Assembly (NCBI RefSeq): GCF_025643335.1
Contig: NZ_CP092489.1
Span: forward strand, 3,916,501 to 3,980,500
Origin: Endozoicomonas sp. Mp262
Lineage (GTDB): Bacteria; Pseudomonadota; Gammaproteobacteria; Pseudomonadales; Endozoicomonadaceae
Direction: 5' to 3'
DNA: 64,000 nt
Positions within the stretch are counted from its first letter, which is position 1; every line of letters begins with the position of its first letter. Of the stretch, positions 1-64,000 are shown piece after piece. Made by a program: the position numbers and the translations under genes. The notes beneath the pieces are model-generated. The model was not told where the DNA came from. It ran no database searches and saw only the letters and a program-made list of their open reading frames with translations.

Positions 1-2910
1 TTGCAGCAAATTGTCAGTACCGGGGGAAAAACCCTTGGCCTGACTGCCCCAGATTCGCAAATCCCGCAAATCAGGCTCATTGCTACCATCAACAGTGACA
101 ATAAAGGCGTCAATCAGAGGGTGAATCTGGATGTTATTCGGCACTGCCGGAGGTTCGTTCCTGACTCCCAGTGTTGCAGGTTCGCCTGGTACGCCTTTGC
201 TGTTATATGGCGTTACGCGGACAGTAAACGCCCGGCCTGAGCCGCTATTAACACTCTGCTCTGCTGAGTACTCCCAGCGAGTGTCTTTATACTGCTTTAC
301 GGAGTACAGGACTTTGCTGTTTTTGACGACATCAACAGTGTAGTGATCTGCGCTGAGTACTGGTTCCCACTCAACTTTCAGCGCTGGCCCAGTGAATGGC
401 TCAGACAATGTAATCGTGGTTGACGGAGGCACGTCGAAGTCTTTACCAGTTAATTTGATAAAGCCAGTTTTCCAGTCGCCTTGCCCGTCAGCTACGCCTG
501 CCACTCTAAACCAGTTGCTGCCGTTGAATAGCCTGGTTGACCATGTGTTGATGGTAGTGACAGCGACTCTTGCCCACTCTTTACCGTCAAGACTGTGATC
601 TATAACAAACTCACGCGCACCGGCTGTTGATTGCCAGCTCAGGGTTGCGGATTGCGGGTCTGTCACCTCCTGCACGATAACCAAGTCAGAAATAACCGGC
701 CTTACATCACGAGGCAGATTATCCCCCGCACCGCCCTTTTGAGGCACTGGCAGCGCTTCAAAGCCATAGACAACAGGATTATCATAAACAGCAGTAACAG
801 AGACTTGACCGCTGGCTGCTGGCGCAATGCTGGTTACGATAAAATCTTTGCAGAAAGCCCCGTCTGTCCCGATCTGGAATTGTGTGCGAGCTTGCATGTC
901 GCCGGTATAAATATCAAAATCGGGCTTTTCAGACAGCAACACCCTGTTACTACCAGCAGCCTCAATTTTATAAGGGCCCGCCATCGTCCCGTCAGGCCTG
1001 CACAGAGAGATATAATTCTGCTTTGCGGGATGCAGCTCTACATCAGAGCTGAGTGTTGCCCGGAGTCCGTCAAAAGCAACAATCTCGCCAGACTGCCCCC
1101 AGCCCTGGAGCCAATAGCTAACCCCGATTTTATCCCCAAACATGGAGTTGAGCGCCTGCATCTCAGTAGTAAAGCTGATTTGCATCCGGCGATAGATCAT
1201 CTTTGCACATTCAAAGATGCCGATCCGGTAAGCTTGCTCCCGGTTAGCTACTGATCTGAGGGTAATCCGTTTGGGGTTAGCTGCTGGATGATTCGGCAAC
1301 TGGCACAGGATTTCGTCATTGTCCCAGATGCCCTGGTTGTAAAACTCGACGATGATGGAGTCATTGTCGCCAGCCTGGGGAAATGATCGCTCAACCGATG
1401 GAGGATTAGGCATCATAAACGGGGTATACATTGATCGCCTGATTAGCTTCTGCATATCCCGCACGACATAAAATTTGCCGTTGTGAGTTAAGACGGTTCC
1501 CCGGCCTGCCGCTGCAATCTCCTGCAAAGCACCGAGTAGAGTGCCACGAGTATCAAATACCCGGCTGACAGTTTCGCCTGCCAGCTTCCATTGCTGATGC
1601 AGACTCAGGATATTGTCTAAATCAATCAGATCATCAGACAATCGCCCGCCATGTGTGGAGCGGATAGCATTGCAGAAAGCCCAAGCAATCTCCCTGTTTT
1701 TTGTTGGCTTTGTCCAGCCGTTGCCCGTCCATTCGGGTGTTAAAGCTGTGGCTTTGATATTAAAACGCTTTTCAGACTGCTGGCTCAGGTTGTTTGATGC
1801 CCGGACACGGACAGCAATCTTTGTGATGCCGGGATACTCCTGCCTGCTGGGGTAATAAGCCCTTGCTTGCTCCCAATGCACAGAGTCCCGCGCTTTTGTG
1901 CTGGTGCTGGCGTTGTTGGTACGCTTTACCCGGACATGATAGCGAGCGTCTTTGACCTCCCACCTGTGGCTCCATCGCTGGGGAGTTGTGGTAGCACCGG
2001 AGTATTTGACGGATTCAGACTGCCAGCTTCCCGCTGGCTTATCATCTTCATCAATCTCCTGGTACTGAATTTCTATTTCCGCTGTTCTGCCGTACAAGTC
2101 ACCATCATCATTCATCCCATAAATACCACCACGGGCAGAAAAATCGCAGGCGAGATAGTTGGCTTTCTGGTTTTTCTTCACGACAACGTAAGGGCCAGAC
2201 CAGTCTTGATACTCCTCCTCATTAGGGCCAAACATTTCAATACCGGCCACTTCTTCGGATGTATCGACGTTATCAGGAAACAGCGTTACTTTGTCGTTTG
2301 GCCCATACACTTCATACTCAATATCTTGATAAGCAGAATGTTCGGTATCCCCGATCTGCAAAGGCTCTAAGTCAAACTCACCCCAGCCAAGACTAAAAAG
2401 CTGATAAAGATACTGGTCGTTCCCGTCATACTCCTTCCAAGGCTGGCTCAACATATCCGGCCAGTGCCGGTTATAGCCGACGGCGAAAGGGATGGGGTTC
2501 ATCAACCGCGCCTGGTTGCCCTGAGCATTAATATCATAAGTCGGGCTAGCATCTGGCAGGACAGACTCAGACGGTGGTGGAGGCATGGAGGATATAGCAA
2601 CAACAGCCGCCACTGCTGCCGCTGCCGCTGCTGCCCACGCCCAGTAGATAGCTGTGCCTGCCGCGTAAGGCCGCACAGCCAGTACAACAGGCTCACCCTC
2701 CCTCAATACCAGTTGCGGCCATAGCTCAGGCTCTACCGCTTTACCGGACACAATGCACTCTACCGGCTGGCGTTCTAACTCCTGCGAGTATCCCGGCACA
2801 TTATCAGACATCCATTGGTGCAGGGTTTGACCGGCTTTGACTTGATGGATTACCTCACCCTCACGCGGCCTGAGTATATTTTCCCATTCAATGATTGTGG
2901 CTTTTTTCAT
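1..2910 (-). CDS. Tail tip / host-specificity protein, J-like (C-terminus cut by window edge)
   Basis: The minus frame opens at ATG 2910 and I found no stop down to base 1, giving 970 codons of an unfinished protein. It sits directly after the NlpC/P60 gene, overlapping it by 23 nt, which is the lambda K-I-J position. The N-terminus begins MKKATIIEWE. An Ala-rich hydrophobic stretch lies at about residues 84-107, as in several J-like proteins. Later regions read as beta-rich fibronectin-III-like repeats typical of tail tips. The expected role is the tip of the tail that contacts the host receptor. Assignment rests on family-like sequence, size and gene order. Confidence 0.85.
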   Translation of the reverse strand, partial: MKKATIIEWENILRPREGEVIHQVKAGQTLHQWMSDNVPGYSQELERQPVECIVSGKAVEPELWPQLVLREGEPVVLAVRPYAAGTAIYWAWAAAAAAAVAAVVAISSMPPPPSESVLPDASPTYDINAQGNQARLMNPIPFAVGYNRHWPDMLSQPWKEYDGNDQYLYQLFSLGWGEFDLEPLQIGDTEHSAYQDIEYEVYGPNDKVTLFPDNVDTSEEVAGIEMFGPNEEEYQDWSGPYVVVKKNQKANYLACDFSARGGIYGMNDDGDLYGRTAEIEIQYQEIDEDDKPAGSWQSESVKYSGATTTPQRWSHRWEVKDARYHVRVKRTNNASTSTKARDSVHWEQARAYYPSRQEYPGITKIAVRVRASNNLSQQSEKRFNIKATALTPEWTGNGWTKPTKNREIAWAFCNAIRSTHGGRLSDDLIDLDNILSLHQQWKLAGETVSRVFDTRGTLLGALQEIAAAGRGTVLTHNGKFYVVRDMQKLIRRSMYTPFMMPNPPSVERSFPQAGDNDSIIVEFYNQGIWDNDEILCQLPNHPAANPKRITLRSVANREQAYRIGIFECAKMIYRRMQISFTTEMQALNSMFGDKIGVSYWLQGWGQSGEIVAFDGLRATLSSDVELHPAKQNYISLCRPDGTMAGPYKIEAAGSNRVLLSEKPDFDIYTGDMQARTQFQIGTDGAFCKDFIVTSIAPAASGQVSVTAVYDNPVVYGFEALPVPQKGGAGDNLPRDVRPVISDLVIVQEVTDPQSATLSWQSTAGAREFVIDHSLDGKEWARVAVTTINTWSTRLFNGSNWFRVAGVADGQGDWKTGFIKLTGKDFDVPPSTTITLSEPFTGPALKVEWEPVLSADHYTVDVVKNSKVLYSVKQYKDTRWEYSAEQSVNSGSGRAFTVRVTPYNSKGVPGEPATLGVRNEPPAVPNNIQIHPLIDAFIVTVDGSNEPDLRDLRIWGSQAKGFSPGTDNLLQ

Positions 2911-3304
2911 AAAACTCGACTTTCGTGAAGGCTCTTTGAAGGATATGTAAGTGATCGAACCGGACACCGGCTTGCTCCCTGCTGTGCAGCACCCCGCCGC
3001 CGTCTACAGAGAGATACAGGCCAACATGTCTGACTAATAGCTGCCCGTCTTTTTCCTGCCAGCAGACAACTATGCTGCCGTGTGAAGCTGTTTCTGATTT
3101 GCGCCAGACGCCTGACTGAAGCTCTTGATAAAACGCCTGAGTGATGCCTGCCCGGTCATCTGTAATAACGTTGCCATGCTGATTGATTGAGCTGTCAAAG
3201 TGCCGTTGCAGCACATCAATGATTAAGCCCCAGCAGTCATAAGCATCGGGGCCACGGGCATAAGCAATCCAAGGCTTACCGAGGTAGTCCAGTATCCAGT
3301 TCAT
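2888..3304 (-). CDS. NlpC/P60-family tail peptidase (lambda K-like)
   Basis: A 138-residue protein with the NlpC/P60 catalytic signature: Cys24 in YDCWGL and His93 in RHVGLY. In tailed phages this family is a tail-associated peptidoglycan hydrolase that helps DNA cross the cell wall. Length fits the isolated peptidase domain without the Mov34/JAMM domain that lambda K also carries. Its stop overlaps the start of the J-like gene, so the two are probably translated from one tail mRNA. Confidence 0.85.
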   Translation of the reverse strand: MNWILDYLGKPWIAYARGPDAYDCWGLIIDVLQRHFDSSINQHGNVITDDRAGITQAFYQELQSGVWRKSETASHGSIVVCWQEKDGQLLVRHVGLYLSVDGGGVLHSREQAGVRFDHLHILQRAFTKVEFYEKSHNH

Positions 3305-3341
3305 AAATTCACTTTTTTAACGAGCGAGAATTTGCGCGCGT

Positions 3342-3884
3342 CTATCTGACAAGTCCGGGGGCGAAAGCAGGTGTATAGAGGTAATAAGGAAAAGGCCGGT
3401 TAACAATATCGACAATCGTCGCTGTAGCAGTTATCTGCCCGTCCTGACATCGAGCGCCCTGCAAAGACCATTGAAATGGCACGTTTTCGGGGCCAGTCAC
3501 CTTGCCCGTATCAACATCAAGCAAATACAGCCGGTAATACGTTTTCAGCTCGCCCGGAGAGCTGACAGCTCTATCAAGCTGCTCTTCCACGTCCATTGTT
3601 ATATCACCGAGCGTAATTTGCAGGTCTGCATAGCCGTTGTCGTTAATCGTTGGGTCGGTGATCGCCAGTGGTGCCGGGTCGAAATTTACGGTTTTGCCAC
3701 CATCAACAGGGGCTGACTTTTCCAGCGGGCAGTTAACAGGGGTCAGGCTGTCACTGGATGAAACAAACCGGAACGGCCTGTTTATTCCGTTTTCATCCGT
3801 AAATGCCTGATGATGAAACTCAATAGTCTGTAGCACCACGGCATTAACCGGAGCGCTCGCGTATGCTGTTTTTAGTGCTGACAT
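3342..3884 (-). CDS. DUF1833-like phage tail protein
   Basis: The frame stays open to 3977, but the start is placed at 3884 (MSALKTAYAS, 180 residues) because the upstream part lies across an intrinsic terminator. The pattern of a short N-terminal helix followed by beta-rich sequence with ITLGDITMDVEEQL resembles DUF1833 minor tail proteins, which sit next to NlpC and J genes. The exact role is unknown; a distal-tail structural part is likely. It is the first gene after the terminator that closes the DGR/fibre transcription unit. Confidence 0.65.
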   Translation of the reverse strand: MSALKTAYASAPVNAVVLQTIEFHHQAFTDENGINRPFRFVSSSDSLTPVNCPLEKSAPVDGGKTVNFDPAPLAITDPTINDNGYADLQITLGDITMDVEEQLDRAVSSPGELKTYYRLYLLDVDTGKVTGPENVPFQWSLQGARCQDGQITATATIVDIVNRPFPYYLYTPAFAPGLVR

Positions 3885-3889
3885 AGCAT

Positions 3890-3912
3890 AAAAAAAACCG
3901 CCCGGAGGCGGT
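3890..3912 (-). terminator. Rho-independent terminator closing the fibre/DGR unit
   Basis: Read on the minus strand, a six-base-pair stem ACCGCC/GGCGGT with a TCCG loop is followed by at least seven T residues. It lies directly after a 26-codon ORF and directly before the DUF1833-like start, so it separates the DGR-containing segment from the distal tail genes. Confidence 0.8.
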
Positions 3913-3916
3913 CTTA

Positions 3917-3997
3917 TCAATCCTTCGGAGGGTAATCGGGGAATCGGTCTTTTAGAAAGTCCGGTAGTTCGGGCCAAGGGGTATCCAGACTAATCAT
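3917..3997 (-). CDS. Small 26-residue protein coupled to the upstream tail gene
   Basis: ATG 3997 overlaps the TGA of the 96-residue gene in an ATGA arrangement, and the frame closes at 3917 just ahead of an intrinsic terminator. The peptide begins MISLDTPWPELPDF and is Pro/Asp-rich with no membrane segment. The start-stop overlap and the terminator immediately after support translation. No function can be assigned; a small fibre-associated or chaperone peptide is possible. Confidence 0.5.
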   Translation of the reverse strand: MISLDTPWPELPDFLKDRFPDYPPKD

Positions 3998-4284
3998 TGC
4001 ATCTTCCTCAATGTTTCCCTGAATTGCAGGGTTTGCTTATACTGCTGCTCAGAAATATCCGTTTTCACGCCCAGCTCGTCCTGCTCTTTATAAGTCTGCA
4101 CAACATCAAAAGTGTCAGACAGCATTCGCTGCCTTTTAGCCTCCTTGCTTTTTTGTAAAGCCGTGGAAGCTTCGCAGGCATCACGGGTTATTGATTCGAT
4201 TTCATCATCATCAAGCCCTAGCTTTTTTAAATACTCCGGCGAGGTGTCTGTATGACTCTCGCCGTCAACGATGTATGAAAACAT
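3994..4284 (-). CDS. Small tail-fibre-associated protein, unknown family
   Basis: A 96-residue, highly charged, mostly helical protein beginning MFSYIVDGESHTDTS. Its first base overlaps the last base of the RT gene, so it is probably cotranslated. Short proteins that open with a brief beta strand and continue in charged helix are common after phage fibre genes (XkdW or fibre-assembly types), but I cannot place it firmly. It follows the DGR rather than interrupting it, and could assist fibre assembly. Confidence 0.6.
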   Translation of the reverse strand: MFSYIVDGESHTDTSPEYLKKLGLDDDEIESITRDACEASTALQKSKEAKRQRMLSDTFDVVQTYKEQDELGVKTDISEQQYKQTLQFRETLRKMQ

Positions 4285-5345
4285 TAACTGATCTCCATTT
4301 TTTTGCTCAGTAGCGCCTTACGCAGACCGTAGCTGTTGCAGTGGCTGGCATGACCTATCCAGCTTTGCAGCTTTCGACCTGCATCCGTTATTGATAACTC
4401 ACCCGTCTTTATCTGTCTTTTATATTTTTTTATTTTTGTTTTGATTCGCTTAATACTGCATTTTCTCAGCAATCTATGAGTTGGATATATTCGATAGCCG
4501 AGAAAATCCAAAGCCCTGCCATTTTTTACAGCAACAGGAAAAACCTGAGTCTTATGATTTGTTTTTAGACGCAAGTAATTCAGCAGGAATCGCTCTATAT
4601 CAGCCCGCCATTGGTGCAACTGTCGCTTATCATGATGAACGACCACAAAATCATCCATATAGCGAATGTACCGCTTTATGCTCAGCGTGTGCTTCGCATA
4701 CCAGTCAAGCTCGTGCAGATAAATGTTTGCACAAAGCTGGCTGGTGAGATTCCCGATAGGGATTCCATTCTCACCAGGGGAGCTATCAATAATTGCTGAA
4801 ATTAATGACAGTGTTTTTTTGCAGCTTATTTTTTGAGAGATCAGCTTTTTGAGCGTCTCTCTGTCAATGCTTGCGAAGTATTTTGATATATCTGCTTTAA
4901 GGGCATAGATTTTCCCACACCTTCTTTGAACGTCTCTTAAAAACCTCTGCGCTCTATCTGCACCTGCATGAGTGCCTTTTCCGACACGGCACGCATAGCT
5001 GTCATAAATAAACCGTTTCTCAAATATTGGCTCTATTGCTGCGACAATAGAATGCTGAACCACTCTGTCACGAAACGGCAATGCTGCAACCAGTCGTTTT
5101 TTTGGCTCATAAACATAAAAATTATGGTATACGCCTGTTTGATACGACCCCCAGAGCAACTCATTTTGAAGCTGTATCAGATTCTCGTCGAGATTAAAGA
5201 AAAATTCAGCTACTTCATGTCGATTTCTTTTTCCTTTTCTGGCTCTGTAAGCCGCTTTATAGAGGTTTTCAAAATCAACAATCTGAGAAAATAAGTCAGA
5301 ACCGGCGCACCGGCCTGACTGTTCAATATTTTGGCATCCAGCCAT
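4284..5345 (-). CDS. DGR reverse transcriptase (Brt-like)
   Basis: A 353-residue reverse transcriptase of the diversity-generating retroelement class. With the start at ATG 5345, residues 149-154 (LKADIS) carry the first catalytic Asp, residues 197-203 read IGNLTSQ (the DGR version of the QGxxxSP motif), and residues 229-232 are YMDD. The C-terminal LDFLGYRIYPTHRLLRK block also matches Brt of Bordetella phage BPP-1. It copies TR RNA into adenine-mutagenised cDNA that replaces the VR. The frame remains open back to a TTG at 5471 inside the TR, but ATG 5345 has an AAGGA motif ten bases upstream and gives the usual family length. Confidence 0.96.
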   Translation of the reverse strand: MAGCQNIEQSGRCAGSDLFSQIVDFENLYKAAYRARKGKRNRHEVAEFFFNLDENLIQLQNELLWGSYQTGVYHNFYVYEPKKRLVAALPFRDRVVQHSIVAAIEPIFEKRFIYDSYACRVGKGTHAGADRAQRFLRDVQRRCGKIYALKADISKYFASIDRETLKKLISQKISCKKTLSLISAIIDSSPGENGIPIGNLTSQLCANIYLHELDWYAKHTLSIKRYIRYMDDFVVVHHDKRQLHQWRADIERFLLNYLRLKTNHKTQVFPVAVKNGRALDFLGYRIYPTHRLLRKCSIKRIKTKIKKYKRQIKTGELSITDAGRKLQSWIGHASHCNSYGLRKALLSKKMEIS

Positions 5346-5414
5346 GTCGAAGACATCCTTTTTACAATGCACTGGATATACAGCCATAGCCGGATAACTT
5401 CTGGCGATTGAAAG

Positions 5415-5532
5415 AGCGGGGCGAAACCCGATATTGCTGTTGGCGTTGGAGCGAGCGTTGTTCAAGTTCAACGCAGCGAGGCCAGCATTCGAGCCGTTGT
5501 TCCAATTGCCGCCACGGAAAGGAAGGCGTTTT
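5415..5532 (-). repeat. DGR template repeat (TR)
   Basis: A segment of about 118 bp between avd and the RT gene that matches the end of the variable-protein gene (5934-6051) with a constant offset of 519 bp. Read on the minus strand, the TR carries AAC or AAT at nine codon positions, eight of which differ in the VR. The last 24 bases, from AGCAATATCGGG to CGCCCCGCT, are identical in both copies despite containing adenines, which fits the initiation-of-mutagenic-homing segment. The 5' edge abuts the TAA of avd. Confidence 0.95.
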
Positions 5533-5872
5533 AATGTCTGCGACGTTCATTTTGCATCCAGCTTCCAATAATACATCCAATTTCATGCAAATGCTTTGAC
5601 CATATTTCGTACTTTTTTATGGGCAAATACTTTAAATCAACAGACAGCCTAAGCAATGTTCGTAAAAATTCGGTATGTATATCCATATCCGCAAGGGTTG
5701 TCTTTTTGTGGTGGCGCTTGCCACACCTGATAACCAGTTTAACCAGCTCCAGCATAGCCTCTCTTATTTCAGCACATAGCGTGTGTCTCTCGTGCTTTGG
5801 ATAATGCCTGAGAGCTGTATAACCATATGCCGTCATATCTTGGCATTTTTGCAATAAAATAAATTCTGACAT
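5531..5872 (-). CDS. avd: DGR accessory variability determinant (Avd-like)
   Basis: A 113-residue basic, all-helical protein between the variable-protein gene and the TR, the same place as avd in BPP-1. The sequence (tyrosine/proline near the first helix, KKTTLADMDIHTEFLRTLLRLS, then KKYEIWSKHLHEIG ending in a GSW motif) fits the Avd/23S-rRNA-intervening-sequence four-helix-bundle family. Avd forms a pentamer that binds the RT and TR RNA and is required for mutagenic homing. The stop codon lies at the TR boundary. Identification combines fold-like pattern, size and position. Confidence 0.9.
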   Translation of the reverse strand: MSEFILLQKCQDMTAYGYTALRHYPKHERHTLCAEIREAMLELVKLVIRCGKRHHKKTTLADMDIHTEFLRTLLRLSVDLKYLPIKKYEIWSKHLHEIGCIIGSWMQNERRRH

Positions 5873-5881
5873 TTAGTAACC

Positions 5882-5897
5882 GCCCGCTCTCGCGGGC
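5882..5897 (-). promoter_or_regulatory. DGR hairpin/cruciform downstream of VR
   Basis: On the minus (coding) strand a six-base-pair GC stem GCCCGC/GCGGGC encloses the tetraloop GAGA. It lies 24 bases after the stop codon of the variable-protein gene and 36 bases past the VR. GC-rich hairpins with GRNA loops just after the VR are known target-recognition elements in BPP-1 and related DGRs, and GAGA fits that pattern. No T tract follows, so a plain terminator is less likely. Confidence 0.7.
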
Positions 5898-5921
5898 TTA
5901 TCAAGCAACAAATAACAAGCA

Positions 5922-7289
5922 TCAAGCAGCAAAAGCGGGGCGAAACCCGATATTGCTGCTGGCGTTGGAGCGAGCGCCGAACAAGCCCAACGCAGCGAGG
6001 CCAGCACCCGAGCCGTGCGCCCAACGGCCGCCACGGAAAGGAAGGCGCTCGCCGTAGTTTCGGATATACATTCGACCCTGAATATCTTTCCCCACAGGCT
6101 CTATAAGCAGGCGTTTCATCAGCTCGTTCGAGACGTAAGACGGGTCTTTTGTGATCGCGTCCCACGTTTGCGAATTGTCCGCATAGTAACCATTATCGCC
6201 TTTTGGCCCTGCATAATTTGTTACTTTGCTATTGATAAATTGAGCGCCCTTGCTACCTTTATCGCTTTCATCGCCCGCAGCAGGGGAGTCAAAGTAGCAA
6301 TCTTGCGCAACCCAGCTCGCCTCCGGCATGGCGAAGTCGTTATCAGGAGTGCAAATTACTCTGCCATCTTGCGTCTTTAGCCCTAGCTGCCACTCCCAAA
6401 CATTGCCGACCAAATCATACACACCCGCATCAGTTTTATCATGCGCCCACGCTGCCGGGCCTGACCCTGTGTTTGTTCTGGCTGCACCCGAACGATCATT
6501 TGCTGCTTTGCCATCACCCCGCCTGCCGAACTCAAAATAGTTTTCGTGCGACCTGCCATATTGCGTATTACCTGTTGGTTGGTAGCCGTTAGCGATACAC
6601 CATAGGCTGACTGCTGCCCATTCGTGAGCAGTCATCAGGTGCCAGCCCGACCCTTTGTCTTCACACGCTTTTTTTGCAGTATCAAAATTTATTGAGGTGC
6701 GAGGATCGACACCGGGCATCGATGCCGCACTACTGCTTGACGCTAAATATTTTCCAATAAATATTTCCGGCAGTGCGTCACCGTCTTTTACAAATGCCGT
6801 AACGTCACCGCTACCCATGACATCAGTCATGCCGATGTCATCGTATGTAAATCGAGGTATGACAACCATCACATTTGCATTGCCCTGAGAGTCATACAGA
6901 ACTGTGTTTTTTCCGCCTGTGGCTGACTCCACTGCGTGGCGGTAGCTGTCTTTGATGTAAGGGGCAACCCAGTCACCACTTATTCTCCCGTTGCCATCTG
7001 CTAGCGGGATTTTGCCAGCGGCAGGGTTTAGCGATGCCGTACCGCCCGTCACTACTGCCGCCGCTGAATCAGCCGACTTTTTAGCATTGGTCTCACTTTC
7101 TTTTGCCTCTGCCGCCTTGGTTGTTGCTGTGGCTGCGTCAGATTTGGCGCTGGCCGCTGATGCTGTAGCAGTCTTCTCTGCCTTATCCAAAGTGGCTTTG
7201 CTTGTCGTCACCTGATTTAACAAGCTGGTCGTTGCAGACGTAAGACCACTGACTTCTTCGACCAGATCGCCCAAAGTTTTATCTGTCAT
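5922..7289 (-). CDS. DGR variable protein: tail fibre with C-terminal C-type-lectin/FGE-type fold
   Basis: A 455-residue protein. Residues 1-80 are an Ala-rich trimeric-type coiled coil as in phage fibres. Residues from about 110 form a formylglycine-generating-enzyme/C-type-lectin domain, with GWHLMTAHEW, GNVWEW and the terminal block from RGGRW to IGFRPAF typical of DGR variable proteins. The VR (5934-6051) encodes the last ~40 residues. Compared with the TR, positions 422, 424, 425, 428, 435, 437, 438 and 444 are changed from Asn to R, A, H, G, G, F, G and S, with 414 also changed. It is probably the receptor-binding tail protein whose specificity is diversified. Confidence 0.94.
   Translation of the reverse strand: MTDKTLGDLVEEVSGLTSATTSLLNQVTTSKATLDKAEKTATASAASAKSDAATATTKAAEAKESETNAKKSADSAAAVVTGGTASLNPAAGKIPLADGNGRISGDWVAPYIKDSYRHAVESATGGKNTVLYDSQGNANVMVVIPRFTYDDIGMTDVMGSGDVTAFVKDGDALPEIFIGKYLASSSSAASMPGVDPRTSINFDTAKKACEDKGSGWHLMTAHEWAAVSLWCIANGYQPTGNTQYGRSHENYFEFGRRGDGKAANDRSGAARTNTGSGPAAWAHDKTDAGVYDLVGNVWEWQLGLKTQDGRVICTPDNDFAMPEASWVAQDCYFDSPAAGDESDKGSKGAQFINSKVTNYAGPKGDNGYYADNSQTWDAITKDPSYVSNELMKRLLIEPVGKDIQGRMYIRNYGERLPFRGGRWAHGSGAGLAALGLFGARSNASSNIGFRPAFAA
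5934..6051 (-). repeat. DGR variable repeat (VR)
   Basis: This is the target copy of the template at 5415-5532, located at the 3' end of the variable-protein gene and ending 10 bases before its stop codon. Within the eight altered Asn codons, 14 template adenines are replaced by C, G or T. Two more changes lie at the 5' edge (AAA to GAG). Only one non-adenine change was found, at base 6018. Confidence 0.95.
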
Positions 7290-7297
7290 AGTGTTTC

Positions 7298-8128
7298 TCA
7301 GTTAAACGCGTGGAATTTGCTGATGATTTCTTGAGTACGGATAAGGTCGGCTGCTACACCCACAATCATTGCGCCAGTTTTGTTTTCTGCGGCTTCTGCG
7401 CTGGCCTGTGCTGTTTCTGCCTTACCTTGAGCGGTTTCCGATGCTGCCTTTGCTGACTCTGCCCCCGCCTGAGCCTGCTGCGCTGTCCGCTCGGATGATT
7501 GCGCCTGTGCCTGAGCTTGCTGTGCTGTTCTCTGGGCTGACTCTGCACCAGACTGGGCTGTAACTGCTGCTGACTCTGCGGCCTCTGCTGATGCCTGCGC
7601 CTGCTCTGATTTACCCTGAGCTGCTTCTGATGCTGCCTGAGCCTGCGCCGCTGCCTGCTGTGATGCCTGAGCCTGACTCTGTGCTGCCTCTGCCTTACCC
7701 TGAGCCAGCTCTGCTGCTGCCTGCCCTGCTTCGGCCTTCCCCTGAGCCGCCTTTGCTCCCTTCTCGGCTGTCTCTGCTTTACCCTGTGCGACCAGTGCCG
7801 CCTGTTTTGCTGCCTCAGACTTAGCCTGAGCTGATTCTGAGGCTTTTTGTGCTGTGACTGACTGAGTAGCTGCACTCTGAGCTATGCCAGCCTGCCGCTC
7901 TGCTTTATCGCTCTGAGTCTTTGCAAAAGCGTTTGCTGACTTAATATCAGTAATAGTGGGGTCGATCTTCGCCCACATTTGCCTCTGCACGTTGCGAGTG
8001 CTGGGGATAGTGCCGCCTTCCACCTGTATTACTGCATGATCATCACCATCCAGTACCGCTTTGTGTTTGCTGGCTGCCTGCTCTGCGTCAGTGGCCGCCT
8101 GTTCGAGCCGTTGTGATACCGTACTCAT
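7298..8128 (-). CDS. Alanine/glutamine-rich coiled-coil tail fibre protein
   Basis: A 276-residue protein with a short globular head, then about 170 residues of Ala/Gln/Glu coiled coil containing repeated AQGKAE-type hexapeptides (five near copies), and a short C-terminal segment ending KFHAFN. The composition suits the elongated trimeric shaft of a tail fibre. It lies immediately upstream of the variable protein, which also starts with an Ala-rich coil, so the two could form a two-part fibre. The repetitive DNA may vary in length between strains. Confidence 0.7.
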   Translation of the reverse strand: MSTVSQRLEQAATDAEQAASKHKAVLDGDDHAVIQVEGGTIPSTRNVQRQMWAKIDPTITDIKSANAFAKTQSDKAERQAGIAQSAATQSVTAQKASESAQAKSEAAKQAALVAQGKAETAEKGAKAAQGKAEAGQAAAELAQGKAEAAQSQAQASQQAAAQAQAASEAAQGKSEQAQASAEAAESAAVTAQSGAESAQRTAQQAQAQAQSSERTAQQAQAGAESAKAASETAQGKAETAQASAEAAENKTGAMIVGVAADLIRTQEIISKFHAFN

Positions 8129-8596
8129 TCAAAAAATCTCTGGTAATTCGTAGTTAATAACACGGCGATAACGCTCAGACGATTTGATAGAGCTGCCAAC
8201 CTCGCTGCCCTGCTGCATGATTAGCTCTGCCAGTTCATCGGGGATGATGTAGCGGTCTATGCAGTCCAGCTTTAAGCTCACCTTCCATCGGAATTGATCT
8301 CTCTTTGCTGGCTGCACATCAGCAATACGGACAGTCTGCGGGATAATGTCACCGCCCAGCTTTAGCTCCTGCGCGAACCAGTCTGTTATGTGGTCTTTGC
8401 AAAACTGCCGGAAGACCGCGAGCTGTTCATCAGTCCAGAGATAGTTGCAGGTGAAAACGGTTAGGTGTTTGGCTGATGTCGTCCGCGATCGGGAGGCACC
8501 CAATATATTTTTAGTCGTCTGAGCAATGCCGAGTGTGTAGCTGTATCCCTGCTTGAGCGGTTTCCCCAACTCAGCAGGCCAGATAATGTCAGTCAT
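8129..8596 (-). CDS. Minor tail protein (paralogue of its upstream neighbour)
   Basis: A 155-residue protein that opens with WPAELGKPLKQGYSY. The neighbouring 8589-8942 gene opens with WPDALGVWLLSGYSY, and similar spacing continues through both, so they are diverged tandem paralogues. Their place between tape measure and fibres corresponds to the lambda M/L baseplate-like proteins. It ends with an extra ~30-residue tail absent from the shorter paralogue. Function beyond distal-tail structure is not evident. Confidence 0.65.
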   Translation of the reverse strand: MTDIIWPAELGKPLKQGYSYTLGIAQTTKNILGASRSRTTSAKHLTVFTCNYLWTDEQLAVFRQFCKDHITDWFAQELKLGGDIIPQTVRIADVQPAKRDQFRWKVSLKLDCIDRYIIPDELAELIMQQGSEVGSSIKSSERYRRVINYELPEIF

Positions 8597-8942
8597 ACAA
8601 CTCCAGCTTTAACGATACAGTCCAGTGATTGCCGGTATGGCTGGCTGTCGGAGCTGAGATAATCTTTGCTCTCTTGCGCTCAATCACCCCTGCCCGCTTG
8701 ACCGGAGCCATAAAAAAAAGCGCCCCGTAGTAGAGACGCTTGATATAGAACCAGTCGAACAAAGACCGCTGTATATCCGACAGAAGAAGCTTTGCAGTAA
8801 CGTGCTCTGGCGGATTCTCTTGCCTGACTCTCGACCCCGGACTAAAGCCAAGCTGCTTTGTCTGCACCAGCTCAATATTCTGGTCATAGCTGTAACCGGA
8901 CAGGAGCCAAACCCCGAGCGCATCAGGCCACTCTACACTCAT
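8589..8942 (-). CDS. Minor tail protein, short paralogue
   Basis: A 117-residue protein related to the next gene through the shared N-terminal WPxxLG(x)nGYSY pattern and a closing WTVSLKLEL strand that matches WKVSLKLDC in its neighbour. Its start overlaps the end of the tape measure gene by four bases and its end overlaps the next gene, so all three are translationally linked. A distal-tail or baseplate role is inferred from position. Confidence 0.62.
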   Translation of the reverse strand: MSVEWPDALGVWLLSGYSYDQNIELVQTKQLGFSPGSRVRQENPPEHVTAKLLLSDIQRSLFDWFYIKRLYYGALFFMAPVKRAGVIERKRAKIISAPTASHTGNHWTVSLKLELYD

Positions 8943-11002
8943 CGACTAGGACTCCTCTGCCAGCCAAGATGCTGCCGACCTGCATTGACAAAAGCACCGC
9001 CCCGGCGAATCTGGTTTGTTAGGTTTTCTTCGGATTTGGCTACAGCGATGGTGATGATCCGGTCTGCGTCGTTTATGCTGGCAGACGTGCCTTCGGGAGC
9101 ATTGTTAATAATGATTTGCCAGTTGGGTTTGCTGTCTGCCTGCTTTTCTTTGCTGCCATGCTTCGCCAGGTACGCCTTTAAATCTGCGTTTGTCCGATCA
9201 TCAACAACCCGCTCACCCTTTTGTAGCAGCCACGTTCCCTCGCTGGGTACATAATCAATACCGCTGTGTGCAATACCTGTAAGCTGCACTGCCTGAGCTG
9301 CTGCGGTTAATGCTCCAGACTCGACAGTGGTAGTTGCCACAGCGGGCATATTGTAGGGAAAGGGTGCGCTAGACCACGCTTTCATGATTGCAGGAATGGC
9401 GGAGGACATGGTTTCTGCAATATTGAAAGCCTTGGTTGCAGCAAACATTACTTTATAGGCTTTTGACTGGGTTCCCATCATTTCGCCCATTACGCCTGTA
9501 AAGCTGCTTAACCCATTCTGCAAAAGTTTTGAGTGCTGCTTTGCCGATTGTTTCTCTATCTGGTTTTTTGCATCAGAAAACTGCTTCTGCGTTAAAAGCC
9601 CTTTGTTTTTATACTCCTCAGCTTTCTTTAGCTTTTCCTGCTCATGAGCGTCAATCAGCTCCAGCTCGGTCATATTCTGCTGTTTAAGCTGTTCAAGCCA
9701 GTCAGTGCCTTGGGTGTTTATGATGTCGGTGCCGCCAGTACCGTTACGAGAATCACCGCCCGTGTTACTGGTTACGCCAGGAACAGGTGTTGCCGCATTA
9801 ACTGATGAATTATCTATCTGGTCAATCAGAGCATTAACCTGATCTCCAAGGGAGTCAGAAAACTGGAATGGAGTGATTAGCTGCTGCTTTATTGCTGCTA
9901 TTTTTCTATCAAGCTCATCCAGTCGCTGCTGATCTTCGGCTGTTTCAAAAAACTGAGTCTGATTATCTGTTTCTTGCGTGTATATCGAGTCGTAAAGCGA
10001 ATCTCTTTGAGATTCAAGGCTTTTTAGCTGGGCCTCAAGTCTTGCAGAATCCTCGCTAAACTCAAGGCCAAAGTTTTTATATATCTCCCTTAGCTTGTTG
10101 TGACTTTTGTTTAATATTGCCTCTATCGCTTTCGCTGTGGTGTTTATAGCCCCTAGCAGCGATACAGCTATAAATCTGGCTAACCCCTGAAAACCCCCGT
10201 GAGCCTTAGCTATTTCTGTTAACCAATCCCTTATGCCATTACTAACCATTGACACGGCAGGAGCACCAGCAGCCTTTATCTGATCCCACAGGCCGCCAGT
10301 GGTAACAATCAGCCCCTCCATATCCTTGTTGGCTTGGCTGATCTGCTCCATTTGAGCGCTAGTTAATGCAAGCCCAAGACTTTCTACTTCGGTAACAAGG
10401 TTTTGCAGCTCTCCTTTATTTTTTACCAGCGATGGCAGCAAGGATGTGGATGCATCGTTTAGCTCATCGAGCCAAAACCGGGCATCCGTTTCTGTCATTT
10501 TGTTAATTTCTTCAGAGAACTTTTTAAATTGCTCATCTGGTGCCAGGTCAGCCCAGTCTTTAGCTGACTGGTTTATCTGGGTGAAGAAATTAACAAGAGG
10601 GCCGCTGTTATTTTTGGCTGCATCGGTAATTCTGGTATTCAAATCCTTGAAAACATCAGAAAGCTGATCGCCAGATACGCCAACTTGTTGAGCTGCCTTT
10701 GTGTAAGCGTCCCACTTGCCAGCAGCAACACCTACCATGTCGGCCTGCCGCTTTATTTCTGCCGTATTTTCGTAGGCTTGCTTTATGCCGTACAGGGCCG
10801 CCCCCGTACCAACGGCAACCAAGGCTGTCTTCATCGACATAGCCGCACTGGTAAGCCCTTTGATAGAGCCTGCCGTTGCTGTCGATGCCCGTTTTACAAA
10901 CCTGCTAAAGTTGCCGTATTGCTGCTGGGATCGCCGCAACTCTGATCTAAATTGAGCAGAGTTGAGTCCCAGCGTCGTTATTAATGATGCCAGTACTGCC
11001 AT
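8939..11002 (-). CDS. Tail tape measure protein
   Basis: A 687-residue protein and the longest complete gene in the phage. The N-terminal region (NSAQFRSELRRSQQQYGNFSRFVKRAS) and following small-residue membrane-like stretch match phage tape measure proteins, followed by long helices (residues ~300-380 and 430-490). It sets tail length and is ejected with DNA. It follows the G/GT chaperone pair, as in lambda. Relatively short, so a tail around 100 nm would be expected from the usual length relation. Confidence 0.88.
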   Translation of the reverse strand: MAVLASLITTLGLNSAQFRSELRRSQQQYGNFSRFVKRASTATAGSIKGLTSAAMSMKTALVAVGTGAALYGIKQAYENTAEIKRQADMVGVAAGKWDAYTKAAQQVGVSGDQLSDVFKDLNTRITDAAKNNSGPLVNFFTQINQSAKDWADLAPDEQFKKFSEEINKMTETDARFWLDELNDASTSLLPSLVKNKGELQNLVTEVESLGLALTSAQMEQISQANKDMEGLIVTTGGLWDQIKAAGAPAVSMVSNGIRDWLTEIAKAHGGFQGLARFIAVSLLGAINTTAKAIEAILNKSHNKLREIYKNFGLEFSEDSARLEAQLKSLESQRDSLYDSIYTQETDNQTQFFETAEDQQRLDELDRKIAAIKQQLITPFQFSDSLGDQVNALIDQIDNSSVNAATPVPGVTSNTGGDSRNGTGGTDIINTQGTDWLEQLKQQNMTELELIDAHEQEKLKKAEEYKNKGLLTQKQFSDAKNQIEKQSAKQHSKLLQNGLSSFTGVMGEMMGTQSKAYKVMFAATKAFNIAETMSSAIPAIMKAWSSAPFPYNMPAVATTTVESGALTAAAQAVQLTGIAHSGIDYVPSEGTWLLQKGERVVDDRTNADLKAYLAKHGSKEKQADSKPNWQIIINNAPEGTSASINDADRIITIAVAKSEENLTNQIRRGGAFVNAGRQHLGWQRSPSR

Positions 11003-11005
11003 AAA

Positions 11006-11226
11006 TCAGAGTTTCAGATAGTTAGCCCAGCGCGCCATTTCATCATCAGGATTCTGTTTCAGAGCAGGCTTTTCTGGTGCAGAGGGTTCGGAGGGTTCGC
11101 TGATGATTTTGAAATATGCCCGCCACTCTTGTATCTCGCGGGCAGGCAGCTTTTCTATTTCACAGACAGGTAAACCGAGTTCGACTCCCAACCGGAACAG
11201 GAACATTCTGCCCGGTCGGGATCTCA
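11006..11226 (-). CDS. Tail assembly chaperone, T domain (made by -1 frameshift from G)
   Basis: This frame has an internal ATG at 11206 (66 residues, containing EIQEWRAYF and ending MARWANYLKL), but it joins the upstream G frame through the slippery sequence at 11227-11233. The predicted G-T fusion is 188 residues. In lambda-like tails the GT fusion recruits the tail tube protein while G coats the tape measure protein. The arrangement, size and position immediately before the tape measure gene all match. Confidence 0.85.
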
Positions 11227-11571
11227 GTTTTTTTCTACATCATCCGTTGGTACGATGCCGCTGATTTTTGCACAGGCTTCGGCCAACTCTTTAACAATGG
11301 AGCCGGGCATTTTGTTGATCTGGTCAATATCATCAGGGGTAAAGGCCAGCTCGCCATCGTCATCGAGGACACACGACACAATTAATTTTGCCTTCATGTT
11401 GTCGCTGTTAATTACGACCTCGCCAGCTTCATCTGTCTCAAACATCATACCTTCGTACTGGTCAAATGCTTTAGCATCCATTTCGCGAATGGTTACAGCT
11501 TGTTGAAGCTGCTTGATATTGACCGTTTCAGTTTTAAGCTTTGCTGTCAGCAGGGTTTCACGAATATTCAT
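11224..11571 (-). CDS. Tail assembly chaperone, G-like
   Basis: A 115-residue acidic protein beginning MNIRETLLTAKLKTE and ending DDVEKN at the slippery heptamer. It corresponds to lambda gpG, the more abundant partner that coats the tape measure protein during tail assembly. A fraction of ribosomes should slip to -1 and continue into the T domain. It begins at the stop of the tail tube gene. Confidence 0.85.
   Translation of the reverse strand: MNIRETLLTAKLKTETVNIKQLQQAVTIREMDAKAFDQYEGMMFETDEAGEVVINSDNMKAKLIVSCVLDDDGELAFTPDDIDQINKMPGSIVKELAEACAKISGIVPTDDVEKN
11227..11233 (-). promoter_or_regulatory. Programmed -1 frameshift site A AAA AAC
   Basis: On the minus strand the last codons of the G gene read GTA GAA AAA AAC TGA, containing the canonical heptamer A AAA AAC. 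A -1 slip here bypasses the TGA, continues through CTG AGA TCC and enters the downstream T frame without a stop. The same device operates in lambda and many other siphophages. Confidence 0.88.
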
Positions 11572-12020
11572 TACTTGGCACTCTCAGTAGACCATACGGT
11601 AGGCGTTGCTGTGTTTTTCTTTGCGTAGACAACCATTGTTGTCGCTGCGTTAAATTCTGGCTCTGGCAGCGCCCAGCCATTCAACACCATTTCGAAGACG
11701 GCTGATTTTTTGGATCGGGTAAACTCCATCTTCACTTTTCTGGTTTCCTGCGCTGCCGCTGCGGTTCGCAGTGATTCCTGCGCCGTGTTGTCATGATAAT
11801 AAATAAAGGTCAATTCTCGGTCTTCGCCTTCACTCAATGCAGGGATGTATTTGAATCCCTCAACATCAATGGGAGTAGCATCAACAAAAGTTCCTTTATC
11901 ACCTGTTACGCCTGGTGACTTGATACCGGGGATTTGAGTAAAAGTGTTTCCTGTTGCATCAGCTAGATAAAATTTGATCCCAACCGATAATGATGCATCA
12001 GTCGCAGTAACGTCTGTCAT
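11571..12020 (-). CDS. Major tail tube protein
   Basis: A 149-residue beta-rich protein beginning MTDVTATDASLSVGIKFYLADA. The sequence pattern (GIKSPGVTGDKGTFVDATPID then ELTFIYYHDN and a Gly-Trp-containing C-terminal strand) is that of the phage tail tube family. It lies between the tail-completion gene and the G/GT chaperones, as expected for lambda V-type genes. It polymerises to form the tail tube. Confidence 0.82.
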   Translation of the reverse strand: MTDVTATDASLSVGIKFYLADATGNTFTQIPGIKSPGVTGDKGTFVDATPIDVEGFKYIPALSEGEDRELTFIYYHDNTAQESLRTAAAAQETRKVKMEFTRSKKSAVFEMVLNGWALPEPEFNAATTMVVYAKKNTATPTVWSTESAK

Positions 12021-12030
12021 TTTGCCAGTC

Positions 12031-12393
12031 CTAGTAAATTACAATATCAATAATGGATCGTTTGATATGGATATCAGATGGAGGATCATCCATCCGGTTT
12101 TCAACCTGCGACCACTGCACACCTGCAAAGCGTTTTCTGTGCATTGTCATTTCAACGGCATCAGCCAAAGCGTTGGCATCCATAGCGGTCATCGACAGAC
12201 AATTGATCTGCCATCGCTGCCCTTGCAGGCCGCCAGCGTCGTCAAGCGGGTCTTCAAATCTGGTGCTGACTCGCCACGCCGAAATAGCAGGCAGCTTTTC
12301 AGAGTCTGGCACCGCCCCCGGATAGATTTTTTCCCCAATAAGTCCCTGTACCGCTGGCGAGGCCAGCAGCATGGATTTAATTTTCAGAAACAT
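12031..12393 (-). CDS. DUF3168-type tail completion/terminator protein
   Basis: A 120-residue protein with the usual DUF3168 layout: an N-terminal helix (SMLLASPAVQGLIGEKIYPG), a central region QGQRWQINCLS and helix MDANALADAVEMTMH. Proteins of this family (lambda gpU/HK97 gp10 neighbourhood) cap the finished tail and make the interface to the head. It overlaps the stop of the HK97 gp10-like gene by one base and precedes the tail tube gene. Confidence 0.8.
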   Translation of the reverse strand: MFLKIKSMLLASPAVQGLIGEKIYPGAVPDSEKLPAISAWRVSTRFEDPLDDAGGLQGQRWQINCLSMTAMDANALADAVEMTMHRKRFAGVQWSQVENRMDDPPSDIHIKRSIIDIVIY

Positions 12394-12914
12394 TAACGAC
12401 CTCTGGCTATCGCTCTCTGGATCGCTGCGGAAAGCACCTGCTTCTGAATTGATAATGCGTTTTGAGCATTTGATTCAAAAGCGGGTCGAATAAATGGGGT
12501 TGCAGGTGTGCCAGGGTGCATATTCCCCCGATCTTGATGTGCTCCTCGCTCTCTTTTGGCGCTTCTTCCAAGAGCATGAGGTTCTGTCCCGTATTCCAGC
12601 CAGTACGCATAAACAGGAGCATCCATCTTCCCGCTGGCTGCCATGTTTTTTCGACTTTTGAAAACCCCAATGTTAGCAAAAACATCAGCGTAATTAGTGC
12701 TTTTAGGGAATGTCACCGTTGTTTTGATGGATTCAAGCAGATTTCCGGTATCAACCAACCCTTTCGACTGCACATTCGCTGTCATGCTTTTCTTGATTGG
12801 CTCTGCTGACTTCCTTGCAGCCTGCCTTAATACCTTCTTTTGAGCTACAAGATTCAACTCTTTTAGCTGGTTTTCAAGCTCCGAGAAACCGGCAAGACTA
12901 AACTCCATGTCCAT
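12393..12914 (-). CDS. HK97 gp10-like head-tail joining protein
   Basis: A 173-residue protein beginning MDMEFSLAGFSELENQLKELN. The basic segment VLRQAARKSAEPIKKSM and the later YWLEYGTEPHA with C-terminal TPFIRPAF are hallmarks of the HK97 gp10 family. It bridges the head-closure ring and the tail terminator. Its start overlaps the previous gene by 17 bases. Confidence 0.85.
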   Translation of the reverse strand: MDMEFSLAGFSELENQLKELNLVAQKKVLRQAARKSAEPIKKSMTANVQSKGLVDTGNLLESIKTTVTFPKSTNYADVFANIGVFKSRKNMAASGKMDAPVYAYWLEYGTEPHALGRSAKRERGAHQDRGNMHPGTPATPFIRPAFESNAQNALSIQKQVLSAAIQRAIARGR

Positions 12915-13311
12915 TAAGCACCTCCGGCAATACCCTGTTTATAACATAGTGGTACGTCTGGGCAGCTTTTTCTGTTCTCAACACCTTTCTTATTGAGTAT
13001 TCGTGTGCCTGCGGTTTATACAGGCATTCGAGCTTTAACCAGCGTCGCTTTGTGTCAGACACAACGCCCGTGATTAAATAGAACCTATCCTGCCAGGCTA
13101 GCATTGCTCCGTTCGGGATTTTTCGATGCCTAAGCATGACCAATAATGTGTTTTTATCTGCCTCCATACCAGCAGCTACATCAATATCTGTTTTGCTTGA
13201 AATATCCGCCCGAAAAGCAGCCGCCACCTCATAATCATTAGACCTCTCCCCCCACTCGTTTTTTGTGGGAATAACAAAATAGGCGTACTCTCGCAGCTTC
13301 CCAGCTTGCAT
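12898..13311 (-). CDS. Head closure / head-tail adaptor protein
   Basis: The start is placed at ATG 13311 (MQAGKLREYAYF, 137 residues), which has GGAG five bases upstream. An in-frame start further upstream would lie inside a terminator. The beta-rich sequence with DRFYLITGVVSDTKRRWLKLECL fits SPP1 gp16/HK97 gp9-type head closure proteins. Position between the connector and gp10-like genes agrees. The C-terminal ~35 residues look like an extension beyond the core family. Confidence 0.78.
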   Translation of the reverse strand: MQAGKLREYAYFVIPTKNEWGERSNDYEVAAAFRADISSKTDIDVAAGMEADKNTLLVMLRHRKIPNGAMLAWQDRFYLITGVVSDTKRRWLKLECLYKPQAHEYSIRKVLRTEKAAQTYHYVINRVLPEVLNGHGV

Positions 13312-13326
13312 ATTTTCTCCGGGTAT

Positions 13327-13349
13327 AAAAAACCCGGCTTTCACCGGGT
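13327..13349 (-). terminator. Rho-independent terminator after the small membrane gene
   Basis: On the minus strand a six-base-pair stem ACCCGG/CCGGGT with the loop TGAAAG is followed by five to six T residues. It lies six bases beyond the end of the 13355-13687 gene and immediately before the head-closure gene. Confidence 0.75.
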
Positions 13350-13354
13350 CTGAT

Positions 13355-13687
13355 TTATTTATCCTTGAGCTGTTGCATTAGCTCCTCATGCTGTCGCTTT
13401 CGTTCGCCGTGTCGCTTGCCTGTAATGTATAAAATACAAACCAGTAATCCGCACAGAAAGCCAACTGCACCAAAAAAAACCGTTAATACAGCCGTAACAG
13501 TAATGAGCAAGCCCCAAACGACAAGAAAAAATACCAAGGAACCTGCAAAGGAACCTATAACCGATGCCGACTGAGCAAAAAATAATCCCACAATCGGTAG
13601 TGAATGCAAAAAAGCTGCAATGCGAGAGGGTGCCACCCTCTTAAACCGAGCAGCGGAATGCTGAAAGCTATCTGAAAGTCTTGACAT
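13355..13687 (-). CDS. Small integral membrane protein, probable moron
   Basis: A 110-residue protein with a basic amphipathic N-terminus and two strongly hydrophobic segments (about residues 25-55 and 56-88), ending in a charged KRHGERKRQHEELMQQLKDK tail. It breaks the conserved run of head-tail genes and has its own terminator, the pattern of a moron expressed separately. Superinfection exclusion or another lysogenic conversion function is possible. No family is recognised. Confidence 0.65.
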   Translation of the reverse strand: MSRLSDSFQHSAARFKRVAPSRIAAFLHSLPIVGLFFAQSASVIGSFAGSLVFFLVVWGLLITVTAVLTVFFGAVGFLCGLLVCILYITGKRHGERKRQHEELMQQLKDK

Positions 13688-13701
13688 ATCGCCCCCATAA
13701 A

Positions 13702-14022
13702 TTACACGGGAATTATGCGGTATCTCTCCAGCAAATAGCTATAGGCCAGTGGCACTTGTTTAATGGTTCGCTCAGAAGTGGCTTCCCTGTTTTCGTAAAG
13801 CTGACCGACCATAAGCAGCATAGCCATCAGGATATTCTCCGTTACCAGCAAGCCATTACTGTCATCATCTGGCACCCGATCTTTATAAAGATGTCGATTC
13901 AGATGGTTCTGGACAGCAAGCTCCGCCGCCGATCCATACAGAGTTAACTCCTGATCTTCTTCAATATCATCAGCATCGAGCCTGAGCTGCTTTTTGATTT
14001 GCTCTAAAGTCAAAAACTGCAT
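13702..14022 (-). CDS. Head-tail connector protein (HK97 gp6-like)
   Basis: A 106-residue helical protein beginning MQFLTLEQIKKQLRLDADDIEED, the standard opening of gp6/SPP1 gp15-type connectors, followed by a long helix (ILMAMLLMVGQLYENRE) and the VPLAYSYLLERYR motif. It forms the ring beneath the portal. It is the first gene after the capsid gene. Confidence 0.88.
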   Translation of the reverse strand: MQFLTLEQIKKQLRLDADDIEEDQELTLYGSAAELAVQNHLNRHLYKDRVPDDDSNGLLVTENILMAMLLMVGQLYENREATSERTIKQVPLAYSYLLERYRIIPV

Positions 14023-14090
14023 ATCTGATTTTTCTCCCCTGTAGCCCCCGCCAGCCCTGAGCTACAGAGGGTTAAAATTTGAAATCGTGT

Positions 14091-14145
14091 CCTACGTGAA
14101 AACTTTTGAGCGGTTTGGGGGATTGCCCGTCAGAATTCACGTAGG
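14091..14145. repeat. Inverted repeat between capsid and connector genes
   Basis: Perfect 10-base arms CCTACGTGAA (14091-14100) and TTCACGTAGG (14136-14145) are separated by 35 bases in the 131-base gap between the connector and capsid genes. No T tract follows in either direction. It may be a weak RNA structure that tunes expression after the highly expressed capsid gene. Confidence 0.45.
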
Positions 14146-14153
14146 AGCAGGGT

Positions 14154-15362
14154 TTAGGATTTCTGTTTCAGGATTTTGATAGCTTCACTGTTCTTCAGGA
14201 AACCGCCAACGCGCTTGGTCGTGTAAAAACCGACATAAGGTTTGTTGGTGTATGGGTCGCGAAGCATTCGGATGCCGATCCGGTCAACGATGGTATAGCC
14301 TCGCTGGAAGTTACCGAAAGCAACACCTGTGGTGCCAGAACTCAGATCAGGCATCGCCTCATTCTCGGCAATACCGTAACCCAGAATCGTTGAAGGCTGG
14401 CCGGAGGCTAAGCCAGGCTGCCAGATGTAATTACCTTGACTGTCTTTCAGCGTCCGCACCTGGAACAAACTGTTATTGTTCATCATGTAGAGCGCGCCAG
14501 CTCGGTAAGGCTTGCGAAGCGTGTAAATCAGCTTCATCAGCTCATCGGCAGACACAGTTCCTGCTGCTGCGGAGGAGATTGTCTGCAATGTGCCAAAGGC
14601 TCTGGTTTTATCAGCAGTGGCCGCCATTGGGTAAGCAAGGAATCCTTTTGGCTTTTTGGAGCCGTTGCCGCTGGTAAAGGTTTCCTCTTCCTGCTCGCTG
14701 AACTCACCTTGCAGCTCAGAGGACAGCCAGCTTTCCATATTAAAGAAAGAGTCATCCAGAATGCGCTGTGTAGCCTGCGGGTTCGCGTAGACTTCGCCCC
14801 AGACAGGCTCTACCTCTTGCAGTTTCGGTGTATTGGTTTCTGGCCGCTTGTCGGTTTCGCCAACCCAGCCGGAACCAGCTCCATGCACATTCACCAATTC
14901 TTTGTAAGACGGGGTGCCTGTACTGATAACCCGGCATACCTGACGCATGGTGACAGCATCGCGGGCCAGATCATCAATCTGTCGGTTAATATCCAGAGGG
15001 ATAGCCCGACCACCATCTTCATCGGAGCCAGAATTAAGCGCTTTGCGTTCCAGCTCTTCAAGGCCAGACTCGTCACCCTTGGTGATGAATCGACGAAAGG
15101 CTTCCTTGTGCTCTTTCTGCGCCTGATCGGAGCCGCCGCCTGTTCGCCCTGGTCGCTTCAACTCCTTCAGCTCAGCCTCAAGACCGGACTTGAGCTTATC
15201 CAGTTCGGACAGCTTACCGTTAAGCGCTTCAACCTGCTCGGACAGCTTGCCTTTTTCTTGCTCTACAGCTTCAAGGCGCTTATCGTTTTTCAGCTTGAAT
15301 TCGTCGAAGGAGCCTTTGATTTCCTCTGCGACGTTTTTAATGTCCTGAATATCTACAGCCAT
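14154..15362 (-). CDS. HK97-type major capsid protein
   Basis: A 402-residue protein. Residues 1-75 are a coiled coil rich in Lys/Glu (a delta/scaffold domain), followed by a linker and the HK97 fold. Typical motifs are VHGAGSGWVGETDKRPETN, ATQRILDDSFFNMESWL and the C-terminal YTIVDRIGIRMLRDPYTNKPYVGFY. The delta domain is expected to be removed by the adjacent protease near the GGGSDQAQ linker. It follows the protease gene closely. Confidence 0.93.
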   Translation of the reverse strand: MAVDIQDIKNVAEEIKGSFDEFKLKNDKRLEAVEQEKGKLSEQVEALNGKLSELDKLKSGLEAELKELKRPGRTGGGSDQAQKEHKEAFRRFITKGDESGLEELERKALNSGSDEDGGRAIPLDINRQIDDLARDAVTMRQVCRVISTGTPSYKELVNVHGAGSGWVGETDKRPETNTPKLQEVEPVWGEVYANPQATQRILDDSFFNMESWLSSELQGEFSEQEEETFTSGNGSKKPKGFLAYPMAATADKTRAFGTLQTISSAAAGTVSADELMKLIYTLRKPYRAGALYMMNNNSLFQVRTLKDSQGNYIWQPGLASGQPSTILGYGIAENEAMPDLSSGTTGVAFGNFQRGYTIVDRIGIRMLRDPYTNKPYVGFYTTKRVGGFLKNSEAIKILKQKS

Positions 15363-15371
15363 GCTGATTCC

Positions 15372-16022
15372 TTAAATAAATTTGATTGATTTCAGTGCGT
15401 TCAAAGCTGCATCTTCATCAACTTCTCGCTGCTTCAGAGCAGTAAACCCTTCAGACATAAACGCTTTAGCCTGAGAGCGTGAAAGCCCAACGTCGCGCAG
15501 GACTCTTTCAACTTGTTTAGGTGATACCGATTCGCCGCGGGATAGCGCGCTCTTTACATTAGAAATTCGAGCTTCGTCGTTTGCCGGGAATGTCACCAGT
15601 GACACCTCCCACAAATCAACACTCTTTAGAAGGTATGCGCTTTTGGCTTTATCCCATTCAAAATCCACATTGGAGTACCCGATAGAAAGGCCAGACAAAG
15701 AGCCAGCTTTCATGTGAGCATGAGCGCGCTTTGCTAACGGATCGTCATCAATAAGCAGCCTGCCTTCAACGTACAGCCCCTGTTCATCCTCTTCCATCTT
15801 GGTATAAACCCCAATCGGTTCATCCATTCGATGCTGCCAGAGCAAAGCAGGAAACTGCCTTTTTTCCTGCCACTTTTCGAGACTGGATTTAAAAGCACCT
15901 GGTACAACAATGTCTGAATAACTGTCTTTCACCCCGAAGACAGAGCCATACCCGCTAAACTCGCCGGTATCACTGACGCTTTTTATCTTTAGCGGAGTAT
16001 CAAGCCGCTGTTTTGTTATCAT
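15372..16022 (-). CDS. HK97-family prohead protease
   Basis: A 216-residue serine protease of the prohead family. The catalytic His is in LLWQHRMDEPIG and the catalytic Ser in AGSLSGLSIGY, with the usual VSLVTFPANDEARI at the domain end. It cleaves the capsid delta domain during head maturation. The start overlaps the 3' end of the portal gene by 23 bases. The C-terminal ~50 residues probably serve in scaffold packing. Confidence 0.92.
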   Translation of the reverse strand: MITKQRLDTPLKIKSVSDTGEFSGYGSVFGVKDSYSDIVVPGAFKSSLEKWQEKRQFPALLWQHRMDEPIGVYTKMEEDEQGLYVEGRLLIDDDPLAKRAHAHMKAGSLSGLSIGYSNVDFEWDKAKSAYLLKSVDLWEVSLVTFPANDEARISNVKSALSRGESVSPKQVERVLRDVGLSRSQAKAFMSEGFTALKQREVDEDAALNALKSIKFI

Positions 16023-17217
16023 CCTGTCCGGCCTCTGGGTTGGTTGTCATATTCATTGGTGTTAGATAAACATCCCCGCCATCTCTGGGATTCATATCTT
16101 CAAGCGCCCGGCAGTCGTTAGGGCTGTAAATGCCCCATTGAATACCGCTTGCATAGGATTCCATCCGTGTTTTTGTATCACCACGTAGCAATGCGCCTGC
16201 ATTAAATTTGGCGTAATGGTCGCCCTGCTCACTCTCATCCAGTAGCCCTATGTTTATCCGCTCTTCAATACGGGTCAGATAAGGCATCAGGGAGTAATTA
16301 ACAAAGGATTGCGACTGGTGCTCAATGTTCGAGAAGGTGGCTCGCTCAAGGTTGGCAATCATGTGAGGGGGAACCCGGAAGATTGAGCAAATCTCATCTT
16401 TCTGGAATTTTCTTGTTTCCAGAAATTGAGAGTCTTCAGCGTTCATGCTCATTTGCTTCCAGTCCAGCCCCATCTCCAAGATCATTGGGCGATGAACACT
16501 GGCTATCCCTGAGTGTCTCTCGTCAAAGCTCTTTCTTAGCCGGTCGAAAGCTTCGTCCGTCATCTTCTGGTCAGTACTGAGTACGCCAGAGGTTACAGTG
16601 CCGTTTTTGAAGAGGTTATCCCCCCACTCCTCAGCGTTTGAGGCTAACTCAAAGGTTCGCCGGGTCTTCTCTATTGGGTTTACACCAAGAAAACCATCGC
16701 CGCACTCGGGGAATATTCGGACATGCCAAACATCATCCTGAGTCAGCTTTTGATAAGAGCCGTCCTTGAATGTCACCTGGTACTCAGGCTGGTACTTATC
16801 ATTCAGCTTTGCAGAAACGGAGTCAGGGTTTAGCGGCAAAAGCTCGCTGATCTTGCCAAGCGTCCTGACTTTGTAGGCGTAGAAGTTACCTCTCAGGCAC
16901 AGGCACTGAATCAACAGCTCTTTGAACTCCTGCGGAGTCTGATAGTCATTGGGGGCAATCCGCAGCAGTCTGGTCAATGGATGATTGACAGCCTTTTTCC
17001 TGCTTTCGCCTGACTGGGTATAAAGATTTATGGGCAGCATTCCCACCGATTCAGAAAGCACCCGTATGCAGCTAAATACAGCCGCAAGTGCAAGAGGGTC
17101 AACCGGCCTTTCATTGCCGGTAGCGCCATAGGTGTCAATCCCAAACCCTTTTTCTTTTGCAAGATCGGCTGCGTTTTCAATGGAGCCTGATTTTTTGAAA
17201 AAATTGAAAAACTTCAT
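16000..17217 (-). CDS. HK97-family portal protein
   Basis: A 405-residue protein with characteristic motifs [38 protein letters not shown], and [27 protein letters not shown]. It forms the dodecameric DNA channel at the capsid vertex. It begins within the last bases of the terminase gene (four-base overlap). The length of about 400 residues is normal for this family. Confidence 0.95.
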
Positions 17218-18929
17218 AGGCTCCGAATACCCACTGCCGCAATGTGATCGGCAAGACTTGTTTCACTGTCGTTAGACATGGCCCGACCAATCGCCATAAT
17301 CAGCGCCACCGCGCCATCAATCTTTGAATCTGGGTTTTCTTTGATTGGCCTGACCACATCATCGTTGCCGGTAATGTTTTTCCCAACAACATTACCCATG
17401 CACCATGTAAGCAACGGGTTTCCATCGTGATGGAATCGACCAGACATCACGGCAGCCTCCAGCTCCTTCATAGGGTCGGACATACCTGTGTAATTCTGGG
17501 TAATTTCTGTTGCTTCCATTCCCTCATCAGCCAGGGCATGGGATAGCGCTGTTGCTCCATGAGGATCGATAGCAATATCTTCAATCCGGCATCGCTTATT
17601 GAGAGCCACTAGTTCGCTCAAGATGTCTCGATAGTCAATCTCAGCTCCATCAGTTGCTATCAGAAATCCGCCGTTTACATATTTCTGATACTGCTGAGCC
17701 AGCTTCTGCTTATCACTGTTGTAAACTGTCGCTTCAGGAATGAAAAATAATGGAGAAACGCAGTAATAATGTTTTTTGCCATCAATATCTCTGGTGAATA
17801 CTGAAGCGGCTGCTGTTAAATCAAGCTTTGCAGCAAGGTCTAGCCCGGTAAAGCAGTCCTGGCCTTCAAATTGCTCTATAGATAGAGACTCATCTGCACA
17901 TGATCGCCAGGCTTCCATGTTGAAGAAGGCGCATTTTGCAGAAACCCACACATTCAGATGTTTTGTCTTAAATGTATTGGCAAATCTGGCATTATTAATC
18001 GCTCTCTGCTGCTGATTTATCAGGTAGTCTTTATAAACGGAAATATCAATATTTGGATTAGCCTTGATAAGAGTCTCTGGCTTCGTCCAGTCGTCACCCT
18101 CGTCGATGGTGTAAATAACACCAAAAAGCTCATCATTGGGAGTTGCCCCCTCCAGCATCTCGACAACTTCCCGCCGTTTGTCATAGCAAGGTCCGTCAAT
18201 GTTGTAGCCGGCAGTGGTAATGGTCCAAAGTATCGGCTGCCTTCTTGACCCCATACCAGTCAGCAGGGTTGTATACAGTGCATCTGTTTTATGTTCGTGG
18301 TATTCGTCAACGATGCCGCATGATGGCGAGGCACCATCACCAGGATCGCCTATCATTGGCTCAAATCTGGCACCATCAGCAGGACGACTCAGGTTTGACG
18401 CATTGACCTCTATACCAAATGCATCGACCAGATGAGGAGTGCGCTTGCACATCAAGCGAGCAGGCCTGAACACCTCCCAAGCCTGTTTCTCTGTAGTCGC
18501 ACCCGAATAAACCTCTGCCCCGAACTCATCGTCAGCAGCAAAGCAAAATACACCGACACCGGCAGATATAGCAGACTTGCCATTCTTTCGGGGAATCTCT
18601 GTATAGACCTCTCGGAACCTGCGGAAACCATCGGTTTTCTTTACCCAGCCAAACGCTGTGCAGACTATGAATAGCTGCCAAGGCTCAAGGGTGATGAGCT
18701 GGCGCTTATTCGCCCATTCCCCTTTGGTGTGGGGCAAAAGCTGGATGAATTTAGCAGCCTTTTCAGCCTTCGCTTTGTCGAATTTATAAAGAAACTCTTT
18801 ATCTTTCTGCCTGGTTAAATCTGATAGATGCCGCTCACAGGCAAGCCTGACCAGACGGCAGACAATTATTTTACCTGCAACGACTTCCCGAGCGTATTTG
18901 TTCGCCCGGTTTACATTGTCGTATGCCAT
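17214..18929 (-). CDS. Terminase large subunit
   Basis: A 571-residue packaging motor. Walker-A-like [11 protein letters not shown] lies near residue 110, the Walker B/coupling region is around [15 protein letters not shown], and the nuclease domain has [12 protein letters not shown] and later DPHGATAL. These match the HK97/P27-associated Terminase_1 family. It translocates DNA into the prohead and cuts it. A cos mechanism is likely because of the adjacent HNH gene, but is not shown. Confidence 0.94.
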
Positions 18930-18936
18930 TTTTTTA

Positions 18937-19416
18937 TTACAAATTTAAAAAGGGGTTGCTGGCCTGTTGCTTATTTCCACCAATCAGCCGCTGGCGACTG
19001 GATGGATCAAGACCTAAGAGAGCGCCAAACGTGCATAGTTGGCGGTAGGATTCGTTGACGATTGTTGCGGCAGGGTGTTTGTACTTCTTGCCGTTGTCGT
19101 CGGTCAGAATTGCGCTACCATTTCTTGATAGCTCTAATTGGGCTGTGCGCCAGTTGCTGTATGAGCAACAAAAGACCTCAATGTTATGCAGGTCAGTCAC
19201 AGCGACAACCTTTTCCCTGCAAAGCTGGGGAACGATGGTTTCCCACATGCCTCTTGCAATGTCGTCTAGCCAGTCAGGGGGAGATGCTTCTACAAGCTGG
19301 GTGAAGCTAGGCTCTTCTGTATTAATTTTTCGTTTGCCGGGATTTCCTGCCAGTTGCTTTCTGGCAGACGGCTTAGGTTTTCGCCCCCTGCCGGAGGCAA
19401 CGGATTTCCCTGTCAT
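18937..19416 (-). CDS. Terminase small subunit, P27 family
   Basis: A 159-residue protein with the P27 signature: a basic N-terminus ([21 protein letters not shown]), [20 protein letters not shown], and a C-terminal [21 protein letters not shown]. It recognises phage DNA and regulates the large subunit, which starts seven bases downstream. Confidence 0.92.
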
Positions 19417-19520
19417 TTGTCAAGCCTTGGAATTTTTAATTACGCGGGTGTAAAAAAAAGCCTGGGTGGAGGTTTTATAGGGTCGTTCCCTGTAGAGATT
19501 TGCCTACCCCCCCCCTCCCT
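19417..19520. other. Non-coding gap between HNH and small terminase; candidate cos region
   Basis: About 100 bases without a gene, including a run of nine C residues on the plus strand (near 19507) beside GC-rich sequence. In HK97-like phages the cos site lies near the HNH and small terminase genes. I see no decisive cos repeat, so this is a position-based suggestion only. Confidence 0.25.
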
Positions 19521-19892
19521 CTAGCGCCTGCTCAACGCTGCACCCTCTCTCCCGCTCTTTCTGTGGTGACAGGTAGGACAGAGAGCCTGAAGGTTATCAA
19601 GACTGTCATCGCCTCCAAATGCCTTAGCTTTGATGTGGTCAACATGGTTAGCAGTCTTGGCTATCCCTTGTCGCCTACACTCTTGGCATAGATAACCATC
19701 ACGCTCCAGCACAGCACGCCTCAGCTTCTGCCATGCAGCACCATAACCACGTTGAGAAGCGCTACCCTCTCGCCTCTGCTTCCTTGCATAACTGTGTGCT
19801 AGATCACCATGCCTCTCACAATACCCATGCCGCTCTCGCGTAGTACCAGAGCAGCCACGCTTACGGCAGGCTTTCTTTGTTCTTGCTGGCAT
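19521..19892 (-). CDS. HNH endonuclease (HK97 gp74-like)
   Basis: A 123-residue protein with an HNH core: CQECRR, then NHVDHIKAKAFGGDDSLDNLQALCPTCHHRKS, giving the zinc Cys pairs and catalytic His residues. HNH proteins beside P27 terminases stimulate specific cos cleavage during packaging. ATG 19892 overlaps the TGA of the preceding 48-residue ORF (TGATG), favouring it over GTG at 19895. A purine-rich GGAGGTGAGG lies just upstream. Confidence 0.9.
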   Translation of the reverse strand: MPARTKKACRKRGCSGTTRERHGYCERHGDLAHSYARKQRREGSASQRGYGAAWQKLRRAVLERDGYLCQECRRQGIAKTANHVDHIKAKAFGGDDSLDNLQALCPTCHHRKSGREGAALSRR

Positions 19893-20038
19893 CACCTCAC
19901 CTCCGGCAGCCCATGTTTTTTACATGCAGCAACCAGCTCCTTCTCTACTGTTGAGTGGAGCCTGGTATTTCTTTTGCGGGATTTGAAGTCTTTGAGAATG
20001 GCTTTGAGAAGGGCTTGTCTGTTGTCTTTCTGTGTCAT
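19892..20038 (-). CDS. Small 48-residue basic protein, unknown
   Basis: Begins MTQKDNRQALLKAILKDFKSRK and ends at a TGA that overlaps the HNH start. Its own ATG overlaps the stop of the zinc-ribbon gene in an ATGA junction. The double coupling supports a real gene. The sequence is a basic helix pair with HSTVEKELVAACKKHG. No function is evident; a packaging or HNH-associated role is possible by position. Confidence 0.6.
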   Translation of the reverse strand: MTQKDNRQALLKAILKDFKSRKRNTRLHSTVEKELVAACKKHGLPEVR

Positions 20039-20235
20039 TCGGGTATTACAGTATTACCACAAACAACGCACTGACACCCAACACCCTCGACAATAAGCAT
20101 TAAGGCCGAACCGCAAGGGCATTGCCTCACCCTTTCCGCTTTGCCGTCGTAGGGTATCCACTGGCCTTGCATAGCTTCAGACCGCTTTTGCTTGAGGCTC
20201 TTTTGTCTTGGCTTGAGCTGTATTACATTGTTCAT
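20035..20235 (-). CDS. Small zinc-ribbon protein
   Basis: A 66-residue protein with a basic N-terminus (LKPRQKSLKQKR) and a single zinc-ribbon-like motif CPCG-x(11)-CQCVVC. Small proteins of this kind are frequent upstream of phage HNH/terminase genes, and some resemble Com-type translational activators. Function is unproven. Confidence 0.6.
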   Translation of the reverse strand: MNNVIQLKPRQKSLKQKRSEAMQGQWIPYDGKAERVRQCPCGSALMLIVEGVGCQCVVCGNTVIPE

Positions 20236-20267
20236 GTTGTTAGTATAAACAACTATACAGCATCGCT

Positions 20268-20510
20268 CTATAGCTGACCGTTATATCTCATGCAAGGCCA
20301 TAGCCGATAAGCTGCCTCTTTATCATGCTCCGACAGCTCGACCTCTTTAGCCTCAAGCCTGAGTCGCTGCCGGTATATCTGGCGATAGCTGTCTTTAGTC
20401 CATAACACCAGTACGGCTTTACCCATCACCAGAGTCGAGCTTTTAAACCGCCAGCCGATTTCGTTTGCAGCCTGCTCGCTGGGGCATTCCAGCTTGATTA
20501 TGCCTTTCAC
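20268..20510 (-). CDS. Hypothetical phage protein, 80 residues
   Basis: Begins MKGIIKLECPSEQAANEIGWRF and has a mixed alpha/beta pattern with a charged central helix (YRQRLRLEAKEVELSEHDKE). It overlaps the 68-residue membrane gene by four bases and so belongs to the lysis-like cassette between the lysozyme-like gene and the packaging genes. No family recognised. Confidence 0.55.
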   Translation of the reverse strand: MKGIIKLECPSEQAANEIGWRFKSSTLVMGKAVLVLWTKDSYRQIYRQRLRLEAKEVELSEHDKEAAYRLWPCMRYNGQL

Positions 20511-20713
20511 GGCTTGCGCCTCATTTCGATAATGATGGTTTCCAGCTTGACCAGCCGCTTATCCATTCGATCCATTAACTGCTTAAATCCCTCGTCGTCT
20601 TCGGCTTTGGCTTCGAGCACCGCCACTCTGGTTCTCAGGTTAAACAGTCCAACCGTTGCAGGTATCACCAGTACGGGAAGCAGGTTAATAGCCCAGTCGG
20701 GTATAATCATCAT
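20507..20713 (-). CDS. Small membrane-anchored coiled-coil protein (lysis cassette)
   Basis: A 68-residue protein with one N-terminal hydrophobic helix (about residues 4-24) followed by a charged coiled coil from VAVLEAKAEDDEGF to the end. This resembles small spanin- or holin-accessory-type proteins. It overlaps both neighbours by four bases, and an endolysin-like gene lies 240 bases upstream. A lysis role is inferred from topology and place. Confidence 0.5.
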   Translation of the reverse strand: MMIIPDWAINLLPVLVIPATVGLFNLRTRVAVLEAKAEDDEGFKQLMDRMDKRLVKLETIIIEMRRKP

Positions 20714-20955
20714 TTCAGCTCCGGCAGATCATCCCGCTTGAGCATTGCCAGAGCATCTTCTGCCGTTTTGCCTGCCAATCCGTTGTTGTTAGTTTTTGCC
20801 AGCCAGCGCAGGCCGTTGGATATGCTGCGACAGATAAACCGCTCAAGCAGTGTCGCCCACTTAATACGCCCGATCATTGCAAGGCAGGCATCCTTTGCAG
20901 CAGCCCAGATGATAGGCCAGACTGCGCTTTTTAATATACTGATTATCAAAGGCAT
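20710..20955 (-). CDS. Hypothetical protein with N-terminal hydrophobic helix (lysis cassette)
   Basis: An 81-residue protein beginning MPLIISILKSAVWPIIWAAAKDACLAM, a hydrophobic segment that could insert in the membrane, followed by a basic region and a charged end. Directly after the endolysin-like gene (one-base overlap). A holin function is possible, but the single weak membrane segment leaves it open. Confidence 0.5.
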   Translation of the reverse strand: MPLIISILKSAVWPIIWAAAKDACLAMIGRIKWATLLERFICRSISNGLRWLAKTNNNGLAGKTAEDALAMLKRDDLPELK

Positions 20956-21362
20956 TAAGACACCGCCTTGCTGATGCCGTCAGCTATCAAATAATCAGAG
21001 TAGGGCTGCACCCCGTTTTCGTGCTTAATGATGCACTTAATCAGTTCATGCAGGTGATCGCCCACAAAGAACTCTGAGTCTGGGCATACACAAAGATATT
21101 CGGCGGCATGATCTGTGTACGCCTCTGAATTATTCTCTGTTGGTGGCGCCCAGCGATAGATAATCTTTCTGAGCGTGTCCAGCCCATAGAGTTTTTGGTA
21201 GTTAATCAGTATTCGAGCCATCGCCCGAACACCCCATTCAGGGGAGATAAACTGGCAGAATGATTTGTCTGGCTGGCTCTTTGCCAGCCCTTGCCACTTG
21301 TCACCGTGTCGAATGTTGCCGGGGTTATGATTTCTGATTCCCCGCCGGTCAAAGATATTCAT
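20955..21362 (-). CDS. Probable endolysin (NPGNIR-type transglycosylase/muramidase-like)
   Basis: The start is set at ATG 21362 (MNIFDRRGIRNHNPGNIRHG, 135 residues), which has GGGGG five bases upstream. The RGIRNxNPGNIR motif with a following W-x-G and FCQFISPEWGVRAMARILINY is shared with phage lytic transglycosylases of the PRD1 P5-like group. Gene order (followed by small membrane proteins) supports a lysis role. Enzyme class is inferred from motif. Confidence 0.65.
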   Translation of the reverse strand: MNIFDRRGIRNHNPGNIRHGDKWQGLAKSQPDKSFCQFISPEWGVRAMARILINYQKLYGLDTLRKIIYRWAPPTENNSEAYTDHAAEYLCVCPDSEFFVGDHLHELIKCIIKHENGVQPYSDYLIADGISKAVS

Positions 21363-21400
21363 AAATCCCCCAGACATAAACAAGGTTTCGATCGCAACAG

Positions 21401-22456
21401 TTAGGCCGCTATACCAGCTTTACAGCCAAGTCTTTCTGCTGCCGATTTAAAGTAATTCGGATCTTTTTCGATTCCAATGAACTGCCGCCCTGTGTTTAGG
21501 CAGGCCGCGCCAGTTGAGCCAGACCCCATAAATGAATCCAGAACAATTCCGCCCGGCTTTGAGCTGACGGTAATTATATGCTCTAGCAACTCAATGGGCT
21601 TTTCGCACGGATGCTTCCCTTTTCTCGGCTTCACCGGATCAAAAGACCAGACATCCGTATAATTGATATCTTTTGATACCGAGAATGGGCGCCTCAGGTG
21701 TTCGTATTCCCGCCTCAGGTGTTCGTATTCCCGCCTCAGGTGTTCGTATTCCCGCCTCAGGTATTCGTATTCCCGCCTCAGGTATTCGTATTCCCGCCTC
21801 AGGTGTTCGCCGCCCCTGCTGTTAAATACCAGCCTGGCTGCCTCATACATTTCCCGCGTCGGCATTTGCCATTGCGATGATGTAAAAGTGTGCCGAGCAA
21901 ACATATATTTCGGCATTCCCAGTCTCGCCATTCCGGCCATAATCTCCTTGGTGGATATGCCGCACCGCTCCTTTTCGTCAGCAAAGTACTTTCTCAACGG
22001 CTCAAAAACAAAGCCTCTCAGTTTTTCGATCTGCCGCTTGTAGCCAGACTCGCCCAGCGCCATCGAATCAGCACCGTATTGCTCCGCAAAAATAATTGCT
22101 TCCGTCTGAGGAAAAAACGACCTGAGCGCGCCTTTGTTTGCTCCTTTATGCCAACCGCTAGGCTTAACCCATGTAATAGAGTTCAAGACCTGAAAATGGG
22201 TTTCGATCTCAACCTGTACGCGATGCCTTAACTCTGGAGACGCAAATACGTAAATAGAGCCGCTTGGTTTTAAAATTCTTGCCCACTGCGCGCAAGCCTC
22301 CCCTATAAAATCAATAAACCCTTCTGAGTCGTCCCACTGATTATCCCAGTCATTTTTTTTTACCTTAAAATAAGGAGGGTCGGTTAATATCAGATCAACC
22401 GACGAATTCGGGATATCCCTCATTAGCTCTAGACAGTCGCCGTGCAGTAACTTCAT
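21401..22456 (-). CDS. Phage DNA methyltransferase (DPPY type) with heptapeptide repeats
   Basis: About 351 residues from ATG 22456 (MKLLHGDCLEL). Catalytic DPPY is in DLILTDPPYFKVKKNDW and the SAM-binding region is C-terminal (GGIVLDSFMGSGSTGAACL), the beta-group order of N4/N6-amino methyltransferases. Between them lies a run of six heptapeptides of the type E(H/Y)LRREY at plus positions 21691-21812. It probably protects phage DNA from host restriction. A GTG at 22465 is an alternative start. It follows an intrinsic terminator, so it needs its own promoter or readthrough. Confidence 0.9.
   Translation of the reverse strand: MKLLHGDCLELMRDIPNSSVDLILTDPPYFKVKKNDWDNQWDDSEGFIDFIGEACAQWARILKPSGSIYVFASPELRHRVQVEIETHFQVLNSITWVKPSGWHKGANKGALRSFFPQTEAIIFAEQYGADSMALGESGYKRQIEKLRGFVFEPLRKYFADEKERCGISTKEIMAGMARLGMPKYMFARHTFTSSQWQMPTREMYEAARLVFNSRGGEHLRREYEYLRREYEYLRREYEHLRREYEHLRREYEHLRRPFSVSKDINYTDVWSFDPVKPRKGKHPCEKPIELLEHIITVSSKPGGIVLDSFMGSGSTGAACLNTGRQFIGIEKDPNYFKSAAERLGCKAGIAA
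21691..21812. repeat. Six tandem 21-bp repeats inside the methyltransferase gene
   Basis: Six consecutive copies of a 21-base unit (CGCCTCAGGTGTTCGTATTC plus one base on the plus strand), with two copies differing by a G to A change. They preserve frame and encode six E(H/Y)LRREY heptapeptides. No spacers, so this is not a CRISPR array. Confidence 0.95.
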
Positions 22457-22465
22457 AACAAACAC

Positions 22466-22495
22466 AAAAAAAAAGCCCCGCTAATTCAGCAAGGC
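22466..22495 (-). terminator. Rho-independent terminator upstream of the methyltransferase gene
   Basis: On the minus strand an eight-pair stem GCCTTGCT/AGCGGGGC (two G-U pairs) is followed by nine T residues. It ends the short KilA-N fragment unit and lies immediately before the methyltransferase start. Confidence 0.75.
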
Positions 22496-22508
22496 TTCGG
22501 GAGTAAAA

Positions 22509-22703
22509 TTAAATTGCCTTTGATATTTTTGCAGGAGAGTCAGCAAAGAATTTATCAAGAATAGTGTAAACCCCAACCTTAAATTCAGGATCGATCCACC
22601 CGGCATAATCATAAGCAAGAAGCTTGTCCGCCCATGTTCCAGCGTTATTGCCGCCCCTTACTTTTCTCAAACTGGGATATCCCAGTTTGGACTCAAGAGC
22701 CAC
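22509..22703 (-). pseudogene. Truncated KilA-N-type domain fragment
   Basis: A 64-residue frame from GTG 22703. SLRKVRGGNNAGTWADKLLAYDYAGWIDPEFKVGVYTILD matches the C-terminal half of KilA-N DNA-binding domains (TWV-x-LA-x-DYA-x-WIDPEF). The N-terminal half is absent: the frame meets a TAA about 40 bases upstream, without an ATG. It may be a remnant of an antirepressor gene or a decayed moron. A terminator follows directly. Confidence 0.55.
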
Positions 22704-22741
22704 AACACCAACTAAAGGCGCAATAAATAACGGGCTTTAAC

Positions 22742-23144
22742 AGGTATACAACCGCATATTGCCGAGGCGTTACTATGCGAGCATCACCACCCGTCTTGAG
22801 TTCGATTGCCGCCCTTGCTAGCCATAATCAACAGGAGCAGCCCTGTAAGCTGTCGTTGCCCTCGCAAGTTTCACAGCAGCAATTGTCGTCAGGGAGCTTG
22901 ATTTTTTTATTGCTGCCCGTGTGAGGCTTAAAGGTTTTCTTTTTGGGTAAAAATTCCTTTCCAAGTGTTTTTTCCCCGTTATTTTTGATTTATATTGAGA
23001 GAGATCGGGAGCGAACTTTTCGAGGGAATGGGCGCAAACCCCCTTGATTTGACAGACAAGGAGGCAGGAAAAAAAGAAAGGCAAGCTGAAGTAAGAATAT
23101 GAACAATGCACGCTCCAGCCTGTAAAAACACGCATAGCAGATAC
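22742..23144. other. About 400-base gap in the late-control region without a confident gene
   Basis: Only weak frames occur here. One minus frame ends at 22828 with a Cys-rich run (DNCCCETCEGNDSLQGCSC) but has no credible start. Two longer minus frames (ending 22818 and 22990) have hydrophobic, Phe/Cys-rich sequence without plausible starts. Since the putative late regulator and a terminator lie just upstream, this gap is where a late promoter and its leader would be expected. Confidence 0.35.
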
Positions 23145-23174
23145 AAAAAAAGCTCGAGTTAGAAAAACCCGAGC
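23145..23174 (-). terminator. Rho-independent terminator after the putative late regulator
   Basis: On the minus strand a nine-pair stem GCTCGGGTT/AACTCGAGC (one G-U pair) with the loop TTTCT is followed by seven T residues. It lies 48 bases beyond the stop of the 23222-23758 gene, upstream of all late genes, comparable in place to a tR'-type terminator. Confidence 0.8.
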
Positions 23175-23221
23175 CTATAAATTTATTATATATTTGTCCG
23201 GTGGTGTGGACAAGTGCTTTT

Positions 23222-23758
23222 TTATGCAGCATTACCGATAAACCACCCCTTATCCCCGATAACCTGCCCCGCTCTATCCTCAATATCCGCTATAGCAAAA
23301 ACAGCCCTGACCGGAGCGACCAGCTTGCGCCGCACTGTGCGCTCAGAAACACCAAGCGTCTCAGCTATCTCCCTATTACCCACCCCGCACTTGACCCTAT
23401 AGACGTTATGCCGATCAAAAAACCATTGCATCAGTAGCTCATTACTGAGCCTGCGCGCCAGCTCGCTACAGCCTCTTAACACTGGCTTGATCTTCCGCCA
23501 GCAGTCAAACAGCAATAACCCGTCAACGGTATAGCAGTACGCCAGCATCGTATAATCATACTCTGATAGAGACTCTCTCAATGCAGCTCTGACTCGAGCA
23601 TCCTGCGCCAGCCGCTCTTTAAAATCACTTGGCTCTGTCGTATGCCGGTTAACTGTCGGATGATCTTGCTCGTATGCAGGCCAGTAGCTTTTATACATCA
23701 AGCCTCTCAAGTCAAAAGCGCTTAACAAGGCCTGCCTGGTGCTGTAGTAGTAACTCAA
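23222..23758 (-). CDS. HTH protein, candidate late regulator / Q-like antiterminator
   Basis: A 178-residue protein with a central region like phage Q-type late regulators (SEYDYTMLAYCYTVDGLLLFDCWRKI) and a C-terminal sigma-region-4-like helix-turn-helix NREIAETLGVSERTVRRKL. It is the last gene of the minus-strand early block, followed by a terminator and then the late genes, the classic place of Q. Activator versus antiterminator cannot be decided from sequence. Confidence 0.6.
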   Translation of the reverse strand: MSYYYSTRQALLSAFDLRGLMYKSYWPAYEQDHPTVNRHTTEPSDFKERLAQDARVRAALRESLSEYDYTMLAYCYTVDGLLLFDCWRKIKPVLRGCSELARRLSNELLMQWFFDRHNVYRVKCGVGNREIAETLGVSERTVRRKLVAPVRAVFAIADIEDRAGQVIGDKGWFIGNAA

Positions 23759-24081
23759 TGTGTCGCCCTCTGAATAGCTGAATCAATCACCTCTAGCGCC
23801 ATGCCTGTTCTGATGTGATTTGTGGTGAACTGGTAAACACTCCACCCCTCAAGCTGTGCAGCGTTAAACTTTTCAAAATCTTTATTTTGACCACTGCCGC
23901 GAGAGTGACCGCCGTTGACCCATACCCCGCCCTGAACCTCGATCAATATCTTTAGCTTTGGGTATGCGAAATCTGCGCGCCAAAGCCTTTTGCTGTGAAA
24001 CCTGTATTCCCGCTTTGGCTCCGGCAACTTTGCCGCCCTGATCTGATGCAGCAAGGCAGCTTCTAATCTGGATTTACCCAT
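23755..24081 (-). CDS. PD-(D/E)XK-type endonuclease (DUF559/VSR-like)
   Basis: About 108 residues from ATG 24081 (MGKSRLEAALLHQ). The core reads RADFAYPKLKILIEVQGGVW, with Asp, then Glu-x-Gln as in PD-(D/E)XK nucleases, then GGHSRGSGQNKDFEKFNAAQLEGW. Such proteins occur where other lambdoid phages have RusA or NinG, so a Holliday-junction or branched-DNA nuclease role is possible. The start overlaps the preceding membrane gene by eight bases. GTG 24090 is an alternative start. Confidence 0.72.
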   Translation of the reverse strand: MGKSRLEAALLHQIRAAKLPEPKREYRFHSKRLWRADFAYPKLKILIEVQGGVWVNGGHSRGSGQNKDFEKFNAAQLEGWSVYQFTTNHIRTGMALEVIDSAIQRATH

Positions 24082-24394
24082 TGCCGCCACCCTCAGCCCT
24101 TATCGCCTGCTGTCTTTCGGCCTCAGCCGCAACCTCCGCCTTCGCCCTGCGAACAGAAAAAAAGCACTGAAGGAACGGGAGAGCTGGAAGAGTAAGAAGA
24201 GTAAGCAGGCAGAAAAAAACAGCTATCCCCGCCTTTGCTGTTACCTTTGCTGCCTCAATCAGATAATCAGACACCCAACCCCCGACAACCTGACGATAAC
24301 TAAAAAAATGCCACCACGATTTCACGTAACCAAGCCTTGCCATGTTTTTCGGGCATCGCCTTATTTCGCCGTCATCTCTTATCAGATCATCCAT
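24074..24394 (-). CDS. Hypothetical protein with one membrane segment, 106 residues
   Basis: The start is placed at ATG 24394 (MDDLIRDDGEIRRCPKNMARLGY) because upstream sequence is occupied by a separate small gene in another frame. A hydrophobic segment (AVFFCLLTLLTLPALPFLQCFF) lies at about residues 60-82, followed by a charged Ala/Arg/Glu tail. No family recognised. Confidence 0.55.
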   Translation of the reverse strand: MDDLIRDDGEIRRCPKNMARLGYVKSWWHFFSYRQVVGGWVSDYLIEAAKVTAKAGIAVFFCLLTLLTLPALPFLQCFFSVRRAKAEVAAEAERQQAIRAEGGGNG

Positions 24395-24563
24395 TGTTTT
24401 TGATTCCCCGCTTCCCCCAGGCTCTATCAGTCGTGTATACCTTTTTGCTGACATAGCCTTTTGCTGTTTTGATGATTGCCAGAGCCTCCCTGTCCGGCAG
24501 ATATTCAAGCTGGCCGATGAGCGATAGCAGCTCATCAGCTATTTGTTTTTTCACTTCCTGCAT
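24387..24563 (-). CDS. Small 58-residue hypothetical protein
   Basis: From ATG 24563: begins MQEVKKQIADELLSLIGQLEYLPD and ends KRGIKNNG. It overlaps the next gene by eight bases. The helical, soluble sequence and the compact overlap fit a small accessory gene of the early block. It follows ssb by 19 bases. Confidence 0.55.
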   Translation of the reverse strand: MQEVKKQIADELLSLIGQLEYLPDREALAIIKTAKGYVSKKVYTTDRAWGKRGIKNNG

Positions 24564-24581
24564 TTTTCAGCCTGTTAGCTG

Positions 24582-25049
24582 TCAGAAGGGGATATCACTG
24601 TCGAACTCATCAAACCCGCCGCCCTGCTGCTTCTGCGACTGCTGCCGAGCCTGCTGGTATTGATTCGGCTGCCGCTGCTGGTACTGACTACCCTGTGATT
24701 GCTGTTGCTGCTGCGGCGCTCCCTGCTGGCCGCCCTGCCTGCCTCCCTGCAATGCCACATCATTAACCAGTATGACTGGCCTGCTTTTCTGAGTGCCGTC
24801 CTGAGCTGTCCACTCATCCAGCCCAAAAGCCCCTGTAACAGTTACCGGAGTGCCTTTTGTGAGATAACCGGCCAGCTTTTCAGCCCGCTCCCCAAACAGC
24901 TTACAGGCAAGCCAAGCTGTTTTTTTATTTTCGCCCCAGCCTGTTACCGCTGGCAGGCTAAAAGAGGCAATGGCCTTGCCGTTCTGCGTGTAGCGTGTCT
25001 CACAGTCTTTACCGATGTGACCGCTAACCGTGATTACGTTAATGCTCAT
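24582..25049 (-). CDS. ssb: Single-stranded DNA-binding protein
   Basis: A 155-residue SSB from ATG 25049 (MSINVITVSGHIGKDCETRYTQNGKAIASFSLP). The OB-fold occupies the first ~105 residues, followed by a Gln/Gly-rich linker and the acidic tip DFDSDIPF-type (EFDSDIPF) that recruits partner proteins. It protects ssDNA in phage replication and recombination, and works with the ERF, NinB and Ref-type genes. ATG 25049 overlaps the TAA of the upstream 32-residue ORF. Confidence 0.95.
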   Translation of the reverse strand: MSINVITVSGHIGKDCETRYTQNGKAIASFSLPAVTGWGENKKTAWLACKLFGERAEKLAGYLTKGTPVTVTGAFGLDEWTAQDGTQKSRPVILVNDVALQGGRQGGQQGAPQQQQQSQGSQYQQRQPNQYQQARQQSQKQQGGGFDEFDSDIPF

Positions 25050-25147
25050 TACTGCCCCCACATATCAATGTCCATGTTTTTAAGCGCCTGCCAGACGATG
25101 CTGGCAATCCCGGTCAGGCACATTGCTAATAAAATAAACTCAATCAT
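25049..25147 (-). CDS. 32-residue membrane peptide coupled to ssb
   Basis: Begins MIEFILLAMCLTGIASIVW, a single hydrophobic helix, and ends with NMDIDMWGQ. Its TAA overlaps the ssb ATG (TAATG) and its ATG lies in the end of the Ref-like gene. It may be a true small membrane protein or chiefly a device for translational coupling. Confidence 0.45.
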   Translation of the reverse strand: MIEFILLAMCLTGIASIVWQALKNMDIDMWGQ

Positions 25148-25445
25148 AACTACCCCCGATTGACTGCTGTTTTAAATCTGCGACTCTCTGCCGTGTTTCG
25201 TCCGATAGCTGCTGCTCAGTACCGAACAAAAATTTAAACTCGACAGGGGTCATGTGTACCGATAAGACGCTGCCCTGATGGTGTTCCCTGCACAGAGGTA
25301 TCACGTCATAGTCTGATGCTCTCTGTGCCATGCCCTGCCCCGCTCTCGGATGATGCAACTGGGCTGGCGTTCCCGGCATGTTCATTTTTTCGCAAGCGAG
25401 GCAGCCAATACTGGCCGCCAAGTTTTTATATTGCTGGCGTTTCAA
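25140..25445 (-). CDS. Ref-like HNH nuclease
   Basis: A 101-residue protein with CLACEKM, HHPRAGQG, DYDVIPLCREHHQGSVLSVHM and FKFLFGTEQQL. These match the P1 Ref family, RecA-dependent HNH nucleases that cut at D-loops. It lies immediately after ninB (four-base overlap). Length equals the conserved Ref nuclease domain without the long basic N-terminus of P1 Ref. Confidence 0.78.
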   Translation of the reverse strand: MKRQQYKNLAASIGCLACEKMNMPGTPAQLHHPRAGQGMAQRASDYDVIPLCREHHQGSVLSVHMTPVEFKFLFGTEQQLSDETRQRVADLKQQSIGGSYD

Positions 25446-25861
25446 ATTCGCCCCCTCAAATATTCGTCATAAACAGAATCTTCCGGCCTTGGCAGCCTGA
25501 TGCCTGCATCAACAGCCCAAGCATCAATTCGAGTCATGTACTCACAAAATTCTGTTTTATTTAATTTCGTTGTTGATTTGAGTTGCGCCGGTATTTCAAT
25601 ACCAATATCCGGCACGTCTTCATAACCGAGAAACAGGTGTTTAAATGCGAGGTGATAGCCTTCTTTTGTGCATTTACCTGTCATCTTTCTTTCGATGATT
25701 GATAGCCACTTCCAATAAAGCGCATTGGCTGATAAAGACCGTTTAGGCTTAAAAGGCCGATAGCTAAACTCTACCGGCTTTTTTAAGTGAACCTGATTGA
25801 CGACCTTTATCAGTTCCCGTCTTGCCGCCTCTGTAGCTATGACTATTTTCTGTGAGTCCAT
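25442..25861 (-). CDS. ninB: NinB family recombination protein
   Basis: A 139-residue protein with typical NinB features: RSLSANALYWKWLSIIERKMTGK, YHLAFKHLFLG, and TTKLNKTEFCEYMTRIDAWAVDAGIRLP. In lambda, NinB (Orf) is a RecFOR-like mediator that loads recombinase on ssDNA. Flanked by Ref-like nuclease and ssb genes, which fits a recombination module. Confidence 0.9.
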   Translation of the reverse strand: MDSQKIVIATEAARRELIKVVNQVHLKKPVEFSYRPFKPKRSLSANALYWKWLSIIERKMTGKCTKEGYHLAFKHLFLGYEDVPDIGIEIPAQLKSTTKLNKTEFCEYMTRIDAWAVDAGIRLPRPEDSVYDEYLRGRI

Positions 25862-25953
25862 GCGGGATACTTCGGTTTAATATCGTCTTTAATTCCTTGC
25901 CAGCACCCGCACATAAAAACACATAGCAGGTATAAGAGCGCTTCAATAATCAT
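25843..25953 (-). CDS. 36-residue membrane peptide
   Basis: Begins MIIEALLYLLCVFMCGCWQG, a hydrophobic Cys-containing segment, and ends YPAWTHRK. Its ATG overlaps the TAA of the 30-residue ORF upstream and its end overlaps the ninB start, forming a coupled chain. No function known. Confidence 0.42.
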   Translation of the reverse strand: MIIEALLYLLCVFMCGCWQGIKDDIKPKYPAWTHRK

Positions 25954-26045
25954 TAGACAGCCCCCGCAAAGACCCAAAATGCCCCGACTATCCATCCCGC
26001 CAAAGCAATCACGCTCACGACATCATTGATAAATTGCTTTGACAT
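25953..26045 (-). CDS. 30-residue membrane peptide
   Basis: Begins MSKQFINDVVSVIALAGWIVGAF; nearly the whole peptide is one hydrophobic helix. It starts inside the end of the HTH gene (26023-26541) and its TAA overlaps the next ATG. Real translation is suggested by the unbroken series of overlaps only. Confidence 0.42.
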   Translation of the reverse strand: MSKQFINDVVSVIALAGWIVGAFWVFAGAV

Positions 26046-26541
26046 TGCTGCCACTCCACTTGCACATCAGGAAAGAGTTTATATTGGACATTTCGGGCAG
26101 TTGTTTGGGCGCTCCTCTTAACCCATGATTAAGCGCACCCCATAAAGCCTGATAAGAAAACCCTATTAATTTAGCTGCGCTTTTTAAATTACCGCCCGAT
26201 GCCAGGTGCTCTCTTGCCGTTATTAAATGGTCTTCAGTTAATCGCTTTTTCTTGCCTTTTAATCCGAGCTTGCATCTAACTTTAAGGATTGACTGGGGTC
26301 TACAACCGATAATGCTTGCTGCTTCTTTGTAAGAAATACCCGGCTTTGTTTTTATTAAACTTAGATATTGCTCCTTTATTGTTTTAGATTTTATTACAGC
26401 TTTACCTAAACCTAGCTCTTTTCTATATGTTTTTATTGTTCTTTCAGAGCATTCTATTAATTCTGCGGCTCTTTTAACTGTCGCTGTCGGATTTAATTCA
26501 AAAAGAACTCTGACTTGTTCGAGTCTTTCTTTTTTGTTCAT
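26023..26541 (-). CDS. DNA-binding protein with repeated helix-turn-helix motifs
   Basis: A 172-residue protein with three HTH-like repeats: TVKRAAELIECSERTIKTY, SYKEAASIIGCRPQSILKV and NLKSAAKLIGFSYQALWGAL. This arrangement suggests a protein that contacts repeated DNA sites. Its ATG overlaps the TAA of the replication-associated gene. AT-richer than its neighbours, which hints at separate acquisition. Target unknown. Confidence 0.65.
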   Translation of the reverse strand: MNKKERLEQVRVLFELNPTATVKRAAELIECSERTIKTYRKELGLGKAVIKSKTIKEQYLSLIKTKPGISYKEAASIIGCRPQSILKVRCKLGLKGKKKRLTEDHLITAREHLASGGNLKSAAKLIGFSYQALWGALNHGLRGAPKQLPEMSNINSFLMCKWSGSNVKAIYQ

Positions 26542-27347
26542 TATGCAGCCTCATTATTTCCAGCGAGCACTTTAAGTTTTTCTAACCAGATTGCCTTTTT
26601 CTCCTCCAATCCGTCGTCGGTTAACGGCCTGGGTTCTGGCTTCGGTCTTGGCTCCGGTTTTGATTTTGGTGCGTTAAGCTGCTTTGGCTTGCCCTGTGTC
26701 CCCATGCCTGCCATCAGCTTGGCAAAGTTGGCTCTCTTATCGTCAAGCCTGGGCTTGCTCTGATCGTATCCGCCCTGAAACGTCAACATTGCCCGATCCG
26801 GGTCGCCTATCAGCGCCGGAGAATCCTGCCAATCATGCCCTTTTACTGAGTTATGGTGTGTCGCCATTCCGGTCAACAGCCTTGGGTAGCTATCATCCAT
26901 CGGCCTGCCTGTATACCCCTTGTAGCGTCGCTCGAACTCATTTTGCTGGTAACAGTAGTCGTCACTGTTTGACCGGGTACAGAAGTACGTCCAGCCGCCC
27001 ATATCCTCAATGACTTTGTGAATAATCGGGTCATCAAAACAAACATCACGATAATGCCCGTGAACCCTCAGAGCCTTGTCTGCTTTAGTCCATGCCATTG
27101 CTGATCGGCTGCCGCTATCACCCTCGATCATACGGATAACGTCTGCCGGTTTCGGCATAAACTGGCCGTTGGTCGGGTTCTGAATGTGCAGATTAAAGGC
27201 ACGCTGGATGTCAGGCAGGCTGTAATGCTTGAGCGCCATCATGTAGACCTTGATAGCTGCTTCTGACAGTTGCTTGCCGTAGGTTTCTGCTGTCCCTGTG
27301 ACAAAATTAAAAAAACTGGTGACTTCCTTCGGGTCTTTGATGTTCAT
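26541..27347 (-). CDS. Replication-associated protein (DUF6475-like, helicase-loader position)
   Basis: A 268-residue protein. The N-terminal half (FFNFVTGTAETYGKQLSEAAIKVYMMALKHYSLPDIQRAFNLHIQNP) resembles proteins in the lambda P position. The centre contains EDMGGWTYFCTRSNSDDYCYQQNEFERRY, and a proline-rich KPEPRPKPEPRP linker precedes the end. It overlaps the O-like gene by four bases. Loading of host DnaB helicase is the likely role, by position. Confidence 0.6.
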   Translation of the reverse strand: MNIKDPKEVTSFFNFVTGTAETYGKQLSEAAIKVYMMALKHYSLPDIQRAFNLHIQNPTNGQFMPKPADVIRMIEGDSGSRSAMAWTKADKALRVHGHYRDVCFDDPIIHKVIEDMGGWTYFCTRSNSDDYCYQQNEFERRYKGYTGRPMDDSYPRLLTGMATHHNSVKGHDWQDSPALIGDPDRAMLTFQGGYDQSKPRLDDKRANFAKLMAGMGTQGKPKQLNAPKSKPEPRPKPEPRPLTDDGLEEKKAIWLEKLKVLAGNNEAA

Positions 27348-28012
27348 GCCTGCCCCCCAAACATTTCATCGAGAATATTGCTGCAAGCCTGCTGAGTTGC
27401 CTGCCCAGCTAAAGACATGTGAGTTGTCGCCTGCCCGGTTGGCCGCTGCTGTTTTGGCTTGAAAATCCCCTTATACCCATTAGCTATACTGGCCTCGATC
27501 ATGTCGGCCTGTAGCTGCCAGTCACCGTTAGAGTCTTTAATCAGCTTATTGATAGCCGTTGTTTCAGACTTTGCGGTTTTGAAGCTGAACCGTAGCTCGT
27601 CCCGTCTGTATTCCAGCCAGTTATGCCACGCTTCAACATTTAGCTGATCCGGGTAGATTTCTAGGTTCGACAGGGGTTTGGGGGCTTTTTTGGCCGGCTG
27701 CTTTTTGGGTTTTGAGGCTGGCTTTGGCTTGGGTGCGTTAACTGCACAGTTAAGCCAGATTTTACGCTCTGTACCCTCTTGAGTTTTAATAAACTCAACA
27801 GTTATGAAGCCATGCTTTTCCAGCCGAGCTATACGCCGCGTAACCGTTGGAATGGAGATGCTGAACTTGTCGGCCAGGTATTCATTGCCTGCATCGCAGT
27901 AGCCATACTTGACCGTGTACCCGGTCAGCTTGCCGTAAAAGACAATATCCGAGTCGCTTAAATGTGGGCTGTATGCCACATCCCCCGGAATTGTTAAAAA
28001 GTATGAACTCAT
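27344..28012 (-). CDS. Replication initiator-like winged-helix protein (O-like position)
   Basis: A 222-residue protein. The N-terminal winged helix (LSDSDIVFYGKLTGYTVKYGYCDAGNEYLADKFSISIPTVTRRIARLEKHGFITV) is typical of phage replication O-like/DnaD-type proteins, followed by a Lys/Pro linker and a C-terminal helical domain (NAWHNWLEYRRDELRFSFKTAKSE type). It precedes the loader-like gene. An origin inside or near the gene is expected but no iterons were recognised in it. Confidence 0.72.
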   Translation of the reverse strand: MSSYFLTIPGDVAYSPHLSDSDIVFYGKLTGYTVKYGYCDAGNEYLADKFSISIPTVTRRIARLEKHGFITVEFIKTQEGTERKIWLNCAVNAPKPKPASKPKKQPAKKAPKPLSNLEIYPDQLNVEAWHNWLEYRRDELRFSFKTAKSETTAINKLIKDSNGDWQLQADMIEASIANGYKGIFKPKQQRPTGQATTHMSLAGQATQQACSNILDEMFGGQA

Positions 28013-28076
28013 CTATAATAACTCTCGTTAGTTTTAAGCCTGCCATGCCTCGAAACCTGACAGGCTTGCTGATGGG

Positions 28077-28105
28077 AACCCCTGCTTTTTAAGTAGGGGT
28101 TTTTC
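28077..28105 (+). terminator. Hairpin with plus-strand T tract between O-like and Rha/KilAC genes
   Basis: Eleven-pair stem AACCCCTGCTT/AAGTAGGGGTT (one G-U pair) with a three-base loop, followed by TTTTCTTT on the plus strand. On the minus strand, where both flanking genes lie, no T tract follows. It could stop antisense transcription or act as a partial bidirectional terminator after the KilAC gene. Confidence 0.5.
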
Positions 28106-28106
28106 T

Positions 28107-28820
28107 TTATGCAGGTAAAGCTAAGGCTTTTTCTCTGCCGATCAGTCCAGCAACATACTCAATGCCTTTTGCCGTAAACCTGCACTGAGTAAATGCATGC
28201 CCGTTAGTCTCACTAACCCCAGTCCGAACAACAAAACGCCCTGCATCAATATGATTTTTGTATGCAGTCCACTCCCCGCCAAGGGAGTACATAATCCGGT
28301 GAGACTGCAAAAACTCCCTGAACTCAGGCTCCTTGATGCCCAAAAGCCTTGCTACTTGCCGAAAGCCTTTAGAGCCTTTGGATTCTGTGTATTTTTCAAC
28401 AAACTCAACCTTGGGCGCCTGTGCCTCAAGCTGCTTCTGCTGGTTTTCTGCCAACTGAGCCAGCCTGCCAGCCTCTAACAATGCGGCCGCATAAGTCTGC
28501 GGTATTTCTGGCTTATTGCTTCTGGCTTCAAGCTCCTGCCAGCGATCAACAAGTCTGGCTGTAAACTCAGGAGATACTTGAGCCATAACCACGTAGCTGT
28601 CTCGCTTATTTACGCCATAGACCGTACGATTATCTGACCGACCCCTGCCTGAAATGTATGGCTCCACAGATTGTGTAACCAATATCAACCCCTTGTCTTG
28701 CAAGCTATCCATTGTTCTCTTTACGCTGTCAGGCCGCTTACCTGCCAGTCCTGCGATCTCGATATGAGACATTGTTTGCTCTGTCTTTTCAGAGCAGTGA
28801 ATCAACGACAAATTACCCAT
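28107..28820 (-). CDS. Rha/KilAC-type phage regulatory protein (antirepressor candidate)
   Basis: A 237-residue protein. The N-terminal domain (MSHIEIAGLAGKRPDSVKRTMDSL ... YVVMAQVSPEFTARLVDRWQELE) is Rha-like, then a coiled linker, and a C-terminal KilAC/AntC domain (GSKGFRQVARLLGIKEPEFREFLQSHRIMYSLGGEWTAY). Such proteins act as antirepressors or lysis-lysogeny modulators. GGAG lies six bases before the ATG. It is next to the Cro-like gene, and could bypass a repressor that cannot self-cleave. Confidence 0.85.
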   Translation of the reverse strand: MGNLSLIHCSEKTEQTMSHIEIAGLAGKRPDSVKRTMDSLQDKGLILVTQSVEPYISGRGRSDNRTVYGVNKRDSYVVMAQVSPEFTARLVDRWQELEARSNKPEIPQTYAAALLEAGRLAQLAENQQKQLEAQAPKVEFVEKYTESKGSKGFRQVARLLGIKEPEFREFLQSHRIMYSLGGEWTAYKNHIDAGRFVVRTGVSETNGHAFTQCRFTAKGIEYVAGLIGREKALALPA

Positions 28821-28986
28821 AACATCTCCAAATTAATTAATTGCGCTATATCGCAAGCGCTGCGCCCTTGCCCAGAGGGTATCGCCGCCAATGCTGCGCC
28901 AGCCCTACTCCATGTAAGACCGTTGCGCCCCTCTACGGGATTGACGACGCTGGACAACTCATTTTTAAAGAACGCGGCACTATGAC

Positions 28987-29199
28987 CTATGAGCTTTTAA
29001 GATTTTCCAGTCTTAAATCTGGCCTCAGATCAAGGGGATGAACCCCTAGCACCTGCGAAAGTTTTAGAGCAGAGTTGCCGCTAAGTGGCCTCTCTCCTGT
29101 AACAGCTCTATGAAGCGCCGACTGCGGTATTCTTGCCATCTTTGCGAGGCGCGTCACCGTGCAGTCGTTTTCATCCAAAAAAGCCTTTACTTTTTCCAT
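28987..29199 (-). CDS. Cro-like HTH repressor
   Basis: A 70-residue protein from ATG 29199 (MEKVKAFLDENDCTVTRLAKMARIP). The HTH TVTRLAKMARIPQSALHRAVTGERPLSGNSALKLSQVLGV is Cro/YdaS-like. Divergent to the CI-like gene, with operators between them. An alternative ATG at 29214 adds five residues. It should turn down repressor synthesis and open the lytic minus-strand early operon. Confidence 0.82.
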   Translation of the reverse strand: MEKVKAFLDENDCTVTRLAKMARIPQSALHRAVTGERPLSGNSALKLSQVLGVHPLDLRPDLRLENLKSS

Positions 29200-29223
29200 A
29201 GCGTACCAGTACATCCCGCTAAA

Positions 29224-29304
29224 ATGACATTATGTCATATCATAATGCCAAAAGTCATAGATAAGATCAATATTTTATGTCAATATGACTATGACAAATG
29301 GCAT
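29224..29304. promoter_or_regulatory. Operator cluster between cro-like and cI-like genes
   Basis: A perfect palindrome ATGACAT-T-ATGTCAT lies at 29224-29238. Related sites ATGCCA-AA-AGTCAT (29245-29258) and ATGACA-AA-TGGCAT (29291-29304) follow, all built from the half-site ATGNCA. TTGACA in minus orientation occurs at 29278-29283, suitable as -35 of the cro-direction promoter. The half-site also recurs at 30534-30572, so one repressor likely governs both promoters. Confidence 0.75.
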
Positions 29305-29352
29305 AAAATAATTAATAATTTGCACCATAAGACCATAAGTAAGAGGGAAGGC

Positions 29353-29988
29353 ATGTTTACAGCAATAGGAGCTTATAAAGTGGATTGGGTAGACAGGACT
29401 CTGGCGCTAATGGCGCAAAAGCAGTTAACTCAGCTCGATCTGGCTGATGCTATCGGTTACAGCCAGTCTGGTCTTAATCGCATCCTCACGCGTCAACGAA
29501 AAGGCAGGGTCGATATCATCACCAGAATCTCTAAGGCTCTGGGTACTAGCTCTGAGAACCTACTGCATGGCATAGACCGCGAGGATGCCCCATCTCAACA
29601 GATGAGCGTTCCAGTGCTCACCAATGCTGAATCAATGCTAGCCTGGGGAAACAATGCCGAATCTGTAGACCGTAATACTATCCAGTGGCTAGGCTGCCCG
29701 ATTGATAGCGCCGGTAGCAGATCATTCGCCTATAAAGTTGTATCTGATGATATGACAGCGCCTTATATGACTGGCTGCTATGTGTTTGTTGATCCCGGCC
29801 TAGAGCTAAAGCAGGGTGCAGACGCGCTGTTTCGTATGCCGAACGGTCATATAGCGTTTAGGCAGTACCAAGTGGTAGCTGGACAGGTAATACTTAAACC
29901 GCGCAACCCGTCATACCCGTCAATTACTGCCGATGAGTCTGAGATTTCATACCTTGGCTCCGCTATTGGTGCTCTGATCGTCAACTAA
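29353..29988 (+). CDS. CI-like repressor with degenerate S24 peptidase domain
   Basis: A 211-residue protein from ATG 29353, which has GAGGGAAGG directly upstream. Residues 24-50 (QLTQLDLADAIGYSQSGLNRILTRQRK) form the HTH; residues ~105-211 are a LexA/CI C-terminal domain. Where CI/LexA have Ser in the GDSM-type motif, this protein has Asp133 (SDDMTAP), and the catalytic Lys position is Arg170. No Ala-Gly or Cys-Gly cleavage site is evident in the linker. It should repress both early promoters but not self-cleave on RecA activation. Confidence 0.85.
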   Translation: MFTAIGAYKVDWVDRTLALMAQKQLTQLDLADAIGYSQSGLNRILTRQRKGRVDIITRISKALGTSSENLLHGIDREDAPSQQMSVPVLTNAESMLAWGNNAESVDRNTIQWLGCPIDSAGSRSFAYKVVSDDMTAPYMTGCYVFVDPGLELKQGADALFRMPNGHIAFRQYQVVAGQVILKPRNPSYPSITADESEISYLGSAIGALIVN

Positions 29989-30533
29989 GGCGGTCAAGCA
30001 CCGCCAGCCCTTCCCCTTTAAGCGCCTTCTCTTTTCTTCCCGCCATCTTGACCGCCGATCTTGTGAGTCTGCCAGCCTCTCGCACTAATCAAAATTGATG
30101 AGTCCGCACTAATCAAAATTGATGAGTGGGTGTATTTCGCTTGAACCCCTTGATATATATAGCCTGTAGCCTTTTTGGTTAATCCTTGCACTAATCAGTT
30201 TTGATGAGTGCCTTCTACTATCAAGTAATATAAATATACAAGTAAGATAAATAACCCTATATCCCTTAAACCTACCCTTCTTGTTTGCTGGTGACTATCC
30301 AGAGCTTTCAATCGTTAAGCATTCACGATCGTCTCAGAAGACAAGCAAGCGCCTACCTTAAAGCAAAAGTCTGTCAGTTAGCGCAAAGCTACCAGTAAAA
30401 ACAAAACCGCCTCAGATGGCTTTATACGGCCATTCTCGCCAACGCGCCTGGCTTGCGTAATGCTGAAATGGCATTCATGGAAACTCCAGACCGACAACTA
30501 AAATGACACAGCAATGCCGAATTTATAAAAATT
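29989..30533 (+). other. About 545-base non-coding stretch with iterons between cI-like gene and rightward promoter
   Basis: No credible coding frame. It contains three copies of a 22-23 base palindromic repeat (30081-30210), AT-rich sequence, and a half-operator near 30502. It ends at the CI-controlled rightward promoter. Confidence 0.6.
30081..30210. repeat. Three palindromic iterons (CACTAATC...GATGAGT)
   Basis: Two identical 23-base copies at 30081-30103 and 30105-30127 read CGCACTAATC-AAAATTGATGAGT. A third diverged copy is at 30188-30210 (AATCAGTTTTGATGAG core). Each unit is itself an imperfect palindrome around AATCAAAATTGAT. The spacing and AT-rich surroundings suit repeated binding of a dimeric protein, such as a replication, partition or regulatory protein. 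Confidence 0.85.
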
Positions 30534-30575
30534 ATGCCAAATGGCATTGACACTATTATGTCATTTTGACATTAT
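30534..30575 (+). promoter_or_regulatory. CI-type operators overlapping a rightward early promoter
   Basis: Two perfect palindromes: ATGCCAAATGGCAT (30534-30547) and ATGTCATTTTGACAT (30558-30572), sharing half-sites with the operators at 29224-29304. A -35 TTGACA at 30547-30552 is followed after 17 bases by CATTAT (30570-30575). Repressor binding would block both promoter elements. It drives the plus-strand genes beginning at 30901. Confidence 0.75.
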
Positions 30576-30840
30576 GAATATGTCGATAAGACATCGACAA
30601 GCCAGCCACCCGGCAAACAAGTCTCCAAGCCGGTATCTGGTAACTAACAGGCCACAGTGCCAACGCTATTTAACAATTTGGTCGCGGTGTTTCAGAAGCT
30701 ATGGCGAATCAGGGGGGAACCTGTCTACCAGAGAGGCTGATACACATCCGGTTACGCGAGCCGGACTTGCGAGAGTTGCTCGCCAGCCTGAACCGTCACA
30801 GGCCGCAATAGAACGACGGAAAGCTGACCTAGAAAACAGC

Positions 30841-30875
30841 CTTTAGCAATTACTGATTGCTAAAGAGTGTTTTTT
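30841..30875 (+). terminator. Intrinsic terminator in the early leader
   Basis: A perfect 10-pair stem CTTTAGCAAT/ATTGCTAAAG with a five-base loop TACTG is followed by AGTG and six T residues. It lies about 265 bases after the promoter and 25 bases before the first clear gene, so rightward genes need readthrough or antitermination. Confidence 0.82.
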
Positions 30876-30900
30876 GACCGCAAAAAAGAGAGGAAAGAGA

Positions 30901-31185
30901 ATGACTTGTTACGTATCACAACAGATTGACCAGTACAGCGACGACCCACTGGAGGCTCAAGAAATCGCCATCGAAGAAGAGGCTGTACAGAGAACTGGGG
31001 AGAGCTTCAAAAAGCTTGAAAAGGCGCTGATCGGACTCGGTGACGATCTGCTGAAAGCAGTGATGTTCGAGGTCATCGCGGACGAGCTGGAATACGCCCT
31101 GATCGACGAGCATAGCGAGTGCATACGCCGGGAAATTGAAGACCAGCAGGAAGCCTGGGCAGTAGATCAAGCAGAAGCTTGCTAA
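30901..31185 (+). CDS. Hypothetical acidic early protein, 94 residues
   Basis: Start placed at ATG 30901 (MTCYVSQQIDQYSDDP), preceded by GAGAGGAAAGAG. It is acidic and helical (ALIGLGDDLLKAVMFEVIADELEYALIDEH), followed by a perfect terminator. First gene after the leader terminator. No family is recognised; small acidic early proteins of phages often act on host proteins, but this is only a suggestion. Confidence 0.65.
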   Translation: MTCYVSQQIDQYSDDPLEAQEIAIEEEAVQRTGESFKKLEKALIGLGDDLLKAVMFEVIADELEYALIDEHSECIRREIEDQQEAWAVDQAEAC

Positions 31186-31192
31186 CAGCAAT

Positions 31193-31217
31193 GCCGGTAG
31201 AGATACCGGCTTTTTTT
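31193..31217 (+). terminator. Rho-independent terminator
   Basis: Perfect seven-pair stem GCCGGTA/TACCGGC with a GAGA loop and seven T residues, seven bases after the stop of the 30901-31185 gene. A similar hairpin recurs after each copy of the duplicated gene that follows. Confidence 0.88.
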
Positions 31218-31230
31218 ACCATGGGGATTT

Positions 31231-31569
31231 ATGATTACAGCAAAATTAAAGACGGAAGCGCGGCCAGCATCAACCTGCATGGCTGATGTGATGATCTGGG
31301 ATGCTTTGGAGCCAGCCACCAAAAACTTTTTGAGGCTTGAGGCGCTGATTACAGCAACAGGCCAGCAGCACTGGATAGACTCACAGCTCAAACTGGGCAG
31401 GGTGCAGACCTTTAGAAACGAAGTTATCCGGCAGATCATCGAGGACTGCAAAGACTGGGAGCATGACATGATCGCAGCTGAGATAGCGGAGATTAACCGG
31501 CAGGACTGGGAAAGGCTCACTAAAGAGCGCGTCGGACTCTACGACGGGAGAGTGTTGTGTTTGATATAA
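31231..31569 (+). CDS. Duplicated early gene, copy 1 (altered C-terminus)
   Basis: A 112-residue protein beginning MITAKLKTEARPASTCMADVM, with GGGGA six bases before the ATG. Residues ~20-100 are identical or nearly so to copy 2. After GLYD the frame differs, ending GRVLCLI in place of the DDRESELFRKVFN of copy 2, consistent with a small deletion and frame change. Helical, charged, unknown family. Confidence 0.65.
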   Translation: MITAKLKTEARPASTCMADVMIWDALEPATKNFLRLEALITATGQQHWIDSQLKLGRVQTFRNEVIRQIIEDCKDWEHDMIAAEIAEINRQDWERLTKERVGLYDGRVLCLI

Positions 31570-31582
31570 ACGGAATGCTTTA

Positions 31583-31605
31583 GCCGGTTAGCCCCGGCTT
31601 TTTTT
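31583..31605 (+). terminator. Hairpin terminator after duplicated gene copy 1
   Basis: Stem GCCGG/CCGGC with a six-base loop TTAGCC, followed by seven T residues; 13 bases after the copy-1 stop. Confidence 0.7.
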
Positions 31606-31618
31606 ACCATGGGGATTT

Positions 31619-31969
31619 ATGATTACAGCAAAATTGAAGGCGCGGCCAGCGTCAACCTGTATGGCTGATGCAATGATCTGGGACGCCTTGGAGCCAGCCA
31701 CCAAAAACTTTTTGAGACTTGAGGCGCTGATTACAGCAACAGGCCAGCAGCACTGGATAGACTCACAGCTCAAACTGGGCAGGGTGCAGACCTTTAGAAA
31801 CGAAGTTATCCGGCAGATCATCGAGGACTGCAAAGACTGGGAGCATGACATGATCGCAGCTGAGATAGCGGAGATTAACCGGCAGGACTGGGAAAGGCTC
31901 ACTAAAGAGCGCGTCGGACTCTACGACGATGATCGAGAGTCAGAGCTGTTTAGAAAGGTTTTCAACTAG
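31619..31969 (+). CDS. Duplicated early gene, copy 2 (probably the intact form)
   Basis: A 116-residue protein beginning MITAKLKARPASTCMADAM and ending DDDRESELFRKVFN. The charged C-terminal helix looks like the original end. The sequence (LRLEALITATGQQHWIDSQLKLGRVQTFRNEVIRQIIEDCKDW) is helical without a recognised family. Possibly a recombination-accessory or host-takeover protein, since erf follows 57 bases downstream. Confidence 0.68.
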   Translation: MITAKLKARPASTCMADAMIWDALEPATKNFLRLEALITATGQQHWIDSQLKLGRVQTFRNEVIRQIIEDCKDWEHDMIAAEIAEINRQDWERLTKERVGLYDDDRESELFRKVFN

Positions 31970-31990
31970 CCGGTTAATCCCGGCTTTTTT
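31969..31990 (+). terminator. Hairpin terminator after duplicated gene copy 2
   Basis: Stem GCCGG/CCGGC with loop TTAATC and six T residues, overlapping the stop region of copy 2. Third terminator of this type in 800 bases, so early transcription must pass several stop signals before erf. Confidence 0.7.
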
Positions 31991-32025
31991 ATTTCAAGCT
32001 TCAACCGCCAGGAGTAATCGCAGCA

Positions 32026-32703
32026 ATGGATATGTCCTCAGAGACAAACAAGATTTTCCCCGCATTCGTCAAAATGCAGGCCGCACTCGGCAATGCAGCA
32101 AAAGACAAGCAGGGTCACGGCTACAACTACGCTGATCTGTCAATGTGCATTGGTGCAGCAAAGCAGCCTCTTGCAGATAACGGGCTGGCAGTGTCGCAGA
32201 TGATCGGGCAATCAGAACACGGCACCACGCTGATAACAATGCTCATGCATGAGTCTGGGCAGCATTTCCGGTCTGAGTTTGTCATGGAGCGCGCCTCGCT
32301 CATGGGAGGAGCCGGTAAAAACCCAGCTCAGGTCATGGGCAGCTCAATAACCTACATGCGCCGGTATGCATACACAGCAATACTGGGCATGACTCAGGCC
32401 GACGACGATGGAGCTATGGTCGGCTTTGATAATCAGCAGCAAAGACCAGCAGCAAGGCAGCCCGCGCCAGCGCAAGTAGAGGAAAGAGCTATCAACCCGC
32501 AGGAGTACAAAGCTTTGCAGGGAGCCTTGATGGTTGCCGGTATGGATGAAAAAGAGTTTTGCCACAAATTCGCAATAACCAATATAGGCCAGCTACCAAT
32601 CAGCAAGCTTGAAGGATCGTTGAAGAGGTTGAAACAGATGGCAAATGAACAGGCAGCATGGCAGGATCACCCGTTAAGCAAATTAAATGGTTTGCAATCG
32701 TAG
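32026..32703 (+). CDS. erf: ERF-family single-strand annealing recombinase
   Basis: A 225-residue protein. The ERF core IFPAFVKMQAALGNAAKDKQGHGYNYADLSMCIGAAKQPLADNGLAV, then GSSITYMRRYAYTAILGMTQADDDG, is typical of P22 Erf. A Gln/Ala/Pro linker leads to a C-terminal domain from NPQEYKALQGALMVAGMDEKEFCHKFAI. It anneals complementary ssDNA in phage recombination and circularisation, with SSB. Confidence 0.95.
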   Translation: MDMSSETNKIFPAFVKMQAALGNAAKDKQGHGYNYADLSMCIGAAKQPLADNGLAVSQMIGQSEHGTTLITMLMHESGQHFRSEFVMERASLMGGAGKNPAQVMGSSITYMRRYAYTAILGMTQADDDGAMVGFDNQQQRPAARQPAPAQVEERAINPQEYKALQGALMVAGMDEKEFCHKFAITNIGQLPISKLEGSLKRLKQMANEQAAWQDHPLSKLNGLQS

Positions 32704-32733
32704 CTGAAGAAATAAATTAATTTAGGGAAAAAT

Positions 32734-33390
32734 ATGACCAGCGTAATTGAATACGGTATTACCGACGCAGCTCTGGCAGAATTAAAAGAAAAGTTTTCTG
32801 TCGTCCCGTCCGATCACGATGCGTTAAAAAAAGAAATCAGCGCATTAACTCCATACCGGACAAAGCTCAAAGCTCGAAAGGACGAATTAAAAAAGCCGAT
32901 CCTTGAAGAAGGTCGCAAGATTGACGCAGAGTTTAAAAGAATTGATTCTGCTTTGCTGGAATTAATAACGCCTCGCCGTGAAGCAAAAAAGATAATTGAC
33001 GACAAAATAAAAGCCGTCAAAGATGAACAGGCCAGAGATATCGAAAAGGAAATAGAGGTTATTGAAAATCTACCAACTTCATTTATCAATAGCTCAATCG
33101 ACGAAATAAAAGAAGAGGTCGGCAGGCTTGAAATATTAAGGGAGGCTGGCAAGTTTTACACGCAGACCAAGCGAGCCTTGATAGCGATAAATGGCAGTAT
33201 TGATAAGCTGCAATGCCTGCTGGCGTATAAGCAGCATGAGCCAGAGCCGGAGAGCCTGCCAACCAAGGCAGAGGCTATGCAGGCAGTTATGCAGGAGTGC
33301 TACTTTACAGCAGACGAGGCGCTGAATGTGTTGAGCAGTATTGCTGCTGGTTTAATACCTGGAGTCACAGCGAGCTTTGCAGATGATTAA
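32734..33390 (+). CDS. DUF1351-like recombination accessory protein
   Basis: A 218-residue, strongly coiled-coil protein beginning MTSVIEYGITDAALAELKEKF, with YRTKLKARKDELKKPILEEGRKIDAEFKRIDSALLELITPR. This is the pattern of DUF1351/recombination-associated proteins that accompany single-strand annealing recombinases. A short C-terminal helical domain follows a proline linker (HEPEPESLPTKAEAM). It follows erf by 30 bases. Confidence 0.7.
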   Translation: MTSVIEYGITDAALAELKEKFSVVPSDHDALKKEISALTPYRTKLKARKDELKKPILEEGRKIDAEFKRIDSALLELITPRREAKKIIDDKIKAVKDEQARDIEKEIEVIENLPTSFINSSIDEIKEEVGRLEILREAGKFYTQTKRALIAINGSIDKLQCLLAYKQHEPEPESLPTKAEAMQAVMQECYFTADEALNVLSSIAAGLIPGVTASFADD

Positions 33391-33535
33391 GGCAGACGAG
33401 TTTGTTTTCCGATTTTTTGATGATTGGGATATGTTGCAGATCATGGCAATGTATCCCAATTTGAGGCAGAAAAAACAAAAGACAAAAATCAAGATCAGCT
33501 TATCCGACTTAAAAAGCCGGAAAAAGAAACATTGA
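33383..33535 (+). CDS. Small 50-residue basic protein
   Basis: ATG 33383 lies inside the last codons of the preceding gene, and the TGA is at 33533-33535. The peptide begins MIKADEFVFRFFDDWDML and ends in a Lys/Arg-rich tail (KSRKKKH), suggesting nucleic-acid binding. The eight-base overlap and distance to the next RBS favour it over a longer frame in the same place. Confidence 0.5.
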   Translation: MIKADEFVFRFFDDWDMLQIMAMYPNLRQKKQKTKIKISLSDLKSRKKKH

Positions 33536-33549
33536 TATTAGGAGTGAAG

Positions 33550-33876
33550 ATGGAAGTGTTAACAGAAAAGCAAAAAGCCGCCAGAGCCTACTATGCAAAG
33601 AATGCAGAAAGCATTAAGGCGAAAAAGAGAGCGCAGTACAAGGCAAGCAAGCCTGCCGGTCAAATAAAAAAGACCAGCACTAAAAGCCTTGCTGCAAAAA
33701 TGAGAGCAGCAAAGAAAGCTGCGTTATCAGCTAACGATCAGCAAATAGCAGCGAGAAAAAAGATTGATGATTATTTGCTGGCAAGAGAGCTGGGTGTAGA
33801 TGAGCTAAGGAGGATTGTTGTCCATGCTTGGAATCGCAGACATGAAAGACAGAATGAACCTGATCAAGCCGTATAA
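33550..33876 (+). CDS. Small lysine-rich helical protein, 108 residues
   Basis: Start at ATG 33550 (MEVLTEKQKAARAYYAKNAESIKAKKRAQYKASK), preceded by AGGAGTGAAG. Strongly basic, helical, resembling small phage proteins with HNH-associated AYYAKNAESIKAKKR motifs but without the HNH part. DNA binding is likely. It ends 80 bases before the zinc-ribbon gene. Confidence 0.6.
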   Translation: MEVLTEKQKAARAYYAKNAESIKAKKRAQYKASKPAGQIKKTSTKSLAAKMRAAKKAALSANDQQIAARKKIDDYLLARELGVDELRRIVVHAWNRRHERQNEPDQAV

Positions 33877-33956
33877 CCCTTGAGTTAAGCGGCTGGCTGG
33901 TAAGCCAGTCCGATGCAACAAATTGTTATGCGGCGATTGACAGAGGAAAAAAGAAC

Positions 33957-34181
33957 ATGGAACCAGTAAAACCCACTTTAGTGATTGAATTAAATGTTGA
34001 TTGTCCTGAATGTGGACACACATTTGATTTAGTGAACGACACAGATTTAAACGAAGAAGGATGGCTTTTAGATCAAGTTTTACCTGATACAGCATGGATA
34101 GATGCCCATAAGGAATTCGAGTGCGATACACACTGCCCTGAATGCAGTGCTGAATTTGAAGTTAAAGGCGTTGATTGGTAA
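33957..34181 (+). CDS. Small zinc-ribbon protein, two CPEC knuckles
   Basis: A 74-residue acidic protein with CPECGHTFDL near residue 16 and CPECSAEFEV near residue 60, which together would bind one zinc ion. AGAGG precedes the ATG. Last gene of the rightward early block. Function unknown; acidic zinc ribbons can mimic or bind transcription proteins. Confidence 0.7.
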   Translation: MEPVKPTLVIELNVDCPECGHTFDLVNDTDLNEEGWLLDQVLPDTAWIDAHKEFECDTHCPECSAEFEVKGVDW

Positions 34182-34469
34182 GCCGCATAACACATATTAT
34201 AACTCAACCGAGTAATATTGGGTATTAGGTGGATAAAAACTCAGGTGAGTGATATTGCATTATTGAGCAGCAATTAACTCACCTGAGTTGTATTTACATA
34301 TCAAACCAAGTCATTTTGGTTTCACAGTATTTGTCAAAGCACTGCAATGACTTATCACGGCAATTAAGTGATATTCTCGGCCTCGGCTGGTGATTTGATA
34401 GCCCTGCTGGTCAGGGCTTTTATGTTTTTAGTACACGATACGAGTACCAAGAAAAAGGAGTATAGATGA
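34182..34469 (+). other. Non-coding stretch with a long inverted repeat upstream of xis/int
   Basis: No credible coding frame. Perfect 13-base arms at 34238-34250 (AACTCAGGTGAGT) and 34277-34289 (ACTCACCTGAGTT) enclose 26 AT-rich bases. Further AT-rich sequence and the imperfect palindrome GTACACGATACGAGTAC precede the excisionase start. It likely contains the xis/int promoter and possibly Xis or repressor sites. Confidence 0.6.
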
Positions 34470-34667
34470 ATGCCTAAATGGGTTAGACTCAGGGTTTATC
34501 TGGAGCAGACAGGCGAATCCAGAACAGCAGTAAAAAATAAAATATCTGCCTGCGTGTATCGCGAGAGAATCCATTTTAGATATGATCCATATTGCAAAAA
34601 ATCAATATGGATGAACATGGAGGCTATTGAAAAGTGGCTAGACAACTCACCACCCCACGCGGCGTGA
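34470..34667 (+). CDS. Excisionase-like protein
   Basis: A 65-residue protein beginning MPKWVRLRVYLEQTGESRTAVKNKISACVYRERIHFRYDP and ending with IWMNMEAIEKWLDNS, the winged-helix layout of Xis-like and HTH_17 excisionases. An upstream ATG at 34465 closes after three codons, so 34470 is the start. It overlaps the integrase by 34 bases. Expected to bend att DNA and direct excision. Confidence 0.82.
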   Translation: MPKWVRLRVYLEQTGESRTAVKNKISACVYRERIHFRYDPYCKKSIWMNMEAIEKWLDNSPPHAA

Positions 34668-35815
34668 GATTGAAGGGGACGGGAGTACAAATAAATTTCT
34701 CGTGGCTGGGAAAAACTCGATTTGTCACCGTCCCCGGACTACCGCAAACCGCGAAAGGGGTTAAGCAAGCAGCAGCGCTGAGAGAGATTATAAAGCGCGA
34801 AATGGAGTTAGGCCAGTTTCGCTGGTCTAATCATTTTCCTGAACATAAATTAGCAAAAGCTGAGACTCCCGCACCATCCGGCCTGACTGTTAAATGCCTG
34901 CTTGAGCGCTGGCTAAAAAAACAGGAGGGCATTTTATCCCCGCGTTACTACCGCAACTCAACCTACCGCGTTAACTCAATTCTTATGCCTAAATTCGGCC
35001 ATATTCCTATATCCATGCTAACACCCGGTCATGTGAGAGACTGGGCAGACGAGCTTGATATAGCCCGAAAAACGATAGCAAACTATCTGGCTCCGCTAAG
35101 GTCTGCCATTCGTGAAGCTATACGAGACAGGCTTATCAACAAAAACCCTCTCGATGGGCTTGTGCTGCCGAAAGAAAAGGTTGAGATAACAAAACGGGTC
35201 GAGGATCGCCGGGATGATGTGAACCCATACACCCGAGGAGAGGTGGATCGGGTTTTATCAGGATGCGAACATTTGTCGGAGAAAAACCTGTTTCAGTTTG
35301 CTGTCTGGTCAGGCGTTCGCCCTGGCGAGCTAATAGCGCTCGAATGGCAGCATGTGGACTTAAAAAAAGGAATGGCAAGAATATGTCAGGCCGTCTCCGA
35401 CAGAACCATGAGCGACATCAAGACGAAAGCAAAGGGTCGTCGTGAAATCATGCTGTTACCCGATGCTCTGGCAGCTCTGAGACAACAGAGAGCTGTTAGC
35501 CGGCTATTACCGCATGGCAGGGTGTTTGTTAATCGCGAGAGGCAGCCCTTTGCAGACTATAACGCTGTTTACTGGTGCTGGCATTATGCTTGCAAGAGAG
35601 TCGGAGTTACTAATAGAGGAATCGGTCAGACTCGACACACGTTTGCGAGCTGGATGCTTGAGGCTGGCGAGTCTGAAATGTGGGTTTCGAAAATGCTGGG
35701 TCACACAACTGTCGAGATGGTCAGAAAGCATTACCAAAAATTTGTTAAAGATGACTCGGTTACAGGGTACACCCCGAAAAATGATTGGAGTCTCAAAAGT
35801 ACAAAACAGGGGTAA
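34634..35815 (+). CDS. Tyrosine-recombinase integrase
   Basis: A 393-residue phage integrase. The N-terminal arm-binding domain contains GVRLKGTGVQINFSWLGKTRF (DUF3596-like); the core-binding domain follows, and the catalytic domain has WSGVRPGELIALEW (Arg), TRHTFASWMLEAG (His/Arg box) and MVRKHYQKFVKD (nucleophilic Tyr). It ends ~100 bases before chromosomal sequence, so att is immediately downstream. Confidence 0.96.
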   Translation: MARQLTTPRGVRLKGTGVQINFSWLGKTRFVTVPGLPQTAKGVKQAAALREIIKREMELGQFRWSNHFPEHKLAKAETPAPSGLTVKCLLERWLKKQEGILSPRYYRNSTYRVNSILMPKFGHIPISMLTPGHVRDWADELDIARKTIANYLAPLRSAIREAIRDRLINKNPLDGLVLPKEKVEITKRVEDRRDDVNPYTRGEVDRVLSGCEHLSEKNLFQFAVWSGVRPGELIALEWQHVDLKKGMARICQAVSDRTMSDIKTKAKGRREIMLLPDALAALRQQRAVSRLLPHGRVFVNRERQPFADYNAVYWCWHYACKRVGVTNRGIGQTRHTFASWMLEAGESEMWVSKMLGHTTVEMVRKHYQKFVKDDSVTGYTPKNDWSLKSTKQG

Positions 35816-36185
35816 AAACTTGCCCAAAACTTGCCCCGAAGCCAATGGTAAAAATAAAAAGCTATAAAAAACAACAGGTTAGGTCATAATATACAGACCA
35901 CTCCTAAATGGTCTTAGCCCGGTTTCGCTCCCCCCAGTGATCCGGGTTTCTTTTTGTCTGAAAGAAAGCTACAGCCTTTTAAAATCAAGAGTTTTGATAT
36001 TACCCACTATCCATCTTTACTTTCATAAACCGGCTATGATTGGATAAATATAAAATTTTGCTACTTCTCATTCTTTTTTGATCAATGAAGCATCAAGGCA
36101 TCCACGGCTTTGTTGATATAGATCAAAAATTACAGCCTCATATTAAAAATAGAATCACAGTCTTCCGGAAGAGGAGATAATAAAA
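35816..36185 (+). other. Prophage right end / attR region, about 370 bases without a gene
   Basis: Contains a six-pair hairpin AGACCA/TGGTCT (35895-35914) and a hairpin with T tract (35918-35955). AT-rich chromosomal-type sequence follows. No tRNA is recognisable, so the integration target cannot be named. The core repeat should lie here but needs the left end for recognition. Confidence 0.5.
35918..35955 (+). terminator. Hairpin terminator downstream of integrase
   Basis: Short stem CCCGG/CCGGG separated by ~20 bases and followed by TTTCTTTTT; about 100 bases after the integrase stop. It may belong to the phage, or be a host terminator reused as the attachment site. Confidence 0.5.
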
Positions 36186-36632
36186 ATGGGCAATGCAATT
36201 ATAAAAAAATGGAGCGAGCAAACCTATCCAGGCTTTGAAGAATTCAAAAGTTATGTTGAGTCTTGTGATCTCGTCTCATACAAAAATGACGGGGTCAATA
36301 GAAACAATGACGATAGCTGTATATGGTTCAATGATGCCAGCGGCGGTAGACCCCAGGCAGATATGGAGTATATATTGAATGTCCCCAAGTTCCGTCACTT
36401 CCATAATTTAATGCCTGCTGGAACAGACCCGGCCATCGCTTTTTGTCAGCTTATGACGCTTAGATATCGCTCTAAACTTGACCTGATGAATGAATCAGGT
36501 ACTTACCTCATTCGTTTTCATGTATGGGAAGATATATATACCAACAAAAATGAAGCACAACTCTCCCAAAAGGTAAATTTCAGCTACTCAGCAAGTAATA
36601 AAGAATACAACAATATGATTATTTGCTTGTAA
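36186..36632 (+). CDS. Hypothetical protein beside the prophage end
   Basis: A 148-residue soluble protein beginning MGNAIIKKWSEQTYPGFEEFK, preceded by GAGGAGATAATAAAA. It contains many aromatic and Asn/Asp residues and no membrane segment. No family recognised. It could be a chromosomal gene or cargo acquired with the prophage. Its AT-rich sequence resembles the following host region more than the phage late genes. Confidence 0.55.
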   Translation: MGNAIIKKWSEQTYPGFEEFKSYVESCDLVSYKNDGVNRNNDDSCIWFNDASGGRPQADMEYILNVPKFRHFHNLMPAGTDPAIAFCQLMTLRYRSKLDLMNESGTYLIRFHVWEDIYTNKNEAQLSQKVNFSYSASNKEYNNMIICL

Positions 36633-36800
36633 CCTGCTCTTTTTCATGAGAATTGCTGTCAGCCTTGATACTATATTCATAGTTCCAGGCTGGCTGTTTT
36701 CCTCCTATGACTGGCATATTATTTAAAGAGAACAGTGAAATGAGGTAAGTTTTATCCTGTAGGCTCATTGATCGGTTATAGACTCAAAACTGTATTTACT

Positions 36801-37301
36801 ATGAAATCACCACTAATAACACTGGAAGGAAAACAGTCGCTGGAAGAAGAGCTGCATTACCTTTGGAGAACCAAACGTCCACAGGTTACTCAGGCTGTTT
36901 CAGAAGCAGCAGCTCTTGGTGACCGGAGTGAAAATGCTGAATACAAAGAAGCTAAGAGAGAGCTACGAAGCATTGACCGCCGTGTTCGTTATCTGCGCAA
37001 ACGTCTGGACGCTATAAAAGTAGTAGAATACTCACCGGAACAGGAAGGAAAGGTATTTTTTGGTGCCTGGATTGAGCTTGAGTCTGACACAGGTAAGGTT
37101 TACTATTTTCGAATTGTAGGAACAGATGAGATTGATGTAAAAAAAGGTTATATCACCATTGATTCTCCAATGGCCAGAGCATTAATTGGAAAACAAGTTG
37201 ATGACGAGGTTATAGTGAAAGCGCCCTCTGGAGATAAATATTGGCTCATTAACAAAATACAATACCAACCTTTCTCCATTGAGAAACAATACGAGAAATA
37301 G
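36801..37301 (+). CDS. greB: Transcription elongation factor GreB
   Basis: A 166-residue GreA/GreB-family protein from ATG 36801 (MKSPLITLEGKQSLEEELHYLW). The N-terminal coiled coil carries the conserved tip acidic pair in ALGDRSENAEYKEAKRELRSIDRRVRYLRKRLDAI. The C-terminal FKBP-like domain has IVGTDEIDVKKGYITIDSPMARALIGKQVDDEV. GreB-type details (Arg/Lys-rich, YLRKRLD) favour greB. It rescues backtracked RNA polymerase by stimulating transcript cleavage. Confidence 0.93.
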   Translation: MKSPLITLEGKQSLEEELHYLWRTKRPQVTQAVSEAAALGDRSENAEYKEAKRELRSIDRRVRYLRKRLDAIKVVEYSPEQEGKVFFGAWIELESDTGKVYYFRIVGTDEIDVKKGYITIDSPMARALIGKQVDDEVIVKAPSGDKYWLINKIQYQPFSIEKQYEK

Positions 37302-37417
37302 CCATTATATTGAAGAGCAGAAATTTTAGAATCCTAAGAAATCAGGGCTCAAGCTATAACCGGAAAAATTTCCAGCTTAAACAGCAGTCAGCATTGCTGA
37401 GCCCAAAAACCTATTCA

Positions 37418-37747
37418 TCATTTCAGGTATCGTGATTTCTGCTTTATTTTTTCTACAAGCTTTTTCCCTTTAGCTGAGAGCGTCAACTTGAAATAACGAC
37501 CATCATCTTCATGTTGTGCTTTTTTAATAAGACCAAGTCCTGGTCGATCATGTCGACCTTCCCCTAAACGCTTAACGCTGACGGCAATATCACTGGGAGT
37601 TCCACACTGCAACTTATCAGCATTAACAAGATCTGTTATTGTTTCTCCCGGATTTTCAGCGACAACGAGCAAAATCTGCCACTGTATTACTGTTAGTGGG
37701 TACTCTTGCATTAACTGGGTTAATTTTATAAGACCTTTTAGAGTCAT
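37418..37747 (-). CDS. MarR-family winged-helix regulator
   Basis: About 109 residues from ATG 37747 (MTLKGLIKLTQLMQEYPLTVIQWQILLVVAENPGE), preceded by AAAGGTAAC. The winged helix contains TITDLVNADKLQCGTPSDIAVSVKRLG and the wing DDGRYFKLTLSAKGKKLVEKI. Somewhat short for MarR, with the dimerisation helices reduced. Divergent from xthA with a 380-base gap; target unknown. Confidence 0.65.
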   Translation of the reverse strand: MTLKGLIKLTQLMQEYPLTVIQWQILLVVAENPGETITDLVNADKLQCGTPSDIAVSVKRLGEGRHDRPGLGLIKKAQHEDDGRYFKLTLSAKGKKLVEKIKQKSRYLK

Positions 37748-38128
37748 TGACTGGTTACCTTTATTGGTTATTAGTAAAACCTGTTCTTCAGGCCGTCGTC
37801 TACTTTGATGTAAACATGCTTTTAGCCCAATAAGCACAACAGGTATAGCTACTGCTGTTCAAGAATAAATATTAGACAGTTTTATACTGTTCTGGCAAAT
37901 TTTATAGTGCTATTTATTAGATTTACGCACATTGTCACCATAACGTTACAAAAAGTAACATTAAAATCAGAATAAAAAGAGATTAAATATGCAATCCTGA
38001 TACTAAAGATATACTATAACTGGTTAATAATTAAGTAATTATCTAACTTAACCCTATGCCTAAGTAACGACGCTGAGTGATAAACTCCATATATCCTCCT
38101 AATAATTCACGACATACTCATCTTACCT

Positions 38129-38935
38129 ATGAAAATAATCTCATTTAATGTCAATGGTATTCGAGCACGCATACATCAACTGAAATTTATAATTAAAAAA
38201 TACCAGCCAGATATAATTGGACTCCAGGAAACCAAAGTAGCTAATGAAGACTTCCCTCTGGATGAGTTAGGAGAGCTAGGCTATCACATTAGCTATTTTG
38301 GTCAAAAGACACACTATGGTGTTGCTATTTTAAGCCTTGTTAAGCCAAATAATACCCAAAAAGGCTTTATTAACGATGATCCCAATGCCCAAAGACGGTT
38401 AATTATCAGTGATTATCATATTAATGGACTTCCCTTGAAAGTAATTAATGGCTATTTCCCCCAAGGAGAGAACCGAAACCATCCGGTTAAATTTCCAGAA
38501 AAATTGAAGTTTTATGCCAATTTACAAAATTACTTGAACGTTCATTGTCTTCCTTCTGATAACCTGGTTGTCATTGGTGATTTCAATATTTCAGCCACTG
38601 ATCAGGATATAGGAATTGGTGACGATAATAAAAAGCGGTGGCTAAGATCCGGAAAATGTAGCTTTCTACCTGAAGAGAGGGAATGTTTTTCCAGGCTGGA
38701 AAACTGGGGGCTGTTTGACTGTTTCCGAATACTGAACCCTACTGTAGATGACTGTTATACCTGGTTCGATTACCGTAGCAAGGGATTTGATAAGGAACCC
38801 AAGCGCGGACTCAGGATTGACTCTGTGTTAGCCACCAGGTCTCTACTCTCCTTGTGCAAATCGGTTGTCGTAGATTATCAGGCTAGAGCAATGGATAAAC
38901 CCTCAGACCATGCTCCGATTATTGCTACGTTTTAA
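38129..38935 (+). CDS. xthA: Exodeoxyribonuclease III
   Basis: A 268-residue AP endonuclease/3'-exonuclease, the same length as E. coli XthA. Motifs in order: MKIISFNVNGIRAR (N7), IIGLQETKV (E34), NGYFPQGENR, VVIGDFNISATDQDIG (D/N pair), and the final SDHAPI (catalytic His). It functions in base-excision repair. The start has no strong Shine-Dalgarno sequence. Confidence 0.95.
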   Translation: MKIISFNVNGIRARIHQLKFIIKKYQPDIIGLQETKVANEDFPLDELGELGYHISYFGQKTHYGVAILSLVKPNNTQKGFINDDPNAQRRLIISDYHINGLPLKVINGYFPQGENRNHPVKFPEKLKFYANLQNYLNVHCLPSDNLVVIGDFNISATDQDIGIGDDNKKRWLRSGKCSFLPEERECFSRLENWGLFDCFRILNPTVDDCYTWFDYRSKGFDKEPKRGLRIDSVLATRSLLSLCKSVVVDYQARAMDKPSDHAPIIATF

Positions 38936-39085
38936 TATAAGGATGCATAATATATAAGCAGGATCTGTTATTTAACCGATCCTGGATCATTAGTATACAA
39001 GCATTTGCTTATATTTATCTTTGAGATAAACCTTATTAGCGGTGTAGGATAGAATCCTCTTAGTATCAGTCCATGAAAAGCTTAA

Positions 39086-39886
39086 ATGAGTAACCATCTT
39101 GTAGATATCGGAGTTAACCTGACCGATAAGTCTTTTGATTCCGACAGAGATCAGGTCATTGAACGAGCCAGACAGGCAGGGATTAAAAACCTGATCATTA
39201 CTGGCACATCCATAGAAGAGTCAGAAAATGCTGCTACTATCGCAGTAAAGCACCATGGCTGTTTTTCCACTGCCGGCATTCATCCTCATCATGCGAAGGA
39301 GGCGGGCTCACAGTCTTACCATAACCTACATAACTTACTGACCAGGCCTAAGGTGGTAGCTGTTGGGGAAACAGGTCTGGATTTCAATAGAGATTTTTCT
39401 CCAAGACCTGTCCAGGAAGCTGTTTTTGAGAAACATATTGAGTTGGCCTTAAATCTAGGCAAACCTCTTTTTTGTCACGAGCGGGACGCATCGCAACGAT
39501 TTATCGATATTATAAAACCTTACCGGGATGACTTGGCTGATGTGGTTATTCACTGTTTTACTGCAGACCGTACTGCACTGTATCAATATCTTGATCTTGA
39601 CTTTCATATAGGAATTACAGGCTGGATATGCGATGAACGAAGAGGAACGCATCTCCATGATTTAATATCTGATATTCCCCCTAATCGACTAATGGTTGAA
39701 ACAGATGCCCCTTATTTATTACCCAGAACATTGTCTCCAAAGCCAAAAAACAGAAGGAATGAACCCTGTTTTTTACCCGAAGTGGTATCTGTTATAGCGG
39801 AACATACAAAAAGAACATTCCGCCAGGTTGCTGAACAAACAACAGCCACTGCAATGAATTTTTTTAATCTGGATCCAAGTGAATGA
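39086..39886 (+). CDS. tatD: TatD family metal-dependent DNase
   Basis: A 266-residue protein matching E. coli TatD throughout: LVDIGVNLTDKSFDSDRDQV, GIHPHHAK, VGETGLDFNRDFSP (metal-binding Glu), LFCHERDA (His), VIHCFTADR (His), GITGWICDERRG, and METDAPYLLPR (Asp). 3'-5' exonuclease/DNase of the amidohydrolase fold. Its stop overlaps the 3' end of fieF, so the genes converge. Confidence 0.95.
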   Translation: MSNHLVDIGVNLTDKSFDSDRDQVIERARQAGIKNLIITGTSIEESENAATIAVKHHGCFSTAGIHPHHAKEAGSQSYHNLHNLLTRPKVVAVGETGLDFNRDFSPRPVQEAVFEKHIELALNLGKPLFCHERDASQRFIDIIKPYRDDLADVVIHCFTADRTALYQYLDLDFHIGITGWICDERRGTHLHDLISDIPPNRLMVETDAPYLLPRTLSPKPKNRRNEPCFLPEVVSVIAEHTKRTFRQVAEQTTATAMNFFNLDPSE

Positions 39887-40757
39887 TGATATCTGCTTCG
39901 GGTAAATAATCAAGAATGGCTACTTTGGCACTGTAGCCGATATCATGGGCTTCTTGTAAAGGGAGCCTTCCGTCAAGATCCAGGTGCAGTTGAATAAAAG
40001 GTTTTGAACCGGATACTCGGGTTCTGATCTCATGAACGCCTTTTACTCCTTCAACAGATAATGCAATATTTTCTATTGCTGTTTGTTCATTAATAGGCAG
40101 TGATTGATCCATCAGGTTTTGTATAGCGTCCCAAGCTAATTTTTTCACGCTATATAGCATGTAGCCAGAGATAATAATGGCCAGTGCGTTATCAATCTGA
40201 TAGAAGCCTGCATTAGCACCTAACAGTGCAATAATCACCGCAGCATTGGCTAAAAGATCGACTTTGTAATGGAGAGCATCTGCTTTGATAGCCGCTGAAT
40301 TTGTTTTAGAAATGACGTAATATTGAATTGACAACAGGATAATGGTAGCAATGATAGAAAAAACCATTACTGCTATACCAATAGGTTCATTACTTAAAGA
40401 GGATTGCTCTACTGACAATCTATCCAAAGCATTAAGTAATACAACAACAGCTGATCCAGATATGAAGGCTGATTGTGCCAAGGCAGCAAGTTGTTCTGCT
40501 TTGCCATGACCAAAGTGATGGCTTTCATCGGCGGGAGTTATGGCAATTCTTATGGCTATCAGCGTGATAATAGATGCAATGATATCCATTGCAGAGTCGA
40601 TAAGTGTTGCAAGCAAGCTTAATGAGCCGGTCATAAACCAAGCCATTAGTTTAGCAAATATTAATAAACTGGCAGTGATGACTGATGCCATAGAGGCAAT
40701 TTTCAGTAGTTTTTTGTTGGTTTTTTCTTTATTTGTGTCAGGTTTAAGGGTATTCAT
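39864..40757 (-). CDS. fieF: Cation diffusion facilitator (FieF-like)
   Basis: A 297-residue CDF-family transporter. It has six membrane helices, with Asp residues of the transport site in LLATLIDSAMDIIAS and HYKVDLLANAAVI and the cytosolic ESHHFGHGKAEQLAAL motif. The C-terminal cytoplasmic domain (VEGVKGVHEIRTRVSGSKPFIQLHLDLDG) is standard. Exports Fe2+/Zn2+ in exchange for protons. Convergent with tatD. Confidence 0.93.
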   Translation of the reverse strand: MNTLKPDTNKEKTNKKLLKIASMASVITASLLIFAKLMAWFMTGSLSLLATLIDSAMDIIASIITLIAIRIAITPADESHHFGHGKAEQLAALAQSAFISGSAVVVLLNALDRLSVEQSSLSNEPIGIAVMVFSIIATIILLSIQYYVISKTNSAAIKADALHYKVDLLANAAVIIALLGANAGFYQIDNALAIIISGYMLYSVKKLAWDAIQNLMDQSLPINEQTAIENIALSVEGVKGVHEIRTRVSGSKPFIQLHLDLDGRLPLQEAHDIGYSAKVAILDYLPEADIIIHLDPD

Positions 40758-40863
40758 AAGCTGGGTAATTTATGCTGAATGCCTCATTTTAATAAATCTT
40801 AATTAACTTTTCATTCAATGAAATATGTTTTTTTATTGGGTGGAGGTGTTGCTTGAGGCCGTT

Positions 40864-40948
40864 ATTTTAACCTGTATCCGCTACTTTTTTCCTCTTGCAG
40901 CTGGTTTTAGGTTGCAGGAGGAAAAAAGTAGCGGATACAGGTTAAAAT
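40864..40948. repeat. Long hairpin: 36-base inverted-repeat arms, 13-base loop
   Basis: Left arm 40864-40899 and right arm 40913-40948 are reverse complements with a single mismatch (G-U compatible in RNA), around the loop GCTGGTTTTAGGT. Arms include ACCTGTATCCGCTACTTTTT. It lies between fieF (whose promoter it may border) and the glutaredoxin-like gene. Too long for an ordinary terminator; it looks like a palindromic repeat or MITE-like insertion. Confidence 0.95.
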
Positions 40949-41032
40949 GAGGCTAAGTGATTTAAATTTTTGGGTTTGCTGTTTGAACAGTCAAGTGTAA
41001 TATGATTGGATATTATCTTTTTTTAATAGAGA

Positions 41033-41299
41033 TTAATCGCTTTGCAGCCAATTTAATATCTCCTCTTTGGAAAAGGGCCACCCCTTTTCCATACCAGTGC
41101 TTACAACGTGTAATACAGGAATTCGGGTACCATAACGAGAGATAAGGATATCACTCTCACTAATATCCACGGACTCCCAGGACACATTGAGTTTTTTGGG
41201 TAGGGTCCTCAGAATTTCTTCCGCCTGTTCACAGAGATGACATCCTGCTGTGGTGTAAAAATAGAGCTTTTTCACTGATATATCCTCAATTTCAAACAT
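41033..41299 (-). CDS. Glutaredoxin-like protein (DUF836)
   Basis: An 88-residue thioredoxin-fold protein with CHLC redox motif (TTAGCHLCEQAEEIL) and the cis-Pro loop GTRIPVLHVV. Matches the DUF836 glutaredoxin-like family. Divergent from the antiporter gene, 77 bases away, so the two may share a regulatory region. Substrate unknown. Confidence 0.88.
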   Translation of the reverse strand: MFEIEDISVKKLYFYTTAGCHLCEQAEEILRTLPKKLNVSWESVDISESDILISRYGTRIPVLHVVSTGMEKGWPFSKEEILNWLQSD

Positions 41300-41375
41300 T
41301 TGACGCCAGTTTTGTCATATAATTTTTAGAGTAGCCAGCAGTTGGCACCATAATGATAAGCGGACGCTCCCGGTC

Positions 41376-43355
41376 ATGGACTTCATATTTTTTAACCAAT
41401 TAATTCTTATCCTGGCGCTTTCTGTCGTCACGATTGCCCTGTTTAAACGCTTTAACCTTCCGGAAAGCCTGGGCTATCTATTTGTAGGCATCCTTCTTGG
41501 CCCCACCACATCAGGCTTTATCACCGATGACTTTGATATTAGCCTGCTGGCCGAAATCGGCGTGGTCTTCCTGCTCTTTACCCTGGGACTTGAATTCTCA
41601 TTGAAAAGTATCAAGGCCATGAAAAAGGAGGTCTTTGGCCTGGGGGGCATGCAAGTCTTACTGACTACAGTGGGCATCTTTGCCCTGCTACTGACTATTG
41701 GTTATACGGTTGTGGAATCCCTGGTTATATCCTCGGCCCTGGCACTCTCCTCCACTGCCATTGTCTCAAAAGAACTCACCCAAAGAAATGAAATTCGTTC
41801 AAGACAAGGCCAGCTTGCCATCGGCGTTTTACTGTTCCAGGATATCGCCGCAGTGCTGTTTTTGATTCTTATACCTACAATCGCTAACGGCCAGGGTAAA
41901 TCAGTGGTTTCCACCCTGGGATTCACCCTTGGCAAGGGGCTGTTTTTTGTCGTAACCATGCTATCTGCCGGTAAATGGATATTACCCCGAATATTCCATG
42001 AAGTGGCCCGGGCCCGATCCGAAGAGTTATTCGTTCTTACCGCATTAATGACTGCACTGATGGCTGCCTGGGTGGCTCACTCCCTTGGCCTGTCCATGGC
42101 ACTGGGCGGCTTTGTGGCTGGCATGATGCTGGGTGAGAGCACCTATAAACACCAGGTTGAAGCGGATATTCGCCCTTTCAGGGACGTTTTACTGGGTTTA
42201 TTCTTTGTTTCCGTGGGCTTGATGCTGGATGTAGACATCCTGAAGCAATATTGGCCAATGATTCTATTGGCCACCTGCGGACTGGTGCTCTTCAAGTTTT
42301 TAGTGGTATTAATCATTGCCAGAACCTTCCATGAAAGTAAAAAGGTATCCCTCAAGACCGCCCTGTCCCTGTGCCAGGGCGGTGAGTTCTGTTTTGCCTT
42401 GATTGCCCTCGCCTCCCAGTATGGACAAACGGGGGGAGAAATTGCCTCAATGGTGCTGTCTGTCACCATTCTTTCCATGGTGGTCGCGCCTTTATTGATT
42501 CGTAACAGCCACAAATTGGTAAACCTGGCAATGACCAGTAAAAAACAAGCCCGGCCGGAACAACTCACTGAAAGCGGCTGTGATGATGAAATACGCAAGC
42601 AAACGGCCCATATTCAGCAGCATACCCTGATCTGTGGTTATGGCCGGGTGGGTCAGACCATCAGCCGATTCCTGACCCAGGAAGGGAAAAGCTTTGTTGC
42701 CCTGGACGAAGACCCCCTCCACGTTCAGGAGGCCTGTCAGGCTGGAGATCCGGTATTTTATGGCGATTGTCGGCGAATAGAGTTGCTGGAAGCGGTGGGC
42801 CTGGATCGCGCCAGCCAGATTGTCATTTGTATTGACCAGACTGATTCTGCACTGCAAACCATAAAAGCAATCCGCAGCAAAGTGCTTAGTGTCCCCATAC
42901 TGGTAAGAACCCGACACTTTAAACAGGCAGAAGTCCTGAAGCAGGCCGGTGCCACTGTCGTTATCCCGGAGGTTCTGGAATCCAGTTTGTTAATCGTCAA
43001 GCATGTAATGCTAATGCTGGGATTCCAGCCGGAACTGGTTCGAGACCGAATCAAGCAGGCTCGTGAGCAGCGATATGAGATTCTCAGTGGCTATTATCCC
43101 GGCATCAACGACTACCTGATGAGCAGTGAAAAATCTGAACACCGACACGCCTTAACCATCAATAACACCTCTGATCTGCTGGGCAGGAACCTGGAAAACC
43201 TGGGACTTTCTGATTATAACGTAACCCTGGTAGAGATCAGACGCAGCAATAAAGTCGTCTCCCCTAATCCTGGCATGATACTGGAAGATGGTGATATTGT
43301 TGTTCTAAGCGGTTCCAGCAGGGCCATTGCCAGGGTTCAGAAACACTTCGGTTAA
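41376..43355 (+). CDS. CPA2-type cation:proton antiporter with RCK domains (KefB-like)
   Basis: A 659-residue protein. Residues 1-390 form ~12 membrane helices (Na_H_Exchanger) with signature regions LGYLFVGILLGPTTSG, LLFTLGLEFSLKSIKAM and SLCQGGEFCFALIALA. An RCK N (TrkA-N) domain follows from HTLICGYGRVGQTISRFL with GxGxxG, then a TrkA-C-like end (LENLGLSDYNVTLVEIRRSNKVV). K+/H+ antiport controlled by nucleotide binding is the family function. Four bases separate it from the following DUF2970 gene. Confidence 0.92.
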   Translation: MDFIFFNQLILILALSVVTIALFKRFNLPESLGYLFVGILLGPTTSGFITDDFDISLLAEIGVVFLLFTLGLEFSLKSIKAMKKEVFGLGGMQVLLTTVGIFALLLTIGYTVVESLVISSALALSSTAIVSKELTQRNEIRSRQGQLAIGVLLFQDIAAVLFLILIPTIANGQGKSVVSTLGFTLGKGLFFVVTMLSAGKWILPRIFHEVARARSEELFVLTALMTALMAAWVAHSLGLSMALGGFVAGMMLGESTYKHQVEADIRPFRDVLLGLFFVSVGLMLDVDILKQYWPMILLATCGLVLFKFLVVLIIARTFHESKKVSLKTALSLCQGGEFCFALIALASQYGQTGGEIASMVLSVTILSMVVAPLLIRNSHKLVNLAMTSKKQARPEQLTESGCDDEIRKQTAHIQQHTLICGYGRVGQTISRFLTQEGKSFVALDEDPLHVQEACQAGDPVFYGDCRRIELLEAVGLDRASQIVICIDQTDSALQTIKAIRSKVLSVPILVRTRHFKQAEVLKQAGATVVIPEVLESSLLIVKHVMLMLGFQPELVRDRIKQAREQRYEILSGYYPGINDYLMSSEKSEHRHALTINNTSDLLGRNLENLGLSDYNVTLVEIRRSNKVVSPNPGMILEDGDIVVLSGSSRAIARVQKHFG

Positions 43356-43358
43356 TTT

Positions 43359-43553
43359 ATGAATAGAAAACGCATGGTGGATGTCATACAAAGTGTCCTG
43401 GCATCCGCCTTTGGTGTTCAAAAATCAGAAAACTATCATAGAGATGTACAGGAAGGTCGCCCCTCCCAATATATTACAGCCGGGATTATTGCCACCGTTA
43501 TATTTGTCTTATCATTGATTGGTATTGTTGAATTAGTTCTATATTTCAATTGA
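43359..43553 (+). CDS. DUF2970 membrane protein
   Basis: A 64-residue protein with the DUF2970 pattern: an N-terminal amphipathic part (MVDVIQSVLASAFGVQKSENYHRDVQEG) then one membrane helix (YITAGIIATVIFVLSLIGIVELVLYF). Just after the antiporter gene, so probably cotranscribed. Function unknown. Confidence 0.85.
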   Translation: MNRKRMVDVIQSVLASAFGVQKSENYHRDVQEGRPSQYITAGIIATVIFVLSLIGIVELVLYFN

Positions 43554-43608
43554 CCACAAACGCTTCATACGCCCTGGAATAACATCTGAGGCGCATGAAG
43601 CCATGGCT

Positions 43609-43698
43609 CTACTGCTGGCTCAGCCAAAAAACCACCGTTGCCACCACAGTCATAATCAGGACTACTGCCGCTATCGCATCGGCTTTACTGTCACTCAT
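43609..43698 (-). CDS. Small 29-residue single-pass membrane protein
   Basis: From ATG 43698: MSDSKADAIAAVVLIMTVVATVVFWLSQQ, a short charged head and one membrane helix. AAGGTAAG lies upstream at proper distance. The region between the DUF2970 gene and sohB is otherwise empty. The composition resembles tiny subunits that attach to larger membrane complexes. Expression is unproven. Confidence 0.42.
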   Translation of the reverse strand: MSDSKADAIAAVVLIMTVVATVVFWLSQQ

Positions 43699-43854
43699 CG
43701 ACTTACCTTGCCCCATAGCTTCCACCTTTTTTTATTGTTATCCCAAAAAATTAACTCATCTCAGGTAAGACAGCAACTCACGTCATCTTCTATTTTCAGC
43801 TATGGATATATAGAGAATCACCCGACTTAAAGCCGGGCTTGGCTATTTTTCGAA

Positions 43855-44886
43855 TCAGGATGAAAAGAAACGACTGCCGTTCAGGCGCTCCCACCACTTT
43901 AATAGAGTAGTATCAATCGCCCCATGGGCAACCATCCCCAGTTTATCCGCAACGCCTTTTTTCACTACATAAGCCACCTGAACCACATCAGCATTCTCTG
44001 CTTTCAGGCCAATGTATTCATCACTGGTCATCAGCTCATCCACCAGTTTCATTTCCACCGCTTTTTGTCCATACCAGACCTCACCGGTGGCCACTTTTTC
44101 AATATCCACTTTGCCGCGGTAATCCTTGATAAAGTTCTTGAACAGGCCATGGGTATCTTCAATATCCTGTTTAAATTTCTCCCGACCCTTATCGGTGTTT
44201 TCACCAAAGACTGTTAGTGTCCGCTTGAACTCACCGGCGGTATGCAACTCAAGATCAACATCATTCTTTTTCAGGATTTTGTTAAAGTTAGGCAGTTGTG
44301 CCATCACACCAATGGAACCGATAACTGCAAAGGGTGCGGAAATAATGCGATCCCCGGTACAGGCCATCATATAACCGCCGCTGGCTGCCACCTTATCCAC
44401 CGCAATAGTCAGGCGAATCCCCTTACTTCTAATGCGGCATAGCTGTGAAGATGCCAACCCGTAGGAGTGAACCATGCCTCCGGCACTTTCCAGGCGGATA
44501 ACCACTTCATCATCGGGTTGTGCCATTGATAAGACGGCAGTCACTTCTTCCCGAAGGGATTTCACGCCACTGGCCTTAATATCCCCATGAAAATCAATAA
44601 CAAATACCCTGGATTTAGGTTCGGTGACTGCACCTTTTTCCTTCTTGGCCTTCTTTTTTTCATCCTTACTTAATTTTTTTAACGCTTCCTTATCCAGCAG
44701 CGCATGCTGAAGGCTCTCTTTCAACTGCTGGAAGTGCTCGTTAAGCTTGGTAACTTCCAAATGCCCCTTATGTAATTTCCGGGTTTTCTGCCCCACTGCT
44801 GTCACTACCAAAACAGCTGCCAGAAGCCCGCCAATAAGGGTGATTGTTTTCGCAAAAAACAATGCGAACTCTGCTATATACTCCAA
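43855..44886 (-). CDS. sohB: Protease SohB (S49 family)
   Basis: A 343-residue signal-peptide-peptidase-like protease. N-terminal membrane helix (FFAKTITLIGGLLAAVLVVTAV), a Lys-rich cytoplasmic or periplasmic linker, then the S49 domain with VFVIDFHGDIKASGVKSLREEV, the nucleophile region VDKVAASGGYMMACTGDRIISA, and YRGKVDIEKVATGEVWYGQKAVEMKLVDEL. Matches E. coli SohB in length and domain order. Confidence 0.93.
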   Translation of the reverse strand: MEYIAEFALFFAKTITLIGGLLAAVLVVTAVGQKTRKLHKGHLEVTKLNEHFQQLKESLQHALLDKEALKKLSKDEKKKAKKEKGAVTEPKSRVFVIDFHGDIKASGVKSLREEVTAVLSMAQPDDEVVIRLESAGGMVHSYGLASSQLCRIRSKGIRLTIAVDKVAASGGYMMACTGDRIISAPFAVIGSIGVMAQLPNFNKILKKNDVDLELHTAGEFKRTLTVFGENTDKGREKFKQDIEDTHGLFKNFIKDYRGKVDIEKVATGEVWYGQKAVEMKLVDELMTSDEYIGLKAENADVVQVAYVVKKGVADKLGMVAHGAIDTTLLKWWERLNGSRFFSS

Positions 44887-45157
44887 TGGACTCTCCTTAA
44901 ACAGGCACTTAATGATTGCTGATTATAAGTAGAGATTGGGTGAAATTATATATTCTATGATGGAAATAACCCTTCAGCGGTGACGAAAACCACCAGGCCG
45001 GATTATCTACACCGGAATCCCATCATTCTGATAGGTATTCTTTCAAACACCTGTATGAATTTTCATTGACATCAAACGCTGATCACCATAATCTGAGCCA
45101 CAGAAGTTCGGACATCACCGAGCGTAAACGTTATAGAAAGAAATTAGGGGTATCTAA

Positions 45158-45472
45158 ATGACGACTGTTGCAGAAACGATTGAAACAATGAAAGCCAAGT
45201 TTAATGCCGATGCAGCAGCGGGTCTGGATCTGGTGTTTCAATTTGATATTGAAGATGGTGATACCTACCACCTGTTTGTAAAAGACGGTTCCTGTGAAGT
45301 GGTGGAAGGTGCTCACGATGCTCCTAACGTCACCCTGATCATGGACACAGAAACCATGGTGGGTGTAATGACTGGTGAGCTGGATGGCATGCAAGCCTTT
45401 ATGATGGGCAAGCTACGCGCAGAAGGCGACATGATGCTGGCTACCAAACTTAATGAATTATTTCCTGCCTGA
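45158..45472 (+). CDS. SCP2 sterol-binding domain protein
   Basis: A 104-residue stand-alone SCP2 domain: MTTVAETIETMKAKFNADAAAGLDLVFQFDIEDGDTYHLFVKDG ... DAPNVTLIMDTETMVGVMTGELDGMQAFMMGKLRAEGDM. Such proteins bind hydrophobic ligands such as lipids. AAATTAGGGG-type RBS upstream. Divergent from sohB with a 271-base gap that must hold both promoters. Confidence 0.92.
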   Translation: MTTVAETIETMKAKFNADAAAGLDLVFQFDIEDGDTYHLFVKDGSCEVVEGAHDAPNVTLIMDTETMVGVMTGELDGMQAFMMGKLRAEGDMMLATKLNELFPA

Positions 45473-45565
45473 TAACAAGCCTGCCAGTAATAATCTCTGA
45501 TCAAAGGCCTACTTTAATAAACGCGCCTGTGGCTGATTTTATATAAATGCCCTGACTTACGGCTC

Positions 45566-45603
45566 CATCCTGCTTTCCGGTGGTTTTACCTGAAAGCAGG
45601 ATG
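45566..45603 (+). terminator. Long hairpin after SCP2 gene (probable terminator)
   Basis: A perfect 12-pair stem CATCCTGCTTTC/GAAAGCAGGATG with a 14-base loop, followed by TTTCTG. Located between the convergent SCP2 and lipoprotease genes; can serve both directions. Confidence 0.6.
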
Positions 45604-45637
45604 TTTCTGACTTCACTGCGTTATCACGCAAAGGCGA

Positions 45638-47041
45638 TTAATAAAAGCTTACCCCCTCCAGATCATCATTGACTGGAACCGTGAGAACGCCATCGTCCAT
45701 TCGTCGAGCAATGGTTGTGTAAAGGCGAGTGTACATATCCATACTTCGGATTTGCGCCTGTTTCACAAAGTCATCAGTATAGTCCTTTGCACTTTGCCTA
45801 TCCTTGCCATTTTCATCTTTATGAGTAAAACCAAGACTGTGCATCATTTCATGCTGGAAAGATGGTGCCGATCTTGCACCCTGCCCCCCCAAAATGGAGC
45901 TACTGCTTGGATATAATGGCGTGCCAAAACTGGCATTGTGACCCTGACCCTCAGGATTAGAGGGAACCCATTTAGCCGTTAATGATTTATCAAGAGGCAT
46001 GATAGGTCTGAGCGGAACCCAGCCTTCAAGGCTAGCACCAAATATATTGACACGATAATCCTCACCAATATTACGAACCCGAAGCAATGTTTCAATCAAA
46101 TTACCTCTGGAGTGAAGTTTATCGATAACTGATGAGTCAGACATCAGGGCAGAAGCATCTGTGACATAAGGAGCCTGTTGATCAGGGTCAACATTACCGA
46201 AGTAATTGGTATGGTAATTATAAAAAGTACCACCCCCTGTGGTCGTGCAGGGTTCTCTATTTTCGCCATTAATACAGACAATTGAGTCTGCATAATAGCG
46301 GGTATGAACTGCGTATTTATGCATGGCGAAATTCGCCGCCACTATTTTTATGGCATCTTCCCTGTTTTTTGCATCCTCAGGATAATTGTGAAAAATGTCC
46401 TTTATCGGCCCTGAGCACTGCTCTACAGAACGATCCCAGCAAAGTGCTGTCGGCTTGTTCCACTCTTTATGCTCATAAAAATAATGATCCTTTGCCGTCA
46501 TATCCTTCGGGTCATCAGGAAGAAAGTACATTTCATCCATCACCTTGGTAAACAGCTGCTGATAGGTCATTTCCTGAGCATTATAAAGGAACAGATCTAC
46601 ATTTACGTTTTTCTTTTCACCATTGACCCGATAAGACAGGGACATACTGAATTGATCTCTGTAGTCTCCTGGCTCCATCCAGTCTTCAGAAGAAAACTGA
46701 TAGTTCAGTAACTCATCAACATCATTGAACTCCTGACTTTTATGTGAATTTTTGATGGTGACAGAGCGAATATAACGCTCATCTGTGGAGCGCCACAATA
46801 CTTCAGAAAGAATGTCCTTATAAACCTGATCTGAAAACAGATGTACGGAGTCATTAAAATAAGCGAGTTCTTCCTCAGCAGAATCCCCGGTTTGAGAATT
46901 ATCCTCAACCTCAACAGAATCCCCGATTTGTGAATTATCCTCTATTGCTGGTGATGCCAAGCTATCGTTTCCCGACTGGCACCCATAAAGAACCGTTAAA
47001 AACAATGATAAAACAAAAATCTTGTACTTTTTCAAGACCAA
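45638..47041 (-). CDS. Lipoprotein zinc metalloprotease (metzincin-type HExxHxxGxxH)
   Basis: A 467-residue protein starting at TTG 47041, which has GGGGG five bases upstream and no ATG close by. The signal peptide ends in the lipobox LYGC with Cys21. Two short acidic repeats (EDNSQ(I/T)GDS) follow. The zinc site HEMMHSLGFTH (residues 397-407) is the metzincin form with three His ligands, and a Met follows in RSMDMY as a possible Met-turn. Likely secreted or surface-bound protease, with substrate unknown. Confidence 0.85.
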   Translation of the reverse strand: MVLKKYKIFVLSLFLTVLYGCQSGNDSLASPAIEDNSQIGDSVEVEDNSQTGDSAEEELAYFNDSVHLFSDQVYKDILSEVLWRSTDERYIRSVTIKNSHKSQEFNDVDELLNYQFSSEDWMEPGDYRDQFSMSLSYRVNGEKKNVNVDLFLYNAQEMTYQQLFTKVMDEMYFLPDDPKDMTAKDHYFYEHKEWNKPTALCWDRSVEQCSGPIKDIFHNYPEDAKNREDAIKIVAANFAMHKYAVHTRYYADSIVCINGENREPCTTTGGGTFYNYHTNYFGNVDPDQQAPYVTDASALMSDSSVIDKLHSRGNLIETLLRVRNIGEDYRVNIFGASLEGWVPLRPIMPLDKSLTAKWVPSNPEGQGHNASFGTPLYPSSSSILGGQGARSAPSFQHEMMHSLGFTHKDENGKDRQSAKDYTDDFVKQAQIRSMDMYTRLYTTIARRMDDGVLTVPVNDDLEGVSFY

Positions 47042-47282
47042 AAAACCCCCACAAACGATTCAAATTAAATCATTTTTAATATGATGTTAATTAAAAACTG
47101 TCCATACCGACAAATAAGCCCATTAGTATATGACGATTAATAGGCAAGAAAAATAATGGAAAACCGCTGAAACCAAACAAAGGCCAAAAGGTTATTGATA
47201 ACAAGTAATATGATTGGATAATATCTATTATTTAAAAATTCTCTTAAAAGAATCGGAAGGTGGGGAACTTCAACGGAGGATT

Positions 47283-47412
47283 TTCGTCCAGCTAAACCAA
47301 AACCCGTTTGAAAACCGGATATTGCTGACTTGCCCATTAAGCGAAGTGATTACTAAAACGCACCCTTTATAGCTCCATCAAATTACGGTTCTCTAACTGG
47401 GTGCGGTTTAGC
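47283..47412 (-). repeat. Dispersed intergenic repeat, copy A
   Basis: Read on the minus strand this ~130-base segment matches 61163-61275 along its length: GCACCC..TT.GA.AACCGT.ATTTGAT at one end and AATCCGGTTTTCA.AC.GGTT.TGGTTT at the other. The two ends are imperfect inverted repeats of each other around GAAAACCG. It lies between the metalloprotease gene and nudC. Confidence 0.7.
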
Positions 47413-47449
47413 CATACTCATAACAGGGATTTAGAAAGTGTGATGGGTA

Positions 47450-48277
47450 TTAGAACCGATCTATCAACTGCCTGGATATGGTGAACAAAGGTGGAAGCTC
47501 CGGCAGCATTGAGCGTTTAAACCACCCACCGTCACATAACTCCCTTTGATCCAGCTTCAGTTCACCCCCGGCATATTCTGCCCGGAAGCCCAACATTAAA
47601 GAATGAGGAAAGGGCCAGCTCTGGCTAAACTGGTAATTCACGGATGACAAACGAACTCCTGCCTCTTCCATTACCTCCCTGTGAACCGCCTCCTCTGCAC
47701 TTTCCCCTGGTTCAATAAAACCGGCAATCACTGTATACATCGCCGATGCCTTACCATGCCGTTGATGGCGAACCAGTAATAATTCATCCTTGCGGGAAAC
47801 AAGAACAATAATACAGGGTGAGATTCTGGGATAAACGGTATTTTGGCATCGCTGGCACTTCATGGCCCACTCGCCGACTACTGGTGCGCAGCTATTTCCA
47901 CAGCAGCCACAATATTGGTGGGATTTCCTTGATTCCCGCAACTGAATGGCATGACTCAATAATGCAAAAACAGACGGATCAGATATTGTTAAAACGGAGC
48001 GGACAGTACTAACCGCCTTATCATCGGGAAGAGCATTAATATCAACAGACGCTACAGGCTCATCTCGCCAATACCCCGTGACCAGCGAGGATAGGTCTCC
48101 ATCAATAAAATCGGGTTGATGACTCCACAGTACGCTACCTTGATCGTTTAAAACCAAATCATTGTTATGAAAAACCAACCAATACCGGGGCTTAAGTGAA
48201 GAATCCCAGCCCTGCAAAGGCTGATACTCTGTGGGACTCTCATTATTAGTCAACAGAACTATTCCTTTATTTACCAA
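47450..48277 (-). CDS. nudC: NADH pyrophosphatase NudC
   Basis: A 275-residue protein. N-terminal domain, then the zinc ribbon YCGCCGNSC ... CQRCQNTVYPRISP, and the Nudix box GFIEPGESAEEAVHREVMEEAGV with the NudC-specific SQSWPFPHSLMLGF. Hydrolyses NAD(H) and removes NAD caps from RNA. It follows dnaQ by 11 bases in the same direction. Confidence 0.95.
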   Translation of the reverse strand: MVNKGIVLLTNNESPTEYQPLQGWDSSLKPRYWLVFHNNDLVLNDQGSVLWSHQPDFIDGDLSSLVTGYWRDEPVASVDINALPDDKAVSTVRSVLTISDPSVFALLSHAIQLRESRKSHQYCGCCGNSCAPVVGEWAMKCQRCQNTVYPRISPCIIVLVSRKDELLLVRHQRHGKASAMYTVIAGFIEPGESAEEAVHREVMEEAGVRLSSVNYQFSQSWPFPHSLMLGFRAEYAGGELKLDQRELCDGGWFKRSMLPELPPLFTISRQLIDRF

Positions 48278-48288
48278 TGAACAGATGC

Positions 48289-49011
48289 TTATGCTTCAGA
48301 AACATCAGTTTCCCAGCAGTTGATACCTGACTTTTTCTGAATGGCCATAAGCTTCTTTTGGTGCCGCTCATACTCTTCGGCTGATGCCCTGATCACTTTT
48401 AAAGGTGCCCTGGAAGAAGATAACCGTCTGATAACGGCCCCCTCAACACCGCCCTCGGATTCGGAAGCATCACCACCGAGCCATAACATCCGCTGGCCAC
48501 CGGTCATCGCCAGATAGACTTCCGCCAGAATTTCGGAGTCCAGCAACGCGCCGTGGAGGGTTCTTGATGAGTTATCTATATGGTAACGCTTACACAATGC
48601 ATCCAGATTATTTTTCTGTCCCGGATGCTTGTTGCGAGCCATCACCAGCGTATCAATGATAGTGCAGTGATCTTCAACCTTCCCATAGCGGGCAGACAAT
48701 AGCCTGAACTCATGATTCATAAAGCCCACATCAAAGGGGGCATTATGGATAATCAGTTCTGCGCCTTTAATGAATTCAAAAAACTCATCAGCAACAGCGG
48801 CAAAAAGTGGTTTATCTTCCAGAAAGTCATTGGTAATGCCGTGAACCCGAACCGCTTCCTCTTCAACCACTCGCTGCGGGTTAATATAGACATGGTAATG
48901 ATTGCCGGTTAACTTGCGGTCAATCATTTCAACACAGCCAATTTCAATAATTCGGTGTCCCTGGGCCGGATCTATACCTGTGGTTTCGGTATCAAGAATA
49001 ATTTGTCTCAT
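48289..49011 (-). CDS. dnaQ: DNA polymerase III epsilon subunit
   Basis: A 240-residue proofreading exonuclease. DEDDh motifs: ILDTETTGIDPAQGHRIIEIG, IIHNAPFDVGFMNHE, and RTLHGALLDSEILAEVYLAMTGGQ. The C-terminal region after residue 190 binds the alpha subunit. Transcribed with rnhA, which lies immediately upstream, the usual gammaproteobacterial pairing except that here both genes share a strand. Confidence 0.96.
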   Translation of the reverse strand: MRQIILDTETTGIDPAQGHRIIEIGCVEMIDRKLTGNHYHVYINPQRVVEEEAVRVHGITNDFLEDKPLFAAVADEFFEFIKGAELIIHNAPFDVGFMNHEFRLLSARYGKVEDHCTIIDTLVMARNKHPGQKNNLDALCKRYHIDNSSRTLHGALLDSEILAEVYLAMTGGQRMLWLGGDASESEGGVEGAVIRRLSSSRAPLKVIRASAEEYERHQKKLMAIQKKSGINCWETDVSEA

Positions 49012-49012
49012 G

Positions 49013-49465
49013 CTATAACTCTTCAGAATTCACTACTTCTTCGGCTCCACGACACGCCAACTGATCCGCAACCTCGTTGTCAGGATGACCCGCATGACCT
49101 TTAACCCAGCACCACTCAACCTGATGCTTTTGATTTTGCTCATCAAGTAAAACCCATAGATCCTGATTCTTAACCGGTTTTCCCGAAGCAGTTTTCCAGT
49201 TTTTTCGCTTCCAGTTTACCATCCACTGGGTAATACCCTTACGGAGATATTGAGAGTCCGTTGTCAGCTTAACCTGGCAGGGGCGCGTCAATGCCTTAAG
49301 CCCCTCGATGGCAGCCATAAGCTCCATACGGTTATTAGTGGTCATAGCCTCACCACCGTATAAGGTTTTTTCTGCCTTACCATAACGAAGTAACACGCCC
49401 CAGCCCCCGGGACCCGGATTACCTTTACAGGCGCCATCAGTATAGAGCTCAACGAGCTTGCTCAA
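49013..49465 (-). CDS. rnhA: Ribonuclease HI
   Basis: A 150-residue RNase HI. Catalytic residues in [18 protein letters not shown] (Asp), [13 protein letters not shown] (Glu), [12 protein letters not shown] (Asp) and [17 protein letters not shown] (His/Asp). Removes RNA from RNA-DNA hybrids. Its start overlaps the methyltransferase stop by four bases. Confidence 0.97.
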
Positions 49466-50241
49466 GAACTTTCTCCATAACGACCCGCACTGGGCCTCGC
49501 AATTGGCCGACCCACCAGCCTGTTTTTCACTCTGGGCCAGGCTTTTTGAATAGGTGTAATGCCATGGTCTTCACGAGTAGCCAGGATGCTGTAAAAACTT
49601 CCTATGGGTAGCCGCCAGTGGTCACAGCGCTGTTCTATAAATTCGGCACTGATACCCTTAAATAACCGGTCCAGGGGAGCAGTGTATGCCCCATAGTGAA
49701 CCTGTTCGGTCCTGAACCCCAGCAGGGTTAACCAGTCCCTTAACCGCCTGACAGAAATAAAACGGGTTCCCTGAAAAGCCCTGACGCGCTCAGGAATAAG
49801 CCAACGGGCAATAAAACTCAGGCTTAACGGGTTAAATCCAACCACCAGCAATTTACCATTAGATATAATAGTACTCGCTGCCTCGCTCAATAACCGATGG
49901 GGACTTTCAGCAATATCAAGGGTGTGATGCAAAAGAACCAGGTCAAGGCTGCCCGGTTCCACAGGCCAAAAATAAGGATCACAAACCATTTGGGACAGGC
50001 CACTGCACTCCAGTTTAAATGGCGTCACGGCAAAATGATGGCCTGTCTGGCTATTTTCAAGCCAATTATAATGTAAAGCGGGACTTGTTTGACAGGCGTA
50101 ATAGCCAAAGACCGTTCTTAGCTGAAAATCAATACAGCGCCGTTCCGCCTTTATTAAAGGCCGACCCGCCGGAGACTCTAGCCAGCGCCCCAGTCGGATC
50201 ATTCGATCCTTGAAGTCTGTCGTCTGAACATCATCACTCAT
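49462..50241 (-). CDS. SAM-dependent methyltransferase (rnhA-adjacent class)
   Basis: A 259-residue protein with a class I methyltransferase pattern: [62 protein letters not shown]. Methyltransferases of this type are conserved upstream of rnhA/dnaQ in gammaproteobacteria. The glycine-rich SAM loop is weak, as is normal in this subgroup. Substrate unknown. Confidence 0.82.
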
Positions 50242-50380
50242 TTAGCAACCTGTGCCCCCCACACTATGACAGTATATGCTGCCTTGCCTTGGCCATTCTA
50301 TCGGTTGTCAGAAAAATCGACTAGCACGCATAAAGAGCCAAATGTGTTCCGTGTGAATTACTGTTAGTATTTATTCACTA

Positions 50381-50641
50381 GGGGCTGTTGACGTTTGCTC
50401 GTGTGCTCAGCCAAAACCAGCGGTTTCGTGGCTAGACGCAGTAGCGCAGGAAGACTCATGTCTTTCAAGCTACTGCAACGACGGCACGGAATCGCTGGTT
50501 TTGGCCCTTCGGGTGGCTCGTAAAGCGGCTTTCCGGCTGCGTTGGACTGGCTTGACGTAGAATAACTATGCCTGCACCAGTCCTCCTTGCGGAAAACCGC
50601 TTTACGAGCCACTGAGCTCACGATCAAACGTCAACAGCCCC
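50381..50641. mobile_element. MITE-like element, 261 bp, flanked by TA
   Basis: Perfect 17-base terminal inverted repeats GGGGCTGTTGACGTTTG (50381-50397) and its complement (50625-50641); the match extends with few mismatches to about 30 bases. TA dinucleotides flank both ends (50379-50380 and 50642-50643), as in IS630/mariner-type insertions. Internal inverted repeats (GCCAAAACCAGCG and GGCTCGTAAAGCGG types) would fold each half. No transposase is encoded. It sits 36 bases before the gloB start. Confidence 0.88.
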
Positions 50642-50676
50642 TAATAATCTTACCATTAATCAACCTGGTGCATGAT

Positions 50677-51459
50677 ATGTTGACCATCAGTCCCATACCC
50701 GCTTTTTCAGATAACTACATTTGGGCGATTCAGGCTATGGGCAATAATGAATGTATAGTGGTTGACCCCGGTGATGCAGAAAGTGTTGAACAGTACCTGA
50801 CGGCTCAACAGCTTCGACTCACAGGCATCCTGATAACCCATCATCATTTTGATCATACTGGCGGGATCAGCCAGCTTGTCAGACAAAGGGATATTCCTGT
50901 CTATGGCCCTGAGAACTGCAAAGTTCCAGTCATTACCCATACCCTTCAGGAAAACGACACTGTAACAGTTCATAATACGCCCTTTACAGTTATTTCAACA
51001 CCTGGGCACACGCTGGATCATATTGCCTATTTTTCCGGCACAGGAAACACTGACCCTATTCTCTTTTGTGGTGACACATTGTTTTCCGCTGGCTGTGGTC
51101 GCCTGTTTGAAGGAACTCCGGAACAAATGCAGCAGTCATTGGATAAACTATCCAGACTTCCCGAGAATACCCGGATCTATTGTGCCCACGAATACACCCA
51201 GGCCAATCTTGCATTTGCCATCAGGATGGAACCAGAAAATCCGTGTATAAAAGCACGCCTGGTGGAGGTTGAACAACTGAGACAGCATGACAAAGCCACT
51301 TTACCCTCCTCAATCGGCCTGGAAAAAAGAACCAACCCTTTTCTCAGAACTCGTAAAAAAGCAGTGATCAATACCATTCAGGACAGTATGCCCCTGTCAA
51401 ATTCACCCGCCCCCGGAGAGGTACTGGGAATTATTCGCCAATGGAAAGATCAATTTTAG
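50677..51459 (+). CDS. gloB: Hydroxyacylglutathione hydrolase (glyoxalase II)
   Basis: A 260-residue metallo-beta-lactamase-fold enzyme from ATG 50677 (MLTISPIPAFSDNYIWAI). The zinc motif THHHFDHTGG, then STPGHTLDHIAYF, FCGDTLFSAGCGRLFEG, and CAHEYTQANLAFA are typical, and the C-terminal GloB domain ends in LGIIRQWKDQF. The frame continues upstream into the MITE, which could change its promoter, but the family start is 50677. Confidence 0.95.
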   Translation: MLTISPIPAFSDNYIWAIQAMGNNECIVVDPGDAESVEQYLTAQQLRLTGILITHHHFDHTGGISQLVRQRDIPVYGPENCKVPVITHTLQENDTVTVHNTPFTVISTPGHTLDHIAYFSGTGNTDPILFCGDTLFSAGCGRLFEGTPEQMQQSLDKLSRLPENTRIYCAHEYTQANLAFAIRMEPENPCIKARLVEVEQLRQHDKATLPSSIGLEKRTNPFLRTRKKAVINTIQDSMPLSNSPAPGEVLGIIRQWKDQF

Positions 51460-51544
51460 AGGTTTTTACCCCCTAAATTTGCCTGACTCCACGCTTTTTG
51501 AAGTGATACACTGATTAACCAGCAACACACTCAGACCTGTATAT

Positions 51545-53176
51545 ATGCCTCTACTTCATCGTCTTTTTTCCCCCAGGCAAAGCCAACTGCCTGGGGCAAT
51601 CGCTCTGTTACTGGCTTTGACAGGATGCCAAAGTCAGCATCCTGTTGAATCGGTTAACAACCCAATTACCATCAACAAACAGGGAAAGCCCACCTCAAAA
51701 AATAAAAAAGCGTCTAATGTCAGTGATGAAGTGGAAACTGAAGCGAGAAAAGTAGATGCCCGGGAACAACAAGAAACCACTGTAGAAATCACGGATCTCT
51801 GGCAACGCATTCAGGAAGGTCTGGATTTGAACCTGAACCAGACCAACCGCCGGATTCAAAAAGAATTACGGCTGTATAAAAATAACCAGCATTATTTTGA
51901 CCTTATAGCCACCCGGGCCAGTCCTTATCTTTATTTTATTATCCAGGAAGTAGAAAACCGTAACATGCCCCTGGAACTGGCTCTGATGCCTGTGGTAGAA
52001 AGCGCATTTGACCCTTTTGCCTACTCCCATGCCGGTGCATCAGGTCTCTGGCAGATCATGCCCGCCACCGGGGAACATTTTGGCCTGAAGCAAAACTGGT
52101 GGTATGACGGTCGACGGGATGTTGTGGCAGCGACTCATATGGCCCTGGACTATATGCAAAGTCTGTATGAAATGTTCGGTGATTGGGAGCTGGCACTGGC
52201 CGCTTATAATTCCGGGCCTGGCCGGGTTCAAAATGCTGTTCGGAAAAATACTAAAAAGGGCAAATCCACCCGCTTCTGGTATTTGGACTTGCCTGATGAA
52301 ACCACATCCTATGTACCCAAACTTATCGCCCTGGGAAAGATCATCCAGAAACCTGAAAAATACGGCATAAACCTCACCCATATTCCCAACCAGCCCTTTT
52401 TTGTCTCTGTTGAGACCGGAGGTCAGCTGGATTTAGCCAAAGCGGCCAAGTTGGCTGGCATACCCATTGCCGAGCTCTATAAACTCAATCCTGGCCTCAA
52501 TCGCTGGTCCACACCACCAGAGGGCCCGCATCATCTGGCTTTACCTGCCAAAAAGGCCGAGTTTTTTAAAAACAGATTAACATCCCTTCCCATGGATAAA
52601 CGGGTACAATGGCGCCGTTATAACGTCAAGCCAGGAGATAGCCTTAACAAAATCGCCAAGGAATATCGGACTCAGGTTTCACTTATCAAGGAAATAAACA
52701 GCCTTGAGTCAACAATGATTCGGATCAATCAACCTCTATTAATCCCTGTACCCGCCAAGAATGCTGAAGAGTACAGCCTGACTCTGGGCCAACGGCAAAA
52801 GGCCCGGCAAAACCGCTCTGTCAGTGGACGGCAAAAGTATGCCTACATTGTCAAGCCAGGCGATAGTTTCTGGACAATATCCCGCAAGTACCGTGTTGGC
52901 GTTAATGAGCTGGCCCGATGGAATAATATGGCGCCAAAAGACCCCCTCAGAATCCATCAAAAACTGGCAGTATGGGTAAAAAACGCTAACAACAACGACA
53001 AGGTGGTGCGCAAAGTAAGCTACAAGGTCAGACCCGGGGACTCCCTTTCCCGTATTGCCGATAAATTCAATATCGGTGTAGGTAACATAAAGGACTGGAA
53101 TACACTGGATGCCAAATACATTCAGCCCGGCCAGCAACTGACTTTATACGTTGATGTCACCCGTGCTTATGACTAA
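51545..53176 (+). CDS. mltD: Membrane-bound lytic murein transglycosylase D with LysM domains
   Basis: A 543-residue lipoprotein: signal peptide with lipobox LTGC (Cys28), SLT domain with catalytic Glu in MPVVESAFDPFAYSHAGASGLWQIMPATG and AAYNSGPGRV, and three clear C-terminal LysM domains (YNVKPGDSLNKIAKEY, YIVKPGDSFWTISRKY, YKVRPGDSLSRIADKF). Cleaves peptidoglycan to 1,6-anhydro products. Downstream of gloB, a common gammaproteobacterial order. Confidence 0.96.
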   Translation: MPLLHRLFSPRQSQLPGAIALLLALTGCQSQHPVESVNNPITINKQGKPTSKNKKASNVSDEVETEARKVDAREQQETTVEITDLWQRIQEGLDLNLNQTNRRIQKELRLYKNNQHYFDLIATRASPYLYFIIQEVENRNMPLELALMPVVESAFDPFAYSHAGASGLWQIMPATGEHFGLKQNWWYDGRRDVVAATHMALDYMQSLYEMFGDWELALAAYNSGPGRVQNAVRKNTKKGKSTRFWYLDLPDETTSYVPKLIALGKIIQKPEKYGINLTHIPNQPFFVSVETGGQLDLAKAAKLAGIPIAELYKLNPGLNRWSTPPEGPHHLALPAKKAEFFKNRLTSLPMDKRVQWRRYNVKPGDSLNKIAKEYRTQVSLIKEINSLESTMIRINQPLLIPVPAKNAEEYSLTLGQRQKARQNRSVSGRQKYAYIVKPGDSFWTISRKYRVGVNELARWNNMAPKDPLRIHQKLAVWVKNANNNDKVVRKVSYKVRPGDSLSRIADKFNIGVGNIKDWNTLDAKYIQPGQQLTLYVDVTRAYD

Positions 53177-53182
53177 ACCACA

Positions 53183-53250
53183 CCCGGTTAGAAAACCAAC
53201 AACTTGATAAACCTGATCAAGGCGCGCTTTAGTAACCGCTACGCTCACTA
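53183..53250 (+). repeat. Dispersed intergenic repeat, partial copy C
   Basis: ACACCCGGTTAGAAAACC, then CTTGATAAACCTG and CGCGCTTTAGTAACCGC follow the 5' half of copy B at 61163. The 3' half is replaced by other sequence, including two hairpins (53285-53306 and 53317-53342, the latter with perfect 11-base arms GCTGTCATCCT/AGGATGACAGC). Located after mltD. Confidence 0.6.
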
Positions 53251-53456
53251 AAAAGAGCTAAAGCCCTCTCGCTCCCCCAGCAGAATCAGGGTTTCGAGAA
53301 ACCCTGAATATTCTCCGCTGTCATCCTCCACAGGATGACAGCATATGTGTTTATAAAACATCCAAACCAAGTCGATAACAAAAACAGCACCGATGTTAAA
53401 ACACACTATTATCTATTCCTGATTATCACAACAACCCTATTACCACAGGAAAAAAG

Positions 53457-55268
53457 ATGCTCTTTCTATTTCAGAGACTTATAACAGGTTTGATAACAAG
53501 CTGGGTAACTTTAGTGGCTGTGGCAGGAACCCCCTCCTCAAGCCCCGCTATTTATACCCATGCAGTGGCGCTCTATGGTACCCCAAAATACCCGGGAGGC
53601 TTCACCCACTTTAACTATACCAATCCGAATGCGCCAAAAGGCGGAGAGCTCCGGCAGGCCGCCATAGGTACCTTTGATACCCTAAACCCCTACTCTGACA
53701 GAGGAACTGCTGCAGCAGCCAGTAACCTTATCTATGATACACTGCTGGCAAGATCCTGGGATGAACCCCTCACCAAATATGGTCTGCTCGCAGAAAAAAT
53801 CGAGCTGAACCCTGACAATAACTGGGTTGCCTTCCATATTAATCCCAAGGCCCGTTTCCATGATGGCAAGCCTGTCACCGCAAGGGATGTCAAATTCACC
53901 TTTGATTTGTTCAGGGAGAAAGGCTCGGCCTTTTATAAAAACTTCTATAAAGACGTCAAGGAAGTCACCGTCACATCAACATATCGGGCGCTGTTCCATT
54001 TCAGCAGCAACCAAAACAGGGAGCTTCCCCTAATTCTAGGACAAATGCCGGTATTACCGGAGCACTACTGGAAAAACAAAGACTTTAATTCGCCAGGCCT
54101 TGAGATTCCCATTGGTAGCGGCCCTTACAAACCTGTGGCGCTTTCCGCAGGACGATCCATCACTTATGAGCGTGTAAAAGATTACTGGGGGAAGGATATC
54201 CCGGTGAACAAAGGACGCTTCAATTTTGACCGGCTTCGCTACGAATATTACCGGGACAACACAGTGGCACTTGAAGCTCTGCTTGCCGGTGAGTATGACT
54301 TTAAACTGGTTGATGATCCAAGGATATGGGTGGATCACCTCAATGATGACGTACTCAAGAAAAAAGGCTTTTCAAGGCAGTTGCTCAAAAACGGGAATCC
54401 ACAGACATTAACCATCACCTATAACACCCGCAACCCTCATCTTACCGATCAGCGGGTCAGGGCTGCCCTGGGTTATGGCTTTGACTTTGAGACAGTGAAC
54501 AAAAACCAGTTTCATAACATGTACCAAAGGGCGGATAGTTATTTTAGCGGAACCCGGTTTGCCACATCCGGACTGCCCGGACGCCCCGAACTCCAATTAC
54601 TCTCCCCATGGAAAAGCAGTCTGCCAGAACCCTTATTCAACCAGCCCTATGTTCCACCAGGGGGTGAACCCAATCTAAGTACACGAGAAAAAAAGAAAGA
54701 AGCCTTAAAACTACTGAAATCGGCAGGTTATAAAATCAGTGGCCGCTATCTATTCAAAGATGGCAGGCGCCTTGAGCTGGAAGCCCTGGTATCGCTGCAA
54801 GAACATGAAAAAACCATGCTGGTATTTCAAAAAGGGCTTGCCGGGATAGGCATAAAGCTCAACATCAGAACGGTTGATCCAGCCCAATACATTGAAAGAA
54901 TCAGAAACCAGGACTTTGACCTGGTTATGCATGTTTATCCCCACACCCCCAGCCCCGGTACTGAACAGTCAAGCCACTGGGGTTCCAGGGCAGCTAACCA
55001 GCACGGCAGCAAAAATCTTACAGGAGCCAGCCTACCCGCCATTGATGCCATCATTGGGCAAATCCCCAAGGCAAAAAACGTGACTGAGCTGGAAGCAGCC
55101 GTCAAGTCCATGGATCGAATTCTACTCTGGCAACAATATACCCTGCCACTCTGGTATCTACCCACATGGCCTGTTATCAAAAGAGACACCCTGCAGACAC
55201 CTGCACATCCTGCACCCTACGCACTGGATATCATGACCTGGTGGATCGAGACTCCGGGTAAAAAGTGA
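53457..55268 (+). CDS. Periplasmic peptide-binding protein, YejA-like (first copy)
   Basis: A 603-residue SBP_bac_5 protein with a signal peptide (LITGLITSWVTLVAVAGTPSS). Typical YejA features: ALYGTPKYPGGFTHFNYTNPNAPKGGELRQAAIGTFDTLNPYSDRG, ARFHDGKPVTARDVKFTFDL, and PIGSGPYKPVALSAGRSITYERVKDYWGKD. It captures oligopeptides for the downstream YejBEF transporter. A second YejA-like gene follows; this one lies 208 bases before it. Confidence 0.9.
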   Translation: MLFLFQRLITGLITSWVTLVAVAGTPSSSPAIYTHAVALYGTPKYPGGFTHFNYTNPNAPKGGELRQAAIGTFDTLNPYSDRGTAAAASNLIYDTLLARSWDEPLTKYGLLAEKIELNPDNNWVAFHINPKARFHDGKPVTARDVKFTFDLFREKGSAFYKNFYKDVKEVTVTSTYRALFHFSSNQNRELPLILGQMPVLPEHYWKNKDFNSPGLEIPIGSGPYKPVALSAGRSITYERVKDYWGKDIPVNKGRFNFDRLRYEYYRDNTVALEALLAGEYDFKLVDDPRIWVDHLNDDVLKKKGFSRQLLKNGNPQTLTITYNTRNPHLTDQRVRAALGYGFDFETVNKNQFHNMYQRADSYFSGTRFATSGLPGRPELQLLSPWKSSLPEPLFNQPYVPPGGEPNLSTREKKKEALKLLKSAGYKISGRYLFKDGRRLELEALVSLQEHEKTMLVFQKGLAGIGIKLNIRTVDPAQYIERIRNQDFDLVMHVYPHTPSPGTEQSSHWGSRAANQHGSKNLTGASLPAIDAIIGQIPKAKNVTELEAAVKSMDRILLWQQYTLPLWYLPTWPVIKRDTLQTPAHPAPYALDIMTWWIETPGKK

Positions 55269-55275
55269 TTTAACA

Positions 55276-55307
55276 GGTCAGCTACCGACTTGGGCCGGTA
55301 GCTGACC
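55276..55307 (+). terminator. Perfect 12-pair hairpin between the two yejA-like genes
   Basis: GGTCAGCTACCG/CGGTAGCTGACC with an eight-base loop, eight bases after the stop of the first gene. No strong T tract, so it may be a partial terminator or an mRNA-protecting structure that sets different expression of the two binding proteins. Confidence 0.55.
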
Positions 55308-55476
55308 TTACGGTTTACAACTTATCCCCTTGACGAATCCCCCCAAAAGCAAGTACTTATTAATCACTAAAATAAAAAAGTGCCAAGTCCCCTACCAAGA
55401 ATTAAATAACAGCCCCTAACAGGGGGGACTATATTTAAGCACTGATAATTAATAAACCACTCACGTCAGACCCACT

Positions 55477-57432
55477 ATGGCATTAATGATTGTATCAACG
55501 ATAAAACGCGCACTCCTGACAGTCATACTTACCCCCCTGGTTTTCGCCGCCCATGGCAGCAATAAAGAACCCACCACTCACGCAATGAGTCTTTATGACT
55601 TACCAAAGTATGGCCTTGATTTTACCCATTTTGATTACGTCAATCCTGATGCGCCAAAAGGCGGAACAGTGAAAATGCCTGCAACGGGAACCTTTGATAG
55701 CCTCAACCCGTACATTGAAAAAGGAACCTCCGCCTATGGCCTCTCCCTTATTTACGACACGTTAATGGTTCCGAGTAAGGACGAGGCTTTCTCTGTCTAC
55801 CCTCTTATAGCCCAATCCTATGAGCTGGACAGGGAAAAAAGCAGTATCACTTTCCACTTGAACCCTGATGCCCGCTTTCATGATGGAAAAAAAATAACCG
55901 CAGAGGATATTGACTTTACCTTTAGCACTTTGATGGAAAAAGGCTCCCCTTTCTATCAGGCCTACTATGGTGGGGTAAAAAATGTAGAGGTACTGAGCCC
56001 GCAGACTATCCGGTTTAATTTCAAAAATACCGGCAACAGGGAGTTGCCTTTAATCTTGACTCAACTGCCCGTATTTCCAAAACACTTTTGGGAAAAACCG
56101 GAAAATGACTTTGCAACCGCCAACCTCAACCTTCCCCTTGGCAGCGGCCCCTACCAGATAGATACCGTAGATGCCGGCAAACAAATAACCTATAAGCGGG
56201 TAAAGGATTACTGGGCTGCCAATCTCCCGGTTAACAAGGGTCGTTATAATTTTGATACCCGCCAGTATCATTATTACCGGGACCAGAATATTTCCATAGA
56301 GGCATTCAAGGCAAGAGCTTACGATATCCGCTTTGAAAATGTCGCAAAAAACTGGGCAACAGCCTATGACATTGATGCCGTAACATCGGGGGAACTCATA
56401 AAAGAGTCTATCCCCACCCGATCACCCGCCGGCATGCAAGGGTATACATTCAATCTCAGAAACCCGTTATTCCAGGATATCAATGTTCGGAAAGCCATCA
56501 GCTATGCCATGGATTTTGAGTGGCTGAACCGCAACCTTTTTTACGGAAGCTATCATAGAACCTCAAGCTACTTTGCTAACTCGGAGATGGCATCAACAGG
56601 CCTTCCTTCAAAGGAAGAGCTGGAACTTCTGGAACCTTTCCGCCACCAGCTTCCCTCCGAACTGTTTACCAAACCCTATGAATTACCTGTAACAGATGGC
56701 TCTGGCAATATCCGGTCGCAACTGGGCAAGGCCCTGGCCCTGCTCAATGATGCCGGATGGAAAATGACCAACGGCAAGCTCCTGGATAGCAACAACAAAC
56801 CCTTTGAGTTCGAGCTTTTAATAGAATCCCCTGCCATAGAGCGCGTTGCCCTTCCCTTTAAAAAAAACCTCGAACTTATGGGAATTACCATGACCATTCG
56901 TCATGTGGATATTTCACAGTACATCAACCGGCTAAGAAAATTCGATTTTGATATGCTGGTTTCTGTGTTCCCCCAGTCAAACTCACCTGGCAATGAACAA
57001 AAGGAGTTCTGGGGTTCTGACACGGCCGATATTCCCGGCACCAGAAATATCATTGGTATCAAATCACCAGTTATTGATGCACTGATCAATCATATTATCA
57101 AGGCACCTTCACGACAGGCGCTGGTAACCGCAACAAGAGCCCTGGACCGTGTATTACTAAGGGGCGAGTACAGTATTCCACAATGGCACCTGCCCGGAAT
57201 ACGGGTCGCCTACTGGCAGACACTCCAGCACCCTGCTACAGAGCCTCTATACTCCATGGACTTTGAATCATGGTGGTACCAGCAACCAACCCTCAAAACA
57301 ACGGACATCACAGAAACGACATCTGCTAGTGAGCAACCCTCCGGTCAAACAATGACTATTATTACAGTGCTAATAAGCTTACTGATTATTATTGGCCTTA
57401 TCGCCTCAAGACGGCAGAAAAAAATACCATGA
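55477..57432 (+). CDS. YejA-like binding protein with C-terminal membrane anchor (second copy)
   Basis: A 651-residue SBP_bac_5 protein, similar to the first copy ([62 protein letters not shown]). Unlike normal YejA it ends with a Thr/Ser linker and a hydrophobic helix ([25 protein letters not shown]), so it should be tethered in the inner membrane. It overlaps yejB by four bases and is therefore the copy directly coupled to the permease genes. Confidence 0.88.
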
Positions 57433-58517
57433 TGGATTACATATTACGCCGGGCGTTTCTGATGATCCCCACCCTTTTCGGCATCATGCTGCTGAATTTT
57501 ATTATTATCCAGGCTGCTCCCGGCGGTCCCGTCGAACAAATGATCGCCAAGCTGGAAGGTTTTGATACCAGTGCTATCAGCCGAATCAGCGGTTCCAGCA
57601 ACGCTGAAATGCAGCAGCTCTCCTTTGATGAATCAGGGGAATACCGGGGACGCCGGGGGCTTGATCCCGAGTTAATCAAGGAAATCGAAACTCTTTATGG
57701 CTTTGATAAGCCTGCCCATGAACGCTTTATCCAAATGATAGGCAATTATTTATCCCTGGAGTTTGGCGATTCTTTTTTCCGGGATGCCAAAGTCCTCGAT
57801 CTTATCAAGGAAAAACTGCCTGTCTCTATCTCATTAGGATTATGGAGCACTTTACTTATCTACTTAATATCCATCCCCCTGGGAATCAGAAAGGCGATCC
57901 GTCATGGCAGTCGCTTCGATATCTGGTCCAGTGCCATAGTCACCACCGGGTATGCCATCCCCAGCTTCCTCTTAGCCATACTCCTTATCGTACTTCTGGC
58001 GGGAGGGAGTTACTGGAATATATTTCCCCTCAGGGGATTAACCTCTGATCACTTTGACAGCCTTTCCTGGCCCGGGAAAATAACCGACTATCTATGGCAT
58101 ATGGTACTGCCTATCTTTTGCATGGTTATCAGCGGCTTTGCCACCTTGACCATGCTCACTAAAAATGCCTTTCTTGATGAAATCCACCGACAATATGTGC
58201 AAACTGCCAGAGCCAAGGGGCTGGATGATAAGGGCGTTTTATACGGTCATATTTTCAGGAATGCCATGCTCATTGTTATCTCCGGCTTTCCTGCGGCACT
58301 GGTGGGCATTCTGCTCACCAGCTCTTTGCTGATAGAAATCATATTCTCCCTGGACGGTTTAGGGTTACTCAGTTATGAGGCGGCCATTAATCGCGACTAC
58401 CCTGTGGTGTTTGGATCGCTTTTTATTTTCACACTCATTGGCATGATTGTTAAATTGCTGGGCGACCTTGCTTACATGCTGGTTGATCCTCGCATCGATT
58501 TTGACGCTAGGGACTAA
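57429..58517 (+). CDS. yejB: Peptide ABC transporter permease YejB
   Basis: A 362-residue permease with the DppB-type N-terminus ([36 protein letters not shown]), about six membrane helices and the EAA loop ([26 protein letters not shown]). The [23 protein letters not shown] insert between helices 1 and 2 is typical of YejB. Overlaps the binding protein gene and precedes yejE by two bases. Confidence 0.95.
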
Positions 58518-58519
58518 TA

Positions 58520-59557
58520 ATGAAAGGTCTGCTGACTTTAACCCCACTTAACAGACGTCGCTGGCATAATTTTAAAAGCAACCGACGAGGCTATTATTCA
58601 CTATGGATTTTTTCCTTTCTTTTTATCCTGACCCTCTGTGCAGAACTGATTGCCAATGATAAGCCGCTACTGGTCTATTTTGACGGTGGTTTTTATACCC
58701 CGGTGCTCAAGATTTACCCTGAAACCACCTTTGGCGGGGATTTTGAACTGGAGACAGACTATCGACAGGAATACGCAAAGGAACTCATTGCAGAACAGGG
58801 CTGGATGCTATGGCCCCCCATTCGCTACAGCTACGACACCATCAACTACGCAAGAATGGCACCTGCCCCACCCTCAACAGATAACTGGCTAGGTACTGAT
58901 GACCAGGGGCGGGATGTGATGGCCCGGGTTATCTATGGTTTTCGGGTATCTGTATTATTTGGGTTAATTCTGACATTGGTCAGCAGTGTCATTGGCATCT
59001 TTGCCGGGGCCATCCAGGGCTTCTATGGCGGCAAGACTGACCTGATCGGCCAACGGTTTATAGAAATCTGGTCAGGTATGCCCAGTCTTTATTTATTAAT
59101 CATTCTTTCCAGCTTTATTGAACCCGGTTTCTGGTGGTTACTGGGCATTATGCTGCTGTTTCAATGGATGACCCTGGTGGATGTTGTCCGGGCTGAATTC
59201 TTGCGGGGCAGAAACCTGGAATATGTTCGTGCCGCCCAGGCTCTGGGGATGGACAATTTCCGGCTGATGTTCCGGCATATTTTGCCCAACGCCATGGTGG
59301 CCACCGTCACCTTTATGCCTTTTATCCTTACCGGAGCCATTACCACATTGACCTCCCTGGATTTTCTGGGATTTGGTCTCCCGGCTGGTTCTCCCTCCCT
59401 GGGTGAATTGATAGCCCAGGGAAAAAATAATCTTCAGGCACCCTGGCTGGGAATCACCGCATTTCTGGTTATGTCCATCATGCTTACCCTGCTGGTTTTT
59501 ATTGGCGAAGCAACCCGCGATGCCCTGGATCCCAGAAAATACTATCAAATTAACTAA
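58520..59557 (+). CDS. yejE: Peptide ABC transporter permease YejE
   Basis: A 345-residue DppC-type permease: LTPLNRRRWHNFKSNRRGYYSLWIFSFLFILTLCAELIANDKPLL, a periplasmic segment LGTDDQGRDVMARVIYGFRVS, and the EAA loop EYVRAAQALGMDNFRLMFRHILPNAM. Pairs with YejB to form the membrane channel. Confidence 0.95.
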   Translation: MKGLLTLTPLNRRRWHNFKSNRRGYYSLWIFSFLFILTLCAELIANDKPLLVYFDGGFYTPVLKIYPETTFGGDFELETDYRQEYAKELIAEQGWMLWPPIRYSYDTINYARMAPAPPSTDNWLGTDDQGRDVMARVIYGFRVSVLFGLILTLVSSVIGIFAGAIQGFYGGKTDLIGQRFIEIWSGMPSLYLLIILSSFIEPGFWWLLGIMLLFQWMTLVDVVRAEFLRGRNLEYVRAAQALGMDNFRLMFRHILPNAMVATVTFMPFILTGAITTLTSLDFLGFGLPAGSPSLGELIAQGKNNLQAPWLGITAFLVMSIMLTLLVFIGEATRDALDPRKYYQIN

Positions 59558-59570
59558 AAACGCATATGCT

Positions 59571-61157
59571 ATGGATAACCCATTACTCACCATTGAAGAC
59601 CTGCATGTCAGCTTCCATCAGGATCACTCCATTGTCCGGGCCGTCCGGGGCATTAACCTATCCCTGCAGGCAGGAAAAACCCTGGGACTGGTGGGTGAAT
59701 CCGGTTCCGGAAAATCCATAACGGCGTTAACCACCCTGAAACTGCTGCCAGAAAATGCCCGGATTAACGGCCGTATTCACTTTGATGGCCAGGAACTACT
59801 GGGATTATCAACGGAGGGTATAAGACAAATCAGGGGACATCAAATCAGTATGGTATTCCAGGAACCCATGTCCTCACTTAACCCCCTCCATACCATTGAA
59901 AAACAGATCAATGAAGTTGTTATGCTTCACTTGGGACTGCCCGCTGCCCAGGCCACCAGCAGAACCCTGGAGCTGCTGGAACTGGTTGGTATAAAAAATG
60001 CCCGATCACGCCTGAGGTCATATCCCCATGAACTGTCTGGAGGCCAGAGACAACGGGTTATGATTGCCATGGCCCTTGCCTGTGAGCCAAGGCTGTTAAT
60101 TGCTGATGAGCCTACCACTGCCCTGGATGTCACCGTTCAGCGGGAAATCCTGAAGCTACTGAAAAACCTGCAAAATAAATTAGGAATGGCCATACTCTTT
60201 ATCAGCCATGACCTTAATCTGATCAAACATGTCTCAGATGACATCTGTGTCATGAAAGACGGGTTTCTGGTAGAACAGGGTTCAACGCAAGCCCTCTTTT
60301 CAAACCCCCGGCATCCCTATACAAGACAATTATTGAATGCTGAGCCGTCCGGTCAACCTGCCCCACTGCCAGAGTCCCCTGCTAACCTGCTGGACTGCCA
60401 AAACATCCGGGTCTGGTTTCCCATAAAACGGGGCTTTTTCAAACGGACAGTGGACCATATCAAGGCCGTGACAGACCTCAGTATCTCAGTTAGACAAGGG
60501 GAAACCCTGGGCATCGTTGGCGAATCAGGATCGGGCAAAACAACCCTCGGGCTAGCTATTTTGAAGCTGATAAAGTCTGAAGGACGGATCTGCTTTCTGG
60601 GGAATACCCTGAATACCCTCAGTCAAAAATACTATCGCCCCTATAGAAAAGCCATGCAAATTGTCTTTCAGGATCCCTATGGTAGCCTCAGCCCACGAAT
60701 GACTATAACTGACATTATTGGGGAAGGACTTGATATCCATAAATTAGCCGATGGCTTAGACAGAGAGGCCGCTATAACAGAGGCATTAAACGACGTGGGT
60801 ATTGATCCAGCCAGCAAAAACCGTTACCCCCATGAGTTTTCAGGAGGACAACGGCAGCGGATTGCCATTGCCCGGGCCATTGTTCTTAAGCCCAAACTGA
60901 TTATCCTCGATGAACCCACCTCGGCACTTGACCGAACCGTTCAATCCCAAGTTATTGAACTGTTGAGAACGCTTCAAAAGAAATACGCCCTGACCTATCT
61001 CTTTATCAGTCATGACTTGGCCGTGGTTAAAGCCATGAGCCATAGAATACTGGTGATGAAGTCCGGAAGGGTTGTTGAGGAAGGAGAAACTGATTCGATT
61101 TTTACATCACCCAAAAACGAATATACAAAAGAACTGATAAAAGCCGCATTTACCTGA
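59571..61157 (+). CDS. yejF: Peptide ABC transporter ATPase YejF (two ABC domains)
   Basis: A 528-residue protein from ATG 59571 (MDNPLLTIEDLHVSFH). Two complete ABC domains: Walker A GESGSGKS and GESGSGKT, signatures LSGGQRQRV and FSGGQRQRI, and Walker B LLIADEPTT and LIILDEPTS. It energises YejBE. The frame is open 23 codons further upstream, overlapping yejE, but those codons do not look like the family N-terminus. Confidence 0.95.
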   Translation: MDNPLLTIEDLHVSFHQDHSIVRAVRGINLSLQAGKTLGLVGESGSGKSITALTTLKLLPENARINGRIHFDGQELLGLSTEGIRQIRGHQISMVFQEPMSSLNPLHTIEKQINEVVMLHLGLPAAQATSRTLELLELVGIKNARSRLRSYPHELSGGQRQRVMIAMALACEPRLLIADEPTTALDVTVQREILKLLKNLQNKLGMAILFISHDLNLIKHVSDDICVMKDGFLVEQGSTQALFSNPRHPYTRQLLNAEPSGQPAPLPESPANLLDCQNIRVWFPIKRGFFKRTVDHIKAVTDLSISVRQGETLGIVGESGSGKTTLGLAILKLIKSEGRICFLGNTLNTLSQKYYRPYRKAMQIVFQDPYGSLSPRMTITDIIGEGLDIHKLADGLDREAAITEALNDVGIDPASKNRYPHEFSGGQRQRIAIARAIVLKPKLIILDEPTSALDRTVQSQVIELLRTLQKKYALTYLFISHDLAVVKAMSHRILVMKSGRVVEEGETDSIFTSPKNEYTKELIKAAFT

Positions 61158-61162
61158 ATTGC

Positions 61163-61275
61163 ACCCGATTGGAAAACCGTCATTTGATAAACCCGGGCAA
61201 AACACGCTTTAGAAGCAGCTGCGATGACTGGGCATAGCACAAAAATCCGGTTTTCAGACTGGTTATGGTTTAGCA
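61163..61275 (+). repeat. Dispersed intergenic repeat, copy B
   Basis: Begins GCACCCGATTGGAAAACCG and ends AATCCGGTTTTCAGACTGG..TGGTTTA, with imperfect terminal inversion. It matches copy A (47283-47412, opposite strand) over its length and copy C over its first half. Followed by a 10-base inverted repeat ATTCCCAGCG (61283-61292) / CGCTGGGAAT (61321-61330). Confidence 0.7.
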
Positions 61276-61436
61276 CGAATACATTCCCAGCGGGGAGAGA
61301 TTGTTGCGACATCCTCGGGACGCTGGGAATGAGGCATTTATCTTGTACAGATATTAATGCTTGGGGTACATAGGAAGAATAATCATCTTCCTCCTGAACA
61401 ACACCGGGGAGCCAACAGAAAGGCGATTGCTATTTA

Positions 61437-61730
61437 TCAGAACCGTCTCTGCTGATGGTTATTATAATTGGGACGAGCAGGCTTCTCACGGGCCAGGTTT
61501 ACCCGTAGTGGTCGACCGGCAATATCTTTACCATTCATATCCAGTGCTGCGCTGGCCTCGGAACCCGTGGCAAAGGTAACAAAGGCAAATCCCCTGGATC
61601 GGCCCGTTTCCCGGTCTCTCATCAATTTAATGTCATCAACGGAGCCATACCCGGAAAAGGCGTTTTCCAGATCATGCTCATCCGCACTATAAGCCAGGTT
61701 ACCGACATATAATGTCTTATTTTCTTCCAT
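61437..61730 (-). CDS. Small RNA-recognition-motif protein
   Basis: A 97-residue protein that is one RRM: RNP2 TLYVGNLAY, RNP1 RGFAFVTF, and GRPLRVNLAREKP, with an Asn/Gln/Arg-rich C-terminal tail. Bacterial RRM proteins bind single-stranded RNA, often in cold response. Convergent gene yejF ends ~280 bases away. Confidence 0.94.
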   Translation of the reverse strand: MEENKTLYVGNLAYSADEHDLENAFSGYGSVDDIKLMRDRETGRSRGFAFVTFATGSEASAALDMNGKDIAGRPLRVNLAREKPARPNYNNHQQRRF

Positions 61731-61972
61731 CGAAAGAGAACTCTGATTAGACAGTTTTATTAGTAGCTATGCCTTTGCATAAATTCCCCTGACTGGACAA
61801 ACAACCCATAGTTATCACAGTTATTTACGTTGACATCAGCTTTATAAACTGATTACCCAGCCAAGTTCACACACAGCCTCGCATAAAAGCACAATTTTGT
61901 CCATCAGTGACTCATGAAAATTACAAAGTCTGGCAGAGAACCTGCCAGACCCAGGATGCATCACTCTATCTT

Positions 61973-63358
61973 TTACCGCCCATAGACAGCAGAGTAGGTG
62001 ATTTTTTTCTTACTATTGGCAGGCACTGAGACTTGAATGGTTGAGGTATCCCGCAGCTTGCCACCCTGTACATCAGACAGTTTCAAAAGACTTCTGTCCC
62101 GGTCTGAAAGCCGGAATGTAATCATGTCATTACCACCATTGTGAATGGTAGCTTGCCATCGAATATGAAGCTCATCCCCCTTTTGCTGGCTATCGATTTT
62201 ATTCCGTTCAACCCTTACTGCCAGCGCTTCCCCCATGGTCAGTTTAGCCCAGTCACCCTTGATGGTTTCTGGTAGCCATGCACCACCGGTTTGCAGGGCA
62301 AATCCCTCCTTGTCTTTTTCATACATTTCCACTCGTCCTGAGGCCAGGTCAGCCTCAGCCTTGAAAGCCAATACCAACCTGGGACGCTCCATTGAGGGAG
62401 CCCTGCCCCCGTATGACCGACCGTAAATATCCAGCATATAAAATTTTTCAAAATCTATATCCTGCTTATAATGCGTCAATTGCAAGCTTGAATGACGCTT
62501 TAAACGTACAGGCTCAGGCAATTTGGTAACCAGTATCTCCCCCACTCTTTGCTCTGATGACTCTTCGGCCTGTGCTGGTGCGGCAGCATCAAGCATCATA
62601 TGCTTTCTGGAGTGGGAGGCCATTGTTGTATTCATATCTCCAGCCACCAGCCTGACTGTTGATTTTTTATAATCTACGTTGGAGTCATTCATCAAAATAA
62701 TATGGCGCTCAAGCCTCGCCATTCCCCCAGCCTCCCGGGTTAACCGATACTGACTGGAATACCTTAAGGAAGGGGTCAGATAAGACATTTGCAACGAGCC
62801 TTTAGTCGCCTGCTTGCCAAAGTCTGCAGTGAGCCGGGCAATATAATCCTTTTCTGTAAACACCGGTTCTTTTGAAGCCAGCCTTATACCCTGGCTATCA
62901 TTCCAATCCACCACATATTGACGGCCATTATGTCCCTGAACCAGGGCAACCCCATTATCATAAACCAGCAACTCGCCCTGGACTGGCACATTCAGCCCTC
63001 CACCCACTAACTCAACGGCTTTCCCTACCAGCTTGCTATAAAGGCTATCCCGATCCAGCCCCCCTCGCCGCCACCAAATCTTTTCAGGGAAAACTGGCTG
63101 ATGATCATCGCTATACTCCAGTTCCAGGCTATCTTCACGCCAGTTCGAACCAATACCTTCCAGTGTCAAAATACCATCGGCATTAGGCTTTGCATTAAAG
63201 ACCTGACGCACCAGTGCCTTATCGGTATAAAGGGTAATATCACTGCGAACCGCTTTATCTAACTCCAGCACCCCTGGTTCCACAGGAGCACTCGCAGTGG
63301 CATTTAAACTCACTGTAGAAAGAAAAACCGCTCCAAAAAGCCATGATCTGCTTATCAT
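61973..63358 (-). CDS. Exported DUF4139-type protein
   Basis: A 461-residue protein with a signal peptide (SRSWLFGAVFLSTVSLNATASA). Contains the DUF4139-like region (YLTPSLRYSSQYRLTREAGGMARLERHIILMNDSNVDYKKSTVRLVAGD) and C-terminal immunoglobulin-like strands ending VSVPANSKKKITYSAVYG. These proteins are beta-rich and function is unknown. It precedes a divergent Pro/Gln-rich gene. Confidence 0.82.
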   Translation of the reverse strand: MISRSWLFGAVFLSTVSLNATASAPVEPGVLELDKAVRSDITLYTDKALVRQVFNAKPNADGILTLEGIGSNWREDSLELEYSDDHQPVFPEKIWWRRGGLDRDSLYSKLVGKAVELVGGGLNVPVQGELLVYDNGVALVQGHNGRQYVVDWNDSQGIRLASKEPVFTEKDYIARLTADFGKQATKGSLQMSYLTPSLRYSSQYRLTREAGGMARLERHIILMNDSNVDYKKSTVRLVAGDMNTTMASHSRKHMMLDAAAPAQAEESSEQRVGEILVTKLPEPVRLKRHSSLQLTHYKQDIDFEKFYMLDIYGRSYGGRAPSMERPRLVLAFKAEADLASGRVEMYEKDKEGFALQTGGAWLPETIKGDWAKLTMGEALAVRVERNKIDSQQKGDELHIRWQATIHNGGNDMITFRLSDRDRSLLKLSDVQGGKLRDTSTIQVSVPANSKKKITYSAVYGR

Positions 63359-63441
63359 TAATCTGTTCTCCTGACTGATTCCAACAATTTACCAGCCCTA
63401 TGTTAGCTATAATAAATTAATAACCGACAGGGAAGGTTTCA

Positions 63442-64000
63442 ATGAACTCAGGCGCCGGGGGCGCAGGATCTACACCTGGTGGAACCCCAAACTATCCACA
63501 AAACTCAGGCACCCCAGCCACTAAGGGTTCGCCGGATTCATCCCAAGTACCTGCCACTCCCGTTACTGCCCATAAAAATATTCCTGTTGCAGACAAAAAA
63601 TTCCAGGATACACCGCCACTGAATCAACGCTCTACAGAAACGAGTCCCCCCAGATCCCAACTCAATCCCCAGCCTCAACTTCAGCACCTGGATCGGCAGG
63701 CAGAGCAGACCCAACATCAGCTGAATAGAGCCAGTAGCCTGATTAACTACAGGATGGGTCAGCAGAACCTGATCAACAACTTTGGCAATATTAATTTCAC
63801 GCCCCAAACACCACAAAACCTGGGTTTTTCTATCGGCTATACAGGACAACCACAACCTGCTGATTTATCACAGGGGCTGGCCCAACAGCTTAGCATTTAC
63901 CCCCAATCCTTTGGAATTCCAGCCCTTCCCATCATTCAACAGCAACTTTGGTTTGCCTGCAGTCAAATGCTGGATCAGCTGAATAAAATCAACCAGCTAC
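63442..64000 (+). CDS. Proline/glutamine-rich protein (cut by window edge)
   Basis: An open frame of 186 codons from ATG 63442 (GGAAGG ten bases upstream) to the edge of the window without a stop. It begins MNSGAGGAGSTPGGTPNYPQ, is rich in Pro, Gln, Ser and Asn, has no signal peptide, and later contains QHQLNRASSLINYRMGQQNLINNFG. Unknown family; disorder-rich N-termini occur in cytosolic scaffold and in secreted effector proteins. Confidence 0.6.
   Translation, partial: MNSGAGGAGSTPGGTPNYPQNSGTPATKGSPDSSQVPATPVTAHKNIPVADKKFQDTPPLNQRSTETSPPRSQLNPQPQLQHLDRQAEQTQHQLNRASSLINYRMGQQNLINNFGNINFTPQTPQNLGFSIGYTGQPQPADLSQGLAQQLSIYPQSFGIPALPIIQQQLWFACSQMLDQLNKINQL

Follow-up and report, generated by a model that had tools for sequence, protein, structure and literature searches.

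A complete diversity-generating retroelement in an apparently intact prophage of Endozoicomonas sp. Mp262, predicted to vary a C-type-lectin tail protein

Do the genes on the minus strand between positions 4284 and 7289 of the window (the whole stretch of 64,000 nucleotides that was analysed) form a complete diversity-generating retroelement (DGR), and is a phage tail protein still being varied by it? The original prediction described a complete DGR targeting a prophage tail protein and held that it strongly suggests active switching of adsorption specificity. The first part is well supported, whereas the second exceeds the evidence. All the predicted parts, i.e. the variable protein (VP), Avd, TR and the reverse transcriptase (RT), were found on a single strand in the order of Bordetella phage BPP-1 (mtd-avd-TR-brt), and on sequence grounds we put at about 90% the probability that this is a complete DGR of an apparently intact prophage, varying its C-type-lectin tail protein. 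The features are the following.

7298..8128, minus strand: 276-aa gene just upstream of VP, with a 41% homologue in a second prophage region
5922..7289, minus strand: VP, DGR variable protein (455 aa), from PDB, AlphaFold2, Foldseek and PHROG comparisons
5931..6047, minus strand: VR, codons 415-453 of VP, recognized by frame, codons and differences from TR at template A
5882..5897, minus strand: hairpin 3' of VR, GCCCGC-GAGA-GCGGGC, GRNA loop
5531..5872, minus strand: avd, accessory variability determinant (113 aa), Pfam bAvd and PHROG 3206
5412..5528, minus strand: TR
5332..5405, minus strand: putative spacer RNA elements in the TR-RT gap, P1 hairpin (5405-5369) and P2 small helix (5344-5332), consensus of 17 relatives
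4284..5345, minus strand: DGR RT, likely start ATG 5345, from Pfam, PHROG and alignment with BPP-1
3994..4284, minus strand: small conserved gene (96 aa) after RT, with partial homologues in phages and a homologue in YOMI1
35899..35963, strand not given: attR, 65-bp perfect repeat of attL, adjoining the integrase gene (34634-35815)

The host is a member of the Endozoicomonas family and its genome is nearly complete in 2 contigs. The prophage spans about 41.6 kb between the 65-bp perfect repeats, with attL at contig position 3910873, carries genes for terminase, portal, capsid, tape measure, repressor and integrase, and appears to be intact; its tail genes look siphovirus-like. No tRNA was found at the attachment site.

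RTs of the DGR group carry the motif (I/V/L)GxxxSQ plus YxDD. The RT encoded here contains IGNLTSQ and YMDD, as originally read, and both motifs are intact when aligned with BPP-1 Brt. It matches Pfam RVT_1 (4e-19) and the PHROG reverse transcriptase family (1423, 3e-143), and its nearest solved chain is 8ub7 ("Reverse transcriptase", E 1e-63), which we take to be the BPP-1 DGR enzyme. The accessory protein Avd, found in many DGRs but not all, is present (ORF 5872-5531, minus strand) and matches Pfam bAvd (4e-31) and PHROG 3206 "Avd protein of DGR" (7e-36). We saw no frameshift or stop in the cassette; avd, TR and the RT motifs are all intact, as are its hairpin and spacer consensus. A second candidate DGR RT nearby (contig position 3902495) was rejected; it is 32% identical and by eye a group II intron-type RT.

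TR and VR, rightly called a clear pair, differ at 16 of 117 sites (86% identity), and 14 of the 16 mismatches fall at TR adenines, of which there are 22 in the 117 nt (chance 7e-11, hypergeometric). The other two are C to G and C to T. The 22 adenines are spread over 12 codons, 10 of them AAY and none mutable to stop, and the 3' end of the repeat is A-free. VR lies in frame at the 3' end of the VP gene (codons 415-453 of 455), in the C-type-lectin fold. No second VR was found in the genome at E 1e-3 with TR as DNA and VP as protein query; a second target gene was likewise rejected, as these queries gave no match beyond VR, TR and a paralogue that shares the stalk alone.

VP begins with an N-terminal helical stalk (about residues 1-109), which is followed by the C-terminal C-type-lectin/FGE-type domain that had been proposed for it. 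PDB entry 5vf4, the Thermus aquaticus DGR protein TaqVP, was matched by sequence (E 2e-62) and, with the AlphaFold2 model (pLDDT 89.9), by Foldseek (E 8e-40); the model matched the Treponema variable protein 2y3c (2e-4) and Mtd 1yu2 (1e-3) much more weakly. Both comparisons indicate that VP is homologous to this solved Thermus protein, with which its variable domain has a common fold (38% identity, TM-score 0.71/0.85). The stalk is missing in TaqVP (381 residues), because the alignment starts at TaqVP residue 9 and VP residue 112. In PHROG, VP belongs to family 2889, function unknown (5e-127). The gene lies within a phage tail operon, with the tape measure on one side and minor tail genes on the other, and from these neighbours we infer that VP is placed on the tail.

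A passage of PMC3240598 gives the consensus DGR hairpin as a GRNA loop on a stem of 7-10 bp, 4-34 bp after VR. The hairpin found here fits in its GAGA loop and its distance (33 nt after VR), whereas its stem is 6 bp; in relatives the stem is 7 bp (L015, L122 and L152) or 6 bp (L124). When we searched for GRNA hairpins by a strict rule (perfect stem of at least 5, within 60 nt), 51 of 112 loci had one, against 0 of 112 shuffled stretches, leaving 61 loci without one by this rule.

The spacer between TR and RT probably forms a structured RNA, as judged from a covarying consensus of 17 relatives with 11 pairs, 9 of which have changes on both sides. In these 17 rows 91.4% of cells are paired versus 70.1% after shuffling, a figure that leans towards the structure since it was derived from the same rows, which had been selected by eye out of the 21 closest loci among 55 candidates. 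Restoring four rows (L073, L022, L024 and L023), at first omitted because their second hairpin is longer, gave 92.6% versus 67.5%. All 11 consensus pairs are standard in the spacer of this DGR, whereas folding it as a lone sequence gave a different structure that did not reproduce the consensus helices. A 35-row alignment aligned poorly downstream and was excluded from the counts. Rfam returned no family above its threshold in the 64-kb window or around attL.

The RT ORF as listed opens at a TTG within TR. We regard ATG 5345, preceded by AAGGA and overlapped by the P2 helix, as the likely start; other candidates are ATG 5387, GTG 5372 and TTG 5465 or 5471, and a start within TR at one of these two TTG codons is the alternative. 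The RT frame is open across TR but is closed by a TGA shortly before it, and the stretch from this stop to TR contains neither ATG nor GTG nor TTG. In Vibrio phage VP58.5 and Pseudoalteromonas phage ACA1 the sole RT-frame ATG before the catalytic domain is upstream of TR, so that the whole TR forms the N-terminal part of RT. Unlike in these phages, an extension beginning upstream of TR is ruled out here by the upstream stop, and RT probably starts after TR. A TR-encoded RT extension was also rejected as a novelty, since a passage of the ACA1 paper states it for those phages (PMC10612066).

Although the gene order is indeed that of BPP-1, the closest known systems are the DGR modules of VP58.5 (genus Vhmlvirus) together with VHML, and of ACA1, a group that we name as VP58.5, VHML and Pseudoalteromonas phages ACA1/ACA2. 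In VP58.5, VHML and ACA1, with VHML compared by VP, RT and small-gene matches only, VP is 48-51% identical over residues 108-455, RT is 52-57% identical and the small gene is likewise present after RT. VP58.5 and ACA1 have avd, TR, the VR hairpin and the spacer motif as here, and they carry contractile-tail genes (sheath, baseplate). The stalk of our prophage differs, because the VP match starts only at about residue 110. The variable domain is of the same kind as in VP58.5 (with VHML) and ACA1, on a stalk common to the fibre of a second prophage region in the same genome, in which we did not find a DGR. BPP-1 is alike in A mutagenesis, GRNA hairpin and Avd; its RT is 38% identical, Mtd matches VP weakly, at the fold level, and its TR, taken in the frame used for VR, falls outside the RT reading frame. 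The ACA1 module is already discussed in print (PMC10612066). The degree of novelty implied by the original prediction is unwarranted. The DGR described here is a new but typical example of known machinery, and the mechanism itself is known.

Related Endozoicomonas loci bear indirectly on activity. A scan of genome contigs gave no match with VP as single query, and gave matches with an alignment as query. Loci of the MAGs HY_Ok (L015/L123) and Pac_F2a (L122 and L124) resemble this DGR in VP (63-65%), RT (67-70%), avd, TR, small gene, TR/VR bias and hairpin, and differ from it in VR residues. The HY_Ok stalk is more diverged (44/107 identical in residues 1-110 versus 244/345 in the rest), and L124 VP matches only from residue 114. 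L015 and L122 are 94.7% identical across 3390 nt; their TRs differ at 0 of 117 positions and their VRs at 15 of 117, 14 of these at template A. VR was diversified in these lineages after their divergence, in an A-restricted manner, which is the pattern in related genomes that had been proposed as a check. Within three related Endozoicomonas loci 12/13, 14/16 and 13/13 TR/VR mismatches are at A. Over 101 loci, 1265 of the 1356 mismatches are at A, a circular figure and hence not evidence, since a pair had to reach 65% at A to be retained (113 of 122 RT loci). Judged from its sequence, the VR of our copy has clearly already diversified from its TR. In Endozoicomonas sp. YOMI1, VP, VR and hairpin are kept and avd-TR-RT is deleted at the locus, leaving a 62-bp inverted RT remnant; no RT match at 1e-20 was found anywhere in this genome (G008).

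These comparisons also weigh on the other explanations. That an ordinary duplication of a gene fragment gave TR and VR, which later drifted apart, would account for the two non-A differences, but we consider it extremely improbable, because of the excess of mismatches at A, the same bias in the three related loci and the divergence of two relatives in VR and not in TR. There is a minor but appreciable chance that the cassette, intact in sequence, is idle in this lysogen and that VR is the frozen product of past diversification, kept for good binding. The loss of the retroelement in YOMI1, Vibrio lentus phage 1.137.O, which has VP and the small gene with nothing in between, and the frameshifted RT of the ACA prophage copy, mentioned in a passage of PMC10612066, all speak for such an end state, whereas the cassette described here retains every part and an open frame. 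We find it quite improbable that the diversified lectin, displayed or released, also serves the lysogen or its association with animals instead of adsorption alone. The host family, which includes Endozoicomonas, is compatible with that role, as are the high spectrum counts of the prophage-variety antireceptor that the ACA authors report as puzzling (part of PMC10612066), but the place of the gene in the tail operon, flanked by the tape measure and minor tail genes, and a stalk common to another prophage's fibre argue against it.

For a DGR that varies the tail protein, a mechanism can be proposed by analogy with the studied BPP-1 system, from which priming, retrohoming, the role of the hairpin and receptor binding are all taken. 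The BPP-1 system has been transferred to laboratory E. coli (PMC12875486). With priming inside the spacer RNA, an RT-Avd complex would copy the RNA of TR and insert random bases opposite template adenines. The cDNA would replace VR in the 3'-terminal part of the VP gene, a site that the A-free 3' stretch of the repeat and the hairpin that follows may mark. In the C-type-lectin domain, ten AAY codons would be varied with no stop codons, and the varied lectin would change the surface structure bound by the phage tail. Tentatively, the lectin domain, avd, TR, RT and small gene could be a mobile host-range cassette that is carried on stalks of contractile and non-contractile tails and whose retroelement is excised after a good variant has arisen. 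This prophage would then be diversifying, YOMI1 and the Vibrio lentus phages would be frozen, and the second prophage region would have the same stalk with an unrelated fixed tip.

Endozoicomonas and their relatives are common symbionts of marine animals and, to our knowledge, little is known of their phages; our literature search found no paper pairing the words diversity-generating retroelement with Endozoicomonas. A complete cassette in an integrated prophage offers a defined VR in which to measure the frequency of receptor change in symbiont populations, and the intact, diverged and deleted relatives make it possible to follow DGR gain and loss inside a single bacterial family.

The small gene accompanies VP and probably encodes a tail-fibre partner or chaperone; it has a weak match to PHROG 8716 tail fiber (5e-4). 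Partial homologues covering 33-53% of its length follow RT in VHML, VP58.5 and ACA1 and directly follow VP, with no RT, in Vibrio lentus phages, and YOMI1 has a full-position homologue. On the other side of the cassette, the 276-aa gene 5' of VP has its homologue in the second prophage region, where it precedes the paralogous fibre.

The window holds a real and complete diversity-generating retroelement (DGR). As the original prediction stated, the variable protein (VP), avd, the template repeat (TR) and the reverse transcriptase (RT) follow one another in that order on one strand within about 3 kb, and we located all of them on the minus strand at 4284-7289:

7289-5922, minus strand: VP gene, the first of the DGR parts
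5872-5531, minus strand: avd (Pfam bAvd, 4e-31; PHROG 'Avd protein of DGR', 7e-36)
5528-5412, minus strand: TR, 117 nt, pairing with the variable repeat (VR, 5931-6047)
end at 4284, minus strand: RT (Pfam RVT_1, 4e-19; PHROG reverse transcriptase, 3e-143)

The predicted TR/VR pair is clear. The two repeats, 117 nt each, are 86% identical, and 14 of their 16 differences fall on the 22 adenines of the TR (probability by chance 7e-11), the remaining two being C->G and C->T. The VR occupies codons 415-453 of the 455 of VP. All 22 TR adenines are confined to 12 codons, ten of which are AAY and none of which can mutate to a stop codon, and they set an upper bound of about 9e12 VP variants. The final 20 nt of the repeat contain no A, which fits the IMH/IMH* end known for BPP-1.

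VR variation in related genomes had been proposed as a check and was found between L015 and L122, the loci of the Endozoicomonas MAGs HY_Ok and Pac_F2a, which are 94.7% identical across 3390 nt. Their VRs differ at 15 of 117 positions, 14 of them TR adenines (chance 1e-10), and their TRs at none of 117. Differences elsewhere number 72/1233 in VP before the VR, 3/412 in the avd stretch, 74/1137 from the TR end to the RT end and 13/358 after RT. Within loci, TR/VR differences lie at A in 12 of 13 cases for L015, 14 of 16 for L122 and 13 of 13 for L124, a further Pac_F2a locus. This shows that the VR has changed in an adenine-restricted manner since L015 and L122 split, a result about these relatives and not about the strain of the window. 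The avd-TR block (L015 2468-2996) differs from L122 at 3 sites in 529 nt, with 5.8% difference in VP before it and 6.5% in RT after it; this likeness would reflect either recombination or strong constraint.

The RT frame coincides with that in which the VR is read; it runs open through all of the TR and is closed by a stop 18 nt before the TR. Between that stop and the TR the window has no ATG, GTG or TTG in the RT frame; the starts present are TTG 5471 and TTG 5465 (within the TR), ATG 5387, GTG 5372 and ATG 5345, which has an AAGGA ahead of it. In relatives, RT starts were listed from 40 nt before the TR up to the catalytic domain. Vibrio phage VP58.5 and viral contigs L019 and L020 have a single one, an ATG 13-14 nt upstream of the TR, whereas ACA1, ARM81mr and L021 have an ATG 9-16 nt upstream together with later starts, one of which is an ATG (ARM81mr). 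The TR lies fully within the RT open frame and in the VR frame in 15 of 101 loci with distinct TRs, nine of these 15 belonging to the 30 closest loci. For ACA1, translation of the TR as an N-terminal extension of RT is described in PMC10612066.

In BPP-1 the spacer between TR and RT is reported to fold and to recruit bRT-Avd (PMC12875486), and a structured spacer would therefore be expected here. Closer relatives share a spacer motif around GCCAGAA, a hairpin, CCAGTGC and AAAAGGA. RNAalifold proposed 11 pairs from 17 loci, with both-side changes in 9; paired cells amounted to 91.4%, against 70.1% with the 3' letters shuffled and no more than 51% with the partner slid by 1-3 columns. With four loci first left out added, both-side changes occur in 10 of 11 pairs and the values are 92.6%, 67.5% and at most 52%. 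The window row keeps all 11 pairs, but the minimum-energy fold of its own spacer pairs the strands otherwise, which counts against the consensus structure. An Rfam scan of the window gave no family up to its threshold.

A hairpin, GCCCGC-GAGA-GCGGGC (5882-5897, minus strand), starts 33 nt 3' of the VR. Compared with the consensus given by Guo et al. 2011 (GRNA loops, stems of 7-10 bp, distances of 4 to 34 bp; PMC3240598), its loop and distance fall within the range but its stem is one pair too short. The loops are GGTA in L015 and L122 and GATA in L124, on stem sequences unlike that of the window.

At the locus of Endozoicomonas sp. YOMI1 (L014), VP, the hairpin and the small gene that directly follows RT in the window (3994-4284, minus strand, 96 aa) are kept, and avd-TR-RT is gone, with an inverted 62-bp piece of the RT end at its site. 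The YOMI1 genome gave no RT match at 1e-20; the Avd search covered 20 kb of L014. Its VR differs from the L015 TR at 18 sites, 11 at A, which is expected if the lineages drifted too. In Vibrio lentus phage 1.137.O (partial genome record), which is not one of the six Vibrio records that matched RT, the small gene lies directly 3' of VP. Because it is kept with VP in both places where avd-TR-RT is absent, the small gene goes with VP rather than with RT.

The C-type-lectin/FGE-type domain predicted in VP was borne out: Pfam FGE-sulfatase scores 24.7 bits (cut-off 23.3), and the closest solved relative is 5vf4 (E 2e-62), described as TaqVP, the DGR variable protein of T. aquaticus (PMC6328139). 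Residues 50-454 match PHROG family 2889 (function unknown). An AlphaFold2 model from 40 sequences (mean pLDDT 89.9) shows a single long helix (6-79) that leads through a poor stretch (77-93) into a compact domain. Foldseek with this model again ranked 5vf4 first (E 8e-40, TM 0.71/0.85), with PvdO, the Treponema variable protein 2y3c (2e-4) and Mtd 1yu2 (1e-3) far lower at TM-scores below 0.5.

The N-terminal helical stalk and the variable domain of VP behave as separate modules in sequence comparisons, because phage matches start at about the end of the stalk (residue 106-128 in 24 of the 25 matches listed, 54 records overall), because the stalk recurs on a different fibre in another prophage region of this chromosome, and because the stalk is more diverged than the rest in relatives. 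In that region (L016, G000:C1:4150001-4170000) lies a fibre gene whose start (match at 4163037-4163363) shares 68% identity with VP residues 1-109; DUF1833 (71%) and NlpC (68%) genes are near it, and the 20 kb searched have no match to Avd, RT or the small gene. The Endozoicomonas relatives HY_Ok and YOMI1 have a homologous stalk in which 44/107-108 residues are identical, against 244-247/344-345 in the rest of VP. The L016 fibre joins its VP-like stalk to an unrelated C-terminal part. VP relatives are encoded in 24 Klebsiella phage records. Upstream of VP, a 276-aa gene (7298-8128) consists mostly of 21/42-nt repeats and encodes an Ala/Gln-rich protein, probably a coiled coil.

About 41.6 kb are enclosed by the two copies of a perfect 65-bp repeat, one at 35899-35963 of the window and the other at contig position 3910873. 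Scanning 40 proteins of the prophage against PHROGs named terminase, portal, protease, capsid, tape measure, tail chaperone, repressor, Erf, anti-repressor and integrase. Since no sheath match was seen among these 40 proteins and the sole baseplate name is weak ('baseplate spike', 5e-4, in the long tail-tip gene, where tail-fibre matches are stronger), we infer a siphovirus-like tail. The DGR is nearest to the VP58.5/VHML and ACA1 modules; unlike them, it sits in an Endozoicomonas relative, in a prophage whose tail is putatively of this kind. No paper in our literature search, made with the full term 'diversity-generating retroelement' (hyphen or space), joins it with Endozoicomonas; this DGR may be listed in a catalogue such as PMC8144416.

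Among 37 Endozoicomonadaceae genomes, five including that of the window have an RT match at 1e-20, with identities of 70% in G031 (the only close one), 42% in G022, 38% in G019 and about 30% in G027. Loci of G022 (L157 803-1433) and G019 (L158 1280-1525) have, by eye, avd-like and NWNN-rich template-like frames adjoining RT, and for this reason look like DGRs of another, more distant kind. The 28 RT matches of G027, mostly equal in score and length, look like an expanded retroelement or intron. Some 17 kb away from the DGR, another RT (L012 5638-7338; G000:C1:3902138-3903838) resembles, on inspection by eye, a group II intron protein with an HNH-like end, and is flanked by two similar ORF sets that are presumably IS66-like.
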